NCBI GenBank assembly: GCA_003602515.1
Contig: QQSB01000064.1
Span: 1,957-50,329 of the forward strand
From: Candidatus Poseidoniales archaeon
Lineage (GTDB): Archaea; Thermoplasmatota; Poseidoniia; Poseidoniales; Thalassarchaeaceae
Direction: 5' to 3'
DNA length: 48,373 nucleotides
The translations under genes were made by a program, and so were the position numbers. Positions 1 to 48,373 of this stretch are shown here, piece by piece. The notes beneath the pieces are model-generated. The model had not been told where the DNA came from, did no database searches, and saw nothing but the letters and a program-made list of their open reading frames with translations. How positions within the stretch are numbered: position 1 is the stretch's first letter; every line of letters starts with the position of its first letter.

Positions 1-3000
1 GCATCCCAGTAAGCCATTATCTCGGAAACCTCTGGGAGGTGAATTCCGGGGTCTAGGGAGTTCTCATCGACGGGACTTATCATTGAGGTCTCGAGTTCGT
101 CTAGCCAGGCGTTCCCGGAGGTATCGACTGAAACAACAGCGACCCACATTGGTACGTCTGGCTGGATTCTCTCTCCGCTAGAAAGTGATTCTATGAGTGT
201 CTGACCGCCCTCTGATCGGTCCAGAACCAATACAGGTTCGAGTCCCCCTGCACTATCGAACGGTGCTCCGGCTACTGCGAACACCCGGTACTCTGCGATG
301 TCGGGCTCGGAACTTGGTGGGAATGAGACGAATACGCCATCGCCAGAGTCCGGTGCCCTGTCAACTAGGGTTGGTGGGGGGACTCTCTCGGGAGGGAACA
401 GGTCGCCTCTGTTGTCTATTGGCGTGACTAGAGCCATATTGTCGCTCAAGTCTGACAGGATCACGTTCCCAGCTAAGTCGTGAATGGTGACTGTGACGTA
501 GAGGGGGACGTCGGGAGATATACCAGATGGCGATAGTGCATCGGCCTCTGTGCCGTAGAGTGCTGAAGAAAGGGTTACTTCGAGACGTGGGGAGTTGCCA
601 ATCTGCCTCTGATCGATTATGACAAGGTTGCATGCGCTGCTTGATTCGCATGCAGAGTTGACTTCGGTCAGGTCGTTCAGGGGAAAGTCTGAGGCCCAAA
701 CCGTGTAGTGGCTGAAGTCTTCTGCCATCGTCCTGTCCCAACTTACGTCGATTGCTGTGCCGTCATCATCGGGATGATCCCATGCCTGAAGCCCTGAGAC
801 CATATCTGGAGGGGTGAATTCAGTTGAGTCGAACTCGGAGTAACTCGCCGTCTCGACCACTAGTACGTCATCGACGTTCTGATTGCCCCAGTCGTCAACA
901 GCAACCACCCCTATCCAGTAAACCACGTCGTTTTCCAGTGTTGAGTTCCCGATCGAGTCGATTACGACCTCATCGGTGGTGCAGTCGGTTACGAACTGTG
1001 CGACGGGCCATCCATCGACCGATGAAGGGGCCGTCCAACCCGAGGCAGGTAAGATGTGAATGACGTGGAATGAGCAATCCTCCTCCTGGTTGGGGTTCCA
1101 TGTTACGATTATCCTGCCTCCCTCGTCATTGGGGGCGTCAGTGGCAGTGGTACCGGTAATTGGTGAGGGGGCTATGCCGTCATTGAGACCTCCCGCTGTG
1201 ACTACCGGTCCAACCACTGTGGCATTAGATGGATCGAATTGTCCGGCTTCGTCTACGCAGACGATTGCGAACCAGTAGGGGACGTTGCCATCTAGTTCGA
1301 GGACGGAGGAGTTGCCTGCTGCGAAGGCGAAGTCTATTGGTTCGGAAAGCGCCAGGGCACTGGTAATCTCTTGTTGGACGGCCCAGATTCTAGTGAACTG
1401 AGGATCTAGTTCCTGACAGGCTGACCACTCCGCCGAGACCGTCCCTGGAGCCCCTCCAGAGATTGGCTGTACGTCCAACCATTCCGGCGGCGAGGGAGTC
1501 TCGTCTGTTGGGGTCGCGTTCCCTTCCCAAGAAATTGGGTCTCCAAGGCTACCATCGGGATACTCGATCGCTACTGCTGCCCTGTATTGCCTCTGGTCTG
1601 AGAGTTGGACCTCGGAGCCATTGCTGTTTCCAGTGGTGAAGACTGCTGTGGTCTGGGACCAATAGGGTACTCTCTGGTAGGCAGGTAGATTGGATAGGTC
1701 TCCCTTGGACGGTTCCCACAGCGGGTTGTCTGTTGAGTCCCACAGGTAGATCCTGTAGGCTGACCACGCCGAGTCCTGGGCTGGCAGCCAAGATGCGTGA
1801 AGGACGCCCCCGCCGTCGTTAGGACGGTCGTGTAGGCTCGTCATCACCGTAGGTGCCTCTAGCCTCTCCCAATCATAGGAGACACGGATCTTGATTCTCC
1901 CGTCCTGTGGGGATTGCATTTGGAGGTGAACTGTCGAGGATAGGGATCCTGGTGGGGTGTTGAAGATGGAATTCTGGAAAGACTCCTCTATTCTGGGATC
2001 TAGTGCTGCAATGTCCCAGCTCCCTGTGTAGTTGAGATGGGTCGACTTGGCCCATACCCACGATCCCTGCGCAGGGGAGGATAATGTAAGTGAGCCTGGG
2101 TAAAGAAGCAAATCTGATGAGTTCGCCTGGTTTTGGTCGATTGGGATCGATATCGGGTTGTCCTGTGAGACAAAAATGGTTGACATCCCAGGCCTGGTTG
2201 TATCAGTAATGTCCAGCGTTCTGTCTGCGAAAATTGCGTTTAGTGGATACGCCCTTCTCTGATTCTCCCTGGGGATCTCCCTCAGGGTCTCCATAGGCTT
2301 GTAGATGTGTAGTCCGTCTTCCCCCAGTACGGCTAATCCCATCCATGGATCGGCATCGGCCACCAAAGCACCCGGCATCTCGCCAATCATGACGACATCG
2401 TGGTCTCCTGTAGCTCTGACGACACTTATCTTGCTCGCGGAAATAGCAGCGAGGTGGGTTCCATCCGAAGCTAGGTCTGTGATGGGCCAGGCCTGCAAGT
2501 CAATTGCTCCCTGGCCGGCCTCCATGGACATGGAAGTTCCATTCCAGTGCATTAGTGGCTGGCTCGAGGTTGCTATGTGGACCCCCCATAGATCTGTTTC
2601 GACGGCACTGACGTCGTTACTGGGTATCATGTCGATGTTGTACGTGCCGTTGTAGCTGTCTGTCGAGACGTCCCAAGCGGCTATACCCGGTCTTGTCACC
2701 CCTTGCCCGTTGTGCGAGATGAAAATGGCTGAGTCGTGATGAAGTGTCATCGTTGAACCGGTGGATGTGTCATTGAAGGTCCTGGATACTGAGTCAGCAT
2801 AAACGATTCCAGAAACAAAGTCACCGACCAAACCGTCTGCCCTCCCTATCGTGCCAACGATTCCTAGGTTCTGGTCTAGGGCGATCAGGCCCGTAGGGCC
2901 GCCTATGAGAACGGTCCCATTGCCGAGAATTGGTGCCGGCGGAACAAATAGGTGGTTGGAGATTGGTGTCGGGAGCCCATCAACAGTGGTAATTGGGTCA

Positions 3001-6000
3001 TCCCAATCGTACTTCGTGAGGTTCCATAGGCCTATACCGCCGTGGGTTGAGACTAGGATGTGCTCGCCGAATTCCACGAAGTCTGTGACTATGTTGCTAG
3101 GGAGACCTGCCAACAGGCTACCCTGACCCCAGGATCGGGTCTCCGGGTCGAAAGTCTGGAAGCCAGCAGAGCTCCCAGCCCAGCCCATTAGCCCTATGAA
3201 CAGGTTCTCCCCATCATGGAGAATGCCATCCATCTGGTTGTGCAATGCAGCTGGGGTCTGCTGGACGGACCTCTGGCTGAGGTTGAATGAGAATAGTCCG
3301 TTTCCAACAGTCGTTGCCCAAATCTCCTGCTCCACCAGCATAATCTCATTGATGGACTCGTCGAGTGCATCGAAGCCATACTGCCAATTGACCGAACCAT
3401 TGTCCAGGAGTTCTCCCTGCAGCACGGTGGATGCAAGGTATGAGTACTCGGATGATCCAACAGTAACCCAGACGTGAGTATCGTTGGAAATCATCTCGTG
3501 AACGACTCCTGAGGGTAGTCCGACCAACTCGTCGAATCCACCCTCGATCAGACCTGTGCTGTCAAGCCTGTCCACCCTGTTGATGCCAGAAAGGTCCCCC
3601 GACCTTCCAATGGCGTAGGACCTGGAGATAGTCGGTGCCCTGACTATTGAGCAAGAGTCCATGCCAAGCCCGATGACCTGCCCAGAGGTTGCTGTTGAGC
3701 CCGAGGTGATTACCCGGGTAACGCCCCCGTTTCCGTCATAATGCGAGACAAGTAAGAGATCCTCGTCGTAAAGCATTCCGCCTGGGAAGACCGGGTTCTC
3801 GGAAACTCCCATATCTGGAGTGAGCGTATCTAGGAAGTTGTTAGCTGAATAGTCGAAGCGATCTATTCCGACGTTGTCGGTATCGAAGCCTACGTACATT
3901 ATTTGGTTCTCTTCGTCACATGCCAGTGCTCTTACATCATTGTCAGCCATGTTTGAGTTGTCATTGGTTATGGGAGTAATCCACTCCTCTGTGATTCCAT
4001 CGCCATCATAGTCACTTAGATCGAATCGTGCAATGCCACCGCCCACTGCCCACCACTGCCATGCGCTGAAGCCGATGGCCACGTGGACGATGTCTTGGCA
4101 AAGCAAGATATCCGCTCCGTATCCATCGGGGATATCGCTCGTATCGACGTCCCAAATGGTCCAGTTGCTGTTGTTACCCGATAGTCGCATCACATGGCCA
4201 TCGTTCCCATATCCGGATGCAGCCCAGAGGTCGTCTCCAACGACTTTCATGGAATAGAAGTCTAGTTCAGAATCAGAAGGAAGACCATCGCCCGGCAGCC
4301 ACGAGGATAGCCATGTCTCATTTGACGGATTCCAGCGGAGGATCCCATTCATGCTGGCGAAGAGGTACTCGCCTTGATACTCTACCATCCCTCTGATCCT
4401 TCCGTCGACGTCGTTCCACTGGCCCAGGAGGGTCATGTTTGAGGCTGAGAATCGCCTGAGGATATTATCCCCGTATGCTACCCACATCTCGCACGAGGTG
4501 TTTAGTGGGAAGCAGTCACCAAGGTATTGCGCGTTGACCCTGCCAACGTCTCCAATTGTCTGGAGATCGTCCTCCCATCCATCCGACGTGGTGTTCCATC
4601 TGAGGATTGTTCCGGGGTCGCCCGAACCACCCCATCCGGATGTCTCTACGACGCTAATCCATACCTCATTGCCGATTAGATTCATCCCGTGGATGACTCC
4701 GTTGAATCCTAGACGTTCTCCAGCATCGATTGTTTGCAGGGTCGAGTTGTTGTCAAGATTGATTCTTGCAACCTCGTCTCTGGAGTTCCAGGGGTTCCCT
4801 CGTTGGGGGGAGTAATACATGACCCCTTCAACAATTAGAATCTCTGCAGGGGAGTAGTTTGGAAGGGTCGGTCCGTCTTGATTGGCGCCTCTGTCCCATT
4901 GAATTAGGGCAGTTTCGTTTACCAAATCAATCAGTGTGAGTCCGAAATCGCCTCCAGCCCAGATTGTTCCCTCTTCCCTCCCCTCTATCATTACGGTGAC
5001 ATCGTCATCCCCTAGGATTCCCTGAGATCCGTCCCAGGGGGTGAGCCACGAACCCGAAGTGAGGTTGAATCTGGCGATTCCTATGTTCTCAAATCCGAGG
5101 TATAGTGTCTCGCCGTACTTGACTACGCGTGCTCTCTCGGTGTCGTCTCCCGCCGTCCAGACCTCGACGACGGTTCCATTTGATGTATTGATGACAGCGG
5201 CACCTTCAGTTGTACCTGCGTAAAGTAGTTCAGAGCCGATTGGTTCCACGGAGATAACGAATCTGGAGGGCATGCCATCGCCTTGTCCCCCTCCACCACC
5301 ACCGCCTCCTGATGTCCAGCAGTCCTCTAGTGTGAATTGTGATTGGGGGTTACTGGGATCGGGCCAGTTCCACATGCATGCCCCCCTGTTTGTACCAGCA
5401 TAGACGCCGTTAGCATCGCTGGAGACATCATAGAACTCGAAGGGGTCGTTGTTCCAACCAGGAATGCTGGTTGGGAGTAGGTCCCATGTAGAGCCGTCCC
5501 ACCGGGCAAGTCCCCCATTCGCATTTGCTCCGGAGTTCTGCACCTCCGAGCCAATCAGTAAACCCCCGTAGAAGTCCAATGAAAGGGTATTGACATCCTC
5601 GTCTGGAATGCCATTCGGATCGTCTGGCGTCCAAAGATCGAGGATATCGCTAGTCAGTCTGTCAATTAGTAGGACCCCAAGTCCTGGTAGGCCGAGATAG
5701 ATGACCTCCCCATCGACTGCAACGGGGGTAGAGTCGAGGTTGTCAACACCCAGAGACTGCCATGAGCCTATGATTGCAGGGGTGCTGAGATCTATCCTCA
5801 TAACCCCCGCTTCCTCTGTGGCGATATACGCTATTCCGAATCTGGTTGCGATATCTCGAATCATGTCCGAGTCCAATCCTTCCGTCTCCGAGTAAGTCTC
5901 GATTACGTTGTTGGAATCAGTCGAGTAGAGTGAGATTCCCGATTCTGAATGTCCGATTACTAGAGTTTCTGAGTTGGAGTCGTATGCCATGCTGGTTATG

Positions 6001-7832
6001 GAGTTGGAGTTCAGTCCCTGGATTGTTTCAAAGTATGAGCCATCCACATTGCTCAACCTGTGAACGCCACTGTTTGTGGTACCAACCCAGACCCAGCCGT
6101 CCTCGTCCTGCTCGATTGATGTGATATCTCCGGGTTCTATCTGCGAGGTCAAGCTGTCTCCGATGTCAATTGGTTCCTTCCATAGGTTATCCTCCTTGTC
6201 CATGATGTCGATGATGCTCCCCGAGGCTATCCAGAACTCTCCCGCTTCTCCATCATCTATGATCGCAGTGACCTCTGCGTCTTCGATTGAAGGACTGCTG
6301 ACAAGATGGAAGGAGCCGTCCGGATTGTCTTCAAGAATCCGACCAAAGGTACCGGATGAATCACCGATTATTGCCATTGACGCTGAGGGGCCCCTTGGTA
6401 GACCCCCGGGCCAAGCAGTGATGCTTGAAGCAGTATCCAGTCCCAAGCTTTGCAATTGAACTTCCGAACTGAATAGTAGTAAATCGGTATCGTAGGGTTG
6501 TACTTGCTCTTCCGCTAGGATGTAGAGCCATCCAGGAGCGGTCGCCAGACCGACTATGTTGTCCGAAGAAAGCCAATTCGAAGAAGTCCAAGAAGGCATC
6601 CATGAGTCTGAAGAGAGGTCGAGTCTGTCTATTCCAGAGTCAGAAGTTGCGATGTATAGGATATCGCCGGAAACGGCGATGTCTGCTATTGAGTTCCCAG
6701 AGAGCAGATTCGAATCGTCCCATACGACGTTCCGTTCAATATCAAGGGACGTGAAGTCGGAGGCTGATATATTGTATTCAATTACACGTACTCCGCTCTC
6801 CTCTGTCGCTAGGAATATTGTCCTATCATCGATATGGATGCCTACCGGTATCTCGATCTCCGAAGATGTACAGAACTCCAATGTCTTCCAAAGGGCTCCC
6901 TTTGATGGCATTAGGTAGTGCATGTAGCACTCGGAGACAGCCCAGAGAACTCCGAATACGTCCACCCCCATCGTCAGGATTGGGTCTGAGAGTGAGGAGT
7001 TGGTATCCACGGGGAAATCCACCAAGGGTCCGGAGTCAGAAAGACTCATCGCGGTGACGTTGCCACTGTAATCTCCAATGTAGAGAAGGCCTCTGTTCGG
7101 GTCTAAGGCAATTGAACGCCCTCCAATGCCAGTTGAGATGTCGATAATGCGTTTGTTCGCGTTTTCATCCAGTTGAAGGAGGTCGTCATCAACGAGGATA
7201 TTCATCCTCCCGTCAATTGGGTTGTAGGCAGTGCCGTAAATCGATACCTCAAGAGGGCTGAATGATAGTTTTGGATCGACGGGCCGGAGGGCCTCCATCA
7301 CCAAATCTGTGATTTCAATTCCCGAGGGAATCTGCCACGAAGCGTCACTGATCGTATTTGGCTTCAATGAAGCGTCCAAGATTCCGTCTACTAGGCTTGG
7401 GAGGTTGTCGGCGAAGTTGTTTTGCCTCCCGAGGTCTCCTCTTCCGCTCCAGTCAAGTACGCTTGTCTGAGTATCCATTACTGCAATCTGGGGCTGATTG
7501 GCCCAATATCCATCGCTTCCATTCACAGAGATCTCCAGAGTGAGGTTGTCAATGACCGCACCGGGTGCGAATTCCAGGAAAAGGTCGGCCAGTGCAGGTG
7601 TCCCATTGGCAGCATCTGCACCAGTGGCTTCCAAGACTATCCACCCTGTGTCATTACTACCATTTACTCCCCAAGACTTGCCGGATGATTCTTCTCGAAT
7701 ATCGAAGTCATTTGAGAGTGATTGGGGGCCGAATGAAGAGGGTAGGCTGGTCCCCCACGGGAGTAGAATCATTAGTGCAACGAGACAGATTGCCTTATTT
7801 CTGCCAGTGTGAGAAATATCTCTAGCGCACAT
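1..7832 (-). CDS. Giant secreted protein (>=2610 aa, C-terminus beyond window) with Reg_prop/PQQ-like beta-propeller repeats and C-terminal Fn3-like repeats
   Basis: Reading the minus strand from ATG at 7832 gives MCARDISHTGRNKAICLVALMILLPWGTSLPSSFG... (signal peptide-like). I translated stretches near 7800-7000, 5300, 4000 and 1-300; all lie in the same frame with no stop seen. Repeats such as ITSIEQDEDGWVWVGTTNSGVHRL and a Ca-binding-like DLSDYDGDGITEEW; toward the C-terminus Fn3-like units with VSAEWSACQELD / VTWNPNQEED / VSWDRTMAED. Not in the ORF track because there is no in-window stop. Confidence 0.88.
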   Translation of the reverse strand, partial: MCARDISHTGRNKAICLVALMILLPWGTSLPSSFGPQSLSNDFDIREESSGKSWGVNGSNDTGWIVLEATGADAANGTPALADLFLEFAPGAVIDNLTLEISVNGSDGYWANQPQIAVMDTQTSVLDWSGRGDLGRQNNFADNLPSLVDGILDASLKPNTISDASWQIPSGIEITDLVMEALRPVDPKLSFSPLEVSIYGTAYNPIDGRMNILVDDDLLQLDENANKRIIDISTGIGGRSIALDPNRGLLYIGDYSGNVTAMSLSDSGPLVDFPVDTNSSLSDPILTMGVDVFGVLWAVSECYMHYLMPSKGALWKTLEFCTSSEIEIPVGIHIDDRTIFLATEESGVRVIEYNISASDFTSLDIERNVVWDDSNLLSGNSIADIAVSGDILYIATSDSGIDRLDLSSDSWMPSWTSSNWLSSDNIVGLATAPGWLYILAEEQVQPYDTDLLLFSSEVQLQSLGLDTASSITAWPGGLPRGPSASMAIIGDSSGTFGRILEDNPDGSFHLVSSPSIEDAEVTAIIDDGEAGEFWIASGSIIDIMDKEDNLWKEPIDIGDSLTSQIEPGDITSIEQDEDGWVWVGTTNSGVHRLSNVDGSYFETIQGLNSNSITSMAYDSNSETLVIGHSESGISLYSTDSNNVIETYSETEGLDSDMIRDIATRFGIAYIATEEAGVMRIDLSTPAIIGSWQSLGVDNLDSTPVAVDGEVIYLGLPGLGVLLIDRLTSDILDLWTPDDPNGIPDEDVNTLSLDFYGGLLIGSEVQNSGANANGGLARWDGSTWDLLPTSIPGWNNDPFEFYDVSSDANGVYAGTNRGACMWNWPDPSNPQSQFTLEDCWTSGGGGGGGGQGDGMPSRFVISVEPIGSELLYAGTTEGAAVINTSNGTVVEVWTAGDDTERARVVKYGETLYLGFENIGIARFNLTSGSWLTPWDGSQGILGDDDVTVMIEGREEGTIWAGGDFGLTLIDLVNETALIQWDRGANQDGPTLPNYSPAEILIVEGVMYYSPQRGNPWNSRDEVARINLDNNSTLQTIDAGERLGFNGVIHGMNLIGNEVWISVVETSGWGGSGDPGTILRWNTTSDGWEDDLQTIGDVGRVNAQYLGDCFPLNTSCEMWVAYGDNILRRFSASNMTLLGQWNDVDGRIRGMVEYQGEYLFASMNGILRWNPSNETWLSSWLPGDGLPSDSELDFYSMKVVGDDLWAASGYGNDGHVMRLSGNNSNWTIWDVDTSDIPDGYGADILLCQDIVHVAIGFSAWQWWAVGGGIARFDLSDYDGDGITEEWITPITNDNSNMADNDVRALACDEENQIMYVGFDTDNVGIDRFDYSANNFLDTLTPDMGVSENPVFPGGMLYDEDLLLVSHYDGNGGVTRVITSGSTATSGQVIGLGMDSCSIVRAPTISRSYAIGRSGDLSGINRVDRLDSTGLIEGGFDELVGLPSGVVHEMISNDTHVWVTVGSSEYSYLASTVLQGELLDNGSVNWQYGFDALDESINEIMLVEQEIWATTVGNGLFSFNLSQRSVQQTPAALHNQMDGILHDGENLFIGLMGWAGSSAGFQTFDPETRSWGQGSLLAGLPSNIVTDFVEFGEHILVSTHGGIGLWNLTKYDWDDPITTVDGLPTPISNHLFVPPAPILGNGTVLIGGPTGLIALDQNLGIVGTIGRADGLVGDFVSGIVYADSVSRTFNDTSTGSTMTLHHDSAIFISHNGQGVTRPGIAAWDVSTDSYNGTYNIDMIPSNDVSAVETDLWGVHIATSSQPLMHWNGTSMSMEAGQGAIDLQAWPITDLASDGTHLAAISASKISVVRATGDHDVVMIGEMPGALVADADPWMGLAVLGEDGLHIYKPMETLREIPRENQRRAYPLNAIFADRTLDITDTTRPGMSTIFVSQDNPISIPIDQNQANSSDLLLYPGSLTLSSPAQGSWVWAKSTHLNYTGSWDIAALDPRIEESFQNSIFNTPPGSLSSTVHLQMQSPQDGRIKIRVSYDWERLEAPTVMTSLHDRPNDGGGVLHASWLPAQDSAWSAYRIYLWDSTDNPLWEPSKGDLSNLPAYQRVPYWSQTTAVFTTGNSNGSEVQLSDQRQYRAAVAIEYPDGSLGDPISWEGNATPTDETPSPPEWLDVQPISGGAPGTVSAEWSACQELDPQFTRIWAVQQEITSALALSEPIDFAFAAGNSSVLELDGNVPYWFAIVCVDEAGQFDPSNATVVGPVVTAGGLNDGIAPSPITGTTATDAPNDEGGRIIVTWNPNQEEDCSFHVIHILPASGWTAPSSVDGWPVAQFVTDCTTDEVVIDSIGNSTLENDVVYWIGVVAVDDWGNQNVDDVLVVETASYSEFDSTEFTPPDMVSGLQAWDHPDDDGTAIDVSWDRTMAEDFSHYTVWASDFPLNDLTEVNSACESSSACNLVIIDQRQIGNSPRLEVTLSSALYGTEADALSPSGISPDVPLYVTVTIHDLAGNVILSDLSDNMALVTPIDNRGDLFPPERVPPPTLVDRAPDSGDGVFVSFPPSSEPDIAEYRVFAVAGAPFDSAGGLEPVLVLDRSEGGQTLIESLSSGERIQPDVPMWVAVVSVDTSGNAWLDELETSMISPVDENSLDPGIHLPEVSEIMAYWD

Positions 7833-8020
7833 AGAACAATACAAGTCCCTCAATGTGCAATTTATGAATGGTAGGGGTACTCGTCCATTACTTGCTCACA
7901 GCATTATTCAATGAAGGGGGAGAAAGATGGGAAACACAGCCATATAGGCCGATAATCCCACAATTAGCAATAGGATAGCATCAAAGGAGATGGTCGGCCC
8001 GAAGACATCGAGGTGACACA

Positions 8021-10309
8021 TTGAGCAACAAGCAACTGCGCGAGGATGCATTGAATTACCACTCTTCTGATCCTCCAGGAAAGGTTACTGTCGTACCGAC
8101 CAAACCTCATGGCACACAACGGGACCTCTCTCTGGCCTACTCTCCCGGAGTGGCATACCCCTGTGAGGAAATAAGGGATAACCCCGATGATGCATACCGA
8201 TATACCTCCAAAGGAAACCTAGTCGCCGTAATTAGCAATGGTACAGCCGTGCTGGGCCTTGGGGACATCGGAGCTCTCGCGAGCAAACCAGTGATGGAGG
8301 GGAAAGGACTTCTCTTCAAGGCATTCGCAGACATTGACGTATTCGATATCGAAGTAGATAGGACTGACGTTGATCAGTTCGTTGAGGCGGTCAAGGCTAT
8401 TGCTCCCACTTTTGGAGGGATTAATCTCGAAGATATTAGTGCCCCCGAATGCTTCGAGATAGAGAAGAGATTGGTAGAAGAGTTGGATATTCCGGTTATG
8501 CATGATGACCAGCATGGAACTGCAATCATTTCAGGGGCTGCTCTTCTAAATGGACTAGAAGTTGTCAACAAGGAAATAGGTGATGTGAAAGTAGCAATCC
8601 TTGGAGCGGGTGCTTCGGCAATCTCATGTGCCAAGCATTATGTCAGACTTGGAGTCAATCCAGAGAATCTAATCATGCTCGACTCGAAGGGGATATTGAC
8701 CTCTAAGAGGATGGCTGATGGGGAATTGAATGAGTACAAATCTGAGTTCGCAAGAGATATCGACGAAGGAGGGATTGAAGATGCTCTGAAGGGTGCTGAT
8801 GTGTTCTTGGGGCTATCAAAGGGAGGATTAGTTTCTCCAGAGGTGGTGATGGGAATGGCAGAAAGACCCCTGATATTCGCCCTTGCTAATCCTGATCCAG
8901 AGATCACTCCTGAGCAGGTTTCTAGCGTTCGAGAAGATGCTATAGTAGCCACTGGCAGATCTGATTATCCCAACCAGATAAACAATGTTCTTGGTTTCCC
9001 GTATATCTTCCGCGGGGCTCTAGATGTGAGAGCTAGCGAGATTACCGAGGGCATGAAGATGGCTGCTACTAAAGCAATAGCTGAACTGGCAAAGGAGCCA
9101 GTTCCCGATGATGTAGCTTCCGCATATGGGGGAGAGCAGATGTCATTCGGTCCGGAATACTTGATTCCGAAGCCATTCGATGCTAGAGTTCTGATCTGGG
9201 AAGCAAGTGCGGTCGCTGAAGCGGCTGTGAATGAAGGAGTAGCGAGAGTAACCAAAAAGGAGTTCAATATTAATGTCTACAGAGAGAAGTTGGAGTCTCG
9301 TCTAGGCCTTACAAGATCAATAATGAGGAGAGTGATCAACCAAGCTAAGAGGGATTTGAAGAAGATTGTTTTCTGTGAAGGAGAGGATCCTACTATCGTA
9401 AAGGCTGCCTCCCAGTGTCTTGCTGAGAAGATTTGCGAGCCGATACTTCTTGGACAGAAGAAGAGGATTGAGGCGGTAAAGGAAGAATTGGGCCTAGAAT
9501 TCGATTGCGAAATTATTGATGTTAGATATGACTCAAGGAGACGTGAGGAGTATGCGGACGAATTGCATGAGCTACGCGGAAGAAGGGGGATGACCAAGGA
9601 GGATGCAGTAAGGGAGTTGAAATCAACGACTTTCTTCGCACCCATGATGGTCAGAATGGGCGATGCAGATGGCTATCTGGGAGGGGTTTCACATCAGTAC
9701 CCAGACATCGTTAAGCCTTGTTTGCAAGTTATTGGTCCGGATCCGGACTCACACAGGATCGTTGGGATGTACATGATGACCGTGAATGGGCAATTGATGT
9801 TTATTGGGGATGCTACAATCAACATATATCCTGATTCGAGGACTCTTGCGGAGATTGCTATTCAGACTGCGAAGGTGGCGAGGAGATTTGGGGTCAAGCC
9901 GAAGGTAGCCATGCTTTCATTCTCTAATTTTGGAACTTCCGCTGAGATGAGGACCGATCGAATTGAAGAGGCTATAGGGATAGTGAGGGAAATTGAGCCG
10001 GATCTGGTTATTGACGGTCCAATGCAAGCCGATACTGCTCTTGTGCCCGAAATTCAGCAAGACTACCCGTTCATGTCCTTCGATGGTCCGGCTAATGTCC
10101 TTATTTGTCCAAATCTTGCCTCGGCAAACATAGCCTACAAGCTTCTACAGAGGGTTGCTGGCGCAGAGATGACTGGCCCTATATTGGAAGGTCTTTCGAG
10201 GCCCGCCCACGTGCTTCAGCGCAGGGACAGTGCTAGAGACGTTGTCCACATGGCTGCGATATGCGCTGTAGATGCTCAAAGAGCAGCCAAGCAGAGATTG
10301 GTGGACTAG
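8021..10309 (+). CDS. maeB: NADP-dependent malic enzyme with C-terminal phosphate acetyltransferase-like domain (MaeB type)
   Basis: N-terminal malic enzyme motifs ([48 protein letters not shown]) followed by a PTA-like domain ([17 protein letters not shown]..., [13 protein letters not shown]). TTG start preceded by GAGGTGA. Confidence 0.95.
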
Positions 10310-11901
10310 ATTGGTCTCGGTCCGGACCTGATTACTTCCTCTGTACAACCCTCACTGTATTGCTCAAAGTTCTCGATGAACATCTGAGCCAGTAGATTGG
10401 CCACGTTATCATACCTTTCCTCATCATCCCAAGTTCCCCTGGGTTGTAGAATACTATCAGGAACTCCCTCACAGGTTGTGGGGACTTCAAAGCCAAACCT
10501 CTCATCTTTTACGAAGACAACGTCAGCCAGATCCCCATTAATCGCAGAATTGAGTAGATTCCTGGTCCAACTAATCTTGATTCGACTGCTCGCATCTGCT
10601 CCTCCTGCAATCCAGCCAGTATTGATTAGCCAGCACTTGGCGTTGTTTTCTCTGATCTTTTCCGAAAGTAAATCGGCGTAAGTGCTTGGATGCCTTGGCA
10701 TGAAAGGGGCCCCGAAACAGGTTGAGAACGTTGCTTGGGGTTCTGTTACCCCCATCTCTGTTCCTGCGACCTTAGCAGTGTAGCCCGACATGAAGTGGTA
10801 TGCGGCCTGCTCTGGGCTTAGTCTGGAAAGGGGTGGCAACACACCAAAGGCATCACAAGTTAGGAAGACCACGTTTTTCGGGTTCCCCGCCATAGAATCT
10901 GGAGTTCGATTCTGAATGAATTCAATGGGGTATGATCCTCTTGTGTTCTGAGTGAGGGAGCCGTTGTCAAAGTCCGGAGTGCCATCAGCATTCAATACCA
11001 CATTTTCTAGAATTGAACCACGCATCTTTGTAGTAGCGAAAATCGCTGGCTCGTCCTCTTCGGACAGTCTAATGAGCTTGGCGTAACAACCACCTTCGAA
11101 GTTGAAGACGCCCCTGTCTGACCACCCATGCTCATCATCACCAATCAGAGCTCGATTGGGATCGGCAGACAGAGTAGTCTTTCCCGTTCCAGAAAGTCCG
11201 AAGAAAAGAGCTGACTCTTTCCCATCTGTATTGGCCGAACAATGCATTGGGAGAAGGCCCCTGGTAGGAAGAATGTGATTCATTATTGTGAATATAGCCT
11301 TCTTAATTTCCCCTGCATAATGAGTTCCACCGATTATCACAAGACCCCTGTCTAAGGCAATAATTACGAAGACATCGGAGTTGACTCCGTCACTCATACT
11401 GGATTTCAACTCAGGAGCATGCAGGATAGTGAATTCTGGGATATGGGCTGCAATTTCATCCTCCGAGGCCCGAACGAACATGTTGTGCATGAAGGCTGCA
11501 TGCCATGCCTTCTCAGTAACCAGTCTGACTGGCATCCTGAATTCTGGATCCGCTCCACAGAATGCATCTTTGACGAACAGGTTCTCTGCAGCGTTTAGGT
11601 GTGCGCGGGTCTTGACCAGTAGTCTCTCGAAAACAGCGGGTGCAGTAGGTCTGTTGACCTCACCCCACCAAACATCCTCTGCCATACCGGCCTCGTCCAC
11701 AATGAATCGATCATTTGGTGAACGGCCAGTCCTCTCTCCTGTAACAGCAAGTAGTACAGAATCAGAAGTTAGTTTTGCCTCTCCGAGATCGACTGCTTGA
11801 GTATGTAGTCCTTCGGAACCCATGTTCCAATGTACATTCCCAGACGGCTCAAGGCCATGTTGGGATAAATCAACGGCCCTACTCTGAGAGGAACTCTGCA
11901 C
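10306..11901 (-). CDS. pckA: Phosphoenolpyruvate carboxykinase (ATP)
   Basis: GERTGRSPNDRFIVDE, GGTHYAGEIKKAIFTIMN, FGLSGTGKTTLSADPNRALIGDDEHGW. GTG start. Its stop overlaps the maeB stop in a shared CTAG. Confidence 0.96.
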   Translation of the reverse strand: MQSSSQSRAVDLSQHGLEPSGNVHWNMGSEGLHTQAVDLGEAKLTSDSVLLAVTGERTGRSPNDRFIVDEAGMAEDVWWGEVNRPTAPAVFERLLVKTRAHLNAAENLFVKDAFCGADPEFRMPVRLVTEKAWHAAFMHNMFVRASEDEIAAHIPEFTILHAPELKSSMSDGVNSDVFVIIALDRGLVIIGGTHYAGEIKKAIFTIMNHILPTRGLLPMHCSANTDGKESALFFGLSGTGKTTLSADPNRALIGDDEHGWSDRGVFNFEGGCYAKLIRLSEEDEPAIFATTKMRGSILENVVLNADGTPDFDNGSLTQNTRGSYPIEFIQNRTPDSMAGNPKNVVFLTCDAFGVLPPLSRLSPEQAAYHFMSGYTAKVAGTEMGVTEPQATFSTCFGAPFMPRHPSTYADLLSEKIRENNAKCWLINTGWIAGGADASSRIKISWTRNLLNSAINGDLADVVFVKDERFGFEVPTTCEGVPDSILQPRGTWDDEERYDNVANLLAQMFIENFEQYSEGCTEEVIRSGPRPI

Positions 11902-12038
11902 CCAACTTCCCCCGCCTTTCCGACGGGGATTAAGTCTTCAAGCATTACGGCTCGGAAAAAAGTTCATGCTAGGCATTTTCGTTCGAATGTCGACCATCAG
12001 GGGATGTGATTATGCAATACATGCTCTGTTGCGGAGCG

Positions 12039-15000
12039 ATGACAGACGAGGAGGCTCCAGACAAAATCATCCGAGAAAGAGAGTTCAAACTCCCTTCTGG
12101 AATCAATATCGATAATCTCGATGTTCCTACTGAGATGACTACTGGAGAAAATTCTGGAATTTATCCTGAGAAGAAAGATGAGGCTATTGGGGATATCTTT
12201 GATCCATTCTCTGAATCCAGTGAAGACTCACCGGGGAAGGTCAGAGAAGATGGGAGTGTGGATAATTCTCCTGAGAGAGATCTAGTTTCTCTAATTTCCA
12301 TAGAGGGGGAAGAGAGGATAAACTGGGTTATCATGGTCTCGATGATTGTTCTATACAGTGCTATTAGCATTCAAATTGGTAGGACTTTTGACTCAATTGT
12401 TGGAGCTTTCTTGCTCATCACTCTAGCAGCAATGGGCTTTGTATTGGGAGAAATTTGGGTTCCTAGGGATCGAATGAAATTGCTGGGAGTAACTTGGGTC
12501 ATCATTTCAATGAAGGTCTTGTACGGCCTTGCAATAGAGCTCAGATACTGGGAGGTGATTGGAGACGACCTGTCTCTAGGTGTGATTTTGATACTCCTAG
12601 TTGGAGTCAATATTTTTGTCGCCTACAGGCATAATCATGATGCTATCGCAGCACAGTCTACTCTTGTTCTACTTGCGGTTGGGTCCACTGCTGGAACTGA
12701 GTTTGGTGAAGTGGGCGTTGCTGGCATGATTCTGGTTGCGACAGTTGTTCTCCACGTTATTGCCCTGAACAGAGACTCTGGCAACCTAGCCTCACTCGGA
12801 ATAGCGTCGTCTAATCTCTGGATTGGAATGCATGCGGTAACTTCTCGTTTTTCTGTGGGGCCTCTTGACGTTATACCGATTGATGGGCCCCTGCTACTAT
12901 TCCTTCTGTTAATGTCGGTGACAGCAATGAATGCCTACATGGCGACGAAATTCGCCAAGAAAGAGAACTGGTTCTCGAAGGGTTTCGAAACAATTGGATT
13001 AGGTAATCCCGGACTGTGGGGTGTTTCCATTTCACTGGGAATGATTGGAGCGATGTTGGCTGTTGCTTCGAATAAAGAAGATTTAGGATATGCGTTGGGC
13101 ATGGTTACTTTCCTTGGAGGAGCCTTTGGGGGGTCTTATCTTGTCGTTAGGGGCGTCGAGCCTGAACGAGTCTATGCCCCACTAGTTGTTACTGCATCGA
13201 TTCTGACAATTATTTTGCTATATGGGAATTCTGTGAGAGATGCTATCGGCTTGTCCTCTTATCTGGTCTTCACCTTGGTTGGTTCCTCGGTCACAGTTGT
13301 GATAATACTTAGAGATCAGAATAGCGTAACTGATAGGGTTCTTTGGATTGGTGCGATTGCCATATTGGCAATATTGGTCCTTCTTGTGCCGACTGGGTCC
13401 GAGGGGCGTGGAGATGGGGGAATCATGTTGTTGGGGTTCCTCTCTTTGCTGCACATTGGAACTGCTACTCTGGCGATAAAAAGGAATTCTCCCTCACTAT
13501 CTGGAGTGACGGTGCTTCTACCTTGGTCGTGGGTCATTGCTGAGAAGTTGATTGAAGAGTCTGTTCGTACTATCGTGCTAGCTAATGATTTATCAGATTT
13601 CAACGTGGGTATTGAACTCGAAACTACTCCTCTGGCAATTTACCTTGGTTTGGCATCCATCCTTCTGTTTATTGTAAACACAAGAATGGGAGAAACTGGG
13701 GTAAATCTAGCATCTGGCTTCCTGGGAATCACTGAGATTTCGGCTACAATCAGAGATTCTGGGTTGCTCAATCTCTGGAGTATCGGACTCTGGTTACCTG
13801 TGATGACAATTCTGATACTAGCACAATTTGGTGGGTTCACAACGGTTTCTCTTGTGGCTTTACTAGCACTACTGTCTGGGTTGCATGTTACAAGTTTCGT
13901 TCTAGGTCTCAGGACTGGGGGTGCGGATGGAATTATCTGGGTATTAGCACTGAGTTTCTTGATCGTCCAGTGGAGGCATGGTCTCGATGAGGCGATGATA
14001 GTACTAATGTGCATATCAATTGCATTGATTCTGAATTTTGGGGAAGATCGTAATTTCACTCTAGGGATGGGGATGATGTCTGCTCCAATGCTTGTCTTCA
14101 TTACTGGAAGAAGTTCCAATCTAGAATTGGCGACTCCCGTTTGGTTCAATGATCTGTATGAGGAGTCAAGCCTTGGGACAATACCAGAGACCGAGTTTTT
14201 TGCATTATTGAGCAGTTTGGTTATGGTTGCAATTTTCTTACCGAGAGCGGAGAAGATGGAGAGTATTCTGAAACCAGCATCCACTGCATTGATTCTAATC
14301 GTCATCACAAACGTTCTATCGTTTAATTCGGGCAATTTCCTCCTCCAAGTTTCATCTGGGACAGTATTTGCATCTACTTCGGTTTGGCTGATTTCTAGAG
14401 GTGAGCTTAGATCTGAGTTGCGAACCATTGCAAAGAGGGACTCAATTGTCAGTATGGTTTCTGATGGTTCGATTTCACGGAGCGGTTCCTTATCTTCATA
14501 CAATCCCAAAGTAGCGGAAATGGAAGAGCTACGGAAGAGGAAGAGGGAGCTTTCTGAAACTGATGACGTCTCTGAGCTATTGACCTCTGAGATTACCCAT
14601 ATGCCGATCGTTGGGCTAGTAATCCTAGGGATTGTATTGATTATTACCATACTAATTTCCGCAATGGGATCGAGCTCTCTGATACTAATTGCTTCGGGAT
14701 TTTTCTGCTGTATCATAGTTCTACTAATCAGGAATCGAACAATGGGACTGGAGCTCGAATTGCCTCATTTCATTGGCATGGAGATGCCCATTGCGGCTGC
14801 AGTATCGGGACTCTGTATGGCCCTAGTTTCGGGACATGTCTTCCCCCCTGGGAGCAGTCCCTACGAATTGCTAGACATGGCGGTCGTGACTGTTCTAGTG
14901 TTTGTTCTACTAATGACATCACTATTGTACCAGAAGAATCTCCTAGACAGGATTGCAATAGCAATTGATTGGTTCATTCTCCCACTATTGCTGGCCCGCT

Positions 15001-15785
15001 TAGTAGCAATTGCGCTGGGAGGAGCCCTGCCGGCTCCAATGACCGTGGATCCTTTTGCTCACGGTATGTTGGAATGGACAATTCCATGGTTAATTCTTGA
15101 ATCATTGCTAATTCTGTGTGTTTTGGTTGGTTTCTGGGTAGATGAAAAGAAGGATACCCTGGGTAGGAAGCATGGCTTGAATGGATTAGGTATTGGCTCG
15201 CGTAGTTTGGGCATAATGATGATGTCATTCGGGCCGGCGGGATTGCTTGCTGCATCTAGTGCAGCGTTTCGCAGTATTAGGACCGAGCAGCCATCTGGGC
15301 TTGGGATTGCCCTGCCTGTTGGAGTCTTGGCTTGTTTTTCACTAATTCACTGGAATGATGAGTTGTTAGCATCATCTGATTATTTTGAATGGACCGTATT
15401 GCTTCTAGGAATAATGATTATCGTTTCTTGTGGACTTACCGTCCCTCTAAATCTGGAAAAGTGGACCATTACTCTAGCCATTGATGGCCATTTATTCATT
15501 ATCTCAGGAGCAATAATGTTGGGAATGGTGGGTGGCTTCGAAATACCACTACTGCTGATTCTGATGTCTACCACAGTATGGATTGTCGGGATTCTTCAAC
15601 TTAGGAAGTCGCTAAGGATTTGGGGACTTGCGGATTTGATCGCTGCGATCCTCTGTTCATTCGTTTTCGCTTCCAAGGGTTTCGACCAATACGAGATATT
15701 GCTTGGGATGACTGCTCTAGCATTGGAGTTGGGTGTAATTGCCTGGCTTGGATTAACAAATCAGGATGAATTACGCAGAGACTAG
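12039..15785 (+). CDS. Very large polytopic membrane protein of unknown function
   Basis: ~1250 aa. Acidic N-terminal ~95 residues, then more than 20 hydrophobic segments by eye, interrupted by a charged loop (NPKVAEMEELRKRKRELSETDD). ORF opens at GTG 12006; ATG 12039 (MTDEEAPDK) is a plausible start. Confidence 0.85.
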   Translation: MTDEEAPDKIIREREFKLPSGINIDNLDVPTEMTTGENSGIYPEKKDEAIGDIFDPFSESSEDSPGKVREDGSVDNSPERDLVSLISIEGEERINWVIMVSMIVLYSAISIQIGRTFDSIVGAFLLITLAAMGFVLGEIWVPRDRMKLLGVTWVIISMKVLYGLAIELRYWEVIGDDLSLGVILILLVGVNIFVAYRHNHDAIAAQSTLVLLAVGSTAGTEFGEVGVAGMILVATVVLHVIALNRDSGNLASLGIASSNLWIGMHAVTSRFSVGPLDVIPIDGPLLLFLLLMSVTAMNAYMATKFAKKENWFSKGFETIGLGNPGLWGVSISLGMIGAMLAVASNKEDLGYALGMVTFLGGAFGGSYLVVRGVEPERVYAPLVVTASILTIILLYGNSVRDAIGLSSYLVFTLVGSSVTVVIILRDQNSVTDRVLWIGAIAILAILVLLVPTGSEGRGDGGIMLLGFLSLLHIGTATLAIKRNSPSLSGVTVLLPWSWVIAEKLIEESVRTIVLANDLSDFNVGIELETTPLAIYLGLASILLFIVNTRMGETGVNLASGFLGITEISATIRDSGLLNLWSIGLWLPVMTILILAQFGGFTTVSLVALLALLSGLHVTSFVLGLRTGGADGIIWVLALSFLIVQWRHGLDEAMIVLMCISIALILNFGEDRNFTLGMGMMSAPMLVFITGRSSNLELATPVWFNDLYEESSLGTIPETEFFALLSSLVMVAIFLPRAEKMESILKPASTALILIVITNVLSFNSGNFLLQVSSGTVFASTSVWLISRGELRSELRTIAKRDSIVSMVSDGSISRSGSLSSYNPKVAEMEELRKRKRELSETDDVSELLTSEITHMPIVGLVILGIVLIITILISAMGSSSLILIASGFFCCIIVLLIRNRTMGLELELPHFIGMEMPIAAAVSGLCMALVSGHVFPPGSSPYELLDMAVVTVLVFVLLMTSLLYQKNLLDRIAIAIDWFILPLLLARLVAIALGGALPAPMTVDPFAHGMLEWTIPWLILESLLILCVLVGFWVDEKKDTLGRKHGLNGLGIGSRSLGIMMMSFGPAGLLAASSAAFRSIRTEQPSGLGIALPVGVLACFSLIHWNDELLASSDYFEWTVLLLGIMIIVSCGLTVPLNLEKWTITLAIDGHLFIISGAIMLGMVGGFEIPLLLILMSTTVWIVGILQLRKSLRIWGLADLIAAILCSFVFASKGFDQYEILLGMTALALELGVIAWLGLTNQDELRRD

Positions 15786-15903
15786 TCCTGAAGTGCCAAC
15801 GTTGATGACAGGCGGACAATTCTAGGGACATGTGACGAGGTCGTGGATATCCGATACCCCTGACGAGGTTGAACATCCCCCCATACCTTTGGGGCTGAAT
15901 AAG

Positions 15904-16794
15904 ATGACCATACCTCGGGTATCCCTAGTCCTCTCCATAGTTACTGGTCTGGGGCTGCTATTTTCGTCCATCTGGGTTGGTCTTTCAGCGATGTCATTCT
16001 TGGAAGATCTCGAAGCATCCTTCGGTACTACGGATGTCGAAATTCTCAAGGAGGATGGACGATGGTTGTGGGAAGTTAGTGTCCTTTTTGATACATGTTC
16101 TTCACGTGAAGATGACTGGGAGTGGCCAGAGTCACTAGCGAGCCAAGATGATGTTTTTCTACTACCAGGAGAGGTTCGCTGCGACTGGCAGCATCAGGGC
16201 GAAGGCGATTCGGCGAGTATAGTGGTACACAATAGGGGAAATCAGACACTCAATCTCGTAATGGAAATTAGTGGTGGAGGCGTAGTCTTCGCTGCGAATA
16301 GTCAGCCATACCTAATTATCAATGAATTGAGTGCGAATGACAGCAGTATTATGGAAATCAATCTGGTTGAGGCGGTGTCCGAACGTGAGATTAGCGTCAC
16401 AGCCACCCACATTTCCGTTCTTCAGGCACAGGTTCGGATGGATCTTGCCATCTTCCAAGGCCCTGATAGCAGAGACATTCACATCCAAGATGGTGATTCC
16501 GTGGAGGTTCACTACACGGTTTGGGACGCCGATACAGGTGAGGAGTTGGATGATGGTACGTGGGTAGAAAACGCGGGTGACCCGTGGTTCTCAATCGAAG
16601 GTTTTGGATGGTCTGCAATTGGACTTGATATCGATAATGACAGAGGGGTGGCATTCCCTCTTACTGATACTGGAACAACTCATGTCACTCTTCTACCACC
16701 TCCGATAGCATATGGCAATAGCGAGGGTCACGAACTAGAGGAAACCTGGCTGAGATTCGAATTGAAGTTGGAGAGAGCGCCAGTCTCTGAGTAA
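15904..16794 (+). CDS. Membrane-anchored protein with C-terminal FKBP-type PPIase-like domain
   Basis: N-terminal TM (MTIPRVSLVLSIVTGLGLLFSSIWVGLSAMSFL). C-terminal DGDSVEVHYTVWDADTGEELDDGTW...VTLLPPPIAYGNSEGHELEETWLRFELKLER resembles the FKBP pattern (V.V.Y....G, PP..AYG, L.F...L). Confidence 0.65.
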   Translation: MTIPRVSLVLSIVTGLGLLFSSIWVGLSAMSFLEDLEASFGTTDVEILKEDGRWLWEVSVLFDTCSSREDDWEWPESLASQDDVFLLPGEVRCDWQHQGEGDSASIVVHNRGNQTLNLVMEISGGGVVFAANSQPYLIINELSANDSSIMEINLVEAVSEREISVTATHISVLQAQVRMDLAIFQGPDSRDIHIQDGDSVEVHYTVWDADTGEELDDGTWVENAGDPWFSIEGFGWSAIGLDIDNDRGVAFPLTDTGTTHVTLLPPPIAYGNSEGHELEETWLRFELKLERAPVSE

Positions 16795-16836
16795 TTGTCG
16801 CGAAAGTGACTTGACTAAGTTCCAACGGGACTGGCC

Positions 16837-18138
16837 ATGGGTGAGGAGGAGCATAAGCCAATTGTTCCTTCTAAGAGGGGTCTAACCTATGCGAAAAGAA
16901 AGTTCGAACCGAAGTCCGCAAGGAAGGGCGAGCCTGAGTTCTTCATGGACGAAGGGATGAGGAGGCTATCCACTCCATGGTCTGTTGCCTCGATAAGGGC
17001 TGGTCAGATTGACCCTCTTTCACTTCCTGCTGGAGTGATCCTGGACGCAGCAGCCGGCTCTGGAATCCAACTAATTGCCTTTTCAAAGATTTTGAAGAGG
17101 CCTGCTCTAGGGATTGAATTAGACGAGGATATTGCCAAGCTTTGTGCTGCAAATATGCAATTGAGCTCCGAGGGTGAGGTTCAACGGTCACTTGATAGAG
17201 TCCTAGTGGGAGATGGGGGGTCCGCTGAATCTGCAATGACTTGTTACTGGACCAGCCTGAGAGATGCTGGCACGCGCGCTCACCCCCCTGTAGCTATGCT
17301 ACATCTTGATCCAGCGAGGCCGAGAGATGCGCAGAACCACAGTCTTGAGGAAATGGAACCAGACATAAAGACGGTTCTGAAGTCCTGGAGCAGTCATTTG
17401 CAGATTGGTCCGAATGGGCCTGCTGTTCTGTTAGATTTGTCTCCCAGACTTGACGCTGTTCAAAGAGCCATGGTTGATGGAATTCTTGAGACGACCTTCC
17501 CCGGATCCTCATGGACATGGGAGTGGCTCAGTAGAGGGGGAGGGAGGGTTGACAGGCTCTCGGTTTGGGTTGGTTCTCTTTCTTCAAGTAGTTCGAACAG
17601 ATGCATGAGGGTGGGGCGAAAGAATATCATTGCAAGTATCGAAGGAGATAGTTCGGGAGCGGTTGAGTCATCGTTCAATAGCGTGATGGAGATCCCTCGA
17701 GGGGCCTATCTAACAATAGTTGATCCTGTACTAATTGAGAGTGGACTCCAGAACTCGTGGCACGATATGGCAGTTGGGAGTGGCACAGGTTCTTCTTGGG
17801 TCAGAATCGAGGGTAGGAGGCCTATGCTTATCCATACAGATGAGTTATCGGGAGATGACGAAGTTAGGGGTTTTGTCGTTGCCACAGGGAAAATAGTACA
17901 ACACAGACTCTCTGCACCAGAACTTCATACCATAGACCAAGTGGCAGCCTCAGTCGCGAAAAAGAGGATTTCTAACCTCACCCTTAGGTGTAGTCTTGAT
18001 CCAGAAATTCATCCAACTCTTCAGAGGAGGATAACTAAGGAGTTGAAAGGGACTGAAGGAACGAAGGGATTCATGGTGGACTTGGATGTATTAAGACCTA
18101 ATGGAAATCATAAGGTGTATGTTGTTTGCAAGGAGTAG
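16837..18138 (+). CDS. Class I SAM-dependent methyltransferase with THUMP-like C-terminal domain
   Basis: ILDAAAGSGIQLIAFSK (motif I), MLHLDPARPRDAQ (DPAR-type motif), C-terminal domain after the Rossmann fold. Confidence 0.75.
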   Translation: MGEEEHKPIVPSKRGLTYAKRKFEPKSARKGEPEFFMDEGMRRLSTPWSVASIRAGQIDPLSLPAGVILDAAAGSGIQLIAFSKILKRPALGIELDEDIAKLCAANMQLSSEGEVQRSLDRVLVGDGGSAESAMTCYWTSLRDAGTRAHPPVAMLHLDPARPRDAQNHSLEEMEPDIKTVLKSWSSHLQIGPNGPAVLLDLSPRLDAVQRAMVDGILETTFPGSSWTWEWLSRGGGRVDRLSVWVGSLSSSSSNRCMRVGRKNIIASIEGDSSGAVESSFNSVMEIPRGAYLTIVDPVLIESGLQNSWHDMAVGSGTGSSWVRIEGRRPMLIHTDELSGDDEVRGFVVATGKIVQHRLSAPELHTIDQVAASVAKKRISNLTLRCSLDPEIHPTLQRRITKELKGTEGTKGFMVDLDVLRPNGNHKVYVVCKE

Positions 18139-18241
18139 AGGGGCTTTCATCAAAATGAGGGTGTCCAATCGGTTCAAATAGGAACTGTATTTCGCGAGGA
18201 TGCCGAAAAGGCCACCGAAAGGTGAACACGGGGGAACCGTA

Positions 18242-18709
18242 ATGCCAAAAGTGAACGAAGCTGAACTTGGAGATGACTTCTCGTATATTGTCAGAATCGC
18301 TGATACTGATATTGATGGTTTGAAGCCAATAACCTATGGACTCGCCTCGGTCAAGGGAGTTGGGATAAGGACTTCAATGATGATTTGCAAACTTTCTGGG
18401 ATCGATGGCACTAGGCTCGGTGGGCATTTATCCTCTGATGAGCAAGATCAGCTCAGGAAGGCAATTGACGATTACGCAACTAATGTCCCCTGGTGGATGG
18501 TGAACAGGCAGAGGGATCTGGAGTCAAATGAAGATGCACATATCATTGCCAATGAAGTTGGTATGACGAAAGATGACGATGTGGCTAGGCTGGCTGAAAT
18601 CAAGACTTGGCGTGGGATGAGGCACAGGAGTGGTCACAAGGTCAGGGGTCAGAGGCTAAGATCGAATGGACGAAGAGGCTCTGCATTGGGTGTCCAGAGG
18701 AAGAAGTGA
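18242..18709 (+). CDS. rps13: 30S ribosomal protein S13
   Basis: FSYIVRIADTDIDGLKPITYGLASVKGVGIRTS...TWRGMRHRSGHKVRGQRLRSNGRRG. First gene of S13-S4-S11-RpoD order. Confidence 0.97.
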   Translation: MPKVNEAELGDDFSYIVRIADTDIDGLKPITYGLASVKGVGIRTSMMICKLSGIDGTRLGGHLSSDEQDQLRKAIDDYATNVPWWMVNRQRDLESNEDAHIIANEVGMTKDDDVARLAEIKTWRGMRHRSGHKVRGQRLRSNGRRGSALGVQRKK

Positions 18710-18718
18710 GGTGATTCA

Positions 18719-19342
18719 ATGGGCGAGCCAAAATTCTCCAGGCCACGGACACAGACTCCGACGCATCCTTGGAAACAGGCAAGGATTGACGAGGAACACG
18801 ATCTAAAGGAAAGATTTGGATTAAAGAAAGTGGGAGGGATGAGGGAGATATGGAGAGAGAAGTCATCCCTAAGGAGACATCGAAACCAAGCGATGAAGCT
18901 TATCGGAAGGGTTGATTCATCAGAGGGTCACTATGCTAAGGAGAAGGAGCAGTTACTCGATTCTCTTACTAGGAAGGGTCTTTTGCAGACAGGTGCTGAC
19001 ATAGGAGACGTACTGGAGATAAATGTCGAACATATGCTTTCAAGGAGGTTCCAATCAGTGGTATACTACAAGGGGCTTGCACCTTCGATGAGAGCAGCGA
19101 GGAATCTGATTGTGCACGGGCACATTTGTATTGGCGAGCAGCGAATGACCGTTCCTGGTTATCATGTTCTGAAGGAAGAGGAGGATTCGTTACAGTATAG
19201 CCACAACTCTCCTTTTGCTGATCCTGAGCATCCATTCAGGAAGGACTTGGAGACGATGAGATTCCAAGAGGAAGAAGAAGACGAAGAACCCGATGAGTCT
19301 ACTGGAGATGCTGATTCCGATACTGACAAGGAGGAGAAGTAA
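18719..19342 (+). CDS. rps4: 30S ribosomal protein S4 with acidic C-terminal tail
   Basis: SRPRTQTPTHPWKQARIDEEHDLKERFGLKK..., S4 domain LSRRFQSVVYYKGLAPSMRAARNLIVHGHICIGEQRMTVPGYHV. Tail EEEEDEEPDESTGDADSDTDKEEK. Confidence 0.97.
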   Translation: MGEPKFSRPRTQTPTHPWKQARIDEEHDLKERFGLKKVGGMREIWREKSSLRRHRNQAMKLIGRVDSSEGHYAKEKEQLLDSLTRKGLLQTGADIGDVLEINVEHMLSRRFQSVVYYKGLAPSMRAARNLIVHGHICIGEQRMTVPGYHVLKEEEDSLQYSHNSPFADPEHPFRKDLETMRFQEEEEDEEPDESTGDADSDTDKEEK

Positions 19343-19722
19343 TGGGTCATAAAGCGATTCTGCATATTTACAGCACTTTCAACAACGTGCTAATTACCGC
19401 TACAGATCTAACTGGCGCTGAGACTGTTTGCAAGGTCTCTGGAGGGATGGTGACCAAGGGCGGTAGTGACTCTGGGGGTCAGTTTGCTGCTACTAGGGCG
19501 GCAGAGAAAATCGCCGAGATGCTGTCTGAGAAAGATTTTGATCAAGTCATAGTGAAGTATCGAGGTGCTGGAGGAAATAGATCAAACAGTGCTCCTGGTG
19601 CGACGGCTGCGATTAGAGCTCTAACCCGAGCAGGTGTTAGAATTACAAGAATCGAAGATGTGACGCCAATGCCAACTGACGGTACAAAGAGCAAGGGCGG
19701 AAGAAGGGGCAGAAGAGTTTGA
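19342..19722 (+). CDS. rps11: 30S ribosomal protein S11
   Basis: ILHIYSTFNNVLITATDLTGAETVCKVSGGMVTKGG...IRITRIEDVTPMPTDGTKSKGGRRGRRV-type C-terminus. Confidence 0.98.
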   Translation: MGHKAILHIYSTFNNVLITATDLTGAETVCKVSGGMVTKGGSDSGGQFAATRAAEKIAEMLSEKDFDQVIVKYRGAGGNRSNSAPGATAAIRALTRAGVRITRIEDVTPMPTDGTKSKGGRRGRRV

Positions 19723-19736
19723 ATTGAGGTGAAAAT

Positions 19737-20624
19737 ATGGTGAAAATCAAGATACTAAATGAGACAGAAGAGAAGATACAGGTTCTTATCTCAAAAACTG
19801 ACAGGAGTTTTGCCAATGCACTGAGGAGATCTCTAATTTCTGATACTCCCAAGATGGCAATAGACAGTGTCACATTCCAACTAGGAACAAAAGAGCAGGA
19901 TGAGGAGATATGGGAAACGACGGGGCCACTCCCCGACGAGATGGTTGCCCAGAGATTGGCAATGATACCAATTCCGACGGTACATGACAAATTCTACTTC
20001 CAAGATGAGTGCCCCAATTGCAAAGATGTGGTTGAGGAAGAAAGGGGTTGTGTGGAATGCCAGATGATTTACACATGTGTTGTATTTGGTTCAGAAGAGG
20101 GCCGATGGGTGACTGCTGGGGACATGAAGTACCTAGGAGAAGGATCTCTGGAGATTCCAGATGAATACAAGAGTATACCAATTACCAAGCTCCTAAAGGG
20201 GCAGATGATCGAATTCTATGCTACTGCAATAATGGGACGTGGTCGAGAGCATACGAAGTGGTCCCCGGTATGTGGTGTGTCATTCCACCCTCGAAGAATC
20301 GGTGTCCTGAACAACAAAAAGAAGTCGAAGATCCTATGGGATATGGACTTGGAGATTAATGCAAAAGACTTCGACAAGGATGGGAAACTGAAAGATATCG
20401 ACAAGGTCGCAGTTCTTACTCATGAGCTGAATCATGTTGGAGAGGGTACCGAGGCATCAAGAGAATTCGGTGATGCAGTGACACTAGAAGAGGTATCTGG
20501 AGAGTTCATCTTGGAGTTTGAAACGGATGGATCGATGGGGCCCAGAGTTGCAATCATGAAGGCAATTGAAGAGCTCTCAGGAAGGTTTGGATCTCTGGAG
20601 CAGGACATATCGGCGGCTCTTTGA
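19737..20624 (+). CDS. rpoD: DNA-directed RNA polymerase subunit D
   Basis: RSFANALRRSLISDTPKMAIDSVTF, MVAQRLAMIPIPT. Cys cluster CPNCKDVVEEERGCVECQMIYTC in the Fe-S domain position. Confidence 0.96.
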   Translation: MVKIKILNETEEKIQVLISKTDRSFANALRRSLISDTPKMAIDSVTFQLGTKEQDEEIWETTGPLPDEMVAQRLAMIPIPTVHDKFYFQDECPNCKDVVEEERGCVECQMIYTCVVFGSEEGRWVTAGDMKYLGEGSLEIPDEYKSIPITKLLKGQMIEFYATAIMGRGREHTKWSPVCGVSFHPRRIGVLNNKKKSKILWDMDLEINAKDFDKDGKLKDIDKVAVLTHELNHVGEGTEASREFGDAVTLEEVSGEFILEFETDGSMGPRVAIMKAIEELSGRFGSLEQDISAAL

Positions 20625-20663
20625 ATTCCAACATTTCATTACCCGTTCACTGGATGAGTGACT

Positions 20664-21641
20664 ATGCCTACTGCACTGGGTAGAGGACATTGTGGCGGAC
20701 ACATTACTCTATTATTCACAGTCGAGGATGATCTGGATGATCCTATTGCACAGGGTAGCAGGGGTGCTGGTCTTTGTCTGAAGGATGGGGTGGAAGCGAT
20801 AGCGAAAGGAGAGAATGGTCGAGGAAAACTGGATGTCAGATTCCAAGATGGCGAATATGACTCTAAAATGTACAACGATGTTCTACAGGAGTTGATTGAA
20901 GAAATTCCAGAAATTGAGACATTCGATTGGGAATTAAACATCAGGATGTCTTTACCCGCATCACAGGGATTTGGAATGTCTGCTTCTGGTGCTATCGCAT
21001 CAGCGATAGCTTTCCAGAGAGCAATAGGAATTCCCCATGAAGAGTGCCTCAGGAGGTCATTCTTGATCGCCCATATTGTTGAGAGAAAGAGGTCTAGTGG
21101 CCTCGGGGATACAACTGCTCTTTCTTCGGGAGGCGTCGAAAGAAGAATTATTGCGGGATCTCCATTTTCTGGCAGTTCTCTCGACCTGGGGCCAGGAATT
21201 TCTGAAGGCTGGACCTCGGAAACACCAGTTCTTCTAGTCTGGAGCAAGAAGACTGGGAAGCATACTTCGAAATATATTGATAATCCTGATTGGAAAATGA
21301 AAATTAGCGAAGGTGGAGCATCAGCAATGGATCAAATTGGAGACGGTGATTGGGACTCAGGAAGGTGGTCTGATCTCATTAATGAATCACTAACTTTTGC
21401 TATTGTTAGTGGATTACAGTTCGATGCGTCCAGAACTGAGATTATCGATGCAGCCAGTCATGCTATCGTTGAATCTGGTCACTCAGAGAGGTTGACAGCA
21501 ATGCTTTGCATGTTGGGGGAAAGTGTCGTAATTGTCCCTAATGACTCTCTGGACGGAGATGATTGGTCAGGTGAACTATCCTCGATTCTCGAAGCTGGTG
21601 GATTCTCAACCTTCCCAAGCAAGATTGGTGCTCTGAGATAG
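20664..21641 (+). CDS. Pantoate kinase (archaeal GHMP family)
   Basis: ALGRGHCGGHITLLFTVEDDLDDPIAQGSRGAGLCLKDGV; SLPASQGFGMSASGAIASAIAF (GHMP motif). Confidence 0.85.
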   Translation: MPTALGRGHCGGHITLLFTVEDDLDDPIAQGSRGAGLCLKDGVEAIAKGENGRGKLDVRFQDGEYDSKMYNDVLQELIEEIPEIETFDWELNIRMSLPASQGFGMSASGAIASAIAFQRAIGIPHEECLRRSFLIAHIVERKRSSGLGDTTALSSGGVERRIIAGSPFSGSSLDLGPGISEGWTSETPVLLVWSKKTGKHTSKYIDNPDWKMKISEGGASAMDQIGDGDWDSGRWSDLINESLTFAIVSGLQFDASRTEIIDAASHAIVESGHSERLTAMLCMLGESVVIVPNDSLDGDDWSGELSSILEAGGFSTFPSKIGALR

Positions 21642-21645
21642 TTTC

Positions 21646-22698
21646 TCAGGATTTAGAATTCTCATGAAAATCCTCAAGCGGTTTCAAGTCGAGAGGGCTG
21701 GAATCTAGTTTTATTGCCCCCCTAAGTCTTAGTCCGTCACAGAACCCATGTCGGTAAACAAGAGCCCCCTGGCCGTATTCTGCGACATACCTGTCTACCT
21801 GCTTCTGAGTCTTCTTCTTTGGGAACTTTAGATCGGCACCGAAGAAGTGCTTTGCATCGATCCATGCACAAGGGACTCCATTTATTCTTACATCATCCAA
21901 GAGAAGAAGATCTGGGGTGATTATTGCCCTGCCTTCTTGCTTAGTCTGCTCCTTCAGTAATTCTTCCTGGCGACGGAATCGAATACCTACTGATTCGAAA
22001 TAGCTACACAGGATCTCCTCGAAGACCTCGGCCGCGGTCTGAGTCTCGGTTTGATTTACCGAACTGACCCTATCTACTGACTCTGCCAATTCGAACTGTT
22101 CCCTGTCTCTTTTGTTTAACTTAGAAGGGTTCTTGTTTAGTGTATCCTTGATTCTAGTTTTTGTCCATCCTCTGCCTGTAAGTATGGCTCTGAAAGTATT
22201 TACTGGAGGTGCATCAAACCTCTTGGAAAGGGCAATTACACTTTCTCCGGAGTCGTACCTCCTACTGAGTTCATTGGATCTACGCATCAATTTTGAGTGA
22301 GAATAAACGCTCTTTTCCTGATTTAGCGCCGCTCTTAGAGAAAGAGCCTGTTCGAGGGTAATTGGCATACCGTCGAGTTTAGCAGCAATCTCCTGGACCC
22401 TTTCCTCGGGAAGGAAGCCGAATTCTCCGGGAATACACGCTATCTTCCCGGCCTTTCTTTGAACATCCTTGGTGACTGCTTTAGTTTTCCATTTGATTTC
22501 CACTTTCTCTGGAGGTGGACTGATTTCTTTTGGTATCCCCATAGGCCTAGGATTAGCGGTAAATCTTGCTAGGGCCCTTTCAATCTCCTCCGATTTGGCA
22601 CCTCTTCCGTTCTCCTTTGGAAGGTTATTTTCCTTCCTCGGACGTCGGCGGCGCCTCCGACGCCCCCGGCGTCGCTTGGCACTCTCGTCTTCACTCAA
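21646..22698 (-). CDS. TPD/CDIN1 (C15orf41)-like PD-(D/E)xK nuclease with Arg-rich N-terminus and HTH region
   Basis: RAIITPDLLLLDDVRINGVPCAWIDAKHFFGADLKFPKKKTQKQVDRYVAEYGQGALVYRHGFC matches the TPD-family pattern (TPD...W(I)(D/E)xK...FG...Q...Y...G.G..VY..GF). N-terminus MSEDESAKRRRGRRRRRRRPRK. Confidence 0.8.
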   Translation of the reverse strand: MSEDESAKRRRGRRRRRRRPRKENNLPKENGRGAKSEEIERALARFTANPRPMGIPKEISPPPEKVEIKWKTKAVTKDVQRKAGKIACIPGEFGFLPEERVQEIAAKLDGMPITLEQALSLRAALNQEKSVYSHSKLMRRSNELSRRYDSGESVIALSKRFDAPPVNTFRAILTGRGWTKTRIKDTLNKNPSKLNKRDREQFELAESVDRVSSVNQTETQTAAEVFEEILCSYFESVGIRFRRQEELLKEQTKQEGRAIITPDLLLLDDVRINGVPCAWIDAKHFFGADLKFPKKKTQKQVDRYVAEYGQGALVYRHGFCDGLRLRGAIKLDSSPLDLKPLEDFHENSKS

Positions 22699-22744
22699 TG
22701 GTCATGGCAGATGTAGGAGCCCCATGAACCCACCGAGTGAAGGG

Positions 22745-23089
22745 TTACTTCCTCATTCGAGCGTAGACGTCGTAGAAGTAATCTCTAATTGGCCATGGTA
22801 CAAGTACCATCGAAGAGGCCAAAGGCCACGGAAATCTCAGCTTTCCACATAATCTCCAGATTGCTGCACTCTTGGAGTACCAATCCCCTCTGCTAGAAAT
22901 TAGGAAAATGGAATCGTGATCAGCGAGCATACTTGGGATCGCTTGCATAATTTCTTCACCTTCAGGGCTATTCTGCCCGATCAGCGTAATACTTGATTCT
23001 GAGTTTCTCCTCCTGATGAATTCAGCCCACCTATTGCATTTCTTACATTGGTCGTCGAAAAGGACGATATCGGATTTTCCAGAAAACAT
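22745..23089 (-). CDS. DCC family (DUF393) thiol-disulfide oxidoreductase-like protein
   Basis: DIVLFDDQCKKCNRWAEFIRRRNSES...KSAAIWRLCGKLRFPWPLASSMVLVPWPIRDYFYDVYARMR. Confidence 0.8.
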   Translation of the reverse strand: MFSGKSDIVLFDDQCKKCNRWAEFIRRRNSESSITLIGQNSPEGEEIMQAIPSMLADHDSIFLISSRGDWYSKSAAIWRLCGKLRFPWPLASSMVLVPWPIRDYFYDVYARMRK

Positions 23090-23096
23090 ACTACAC

Positions 23097-25952
23097 CTAA
23101 ACAAACGCTATTCCCGGTTCTAAAGGGAAGGATATTCTAGACTTTCCTCCAACATCTTCTCCTTCCCCGGCAACATAAACCTCAACTGATTCAACTTCTA
23201 AGGCAGATGCTATGAAATCAGAGTTATCCTTGATTACTTCTGCCTCGTTAATACCCTTAGAAATTATTTCTCTCTCGCCATCTAACCAGGTGTGTATTCT
23301 GCCCCTAGTCTTCTTCCCCCCAATAGTGATTGAGTTCCAGGTCTGGAAGACTTCGCCTCTCGTTGACTCATCCTTGAATGCCTCCAGCGACTTTACGTGA
23401 GACTGGCCCTTTTCCTTGAAATCAAAATCGTCTTTGTGTAGTTTGATTGCCTCTGATGCTAAGTCTTTTTTCCATTGTGGAGAGGTTTGAATGACCACCT
23501 TGGTGATTTCATTATCCGAGTGTCTTTCTGCAAGAGTTCTGAGATTCCTTCCGCTCGAGATAATTTTTTTGATGAAATTCTCTAATGCTAAGACTAGGGT
23601 ATCACCAGGATTTGGCTCAAGAATAGGCATCACAAGCTTAGCCAGGATATCGGCATGACCGACTTTCCTCCAAAATTCTTCAGCAATATGGGGTGTGGCT
23701 GGTGCTAGCATAGGTATCCATCCCTTCAAGAATGTCATTGCAGTGACTCGATCACGCCCTCCTCTTCGGAGATACCAATTCCAATCTGATAGCATCTCGA
23801 AGTGACTAATCATCACTCCCTCTCGAAGGCTAACATCGGACATGACCTCGATCCATTTCTCCTGACTGGCCCTCATTCTTGACATAAGCCAATCATCAAT
23901 ATCAGAAGGGTAATCTGAGAGTCCTACTGCTGAGTCAACTGCATCGATAAGGGAGAACATCTGACGGTGGTTTGCCTCTAGAGCACTGTCTGACCATTCC
24001 ATTCCTGCCTCTGGGTTTGCTCCAAACAGAATGAAAAGCCTGACTGTATCGGCTCCGAATCTAGAAATCATCTCCTCTGGACTTACCGTATTTCCTAGAG
24101 ACTTACTCATCTTTGCTTGACGTCTTGAGAGGGGTTTTCCACAGGAGGGACAATCTAAATCAAAGTTGTCTACGTGATACTCCGAGTTACAATCGACGCA
24201 GTAAGGAGCAGGGGCGTTGAGCATCCCCTGACACACCAGCCTGCTGAAAGGCTCTCCAACTTCATTCATCCCTGCGTCTCTAGAGAATTTCGTAAAGAAT
24301 CGAGCATAGAGAAGGTGCATTACTGCATGCTCGATTCCTCCGATATAGAGATCAACTCCATCTCCCATCCAGTAGTCGACTACTTCACGGTTGAAGGGAG
24401 ATGTCTCATTTTTTGCATCACAAAATCTCATGAAGTACCATGAAGAGTCGTAGAATGTATCCATTGTGTCAGTCTCCCTCTTTGCATCTCCCCCACAGGA
24501 AGGGCAGTTAGTCTGAACAAAGGAATTGTGAGATTCTAATGGGTTACCACTCTGATCTTCGGAAAAGACGACATCTAACGGGAGTTCCACTGGCAAGTTT
24601 TCTCTGGGGACAGGGACGACACCACAGGACTTGCAATGGATCATGGGGATTGGAGTCCCCCAGAACCTCTGTCTGCTCAGTAGCCAATCCTTCAGTCGGT
24701 ACTCTACGGTCCCATAGCCGTGCTTCTTCACCTCAAGAGCGTTAATCACTGCATTCTTTGCATCATCTCCAGAAAGTCCGTCGAAACCCTCCACTGGTGA
24801 GTTGATCATTGGTCCATAACCTTCGAAGGCCCTGACTGGTGGAGAAGTAGGGGCTAGTTCCTCATTTTCCTGAAGGACTTGTCTAATCTCGAGATTGTAG
24901 GCTTTGGCAAAATCGAAGTCTCTCTGATCATGTCCTGGGACTGCCATTACCGCACCGGTACCATACGAAGCGACCACGAAGTTACCGGCATAGATAGGGA
25001 TCTTTTCACCGTTCATTGGATTTATTGCGTGCCTACCTAGGAATACCCCCTTCTTTTCCTTGAGCATGTTGATTCTCTCGAATTCTGACATCTTTGCACA
25101 TTCGTCTCTCAGGTTCCTCCACTGCTGCTCCCATTCGGTTCCCAAGCACAACTCCTCACAAAGAGGGTGCTCGGGAGATAGAGTTACGAAAGTAGCTCCA
25201 AAAATTGTGTCGGGTCGAGTGGTGAAGACCCCGATTAGTGAGTCGGAGTCTATGACTGGAAAATCAATATGCGCTCCGTGTGAACGGCCGATCCAATTTC
25301 TCTGCATCGCCTTGACATTTTCCGGGAAGGAGATTCTATCGAGTTCGTCGAGTAACTCATCGGAATACTCTGTCATTCTTACGAACCATTGGGCCATGTC
25401 TCTCTGAACTACTTCCAATCCACATCTCCAGCACCTATTGTTCTTGACCTGCTCATTAGCCAGAACTGTATCACAGTCAACGCACCAATTTACTGGGGCC
25501 ATTCGTCTTTCGATCAGTCCACTCTCATTTAGAATGAGAAACATCTCCTGGTTCCAGCGATAGTAGTCGACATTGGATGTAGCTAGGAATCGTCTCCAAT
25601 CGTATGAGTAACCCATCCTTTCCTGATCGGAACGTATGCTTGAGATATTGCTATGAGTGACGTCATTTGGGTGACCTCCATCCTTTTTGGCAGCATTCTC
25701 AGCTGGCATACCAAACGAGTCGTACCCCATTGGGTAGAGTACATTTTTCCCCATTAGCCGTTGAAAGCGAGCCATCGCGTCTCCGATAGAGTAGTTTCTA
25801 ACATGTCCCATGTGCATGTGACCAGAGGGATATGGGAACATCTCGAGGCAGTAGAACTTGGGCTTTGACTCGTCTATTTCGGCCTCGAATACCCCTGCAT
25901 CGGACCATTCCTTCTGCCAACGCAATTCTATCTCTTGTGGGTCGTACACCAT
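23097..25952 (-). CDS. leuS: Leucyl-tRNA synthetase, bacterial type
   Basis: CLEMFPYPSGHMHMGHVRNYSIGDAMARFQRLMGKNVLYPMGYDSFGMPAENAA; ETDTMDTFYDSSWYFMRFCDA; AKMSKSLGNTVSPEEMI. Confidence 0.97.
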   Translation of the reverse strand: MVYDPQEIELRWQKEWSDAGVFEAEIDESKPKFYCLEMFPYPSGHMHMGHVRNYSIGDAMARFQRLMGKNVLYPMGYDSFGMPAENAAKKDGGHPNDVTHSNISSIRSDQERMGYSYDWRRFLATSNVDYYRWNQEMFLILNESGLIERRMAPVNWCVDCDTVLANEQVKNNRCWRCGLEVVQRDMAQWFVRMTEYSDELLDELDRISFPENVKAMQRNWIGRSHGAHIDFPVIDSDSLIGVFTTRPDTIFGATFVTLSPEHPLCEELCLGTEWEQQWRNLRDECAKMSEFERINMLKEKKGVFLGRHAINPMNGEKIPIYAGNFVVASYGTGAVMAVPGHDQRDFDFAKAYNLEIRQVLQENEELAPTSPPVRAFEGYGPMINSPVEGFDGLSGDDAKNAVINALEVKKHGYGTVEYRLKDWLLSRQRFWGTPIPMIHCKSCGVVPVPRENLPVELPLDVVFSEDQSGNPLESHNSFVQTNCPSCGGDAKRETDTMDTFYDSSWYFMRFCDAKNETSPFNREVVDYWMGDGVDLYIGGIEHAVMHLLYARFFTKFSRDAGMNEVGEPFSRLVCQGMLNAPAPYCVDCNSEYHVDNFDLDCPSCGKPLSRRQAKMSKSLGNTVSPEEMISRFGADTVRLFILFGANPEAGMEWSDSALEANHRQMFSLIDAVDSAVGLSDYPSDIDDWLMSRMRASQEKWIEVMSDVSLREGVMISHFEMLSDWNWYLRRGGRDRVTAMTFLKGWIPMLAPATPHIAEEFWRKVGHADILAKLVMPILEPNPGDTLVLALENFIKKIISSGRNLRTLAERHSDNEITKVVIQTSPQWKKDLASEAIKLHKDDFDFKEKGQSHVKSLEAFKDESTRGEVFQTWNSITIGGKKTRGRIHTWLDGEREIISKGINEAEVIKDNSDFIASALEVESVEVYVAGEGEDVGGKSRISFPLEPGIAFV

Positions 25953-26025
25953 TTACTCAAACTGACCGCTGAGTATGGCTTGTATATGCATTACGACTTT
26001 GTTTGATGCCTGCCTCGGGTAAGAT

Positions 26026-26733
26026 ATGCTGTTAGACGGGGAGTTTGATACGATGATTTGGGAAGATGGGATCGAGGTTTGGGTCACTCAGATGGGGTCA
26101 CTCATGAATATGAATACGGCCTTTATTGATAGAGCAAATTCAATAGTTGCAATCATTGATCCATACGATGCAAAAAAATGGATTGGGAAGCTAGATCGGG
26201 AGGGTTTGGAGCCGACGCACCTACTCTACACGCACACCCATAGGGATCATGCAGCGGGTTACCCTGGGATGATTCAGAGGTTTCCGAATATGGAAGTCTG
26301 GGGGCATGAGGATGCCAGGGTTCCTAACTTACTGGGGCACGTAGTGTTCCGGAATGTAGACTTCACCGATACTTGGGTAAGTGCCCCTGGAGAGAGTGTT
26401 GATTGGGAAGCTGGATCAATTTCCCTCACCGTGACCCATTCGCCGGGTCATGCTCCTGGACATGTTACATTCCATGGCCATGGAGTCTACCATGCTGGTG
26501 ATTTACTATTCGTAAGAAGCGCAGGAAGGGTTGATCTTCCCGGAGGCGATCCCCGAGCCCAGCAGATGAGTCTGATAAGGGCAAAAGAAATTCTCCAAGG
26601 ACTACCTCAGGACTGGAGGCTAATACCGGGACATAGGTATGATGACTTCAGAGGAGAGGTTCCCGACTGGATAAGTCTAGGTGACGCGTTGAAGCATAAC
26701 TACTTCCTTTCCAATATCACAATGGTTGACTAG
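26026..26733 (+). CDS. MBL-fold metallo-hydrolase (glyoxalase II-like)
   Basis: YTHTHRDHAAGYPGMIQRFP, HSPGHAPGHVTFHGHGVYHAGDLLF, IPGHRYDD. Confidence 0.88.
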   Translation: MLLDGEFDTMIWEDGIEVWVTQMGSLMNMNTAFIDRANSIVAIIDPYDAKKWIGKLDREGLEPTHLLYTHTHRDHAAGYPGMIQRFPNMEVWGHEDARVPNLLGHVVFRNVDFTDTWVSAPGESVDWEAGSISLTVTHSPGHAPGHVTFHGHGVYHAGDLLFVRSAGRVDLPGGDPRAQQMSLIRAKEILQGLPQDWRLIPGHRYDDFRGEVPDWISLGDALKHNYFLSNITMVD

Positions 26734-26734
26734 G

Positions 26735-27220
26735 CTATCTTCTGAGTAGTCTCCGAACCAGGCTGCTTTCATCATCGAGAGATGTTGATTCTTCTTCCCT
26801 TACCTTCTTCAATGCACTAATGGGAACCCAATCATCCGGAACCAACCTCCATGGCGTCACTCTTGCCATTATCCCAAGTAGGACTTGGCTTCCAGGGATC
26901 ATGAAAACTCTGAGAGGGGGCACAACCAGGCTCAGTGCAGCTAAGTCATCTCTCGCCCGGATTCTATCCTTCCGGCTAACTCTTCGTCCGATTAGGATAC
27001 TGGATAGCGTAGTCGACGTTTGCTTGAAGTGCTCTGCACCGATTTTCGATGTGTCCCAAGCCTTCTCAATTGAATCGCCCCACTTGCTAGGTTCCTTTGC
27101 TACTTCCTTAATCTCGTTCTGTGATTTATCAGGAAGACTGCGATATACTGCAGCTGTTCCAGTTGCCACCCACGGCAACCACCTCATCATGAATCCTGCG
27201 GATTTTCTGATCCTACCCAT
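26735..27220 (-). CDS. Small protein with LETM1-like segment
   Basis: SRKDRIRARDDLAALSLVVPPLRVFMIPGSQVLLGIMARVTPWRLVPDDW resembles the LETM1 core pattern (R-rich helix, D, lvP...f.iPg...lLp....f.P..lP..). Motif reading only. Confidence 0.5.
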   Translation of the reverse strand: MGRIRKSAGFMMRWLPWVATGTAAVYRSLPDKSQNEIKEVAKEPSKWGDSIEKAWDTSKIGAEHFKQTSTTLSSILIGRRVSRKDRIRARDDLAALSLVVPPLRVFMIPGSQVLLGIMARVTPWRLVPDDWVPISALKKVREEESTSLDDESSLVRRLLRR

Positions 27221-27224
27221 AGAA

Positions 27225-29948
27225 TCACTCGGTCTTGTCTATCCTACGGGACGAGACGCCCCTCGACTGCATTTCTTTCTGTACGGTTCCAGGTGGCAGA
27301 GTCCCATTCTGCTCCAAAGCGGAAAGTGCGGCTATCACTATGCTATTTGTGTCGATTTCAAAGAATGTACGCAGCGCTTCTCTGGAATCTGAGCGACCGA
27401 ACCCCTCGGTTCCTAGGACAACGTATCGTCCACCAACCCATCTTTGAATCATCTCAGGGACTGAGGAGATGTAATCTGATGTTGCTATTGTCGGAGTTTC
27501 ATCTCCAAAACATTCGGAAACGTATGGTATTGATTTACTTCCGGGATTGAGTCGCTTCTTCCTCTCGTGTTCCATTCCTAAGCGTCGAAGTTCCCCGTAG
27601 GAAGTGACCGACCAAACTTCCGATTCGACAGCATGGTCACGCAGTAGTTCTGTGGCGGCCTCTCTTACTAGATTCAGTATCGGACCAGAACCTAGTAATC
27701 TCACCTTAGGGCCATCTCCCGATGTCTCTTCGAGAAGATATGCGCCTCTGATTATTCCTTCATCGGTTCCTGCCGGCTTTGGCATCTGCTGTTGATTCTC
27801 ATTGTAGAGCATTATGTAATGGAACACGTCAAGATTCTTGCCCCACATCTCATCGATACCATGTCTAATTATTGTAGCTAATTCGTATGCATAAGAAGGG
27901 TCCCATGCTCGACAGTGAGGGACTGCGGAGGCCGTAAGGAGGCTGTGGCCGTCTTGATGCTGTAATCCCTCACCATTCAGTGTCGTTCGACCTGCAGTTG
28001 CTCCCATGAGGAAGCCTCTGGCCCTAGCATCGGCGGCACTCCAAATCTGATCACCTACTCTCTGGAAGCCGAACATTGAGTAGAACGTGTAGAATGGAAT
28101 TGTTGGAGAGTTCGCGTTAGAGTAAGAAGTTGCGCTAGATATCCATGAGGCTATTGCTCCAGCCTCGGAGATTCCTTCCTGAAGCACCTGACCAGAATCA
28201 GATTCCTTGTAATTCAGAAGCATCTTATGATCGACAGGCGTATACTTCTGCCCCTTTGATGCAAATATTCCGAACTCGCTGAAGAGGGGGTCCATTCCGA
28301 AGGTCCTTCCTTCATCAGGAATGATAGGGACGACCTTGTCGCCTATCTCCGACTTCATCAGAGTCCTCAAAAGTCGAACGAAGGCCATAGTGGTTGATAC
28401 CTCTTGTCCCTCAGGGGTTCCTCCATCGAATGCTGCATATGTTTCCTCACCTGGAAGATCTGTGATGATTTTGATTGGTCTTCTCGAAGGAAGGTGTCCG
28501 CCAAGTTTTTTTCTCTGCTCTAGCAAGTATCTGATTTCATCTGAGTCTTCTTCCAGAGATACAAATGGATTGTCCTCAAGTCTGGAGTCATCCAAGTTAA
28601 GTCCAAGTGCATCGCGGTAAGCAACAAGATCCTCGAGGCTCATCTTCTTCTTCTGGTGAGTAGAGTTTCTTCCCTCGAATGAGTCGATCCCCCAACCCTT
28701 TACGGTATGTGCTAGGATTACAGCTGGCCCATTGGATGACAGGGCTGCTTGATATGCGGAATATACCTTGATTGGGTCATGTCCCCCTCTGGTCAGTTCC
28801 TCTATTTCTGTGTCAGAGATAGAGGAACCCAACGCTTGGAGTGCTTCGCTCGCGGAGAAAAGCTCATTCCGGAACTCACTAGGAGGTAGCGTACTGAGAC
28901 GTTGCCAGTCTCCATCCGTAATTGTCTCCATCCTGTTCAACAGTTCACCATTTGTATCAAGTTGGAATACTCGGTCCCAACCGGAACCCCAGATGACTTT
29001 GATCACAGTCCATCCTGCACCTCGATATAGCCCCTCCAACTCTTGAATAATGCTGGAGTTTCCTCTAACGGGGCCATCTAATCTCTGGAGGTTACAATTG
29101 ATTACGACAACCAAATTATCCAACTTTTCTCTGCCGGCTACTGCTATGGAGGCGATTGCCTCGGGTTCATCCATCTCCCCATCACCTAGAAATGCAAAAA
29201 CACGACTCTCCGAGGTATCGGCTAGATTTCTCTGGTGGAGATACTTCCAGAATCTGGCCTGCATAACGGCACCAAGTGGTCCAAGACCCATGGAGACTGT
29301 TGGGTACTCCCAGAATTCTGGCATTAGACGAGGGTGAGGGTATGAAGAGAGGCCGTCTTCGAATGCTTCCTGGCGGAAGTTTGAGATTTGGTCAACAGTA
29401 ATCCGTCCCTCTAGGAATGCTCGGGAGTAGATTCCCGGACTAGCATGGCCTTGGATGTAAAGTGCATCTCCTATCCCATTGTGATCCTTACCTCTGAAAA
29501 CATGATTGAACCCGACTTCGTACAAAGTTGAGCTCGAGGCATAAGTGGAAATGTGTCCACCGATTCCATCCATCCTTCTGTTTGCATCAGAGACCATCGC
29601 TGCCGCATTCCAAAGAACATGATTCTGGATTTCCTTCTCAATTCCAAGATTTCCGGGATATGGTTTTTGCTGATCAATAGAAATTGAGTTCAGATATGGA
29701 GTCCTTGAGGTGGAAATGTCAATTCCAAGAGCTGTTGCCTCGGACAATAGTTCCTGAAGGAGGAGTCGGGCTCTGGAACTGCCAGAAGAAGAGGTCATCG
29801 TCCTCAATGACTCGAGCCACTCATCGGTCTCTTCTGGGTCCATATCAGGGAGGGTCTGACGAGGTTTGGATGGGGACATGTCAGCACTACTGCCCCGCAG
29901 GGCAGAATCACCAGCCAAGGCGTGTTTTTTGAATGGGTCGTCGTTCAA
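27225..29948 (-). CDS. aceE: Pyruvate dehydrogenase E1 component, homodimeric (AceE type)
   Basis: GIGGHISTYASSSTLYEVGFNHVFRG, DALYIQGHASPGIYSRAFLEGR, FLGDGEMDEPEAIASIAVAGREKLDNLVVVINCNLQRLDGPVRGN. Confidence 0.96.
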   Translation of the reverse strand: MNDDPFKKHALAGDSALRGSSADMSPSKPRQTLPDMDPEETDEWLESLRTMTSSSGSSRARLLLQELLSEATALGIDISTSRTPYLNSISIDQQKPYPGNLGIEKEIQNHVLWNAAAMVSDANRRMDGIGGHISTYASSSTLYEVGFNHVFRGKDHNGIGDALYIQGHASPGIYSRAFLEGRITVDQISNFRQEAFEDGLSSYPHPRLMPEFWEYPTVSMGLGPLGAVMQARFWKYLHQRNLADTSESRVFAFLGDGEMDEPEAIASIAVAGREKLDNLVVVINCNLQRLDGPVRGNSSIIQELEGLYRGAGWTVIKVIWGSGWDRVFQLDTNGELLNRMETITDGDWQRLSTLPPSEFRNELFSASEALQALGSSISDTEIEELTRGGHDPIKVYSAYQAALSSNGPAVILAHTVKGWGIDSFEGRNSTHQKKKMSLEDLVAYRDALGLNLDDSRLEDNPFVSLEEDSDEIRYLLEQRKKLGGHLPSRRPIKIITDLPGEETYAAFDGGTPEGQEVSTTMAFVRLLRTLMKSEIGDKVVPIIPDEGRTFGMDPLFSEFGIFASKGQKYTPVDHKMLLNYKESDSGQVLQEGISEAGAIASWISSATSYSNANSPTIPFYTFYSMFGFQRVGDQIWSAADARARGFLMGATAGRTTLNGEGLQHQDGHSLLTASAVPHCRAWDPSYAYELATIIRHGIDEMWGKNLDVFHYIMLYNENQQQMPKPAGTDEGIIRGAYLLEETSGDGPKVRLLGSGPILNLVREAATELLRDHAVESEVWSVTSYGELRRLGMEHERKKRLNPGSKSIPYVSECFGDETPTIATSDYISSVPEMIQRWVGGRYVVLGTEGFGRSDSREALRTFFEIDTNSIVIAALSALEQNGTLPPGTVQKEMQSRGVSSRRIDKTE

Positions 29949-29954
29949 ATCTGC

Positions 29955-30566
29955 TCAAAGAGGGGATGACCCGGGTCCGACTTCGATGAGATGGCACTCG
30001 TGCATTGTCCTAACCCCGGCTACTGTTATTGCGGAATCGCCCGACACGCACCTCTCTCCCTTCCACTTCCTGACCGTTCTAACCACAGTCTTAGAACCTG
30101 GAGCGTTGTTGGGGTCTACCTTAACCTCAACAATTAGCTCTCCGATCTGCCCCAACCAATCCAAAGCTGCATCAATGCTTCTTCGAGCGTAACCATGTCG
30201 TTGCTCAGAACTGCGTACCCAATATCCTAAGTTCCATGTTGCCCTATTTGATCTAGTCACTCTGTCGAATCCAATCAATCCGATCACATATCCATCCCAG
30301 GGACGTACCATGATCCAATGATGGAGTAGGCCCGTACGTCCCTTACGCTCGGTATCTCTGACAAAATCATCTATCTGTGGCCTAATTTCTTTATCCGGAT
30401 TTATCCAAGGCATAGCCCGGATTACATCTGGCCAAGTCTCTTCAAATGCCTCGACTATTTCTGAGATGTGTGTCTTTGATACTGGCCTAAGCACTAGGCT
30501 CTCATCGACTCGGATGGACGAGGTTGCTCTCCTGTGCATTATTTTAGCCGAGGAGCTCCGACGCAT
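29955..30566 (-). CDS. GNAT acetyltransferase (RimJ/RimL-like)
   Basis: WNLGYWVRSSEQRHGYARRSIDAALDWLGQIGELIVEVKVDPNNAPGSKTVVRTV. Confidence 0.82.
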   Translation of the reverse strand: MRRSSSAKIMHRRATSSIRVDESLVLRPVSKTHISEIVEAFEETWPDVIRAMPWINPDKEIRPQIDDFVRDTERKGRTGLLHHWIMVRPWDGYVIGLIGFDRVTRSNRATWNLGYWVRSSEQRHGYARRSIDAALDWLGQIGELIVEVKVDPNNAPGSKTVVRTVRKWKGERCVSGDSAITVAGVRTMHECHLIEVGPGSSPL

Positions 30567-30589
30567 GAGTCCTACGTATCAGGACTTGG

Positions 30590-31750
30590 TTATGAAATGA
30601 GTTTCTCCTTTGCTCTGACTACGTCTGGGTCTTCTGGACTGTTTTCATAGGCTGATTCAACCATCCTTTGAGCCTCATTATTCCTTCCAATTGACATTAG
30701 TAGCTTACCGACGGAGTAGATCAAAGAAGTCCGATTTCCTAAGTGGGGGCCGACTTCATCTAGAAGGACGGTTGTCTGTGCTTTATTCTGATCTTTTGCT
30801 GATCTGAAGGCTGCCTGTAACTGTTTGATAATTTCCGGAACGGGCCATTCGTCTTGTTGCTGCCATGGCCAAAAAGACGAATGGCCTTGGTACGAGATGT
30901 CAACAGGTCCCTCTTCCCCGGGTTGGAGGATTGGTGCGGAAGGAATCTGAACCGGAATTTCGATAGATTCTGGCTTCTTTTCTTCGAAAATTGGGGTTGC
31001 AGAGATTTTCGGGATAGGAATCGACGGGGCAGGTGGAACTGGAGGAGAATCACTTGATGGTGGGTCTACTCTTGCAAAGGCTTCCTCGAATTCGTCAACC
31101 TTTCCATCTCCATCAAAGTCATCCTCTTCTATACCGACAACTTCTCTAGGCGGTGAACCCATTTCGTTAGCCTCGATAATCTCGTTGGATTCCATTGGTT
31201 GTGTGAAATCGGGAGTCTCAGCATTTGGTTGGATTAATTTGATTGGTCTGTGATCCAATATCTCTTCCTCTTCTACAGATCCTCTGGGTACCTCGAATTT
31301 CTGAACGAATTGGGGGATGTCGTCTGCAGTTAGCTCATACTCATCATCTATTTCTTCGCTAGTTGAGTTAAACGGGTCGAAATCTGGTTTTCTGTCCAAT
31401 TGTACTTCATCGTCTTCTCCATATTGCGAGACTTCAACAGTTAAGTCATCAAATGCAAATGAAGGAGTAGTAGGTTCATTCTCCGCTTCGTCCTCTTCAA
31501 TTTCGCTCATCAGTTGGTCCAATAAGTCCGTAGATTCGTCTTCTCCAAGTCCTGTACTCTGCTGAAAAGATGGGCGGTCTATCTGATAGAAGCAGCGCGT
31601 GCAAACCTTGGTTCCCTCTTGATTCAAATGTTGACAGGACGGACAGGAGGTACCCTTGGGGTTAGAATTACTCCATGACTTAAATCTGTCAAATACCAAT
31701 CCCGTCCCCCCAGTATTTCCTTTCGAGAGTGGTGAACGTTTAATTCTCAC
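30590..31750 (-). CDS. Zinc-ribbon protein with acidic linker, EF-hand-like loop and helical C-terminus
   Basis: CPSCQHLNQEGTKVCTRC zinc ribbon; DFDGDGKVDEFE canonical EF-hand spacing; C-terminal GKLLMSIGRNNEAQRMVESAYENSPEDPDVVRAKEKL TPR-like. Confidence 0.75.
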   Translation of the reverse strand: MRIKRSPLSKGNTGGTGLVFDRFKSWSNSNPKGTSCPSCQHLNQEGTKVCTRCFYQIDRPSFQQSTGLGEDESTDLLDQLMSEIEEDEAENEPTTPSFAFDDLTVEVSQYGEDDEVQLDRKPDFDPFNSTSEEIDDEYELTADDIPQFVQKFEVPRGSVEEEEILDHRPIKLIQPNAETPDFTQPMESNEIIEANEMGSPPREVVGIEEDDFDGDGKVDEFEEAFARVDPPSSDSPPVPPAPSIPIPKISATPIFEEKKPESIEIPVQIPSAPILQPGEEGPVDISYQGHSSFWPWQQQDEWPVPEIIKQLQAAFRSAKDQNKAQTTVLLDEVGPHLGNRTSLIYSVGKLLMSIGRNNEAQRMVESAYENSPEDPDVVRAKEKLIS

Positions 31751-31808
31751 TGGGAATGGTTTGTTTTGATGAATCTAGGACTCGTCAAGTAACCGTGATA
31801 GGGGCAGG

Positions 31809-33752
31809 TTGAGACGGGAAGACGTGGGCGACTCAGGGATAACGGTTCCAAGTCGCTTCAAAAAGAGCCAGGACCATCATGAATCTTACCTGCGTCTTAT
31901 TCGGTGGGAGCTGGATGATGAGTTGGCCATGACCGAGGAGAGGCTCAGAAATTGGTCAGAAAAGAAGTTGGAAGCGAATGGAATTGCCCTGTTCGGACTG
32001 AATGCCAAGACAGATGGTTGGTTATTCGGCCAGCAGATCGTTAGGCTTCGACGAGGCGTTGGGAAGTATCTTGGCTCCCATCGATTCAGACAGGGCGACA
32101 TAGTACTTCTCAGCAGAGGGAGTCCACTGACAGAGAAGCCTATTGAGGCCATAGTGAGCAATAGGAGTAGGGACTCTATTCGAATAGTACTTCCTGAGGC
32201 GCCACAGGGCCTTCGTAAGGGCACATGGAGGATTGATAGAGGGGCCAATCGTGTTGCTTTCGACAGGATGAGGGATGCTCTAAATTCTGTCTTCGAGGAA
32301 GATGGAAGTGCCCCTTTGAGGGAGTTGCTTCTCGGTCTAGTTCATGATCCCGTAGGAACTGCTTCACTGGTTCCAGAGCTCGGAGGGGTGAAGCAAAAAA
32401 GAGCGACTCTGCCAAGTGACATGAATAAGGCCCAGAGGGATGCTGCAGAGAGTGCGATAAATAGCAGGCTGACACTGATTCAGGGCCCTCCGGGAACGGG
32501 TAAGACTCATACTGCAGTTAGGGTCCTAGAGAACTGGTCTATACTGGATACTGGGACCGTTCTTGCAGTAGCAGACTCAAATGTGGCGGTTGACAACTTA
32601 TTGGAGGGTTTGCTAGATAGGGGTGTCAGAGCAGTTAGATTAGGTCAGCCAGTGAAGGTGAGAGAGAATTTGAGAAACGCAACAATGGATGCTCGGATGG
32701 AAAGTCACGAATTGAATAGGGATCTTGTGGAAGAGATCGAGAGGAATGAAAAATTGTCTAGGAGAATTAAAGGTATGAGGGGGGGCAAGGAAAAGGGCCT
32801 AGCACACAGGGACCTTAGCAGGGGGTGGAAGGAAGTGAAAAAGCTGGAAAGGCAAATTCGGGATGACATCCTAGATAGGGCTCAGGTTCTATGTTGTACT
32901 TGCATTGGTTCTGGACATGAGTTACTCGATGGGAGAAGGTTTTCCCGAGTACTAATTGATGAGGCAACTCAGGCTACGGAGCCTGCGGCATTGGTGCCCA
33001 TTGTGAAAGGGGCCAGACAGGTCGTATTGGTTGGTGATCACAGACAACTACCTCCGACCGTGATTTCTCGGCGGGCTGAGAATGGAGGCTTGAGTAGGTC
33101 CCTATTCGAACGATTGGTAGACATGGGGATAAAACCTCTACTTCTTAACACTCAATATAGGATGCATCCATCAATTTCTGAGTTTCCAAACTCTCAGTTC
33201 TACGGAGGGATGCTTGAGGATGGGGTGGATGAGTCTGAGAGAGAGGCTCCACCTGGGATGCTTTGGCCCAATTGGGACTCACCGTTAACATTCCTTCCTG
33301 TCGATGGCGATGAGTTACTTTCGCCCGATGGAGCCTCGAAGGAGAACGCAGCAGAGGCATCATGGGTAGTGAAAATTCTGATGGGTTTTGTTGATGATGG
33401 TGGACTTGAGTTAACGGACATTGGAATTGTCACGCCATACGCTGGACAAGTTAGGGCGATTAGGGATATGCTGCCGGAGTCGTTACAGGGTGTCGAGGTT
33501 AGGACTGTTGACGGATATCAGGGAAGAGAGAAGGATGTGATAATATTCTCATGTGTGAGGTCAAACTCGGATGGAAACGTCGGTTTCCTATCTGATAGAA
33601 GGAGGCTTAACGTGGCACTTACCAGATCTAAGCGTGGTCTCGTGGTAATTGGGAACCCGGATACGTTGAGGCATGATGATAATTGGAAATCTTGGATTGA
33701 ACATGTTAGGAGTCGTAAACTTGAGGCTTGGCATCTCCTGGGCACAGCATGA
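31809..33752 (+). CDS. SF1B DNA/RNA helicase, UPF1/IGHMBP2-like
   Basis: LIQGPPGTGKTHTAV (Walker A), LIDEATQATEPAALVP, VVLVGDHRQLPPT, LLNTQYRMHPSISEFPN, VRTVDGYQGREKDVIIFSCVRSN, RRLNVALTRSKRGLVVIG. Confidence 0.95.
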   Translation: MRREDVGDSGITVPSRFKKSQDHHESYLRLIRWELDDELAMTEERLRNWSEKKLEANGIALFGLNAKTDGWLFGQQIVRLRRGVGKYLGSHRFRQGDIVLLSRGSPLTEKPIEAIVSNRSRDSIRIVLPEAPQGLRKGTWRIDRGANRVAFDRMRDALNSVFEEDGSAPLRELLLGLVHDPVGTASLVPELGGVKQKRATLPSDMNKAQRDAAESAINSRLTLIQGPPGTGKTHTAVRVLENWSILDTGTVLAVADSNVAVDNLLEGLLDRGVRAVRLGQPVKVRENLRNATMDARMESHELNRDLVEEIERNEKLSRRIKGMRGGKEKGLAHRDLSRGWKEVKKLERQIRDDILDRAQVLCCTCIGSGHELLDGRRFSRVLIDEATQATEPAALVPIVKGARQVVLVGDHRQLPPTVISRRAENGGLSRSLFERLVDMGIKPLLLNTQYRMHPSISEFPNSQFYGGMLEDGVDESEREAPPGMLWPNWDSPLTFLPVDGDELLSPDGASKENAAEASWVVKILMGFVDDGGLELTDIGIVTPYAGQVRAIRDMLPESLQGVEVRTVDGYQGREKDVIIFSCVRSNSDGNVGFLSDRRRLNVALTRSKRGLVVIGNPDTLRHDDNWKSWIEHVRSRKLEAWHLLGTA

Positions 33753-33761
33753 GGTGCATGA

Positions 33762-34334
33762 ATGGGCGATCATGACTCCCCCATCTCGATTCATGGCGGA
33801 GGGACGCTGGCGAAAGCAATTGTTTCCCAGGAGAATGATCATTGGTCTGTTCCAGATGGCTCGATACTGGCCTCTTGGGCTAGGAGGATGGTCGCCTTCG
33901 TTATTGATGTCACAATCGTGTACTCAGTACTGAACCTTTCAACGGGGGGAATGATTGCGAATGCTCTGAACCTAGGGCTATGGGCATCGTCTGATTTTCA
34001 CTACTCTATTGCATTCGCTGCTATATTGCTTGCCAGCCACTGGCTTTACTGGAGAGTAACTGGTTTGGCTTTCTCAAGATCTCTTGGTCAGAAGCTGCTT
34101 GGTATCGCCATTGTGATGGACAACGGAGATGCGGTGACCAGTGAAATGTGGGACAAGAGAGCGGTAGGAAAGCTCCTGTATCTAATACCCGTTTTGAACC
34201 TCTACTTCGGAATCTACGAGTTGGCTCGAATCTCTCAGAGACACACTCATCAATCAAATCTTGATCTTCGGGTGGGGACAATTGTTGCTCATTCTGCTTC
34301 CCTACCTCCCGGAAGTAGAAGACATATCAGATAA
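33762..34334 (+). CDS. RDD family membrane protein
   Basis: LASWARRMVAFVIDVTIVYSV, hydrophobic segments, GLAFSRSLGQKLLGIAIVMDNGD. Confidence 0.8.
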   Translation: MGDHDSPISIHGGGTLAKAIVSQENDHWSVPDGSILASWARRMVAFVIDVTIVYSVLNLSTGGMIANALNLGLWASSDFHYSIAFAAILLASHWLYWRVTGLAFSRSLGQKLLGIAIVMDNGDAVTSEMWDKRAVGKLLYLIPVLNLYFGIYELARISQRHTHQSNLDLRVGTIVAHSASLPPGSRRHIR

Positions 34335-34344
34335 TGGTGGGAGT

Positions 34345-34947
34345 ATGGACGATGTCGTTGAGTGGGTACGTTCTGGAGGATGCATCGTCTATCCAACCTC
34401 CACACTTCCTGCTCTGGGTTGCATCCCTGAACCTAATGCTCTAGATGTGTTGTTTGAGATAAAAGGCAGACCTAGTAGTGCGCCTGTTAGCCTGGGGGTA
34501 GCCGATCTTAGTCAGGCTAGTGAGATTGTGGAGGTCACGGATGATGTATTCGAAATACTAGACTCCTTTCCAGATGGGTCCCTAACCATAGTTCTCAAAC
34601 CGATAGGAGAGATGGACTTTCGTCTAGGATTCAGAGGTGTTGCTGTTCGTGTGGTCTCAGATTCAAGGGCTAGAGATTTGCTCCTCAGGACCGGTCCATT
34701 GACTGCCACCAGTGCAAACCATACAGGTCAAGAGGCCCTTCTTAATTGCATTAAAGCAGCAGATTCCCTATGTACCTCGGAACATACTGTTTTGGGTGTT
34801 GATGGAGAATGTCATGGGGGTCTACCCAGTACTTTGATAGCATGGCATACGGTCTGCAGTTCGCCTGAGTCGCCACAGATAGAGGTAGTTAGAGAGGGGA
34901 AAGTCAGTACCGAGGAGATTTTAGCATGGTGGAAGAAGAGGATCTGA
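34345..34947 (+). CDS. Sua5/YciO/YrdC family protein (tRNA t6A threonylcarbamoyl-AMP synthase-like)
   Basis: GCIVYPTSTLPALGCIPEPNALDVLFEIKGRPSSAPVSLGV, GPLTATSANHTGQEAL. Start moved to ATG 34345. Confidence 0.87.
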   Translation: MDDVVEWVRSGGCIVYPTSTLPALGCIPEPNALDVLFEIKGRPSSAPVSLGVADLSQASEIVEVTDDVFEILDSFPDGSLTIVLKPIGEMDFRLGFRGVAVRVVSDSRARDLLLRTGPLTATSANHTGQEALLNCIKAADSLCTSEHTVLGVDGECHGGLPSTLIAWHTVCSSPESPQIEVVREGKVSTEEILAWWKKRI

Positions 34948-35939
34948 AGCAATGGAGAGACGCGGGTCACGTTGCTAGAAGGACGCTCGAAGGAATCAAG
35001 GGGGAGATTGTCGCTGGAAAGCAGTGGTCCGAAGTCATAGATTCTGCTGAGAGGTTCATCAGAAGGCATGGTGGGAAGGCCGCCTTCCCCGTGACAATCT
35101 CAGTTAACGATATAGCTGCTCACTATACATCGAATTCAGAATTGACACCTCCGGAGGGTTTTGAGGGTGAGATGGTTTTCCAGAATGGTGATCTTGTCAA
35201 GCTCGATGTTGGAGTTCACATCAAAGGAGCTTTGGGGGACAATGCTCTAACGATTGAGGTCGGAAACGGAGGAGAGCACACCGAGCAAATTAGAGCAGCA
35301 AAAGATGCCAGAGATGCTGCGATAGAGAAGATGCACCCTGGCACTCCTTGGCATGTGATCGGAGAAGCTGCTCAGCAGGCTTCTGTAGATGCTGGTTTTG
35401 AGCCAATCAGAAATCTAAGTGGCCACAAGATGGAGAGGTGGAACTTGCACTCAGGCGTGTCAATACCGATGCATGCATGTGGTCCGAAAAACCCTAGCTA
35501 CAAAGGAGAAGTAGAAGCTGGGGGTGTGTATGCAGTGGAGCCTTTCAATACTAATGGAAAAAGTGGGATGATTGAAAATGTACCACCTGCTGATTCATCA
35601 AATATTCTTCGGGTGACCGGGGATGTTAGGATTAGAAAAGCGCTCTCAAAGGGGAAATTGAAACCTCTTGGGGCAACCATGGCAAGATACATCGAAGAGC
35701 GATACAGCACCCTCCCATTCGCAGAGAGGTGGGCTTCTCCACTGCTTAGCAAGCCGTTTCCAGAAGAGGATGATGAGTCGCTTAAGAGGAAGTGGAATGC
35801 TCTTGTTAAGAAATTGACCTCGATTAGATTTCTTGAGGTATACAGCGCTCTGAGAGATGTCGATGGAGGCGATGTAGGGCAATTCGAGCATACTGTTTTC
35901 ATCACTGAAGGTGGTCCAGAGGTTCTTACAGTGGAGTGA
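34926..35939 (+). CDS. map: Methionine aminopeptidase type II
   Basis: AAFPVTISVNDIAAHYTSN, VKLDVGVHIKGALGDNALTIEVG, NLSGHKMERWNLHSGVSIP, YAVEPFNTNGKSGMIEN. Overlaps the end of the Sua5 ORF. Confidence 0.93.
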   Translation: MVEEEDLKQWRDAGHVARRTLEGIKGEIVAGKQWSEVIDSAERFIRRHGGKAAFPVTISVNDIAAHYTSNSELTPPEGFEGEMVFQNGDLVKLDVGVHIKGALGDNALTIEVGNGGEHTEQIRAAKDARDAAIEKMHPGTPWHVIGEAAQQASVDAGFEPIRNLSGHKMERWNLHSGVSIPMHACGPKNPSYKGEVEAGGVYAVEPFNTNGKSGMIENVPPADSSNILRVTGDVRIRKALSKGKLKPLGATMARYIEERYSTLPFAERWASPLLSKPFPEEDDESLKRKWNALVKKLTSIRFLEVYSALRDVDGGDVGQFEHTVFITEGGPEVLTVE

Positions 35940-36099
35940 ACTTCCGGAAAACCAGAGAAAATCTGTAAATTTCTAACAATGATTAACTATTGTCGCCTTT
36001 CTGCCTTAATTGTACAGGACGAAAGGTTCTCGCTGAGTGCATCCCATCCCCTCGCATTTATCTCTCTCCTGTACACCTTACTAGGTCAGCCGGATGGCT

Positions 36100-37035
36100 C
36101 TATCCGGACTCATTACTAGTGGTTTGAGCGGTACCAAACATGGTTACTGCAATTATTGCCGCGAATATCAGTGACATTCCTCCAATCTGCTGAATTGATG
36201 GATTCTCGGAGAGAATTATTACTCCCCATAGAATTGTTAGTACAGGTTGGAGAAGGATTGCGAAAGAGGTGTGTGCGGCTGGGAGCCTTGGTAGGGCGTA
36301 AGTGATGGCGATCCACCCAATTACCTGACAGGAGGCGGCGAGCAAGATGATCCAACCGTGTCCAGGCCAAGTGAACGAGAAGTCAATTGGTTCTATGTCA
36401 AGTCTGGATAGAGGCATTATTCCGGCAATGAGAAGTCCCATTGCAGCCCCTGCGGTAGCATCCAATTGAAGATTTACAGAAGGTGCTTGAATCCTATTCG
36501 AGAATCTGTAAAGGATGAGGAATGAAGAGTAGAATATAGCTGCAACTATCCCTCCCACAACTCCCTTTATTGGATCATCACCATACGGCTCATCGTCCCA
36601 TATTCCGGAAATGAGAATGAGGCCAAGCATTACCATCGGGAGAGCGAATACTATCATCCGATTGGGCCGTTCACCAAACATCCACCAACTAACCAGTGTC
36701 ACTATTACTACCTGGGAGTTTCCAATCAGAGTTGCAATTCCACTTCCAATGTAGTCAATTGCACTGTGATAGCCGACGAAATCTATTGCCAGAAGCAAGC
36801 CTGCGGAAAAGGCGAGTGCCCGATTCCTAATTCCCCTGGGGTCATCTCGATTCAAGTACCATACAAGGAAGATAAGAATGGGGAGAGCATACAACATCCG
36901 GAAGAACGCCCCTGTTACGGGAGAAGTGTCGGATCGAATATACAACAAAGGTGCGAATGAGAGCAGCATCGCTCCGAAGAGAGCAACTAGCATGATGCGC
37001 CGGTCATCGGCCGGCGTTGGCATCCAATCCCTCAC
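36100..37035 (-). CDS. EamA/DMT family transporter
   Basis: Multi-TM protein; SPVTGAFFRMLYALPILIFLVWYLNRDDPRG, LLAIDFVGYHSAIDYIGSGIATLIGNSQVVIVTLVSWWMFGERPN, repeated EamA architecture. Confidence 0.88.
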   Translation of the reverse strand: MRDWMPTPADDRRIMLVALFGAMLLSFAPLLYIRSDTSPVTGAFFRMLYALPILIFLVWYLNRDDPRGIRNRALAFSAGLLLAIDFVGYHSAIDYIGSGIATLIGNSQVVIVTLVSWWMFGERPNRMIVFALPMVMLGLILISGIWDDEPYGDDPIKGVVGGIVAAIFYSSFLILYRFSNRIQAPSVNLQLDATAGAAMGLLIAGIMPLSRLDIEPIDFSFTWPGHGWIILLAASCQVIGWIAITYALPRLPAAHTSFAILLQPVLTILWGVIILSENPSIQQIGGMSLIFAAIIAVTMFGTAQTTSNESG

Positions 37036-37373
37036 TCTGGAGTAAGAATCTTCTGAAGGTCTCCAGACTGATACATCTCTAGAACTATGTCTGATCCCCC
37101 AATCAGTTCACCGTTGATGAATACCTGAGGAATGGTTGGGAAATCTGACCATGCCTTCAATGCAGGCCTGGCTCTGGGATCTGCGAGGACATTTACGCAG
37201 GCATAAGTCTCCATACCTAGTTCTGCGATTACGCTACTGAGAACCTGTGAGCCTCTTGCGGAGAATCCGCACTGGGGCTGTTCTGGTGTGCCCTTCATAA
37301 AAATCACAATTTTGTTTTCGTCAACAACTTGTTGCAGCTCTTCTGGCGTCCAGTCAAAACTCATCTCAATCAC
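37032..37373 (-). CDS. Monothiol (CGFS) glutaredoxin, Grx4/Grx5 type
   Basis: ENKIVIFMKGTPEQPQCGFSARGSQVL...VLADPRARPALKAWSDFPTIPQVFINGELIGGSDIVLEMYQSGDL. Confidence 0.95.
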   Translation of the reverse strand: MIEMSFDWTPEELQQVVDENKIVIFMKGTPEQPQCGFSARGSQVLSSVIAELGMETYACVNVLADPRARPALKAWSDFPTIPQVFINGELIGGSDIVLEMYQSGDLQKILTPE

Positions 37374-37693
37374 TCCTTCCTTGGTCTGCGGATATGCACC
37401 CCATAGAACTCATGCTCTTGACCATGTGGGTCGAAAGCAGTGTTAGTGGACGCTTCGGCTTGCTCCGGAGTCATACACTTCAGGTCAAGGGCGTGTACGG
37501 TGTTGTTAGAAATATACTCCTTGAAGTGATTCAGTATTGGTTTCTGCCTCTGGAGTGGCAATACCCCCTCATAGCTTCCCGATGTCACTCTTACATGGAA
37601 ATGATCGCCGGACCCGTGCAAATCGGTAGCTTCGACAATTGCATCGGGAACTACCTTGAGAATCTCTTGCCTCATCCACTCTACTGATACCAT
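37370..37693 (-). CDS. BolA family protein
   Basis: VEATDLHGSGDHFHVRVTSGSYEGVLPLQRQKPILNHFKEYISNNTVHALDLKCMTPEQAEA. Overlaps Grx by 4 bp. Confidence 0.9.
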   Translation of the reverse strand: MVSVEWMRQEILKVVPDAIVEATDLHGSGDHFHVRVTSGSYEGVLPLQRQKPILNHFKEYISNNTVHALDLKCMTPEQAEASTNTAFDPHGQEHEFYGVHIRRPRKE

Positions 37694-37729
37694 GGATAGT
37701 GGAAGATGTGCCTCAGATATAAATTAGAT

Positions 37730-38404
37730 TTATAGAGAGTTTGTGATGGAATCTAAGTTCTTGCTGATTGATGCTTGGTTGTTGATTAGACCTGATCCAA
37801 CTACTGCAATGTCAATACCCCATCCAGCTACCAATGCCGCGTTGTGATCTTTTATTCCACCATCGATCATCAGTTTTGTCTCTCTACCACCATTTTCAAT
37901 CTGAAAGTCGATAGCCTCTCGAAGTGATCTTACCTTCTCCTCTACTTCGGGGATGAAAGATTGGCCGCCCTTTCCGGGTACTACAGACATTACCAGAACT
38001 AAATCAAGTTCAGATAGGAATGGGAGAAGTCCGTCGATAGGAGTGTCGGGATTAATCACGCATCCAGATTTAACTCCTGAGTCATGTATTTCGGAAATCA
38101 TTTTTGGAAAATCATCGACTGCCTCTAGATGTGCAATCACCATATCGACGCCTGCATCTGCATATTGCTCCCAAGTCTCCTCCGCATTTGTAATCATCAA
38201 GTGGCAATCAATGAAAACATCAGTGCCGACTCTTTCTCGGACAGATTTGATCAATGCGGGTCCAAAGGTGATTGTGCGATTGACTACCCAATTTCCATCC
38301 ATGACGTCCATATGTAACCAACCAATTCCAGCATCGAGTGCCTCATCGATGGTTTCACCCAGCCTGCAGAAGTCTGCGGTTAGTATGCTGGGTGTAATTT
38401 CCAT
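37730..38404 (-). CDS. rpe: Ribulose-phosphate 3-epimerase
   Basis: MEITPSILTADFCRLGETIDEALDAGIGWLHMDVMDGNWVVNRTITFGPALIKSVR...VMSVVPGKGGQSFIPEV...MIDGGI. The ORF-track N-terminal extension to 38821 is not homologous. Confidence 0.95.
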   Translation of the reverse strand: MEITPSILTADFCRLGETIDEALDAGIGWLHMDVMDGNWVVNRTITFGPALIKSVRERVGTDVFIDCHLMITNAEETWEQYADAGVDMVIAHLEAVDDFPKMISEIHDSGVKSGCVINPDTPIDGLLPFLSELDLVLVMSVVPGKGGQSFIPEVEEKVRSLREAIDFQIENGGRETKLMIDGGIKDHNAALVAGWGIDIAVVGSGLINNQASISKNLDSITNSL

Positions 38405-38465
38405 GCTCTCCTCGTCGATTAGGAAGGGGTGCCGGTTCTCAATACCTTCTAATCCGAACTGATTA

Positions 38466-38834
38466 ATGACACACATGTTGATAGGTTGGGGACGGTCCAG
38501 CGTATTAGGTGGGATATTGGGCAAGGTTGTAGATACTGGTGACACAGACTTTGAATTAACGACAAAGAGTGATGAGTGGGTACTAGCGGATTTCTGGGCA
38601 CCATGGTGTGGTCCATGCAGGATGGTTGCCCCTGTCCTGTCGCAGATTGCTGAAGAAAGAGAGATTACAATTGCAAAGGTGAATACCGATGTCAATCCAC
38701 TTACTTCAGGGAGATTTAGCATAAGGGGTATTCCCGCACTGATTCTATTCAGAGATGGTGAGGTCGTAGATAGGATGACCGGGGCTATGCCGAAGCAGAG
38801 TATGGATTCCTGGCTAGACAAGCATATGTCCTAG
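38466..38834 (+). CDS. trxA: Thioredoxin
   Basis: [73 protein letters not shown]. Confidence 0.96.
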
Positions 38835-38835
38835 T

Positions 38836-40416
38836 CTACGCGTTGTTCAGTTTTCTTAGCCTCTCTTCGAATGGCTTTCCAACATCCCTCAGTAGTCTTG
38901 ATCTGAGAGCCTCGTGTAACCACATTCCTTCATCTAACTCAAGCATTAGTCCCCTCTCAATAAGTTGTACTGGAGGGGTGCCATCGATTTCTGCAGCACT
39001 TGCTAACTTCTCCCAGGGAATCGGTCGTTCTGAGGTTGCTAGAATTGAAAGGATATCTCTGTGCTCATCCGGGAGGACATTGAGAATTTCTTCATCCAAG
39101 AATCTGAGCCAGTCCTCGTGTAGTGTCTGTCCATACATTTCCAGTAATTCAACTGCGAGTGGATGCCCTCCTGTCACTCTGTGGATCTCTGATGCAGCAG
39201 CATTTTCTGGAACCTGTATCATTTCTATCCACGCCTCAATTTCTTCTGGCGAAAGTCCCGATAACGCCAATTCAGAAACCTTGTCCAGAGTGTGTACATA
39301 TCTACGATCGTAGAAGGCTAGACTTGTTCGTGAGATCATCAATAGTCTTAGTTGGGTTTTCTCAGCGGTCTGAAGGAGTGCACCGAAGAGGTGGTCTCCG
39401 CTGGTTCCGATATTGTGAACATCATCTAGGACTACAAGAATTTCATTTGATTGGGCTCTTCCTTCAGAGTCGTTTATCTTAGATTTCTCATCTAACAAGT
39501 GTGCTGTTAGTCGTCTCCTAAATGCGTCTATTTCCAATCTAGCTGCAGGCTTGTAGGGAAGGGTGTCCAAGATATTGTAAGGATCCTCTGATTCCTCGGT
39601 GATACCTATTCGATGAAGGAGGCTTGTTGCTATTCCAAGTGGAGAATCCCATGGCTGGCATGGATAGTACATAGTCTCGAGACTTGGATTGGAATCCATC
39701 ATCTCTGAAATCCAATGTGATGCTAGTGTTGTCTTTCCGCAACCAGCGATGCCAGAGATGACTAGAAGTGGTCTTTGAGAATTGAACCACTCATCCAAAT
39801 CATCCAACTCATCCTTTCTTCCATGTATTTTTCGTGTCTTTGGGGGACTTGTATGATAGGTTGAATGGGCTCCAGTAAGAACAGTGGCTAATTCTGGTTG
39901 TGGGTTATCTTCGTTTCTTCTAACTAGCGCCCCGAATCGAATGTCTCCAAAATTTAGGACCCCTTCGTGTTGGGCGTGCATCAGGATTTGAAGCAGGCTA
40001 AGTCCAGCGCGTAACTTATTGGCGGCCTCATCCGCTCTAATTTCCAGAACGTTGCCATCCTTCGATCTTACCAAGACGTGGAGCGAACGTAGTTCAGAAA
40101 TCCTCCCTCTCGTAAACTCCCTACCGTCCTCTGTTAGTTGCCATGTCTTCTGCCTACGGTTGTCTCCTCTGATTGACCTACTGTGCTGAGAGACAAACCC
40201 TTGAGAAATCAGTTGTCTCATCGCTCTTGAGACGTTTGGGGGGTGCAATGCGCAAGATTCTGCGATCCCAGAACGAGTTACTTCGGATGTGACTGTGTAG
40301 TGGTCGGCTTGGAAGTCCTGCTCCCAAAGATGCAGGACTATTCGATCAGGAACAGGCACATTGGGTCTTGAATCATTACGTGCCACAGAATCAACGGTGG
40401 AGGGCCATAGCATCAA
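38836..40416 (-). CDS. MarR-like winged-helix + STAND/AAA ATPase transcriptional regulator
   Basis: N-terminal HTH (SGIAESCALHPPNVSRAMRQLISQGFVSQHSRSIRG...KTWQLTEDGREF), GRKDELDDLDEWF, ISGIAGCGKTTLASHWI (Walker A), EILVVLDDVHNI (Walker B), LSGLSPEEIEAWIEM. Confidence 0.82.
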   Translation of the reverse strand: MMLWPSTVDSVARNDSRPNVPVPDRIVLHLWEQDFQADHYTVTSEVTRSGIAESCALHPPNVSRAMRQLISQGFVSQHSRSIRGDNRRQKTWQLTEDGREFTRGRISELRSLHVLVRSKDGNVLEIRADEAANKLRAGLSLLQILMHAQHEGVLNFGDIRFGALVRRNEDNPQPELATVLTGAHSTYHTSPPKTRKIHGRKDELDDLDEWFNSQRPLLVISGIAGCGKTTLASHWISEMMDSNPSLETMYYPCQPWDSPLGIATSLLHRIGITEESEDPYNILDTLPYKPAARLEIDAFRRRLTAHLLDEKSKINDSEGRAQSNEILVVLDDVHNIGTSGDHLFGALLQTAEKTQLRLLMISRTSLAFYDRRYVHTLDKVSELALSGLSPEEIEAWIEMIQVPENAAASEIHRVTGGHPLAVELLEMYGQTLHEDWLRFLDEEILNVLPDEHRDILSILATSERPIPWEKLASAAEIDGTPPVQLIERGLMLELDEGMWLHEALRSRLLRDVGKPFEERLRKLNNA

Positions 40417-40464
40417 GGTTAGGGACCAATGGAAGTAATATTTTGGTGTTCCAAATCGACTTTG

Positions 40465-40923
40465 CTAATCCTTCAGCATCATCCTCAGTTCCTCGACTGA
40501 ACGCTGTTCATCGAAGTAAACTACTTCTAGTGAGTCGAAGAGCTCAGTATCGCCAATTTTCTCCACCAATGGCAATATCTCACTATAGGTCTCTACGGCT
40601 TTCTTTTCGGTTTCATATGCCTCAGCCAGCATCTCCTTGTAATTCGAAGTATGGAGAATTGGAGTGGCATCACGCTCTGTAATAGCGGTCCCGTCTAGTT
40701 TGACAATGGCCGAACGGACGGTTGCTGCGTGAGTGACGGATTCGTTCACCTCATTGTTGAAATGATCAGCCAGATAGAGTCTGTGAATCCCAGAAACATA
40801 TGCTGAGTAATGTGAATACAATGCTATTGCTCTCAGTTCCCATGCAAGTGCTCTATTGAGTGATTCTACGAGTTCCTTCTCAGACATGGCCGTTTCCTCG
40901 ACATCTGATTGGTGGTGGGCCAT
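40465..40923 (-). CDS. Ferritin-like / bacterioferritin-type protein
   Basis: ESLNRALAWELRAIALYSHYSAYVSGIHRLYLADHFNNEVNESVTHAATV...AYETEKKAVETYSEILPLVEKIGDTELFDSLEVVYFDEQRSVEEL: paired four-helix-bundle E/H pattern. An alternative start is MSEKELVES at 40887. Confidence 0.82.
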   Translation of the reverse strand: MAHHQSDVEETAMSEKELVESLNRALAWELRAIALYSHYSAYVSGIHRLYLADHFNNEVNESVTHAATVRSAIVKLDGTAITERDATPILHTSNYKEMLAEAYETEKKAVETYSEILPLVEKIGDTELFDSLEVVYFDEQRSVEELRMMLKD

Positions 40924-40994
40924 ATCAACGCTCGCTTTTTGACAGGTTTCAGATTAGCCGTAACATATGTGTCATGGTCCTCTTTGGGATGGTC

Positions 40995-42497
40995 ATGGGT
41001 GCATACGAAGAACTACTTTTGAGACTAAAAGATATTGACTTGATTGGACAGATTGGGAGCCTTCTAAGTTGGGATCAGGAGGTTTTGATGCCTCCAAAGG
41101 CCGCACCATTGAGAGCAGAGCAGCTTGCATGGATCTCGAAGACCTCGCACGAGAGGCTGACTGACTCGAAGATAGGGTCTTTGTTGGAACAGATTGAGTT
41201 GGATGATGATCTTGATGATGTTCAGAGAGCTAACATCAGACTGTCCAGGGAGTCTTACGATAGAGCGACCAAATTACCAACAGAATTCGTAGAAGAGATG
41301 GCTAAGCACAGATCAAAAGCGCTTATTTCTTGGACTGAGGCTCGTCAAAGAGATGATTTTTCGATTTTTAGAGATGACCTTGCCTTATCGATAGAGCATG
41401 CCCGGAAGAAGGCGGACTTCTATGGTTATGAGGGCTTGCGATATGATGCGCTTCTTGACTTGTATGAAAGCGGACTAACCGTAAAGAGGTTGGATCCTCT
41501 TTTCTCGGGGCTTCGGGACAATGTTGCCCCGCTGATCAGAGCAGTAGTCAACAGCGGGAATAGGCCTGATATATCATGGGTAGAAGATAACTCATGGAAT
41601 CAAGCTGCCCAAGAAGAGTTGAGCCAGAGAGTTTCAGAGGCGATTGGCTTCGACTTCTCCGCGGGAAGACGAGACCTGTCGACCCATCCATTCTGTGGGG
41701 GGCCAAATCCAGATGACGTCAGATGGACAACTCGTTACAGAGAAGACGAGCCGTTCGGTTCTTTATTCGGTTCGATGCACGAAACTGGCCATGGCACTTA
41801 CGAACAGGGACGTCCCAGGCAATTTGATTTCCAACCGGCCGGAAAGGCGAATGGACTAGGGATTCATGAGAGTCAGAGTCGTCTTTGGGAAAACCAAGTA
41901 GGCAGATCAAGGGAGTTTTGTGATTGGTCACTACCACTTTGGAAGAAGTGCTTCCCGGATAATATGGATGGTATTGGCTCCGAGCAATTGTGGCAGGCAG
42001 TGAATTTAGTTGAGCCTGGGCTAATTAGGGTGGATGCCGATGAAGCCACTTACAATTTACACATCATGATTAGGTATGAGATTGAAAAACAATTAATCGC
42101 AGGTGAAATAGAAGTTGACGAGTTACCCGATGCTTGGGATGAGATGTATCAGGAGTACCTAGGAATTAAGGCTCCAAATCGTTCCCTTGGGGTCCTTCAG
42201 GATGTTCATTGGTCCATGGGTGCTATCGGTTACTTCCCCACGTACACGCTAGGTAATCTATACGCTGCACAACTACTTGAGGCTGCTAGGGAGGATCTAC
42301 CTACGCATGATGATCAAATTAGGAGCGGCGATTTCGAGCATATTCTAGGTTGGATGAGGGAGAATGTGCACAATAGAGGGAGTGTGCTAAGGCCGGCGGA
42401 TCTTATCGAAGAAGCTACGGGTTCGCCCCCTTCACCCGACGCATTCGTGAGATATCTGACTTCAAAGGTAGAGAGGCTGTACGGGGTAATTGCTTGA
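40995..42497 (+). CDS. Carboxypeptidase Taq (M32) metallopeptidase
   Basis: LLSWDQEVLMPPKAAPLRAEQLAWISKTSHERL; GSMHETGHGTYEQGRP (HExxH); GLGIHESQSRLWENQVGRS. Start chosen at ATG 40995. Confidence 0.95.
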   Translation: MGAYEELLLRLKDIDLIGQIGSLLSWDQEVLMPPKAAPLRAEQLAWISKTSHERLTDSKIGSLLEQIELDDDLDDVQRANIRLSRESYDRATKLPTEFVEEMAKHRSKALISWTEARQRDDFSIFRDDLALSIEHARKKADFYGYEGLRYDALLDLYESGLTVKRLDPLFSGLRDNVAPLIRAVVNSGNRPDISWVEDNSWNQAAQEELSQRVSEAIGFDFSAGRRDLSTHPFCGGPNPDDVRWTTRYREDEPFGSLFGSMHETGHGTYEQGRPRQFDFQPAGKANGLGIHESQSRLWENQVGRSREFCDWSLPLWKKCFPDNMDGIGSEQLWQAVNLVEPGLIRVDADEATYNLHIMIRYEIEKQLIAGEIEVDELPDAWDEMYQEYLGIKAPNRSLGVLQDVHWSMGAIGYFPTYTLGNLYAAQLLEAAREDLPTHDDQIRSGDFEHILGWMRENVHNRGSVLRPADLIEEATGSPPSPDAFVRYLTSKVERLYGVIA

Positions 42498-42516
42498 AAT
42501 TCCATAGAGGTGTTCA

Positions 42517-43605
42517 ATGACTGTAGTAAGTCTGGAGAGTTATTCCTCCTATGTTAGAGAAGTTGAGGGCGAATGCGCTTTCGTTAGAGTTTCGAATAAT
42601 CTTCTATTCGCTGGATCCAGAACTGGAGAAGTTGCGTGTTGGGATATCTCCAGGGGAGTGGAGTTGTGGAGACTCAATTTTGAAGGACCATGCTCCGACT
42701 CAGACTACGATGATGAGATTTTTTTCCTAACTGAGTCTGATAATATTCATGCAATTGGGAAGCATTCTGGCGAAGTAATCTGGAGTGTTATATTGGAAGG
42801 TTCGAGCGACTTTGTTAGGGTTTGTAATGGATTTGTATGGGTAACGACATCTGTCTACAACTTCGAGATTCAAGACTATTCAGAAGGGGTTGCTTGGCAA
42901 ATTGATTTTGAAGGTGAAGTTAGGAATAGGTGGGAGACGGTTGGCAGGGCTTGGTCATTGTCTGAACAAGAAGGTAAAATGATCTTAGGTCTCAGTCGTC
43001 CTAAATCCGGTTTTGCGATAGTTTCTGAGAATGGAGTAGAGTATCCTGAATTGGAACAACGGCAACCTGTGACAATTGGAATCGGAGGCGAGGAGGGTCC
43101 TGTAGTACTGGGGCACAGCGACGGGACGATCTCAGAAATCATTGAACATAGAGTAATATCTGTCTCTCAAGTTGAGTCTTCGGTTCGAGCGATTGACTAC
43201 TTTGGTGGTTGGGTGGTTGGAATGGAATCGGGAAATGTTTCTTCTAGCGAAGATTTGGGTTCTTGGTCTACTAATCTTAGCGGGGTGATTGATGTCCTAA
43301 GATTTGGACCATCTTTAGTTACCAAAAAAGGGGTTTGGGTATCATCTTCGAGTAATGGTGAATCTACAATATTTCTGATAGATCCCCTAGGAGGGAATGT
43401 GGAATTTGAGATGTCACATCATTCTAGAATTGTATCTGCTTTCAGTGATGAAGGGGTAATTTGCTTTGGAGATGATGCTGGTTGCATCTTTGTTTTGGAG
43501 GGTGAAGTACTTCGGCGTCGTTTCTCTCGGCCAGTGGAAGAAATGTCAGAAGGAGAAGGGAGTTCAGAGATGAGGAGGAAAATACGCGGACTGCGCGGAG
43601 GGTGA
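42517..43605 (+). CDS. WD40/PQQ-like beta-propeller protein
   Basis: Blades such as NNLLFAGSRTGEVACWDISRGVELWRLNFEG, DNIHAIGKHSGEVIWSVILEG. C-terminus SSEMRRKIRGLRGG. Confidence 0.72.
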   Translation: MTVVSLESYSSYVREVEGECAFVRVSNNLLFAGSRTGEVACWDISRGVELWRLNFEGPCSDSDYDDEIFFLTESDNIHAIGKHSGEVIWSVILEGSSDFVRVCNGFVWVTTSVYNFEIQDYSEGVAWQIDFEGEVRNRWETVGRAWSLSEQEGKMILGLSRPKSGFAIVSENGVEYPELEQRQPVTIGIGGEEGPVVLGHSDGTISEIIEHRVISVSQVESSVRAIDYFGGWVVGMESGNVSSSEDLGSWSTNLSGVIDVLRFGPSLVTKKGVWVSSSSNGESTIFLIDPLGGNVEFEMSHHSRIVSAFSDEGVICFGDDAGCIFVLEGEVLRRRFSRPVEEMSEGEGSSEMRRKIRGLRGG

Positions 43606-43664
43606 TTTGCAGTGGAAAAACACTGTCTGAGACCCTTATTTCCAGTGAACTGCGGCAATATTAG

Positions 43665-43685
43665 CGAAATGTTTATGGGCTACCC
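43665..43685 (+). promoter_or_regulatory. Possible archaeal BRE/TATA element upstream of structured RNA
   Basis: gcgaaatgtttatgggctacc: GAAA-type BRE followed by TTTATG, about 25 nt before the first structured helix. Confidence 0.35.
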
Positions 43686-43692
43686 ATAACCC

Positions 43693-44280
43693 TGTGATCT
43701 TTGCCGCTCCGGGGGAGTGGTGTGAGGGCGCTTCGGCGCGACTCGCGGGCCACAAAAACCGAGCCTCGAAACCGAGGCGGTAGAACCGAGAAACGAAAGA
43801 GTCTCGGGGAAAGGCTGGAGCGTCTGTGGACGCAAAGGTCGCGGCGAATAAATCGGAGTAACCGGAGGAAACGAAGGGGAGAGCGAGATAGGAGCTGAAG
43901 AGATACATGTGCGTAGGGGGAAGAGAATAATCCTGGGTCACATAAGTGGGAAACGAAGTGGAGAAAACCGGAGGAAACGAAGGGGAAGGAAACCGAGGGA
44001 AACACTGGGCAACAAGGGCGGAGAGATCCGTGGAGAAGTCAGTATCGAGACGTGGAAGGAAAAGCGGAGACGAAGTACCTGAAGCGGATGCGGCGATTGA
44101 GAGGGAGATCTCACAAGAGTCGGAAAATGACAAGGGAAGAGCACGAAGTTCCGGAGTCGTCTACCCGGGGAAACCTGGGCCTTCGGGCCCAGGCGACACC
44201 CGGACCCTGCGGAGTTAACAGGGGGGGAAGCTCCCCCATGTGCGGAACCCCCTGTTGCTCCCACCTGATTCGGCCCATAT
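43693..44280 (+). ncRNA. Large structured noncoding RNA candidate (~590 nt)
   Basis: No protein-like ORF. GC- and purine-rich against flanking genes. Multiple perfect hairpins including two C(UUCG)G-capped stems: GTGGTGTGAGGGCGCTTCGGCGCGACTCGCGGGCCAC (43717-43753) and CCTGGGCCTTCGGGCCCAGG (44174-44193, enclosed by CCGGG/CCCGG). Also GCCTCG/CGAGGC (43763-43778), CCGAGA/TCTCGG (43786-43807), GCGTC-TGTG-GACGC (43820-43833), AACAGGGGG/CCCCCTGTT (44217-44256). UUCG and GAAA loop polarity supports the + strand. Confidence 0.68.
43860..43986 (+). repeat. 21-nt perfect direct repeat inside the RNA candidate
   Basis: aaccggaggaaacgaagggga at 43860-43880 and 43966-43986; a related gggaaacgaagtgg lies at ~43948. 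Confidence 0.85.
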
Positions 44281-44314
44281 TCTTCTTCAGATTCCAAACG
44301 TAGTCGTACTTTCT

Positions 44315-45916
44315 CTATGAACTCGGACCAGTCATATCCCTGGGTTTCACCCAGTCTGTGAACTGATCATCGCTGAGTAGCTCGAGTTCGATAGCGCTCT
44401 CTCTCAGAGTCAATCCTTTCTCATGAGCGTTCTTCGCTATCTTAGCAGCATTGTCATACCCTATGTGAGGGTTAAGTGCGGTCACTAACATCAATGAGTT
44501 CTCCAAATGGTCAGATATTTTCTCTTTGTTCGCTTCCAAGCCAGCAACACACTTGTCGGAGAAAGACACGCAAGTGTCAGAAAGTAGCCTTATGCTGTGC
44601 AAGAGATTGTGTATCATCATGGGTTTGAAAACGTTCAATTCGAAGTTCCCCTGACTGCCACCAATTGAAATTGCAACGTGATTTCCCATCACCTGGCAGC
44701 AAATCATTGTCATCGCCTCAGATTGAGTGGGATTCACCTTTCCGGGCATGATACTGGATCCTGGCTCATTGGCTGGAAGGGCAAGCTCTCCGAATCCACA
44801 CCTAGGACCAGAGCCTAGCCATCGAATATCATTGGCGATTTTCATTAGAGATGCTGAGAGAGTGTTGAGGGAACCTGAGGCGGCAACGATTGCATCGTGT
44901 GCGGCTAGTTGAGCGAACTTGTTTTCAGCACTAATGAATGGTAGACTCGTCTTTTCAGCTATCTTCTCAGCAACCAGGTCTGCGAAGTCGGGATGTGTAT
45001 TCAGCCCCGTGCCAACTGCAGTTCCACCCAGTGCTAGCTCTAGTAGGTCATTCAGTGATGATTGGATTCTAATTAGATCAGCGTCCAGCATTGAGACATA
45101 TGCTCCGAACTCCTGGCCCAGAGTTAGCGGGACGGCATCCATGAGATGGGTTCGACCAATCTTGACAATGTCCTCGAACTCGTCGGCCTTTTCATCCAGA
45201 GAGGTTCGTAATGTCTGAACGGATGGTATTAGTCGATGTTGGATCTCCTCGGCTGCAGCGATATGCATTGCAGTAGGGAATGTGTCATTACTCGATTGAG
45301 CGCGGTTAACATGATCATTTGGGTGAACTGGAGATTTGCTACCCAGTTTCCCTCCTGAAGACTCGATGGCCCTATTTGCAATTACCTCGTTTGCATTCAT
45401 GTTGGTCTGAGTCCCGGAACCCGTCTGCCAAATTCTTAGGGGGAAGTGGTCATCTAGAGATCCGGAAATTACCTCTTCACACGACTCTGAGATAAGTTTT
45501 CCAATATCATCGTCAAGAGCTCCGAGCATTACGTTTGTGTCCGCGGCTGCCTGCTTAAGGATGCCAAATGCTCTGATGATAGATCGTGGCATTTGGTCCT
45601 CGCCGATATTGAAATTGATTAGCGATCTAGCAGTTTGTGCGCCGAAATACCTATCTGCAGGTACCTCGATTTCTCCCATTGTGTCTGCCTCGATCCTAAC
45701 CTTGCCAGGAATACCCTGAGGATTCCTGGCGACGACGGGTTTGGAAGTGATGTGAGAGGATTTTGACCCTGAGAGGGACGTCTCAATCATCTTCGAGATA
45801 GTTGCTGATCTTCCTTTATCGCGACCCTGTCCAACTCGCGCATCCAATCTTCTAGCCAGATCCTCAGGAATACTAACGGTAATTATTCTACGATCGCCTA
45901 CACGATGCTTTGCCAT
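44315..45916 (-). CDS. fumC: Class II fumarate hydratase with N-terminal ribbon-helix-helix domain
   Basis: N-terminal [40 protein letters not shown] (RHH/CopG-like), then Fum[87 protein letters not shown]. Confidence 0.93.
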
Positions 45917-45923
45917 GTTATTT

Positions 45924-45944
45924 TTATTAACAACTTATTAATAA
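45924..45944 (-). promoter_or_regulatory. AT-rich promoter/operator candidate of the RHH-fumarase gene
   Basis: TTATTAA direct repeat at 45924-45930 and 45935-45941 (11-bp period); the second lies in the palindrome TTATTAATAA (45935-45944), 8-28 bp upstream of the start codon. Confidence 0.4.
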
Positions 45945-45962
45945 AATTATCCATTGTCAGTT

Positions 45963-46445
45963 TCAGACCCTTTCTACCTTGATTATCTTCTGAGGTGAGG
46001 ACGGTCTGTCACCTGGTAGCGTCTCTGTGGATTCGATTGCTCGCACTACTTCCATTCCCTTGGCGACCTCTCCGAAAACTGCATGTCTGCCATCTAGCCA
46101 GGGAGTGAGAACTGTGGTGAGGAAGAATTGCGACCCTCCCGTGTTAGGTCCTGCATTTGCCATCGAGAAAATCCCGGGCTTGTCATGCTTCTTCTCCAAT
46201 GCTGAGCGCTCGCAGGGAATTTTCCAACCCGGGCCTCCAGTTCCTGCCCTTCCATTGTTAGGGTCTGTTGAGTGAGGGCATCCTCCTTGTATCATGAAGT
46301 CCTTTATCACACGGTGAAAGTGCATTCCATCATAGAAACCGTCATCTACCAATTTTAGGAAATTCCCGGTAGTCTCTGGGCATTCGTCAGTATACAGCTC
46401 TATGTCTATTTCTCCAGCACTAGTAGTCATCCTCACGTAGGTCAT
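45963..46445 (-). CDS. Cyclophilin-type peptidyl-prolyl cis-trans isomerase
   Basis: MTTSAGEIDIELYTDECPETTGNFLKLVDDGFYDGMHFHRVIKDFMIQGGCP...FSMANAGPNTGGSQFFLTTVLTPWLDGRHAVFGEV. Confidence 0.96.
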   Translation of the reverse strand: MTYVRMTTSAGEIDIELYTDECPETTGNFLKLVDDGFYDGMHFHRVIKDFMIQGGCPHSTDPNNGRAGTGGPGWKIPCERSALEKKHDKPGIFSMANAGPNTGGSQFFLTTVLTPWLDGRHAVFGEVAKGMEVVRAIESTETLPGDRPSSPQKIIKVERV

Positions 46446-46490
46446 ATTGTGTTTCGGTCGTTCCAAGTTCAATATGGTATGGATGACGTA

Positions 46491-46889
46491 CTATGCTACT
46501 GTTGATCCAGGAGATGTTCCCTCTGGGAGTTCCAGAAGTCTCACGGATCCATCTGGATCGAGGGCTCCAAGAATTAGAAATTGGGACACGAAACCGGTTG
46601 GAAGTGTCTTTTCTCCGAGATTTATCACAGCAACTACTGATTTTCCGATTAACTGGGATCTGGAATAGTTGGTAATTTGTGCAGAGCTCCATAGTTTTCC
46701 GACCACGGGTCCGAAATCCACTCTGATCTTGTAAGACGGTTTCCTCATCTCCGGGAACTCTTGAACATCAACGACTACTCCGGTCCTCATGTCTACGGAG
46801 AAAAATTCTCCAATCCCAATATACTCCTTTCTTTCTATCTTGGATGGATGATACGGTAGGCTCTCTGAGTCTATTTCATGCTGACCCAT
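46491..46889 (-). CDS. csaA: tRNA-binding (EMAP/CsaA-like) domain protein
   Basis: FFSVDMRTGVVVDVQEFPEMRKPSYKIRVDFGPVVGKLWSSAQITNYSRSQLIGKSVVAVINLGEKTL. Confidence 0.9.
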   Translation of the reverse strand: MGQHEIDSESLPYHPSKIERKEYIGIGEFFSVDMRTGVVVDVQEFPEMRKPSYKIRVDFGPVVGKLWSSAQITNYSRSQLIGKSVVAVINLGEKTLPTGFVSQFLILGALDPDGSVRLLELPEGTSPGSTVA

Positions 46890-46893
46890 TTGT

Positions 46894-47478
46894 TCAACTC
46901 GAGATTTCTGACTTGAGAGTGAGTGGGGTAAGGGTAATTCCTGCTTCTTGGAATGCGTCTAGTCCTCCCTCCTGTCTATCCAATATGGTGATGCAGGATG
47001 TCACATCGCACCCCATCTCAATTAGTCTCTGAGCAGCCTTCAATGCTGATCCTCCCGTAGTGGTCACGTCTTCCAATAGTACTATTCTATGGCCACTCTG
47101 AAGGCTAGCTCCCTCTATTCCAGGTGGATTTCCAGTCTTCCTGCCTCCTCTTCCCTTAGGCTCCTTCCTGACTATGAATCCCTTGAGCGAAGAGCCTCGT
47201 CCGGCCTTTGCAATTGCAATTCCAGTGAGCGGTACCGCTCCCAGTTCCAGTCCACCAACAGCATCTACTTGTCCTATTTTCTCAATTTGATGATGGATTA
47301 GCACCCCCAATAGATGGGCACATTCGGGATCCATCATCACTGGCTTCATGTCGAAGAAGTGCTTGCTCTTCCTTCCACTAGCAAGGGTAAAGTTCTCATT
47401 TTCGGAGTAAAGATAGGCCAAGTCTCTAATCCTCTCGATCAGTCTTTCTCTCGCCTGCTCTACAGTAGTTGATGTCAT
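46894..47478 (-). CDS. pyrE: Orotate phosphoribosyltransferase
   Basis: FTLASGRKSKHFFDMKPVMMDPE, VGGLELGAVPLTGIAIA, HRIVLLEDVTTTGGSALKAAQRL (PRPP motif). Confidence 0.93.
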   Translation of the reverse strand: MTSTTVEQARERLIERIRDLAYLYSENENFTLASGRKSKHFFDMKPVMMDPECAHLLGVLIHHQIEKIGQVDAVGGLELGAVPLTGIAIAKAGRGSSLKGFIVRKEPKGRGGRKTGNPPGIEGASLQSGHRIVLLEDVTTTGGSALKAAQRLIEMGCDVTSCITILDRQEGGLDAFQEAGITLTPLTLKSEISS

Positions 47479-47606
47479 CCTACCTGAAATGGCCTAGACG
47501 AAATGGCATGAAGGTTGCCTTAGTTGAAGTGGTTTTTCGACGAGAAGTCGGTCAATGTTCTTGGACGGCCGTGTCCGAGTCGAGGATGCTGTAGCGAGGA
47601 AGAGCC

Positions 47607-48373
47607 ATGACCAAAAACCCCAAAATCGCGGAAATGGACATTGACAGGCTCGAGTCAGAGCGGTCCTCTTACTATGAATCGTTAGACGAGGGGATTGAGC
47701 AGGCGTATGCAATTGCCAGTGTTGCAAAGAAGAAGGGTTTGGATTTCTCAGAGTCGGTTGAAATCCCTCGGGCCTCGGATCTGGCTAGCAGGACAGAGAA
47801 GTTGCTCGAAGACCCATATCTATTCATTGACCCAACAAAGAGGAGTCAGGCGCCTTTGAAAATCGAGAGTAAACTCAGGGGTCTTCTTCACAAGCACGAT
47901 AGGGAAACGGCTGCAATCATGATTGCAATTTCTGTGACAAAGGAGATGCATGCAGCAACAGGTGACAGGCGTAGAGCTATTGATTCCGGTCTGAGAGTTG
48001 GTTTAGCAGTACTCACCGAAGCAGTTCTAGTTGCCCCTCTGGATGGGATTGGGGATGTCAGAATCATGAGCAATGCTGATGGTTCTGAGTTTCTTTCAAT
48101 TGACTTCTGTGGTCCGATTCGGGCTGCAGGTGGTACAGCCCAAGCCCTAGGTGTCCTAATTGGGGATATTCTTCGAAGGGAAATAGGAGTAGGCAGGTAT
48201 ATCCCAACGATACCCGAAGTAGAGAGAGTGAAGGAAGAGTTTGGCCTATATCGTGCTAATCTCCAATACAAGCCTCCTCCAGAGGAGACCGAGACTATTG
48301 TCAGAGAGTGCCCGGTGATGATTAACGGCGAAGAGACCGAGAGAATGGAATGTGCTGGCTACAAAGAAGTCAA
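47607..48373 (+). CDS. polC: DNA polymerase II (family D) large subunit, N-terminal part; runs off window
   Basis: MTKNPKIAEMDIDRLESERSSYYESLDEGIEQAYAIASVAKKKGLD...ISVTKEMHAATGDRRRAIDSGLRVGLAVLTEAVLVAPLDGI...IDFCGPIRAAGGTAQALGVLIGD. Not in ORF track because there is no in-window stop. Confidence 0.93.
   Translation, partial: MTKNPKIAEMDIDRLESERSSYYESLDEGIEQAYAIASVAKKKGLDFSESVEIPRASDLASRTEKLLEDPYLFIDPTKRSQAPLKIESKLRGLLHKHDRETAAIMIAISVTKEMHAATGDRRRAIDSGLRVGLAVLTEAVLVAPLDGIGDVRIMSNADGSEFLSIDFCGPIRAAGGTAQALGVLIGDILRREIGVGRYIPTIPEVERVKEEFGLYRANLQYKPPPEETETIVRECPVMINGEETERMECAGYKEV

Follow-up and report, generated by a model that had tools for sequence, protein, structure and literature searches.

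The region between a β-propeller gene and a fumarase gene in the window (the whole stretch of 48,373 nucleotides of Candidatus Poseidoniales DNA analysed here) raises the question of whether it encodes anything and, if so, in what form the product works. Comparison with related genomes identified positions 43700–44266 of the forward strand as a structured noncoding RNA that is conserved and probably transcribed on its own, an object larger than was first described. This conserved core (567 nt) is supported by identity above that of its neighbours, by a consensus fold and by covariation.

A blastn search with positions 43640–44300 detected the region in 25 of the 28 genus genomes (its own included), with 76–95% identity outside its own genome; six further genera of the family gave matches to parts of it. 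The three genus genomes without a match were only 53–67% complete. DNA identity across the RNA was about 84–95% within the genus, falling to 78–79% in the most divergent members; among the same close relatives the propeller gene was 51–80% identical and the fumarase gene 67–86%. Therefore, the noncoding stretch is more strongly constrained than the genes beside it, and by this measure the RNA evolves more slowly than either flanking gene.

Folding of the single sequence gave -208.7 kcal/mol against -196.0 kcal/mol for shuffled sequences (z = -1.97), a value that 4 of 100 shuffles equalled. The first-pass annotation had proposed this comparison as a check, and the fold was better than the shuffles, although only modestly so; folding energy is weak evidence here and alone would not establish the RNA. 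The case was therefore made by comparison. Two alignments were annotated with structures drawn by hand: A1, covering the 5' domain (18 sequences from eight genera), and A2, covering the 3' domain (15 sequences from six or more genera). Compensatory changes, altering both sides of a pair while keeping it paired, occurred at 27 of 43 pairs in A1 and 14 of 32 in A2. No letter shuffle among 500 reached these values, and slid controls gave 4–11. Under a tree-aware null, where substitutions were placed on a FastTree tree in 300 trials, the count was 10.1 for A1 (maximum 17) and 3.5 for A2 (maximum 8), and the observed count was reached in 0/300 trials for each. The 3' hairpin of the second-family and divergent sequences (alignment A5) had compensatory changes in 7 of 21 pairs, against 2.6 under the null (0/300). 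A consensus of 20 sequences from the genus contained 150 pairs; compensatory changes were seen at 33 of these, compared with 1–8 in 15 column-shuffled controls; its energy was -340 kcal/mol, against -242 to -260 kcal/mol in those controls. The proposed search for conservation and covariation thus returned both, which favours a new RNA.

The 5' core (UUUGCCGCUCC-NNN-GGAGUGGUG, 43700–43753) contains three helices: the hairpin P1 (43708–43716), P2 (43717–43720/43750–43753) and P3 (43722–43731/43736–43746), which is capped by a UUCG loop. P3 was paired in 97.5% of cases and carried compensatory changes in seven of nine pairs. The first 20 nt of this core were kept in both families and in one virus. 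The 5' domain continues with three hairpins: P4 (43758–43781), where compensatory changes were also present, P5 (43786–43807), with a GAAA loop, and P6 (43814–43839), with a conserved UGUGG loop; in P5 and P6 together, 16 of 19 pairs had compensatory changes.

Between 43840 and 44159 lies a variable, purine-rich interior of GNRA hairpins and G.A-rich stems, where covariation was observed in the genus consensus. One of its elements, CCGGAGGAAACGAAGG, occurs at 43863–43878 and again at 43969–43984. The closing pairs of two GNRA hairpins (43867/43872 and 43973/43978) flip between C-G and G-C, which argues that the purine-rich interior is structured too. A further helix (43908–43910/43940–43942) covaried among the 20 sequences of the genus consensus, and runs readable as G.A pairs were present in several stems. 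In other genera, different hairpins replace those of the interior. Near-repeats of CUGGACGCAAGGAAGGGGAAGGAA were observed within the RNA interior at L033 and L037, and suggest recent expansion of purine-rich hairpin arms.

The 3' domain includes two nested stems (44165–44203), for which covariation was seen in A2. Their architecture agreed with the first-pass annotation: an 8-bp stem, CCTGGGCC/GGCCCAGG (44174–44181/44186–44193), with a UUCG loop, stands inside a closing CCGGG/CCCGG helix (44165–44169/44199–44203). Both annotated cUUCGg caps, here (44181–44186) and on P3 (43731–43736), were likewise borne out as hairpins. The terminal hairpin (44211–44266) has an invariant base, GCGGAG ... CUCCCA, an internal GGAA/GGAA loop and a C-rich apical loop; its long stem, the 9-bp AACAGGGGG/CCCCCTGTT helix that had also been noticed beforehand, was located at 44217–44225/44248–44256. 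This helix covaried in the first family (f1) and, independently, in f2/g2/g3/g5. At L040 the counterpart of the internal loop is fully Watson-Crick, which suggests that the hairpin may be read as one continuous helix. Two pairings proposed earlier as joining the 5' and 3' ends did not hold. GCCG/CGGC could be formed at no more than 21 of the 44 loci and showed no compensatory change, and the CUCC of the supposed GGGAG/CTCCC pair (44258–44261) pairs instead with GGAG at 44211–44214, being invariant across 15 aligned relatives. A further helix between CUCCCACC at the 3' side and GGUGUGAG in the 5' domain, assessed by eye, suited some genera but failed in others, and is not claimed.

The distance from the 5' motif to CUCCCA was 561 nt in the window, and ranged from 430 nt (g7) to more than 900 nt (g3). 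The alignments indicate that the RNA has conserved termini and an interior remodelled genus by genus. A small hairpin followed the core in several genera. In genus g3, the 3' part of the RNA was observed in two tandem copies about 300–340 nt apart (L097:3136-4450, and other g3 genomes, e.g., G070:C85:3905-4275).

Independent transcription was suggested by the sequence upstream. The BRE/TATA element noticed at first pass proved real and conserved: CGAAATGTTTATG (43665–43677, forward strand) includes the TATA box TTTATG (43672–43677), 31 bp before GCCGC. Each of the 48 loci had a TATA-like hexamer 30–31 bp 5' of the GCCGC core, in most cases behind an AAA-rich BRE; transcription probably starts at about 43698–43703. 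Further upstream, a palindrome-like site, TTTGCAGTGGAAA (43606–43618; order-wide TTTCC-N3-GGAAA), lies at -97, and its position was -97/-96 in most of the 48 loci, from both families. A half-palindrome, TTTCCAGTGAACT (43639–43651), follows at -64, 33 bp or about three helical turns from the first. Across the loci, palindromes of the TTTCC-N3-GGAAA form stand near both positions. Their paired, spaced arrangement ahead of the TATA box implies that a dimeric transcription factor would control the gene. A search of the same genome for a regulon with such paired palindromes matched the exact pattern at this locus only.

The distribution of the RNA was established with covariance models. Among 245 genomes of the order, the 5' model (R1) had matches in 104; four of these belong to the second family and the other 100 to that of the window. 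The 3' model (R2) had matches in 85 genomes. A model of the second-family and divergent 3' form (R3) matched 53 of 294 genomes of the class and 23 of 394 of the phylum; in these two samples it found no match outside the two Poseidoniales families. When 85,488 species were scanned for the exact motif, all 55 matches belonged to records labelled Marine Group II, Poseidoniales, Thalassarchaeaceae/Thalassarchaeum or 'Euryarchaeota archaeon'. All genera sampled from Ca. Thalassarchaeaceae (MGIIb) have relatives of the RNA, as do three from the second Poseidoniales family (g14, g16 and g22). The RNA was not found in the second-family genera g11, g12, g13 and g15, where R3 had no match even in a single-contig genome; there, other genes follow the propeller, and in G051 the propeller nearly abuts the fumarase. 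The simplest history would be an ancestral RNA that was lost in part of the second family.

Genomic position was also conserved. The RNA lay downstream of the same propeller gene wherever that side of the locus was covered, and of the 55 contigs found by RNA motif alone, 53 carried the propeller, one of the other two being a 147-base stub. The convergent fumarase followed in nearly all of the loci found by blastn. Second-family and divergent first-family loci lay between propeller and fumarase where both neighbours were covered, except L092; their 3' hairpin kept GCGGAG...CUCCCA, with the stem rebuilt through compensatory changes. Because the interior could not be aligned order-wide, homology between the families is shown for the termini only. 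The P2/P3 motif was also observed at L044:1486-1622 (G018 contig C32:3985-4121; 34 bits by R1), with a promoter-like TTTATG upstream. This second locus is near moaA and away from the propeller, its flanks form AGUGC/GCACU, and it could be a paralogue, a contaminant or another RNA.

One probable relative was viral. L118 (IMGVR_UViG_3300007514_000005) is a 72 kb IMG/VR tailed-virus contig of the magrovirus type, with genes for terminase, portal, minor tail protein, PolB, Cpn60 and clamp-loader. It carries TTTGCCGCTCCTGTGGAGTGGTGTG, preceded at 30 bp by TTTATT, and, some 310 nt further on, CGCCCACCTT; in the basal stem of P3, an A-U pair is changed to C-G. With an R1 score of 18.1 bits (E about 0.001), the element is probably a viral relative of the RNA, on this one contig. 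The order-wide 3' hairpin model found no match in L118, the motif was not found in a related virus contig, and a phage collection gave no match. With a looser motif, four of five IMG/VR matches looked chance-like and had no R1 match; wider viral spread is not supported by these searches. In L118:1-1500, the RNA-like element is surrounded by numerous short repeats of the form ATTTGTAGC(GAAG/CAAG).

Sequence comparison therefore provides a conserved promoter belonging to the RNA itself, secondary structure, evolution slower than that of the neighbours, order-wide spread, and conserved terminal domains around a lineage-specific interior. With these, the locus is reasonably likely to encode a multi-domain structural RNA, stable and transcribed on its own, whose function lies in the RNA itself. 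The likeliest role would be that of a structural or RNP-scaffold RNA of the 'large ornate RNA' kind: the ends are fixed while the middle is freely remodelled, the promoter is dedicated and apparently regulated, and the gene is single-copy, features that suit a structural RNA or RNP better than an antisense regulator. The functional core, for folding and assembly, would consist of the two fixed terminal domains, and may bind a partner, either a protein or another copy of the RNA, while the interior arms would provide a species-variable scaffold. Such an RNA might work in the manner of the bacterial OLE, GOLLD and ROOL, and the neighbouring propeller protein would be the first candidate for a partner.

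The propeller gene (42517–43605, forward strand) encodes a PQQ_2-like protein of 362 aa (Pfam PF13360; structure model pLDDT 90) and is always just upstream of the RNA. It was present in 54 of 60 genomes, in single copy save for a few split or duplicated contig cases. The body of the protein is only about 25% identical across the order, but its basic C-terminal tail, RxxLxxKLRxLR (residues 347–360), is nearly invariant, and was predicted by the structure model to be a helix after a flexible linker. This fast-evolving protein was observed to keep its basic C-terminal helix order-wide, even where there is no RNA (A3, A6). An RNP in which the RNA is a subunit bound by that helix is a possibility to be taken seriously, if not a probable one. 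The two genes were adjacent on the same strand, about 80–180 bp apart, at all RNA-bearing loci examined, and this adjacency outlasts loss of the fumarase (L012, L014, L092). However, adjacency may equally reflect shared regulation or plain synteny, and both propeller and tail persist in the RNA-less f2 genera g11, g12, g13 and g15, so that the propeller cannot depend on the RNA alone. The other neighbour, a class II fumarase with an N-terminal RHH (44315–45916, reverse strand), was absent beside the RNA in L012, L014 and L092, the RNA staying with the propeller in L012 and L014. Not being always present, the fumarase is considered to lie outside the system. Regulation of the fumarase in cis was ruled out, given its convergent orientation and its absence from these three loci.

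The structural RNA might already be known in part. No report of it by name was found in open full-text papers; Tan1 (Thalassoarchaea ncRNA 1) is an abundant 229-nt noncoding RNA of MGII with a complex structure, fifth most abundant in RNA-Seq and abundant in sea water, with homologs 75–79% identical (Hou et al. 2016, PMC5069720). Some of the thirteen 'disordered-protein mRNAs' in that paper could be ORFs wrongly assigned to abundant noncoding RNA of this sort. Were Tan1 a piece of the present RNA, the transcript would not be new. By description, they share an MGII origin and complex structure, and the identity of Tan1 homologs resembles that of the between-genera blastn matches. They are set apart by length, at 229 nt for Tan1 against about 430 nt for the shortest homologue found here and more than 900 nt for the longest, and Tan1 is rather unlikely to be a piece of the present RNA.

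Other modes of action were also considered. A trans-acting regulator, in which exposed conserved loops base-pair with mRNA or rRNA, could use the C-rich apical loop of the 3' hairpin, the UGUGG of P6 or the CCCACCU 3' end, where loops are conserved while stems change; yet the loop sequences drift between genera, and the size and elaboration of the RNA are far above those of usual antisense RNAs, making this improbable. A ribozyme or metabolite-sensing RNA would fit a large folded molecule with near-invariant termini, but the RNA is free-standing, with no forward-strand gene downstream in cis, no ribozyme or riboswitch in Rfam matched it and no catalytic core was recognised, and this is quite doubtful.

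For a known archaeal RNA in divergent form, such as RNase P or SRP, the archaeal origin, size range and structure would be suitable, and the two named RNAs resemble this one in being large, structured and archaeal. Nevertheless, the same genome encodes both separately, well over cut-off (RNaseP_arch, RF00373, at C32:3621-3912; Archaea_SRP, RF01857, at C30:98332-98644), and neither covariance model matched in the window. The Rfam scan suggested in the first-pass annotation, run with Rfam 15, placed no family in the window at its gathering score, and the best sub-threshold scores within 43400–44500 were at chance level. RNase P and SRP identity was accordingly refuted, and a divergent known RNA of any kind is given almost no credence; of the two readings offered in the annotation, 'long ornate RNA of unknown class' was supported and 'very divergent known one' was not. 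A protein-coding region or decaying pseudogene is no more credible, in that, although ORFs can be drawn up to 165 aa (reverse strand) and 90 aa (forward strand, 18–90 aa per frame at longest), no conserved ORF was found on either strand among close relatives, in keeping with the annotation's finding of no credible protein, and the pattern of compensatory base-pair changes, conservation above that of the flanking genes and a fixed promoter refutes it.

The RNA has the dimensions of a large ornate noncoding RNA, being several hundred nt long with extensive covarying structure. Tentatively, it might be the founding member of an archaeal family of this kind: an RNA or RNP particle, order-wide and probably abundant, remodelled genus by genus between fixed ends, partly lost in one family and acquired by at least one virus. 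If so, it would be a major cellular component of ocean Group II archaea, overlooked by protein-centred annotation, and would extend the large ornate RNAs to archaea. The remodelled interior between fixed termini would offer structural work a natural mutagenesis series, and the models and coordinates allow direct testing on existing metatranscriptomes.

Large ornate RNAs have been treated as a kind (PMC12286853), and OLE, GOLLD and ROOL share with the present RNA a length of several hundred nt, elaborate covarying structure, a free-standing gene and a poorly understood function. They differ in that there is no sequence or Rfam match between them (the Rfam 15 covariance models for all three found nothing in the window), and in that the host here is archaeal and the chromosomal neighbour fixed. 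GOLLD and ROOL are also carried by phages (PMC12286853); here, the candidate is one tailed-virus contig (L118) that has the 5' domain and promoter, without a match to the 3' hairpin. Finally, GOLLD is conserved at one end and less so in another region (PMC12286853), whereas this RNA is conserved at both ends and variable in the middle.
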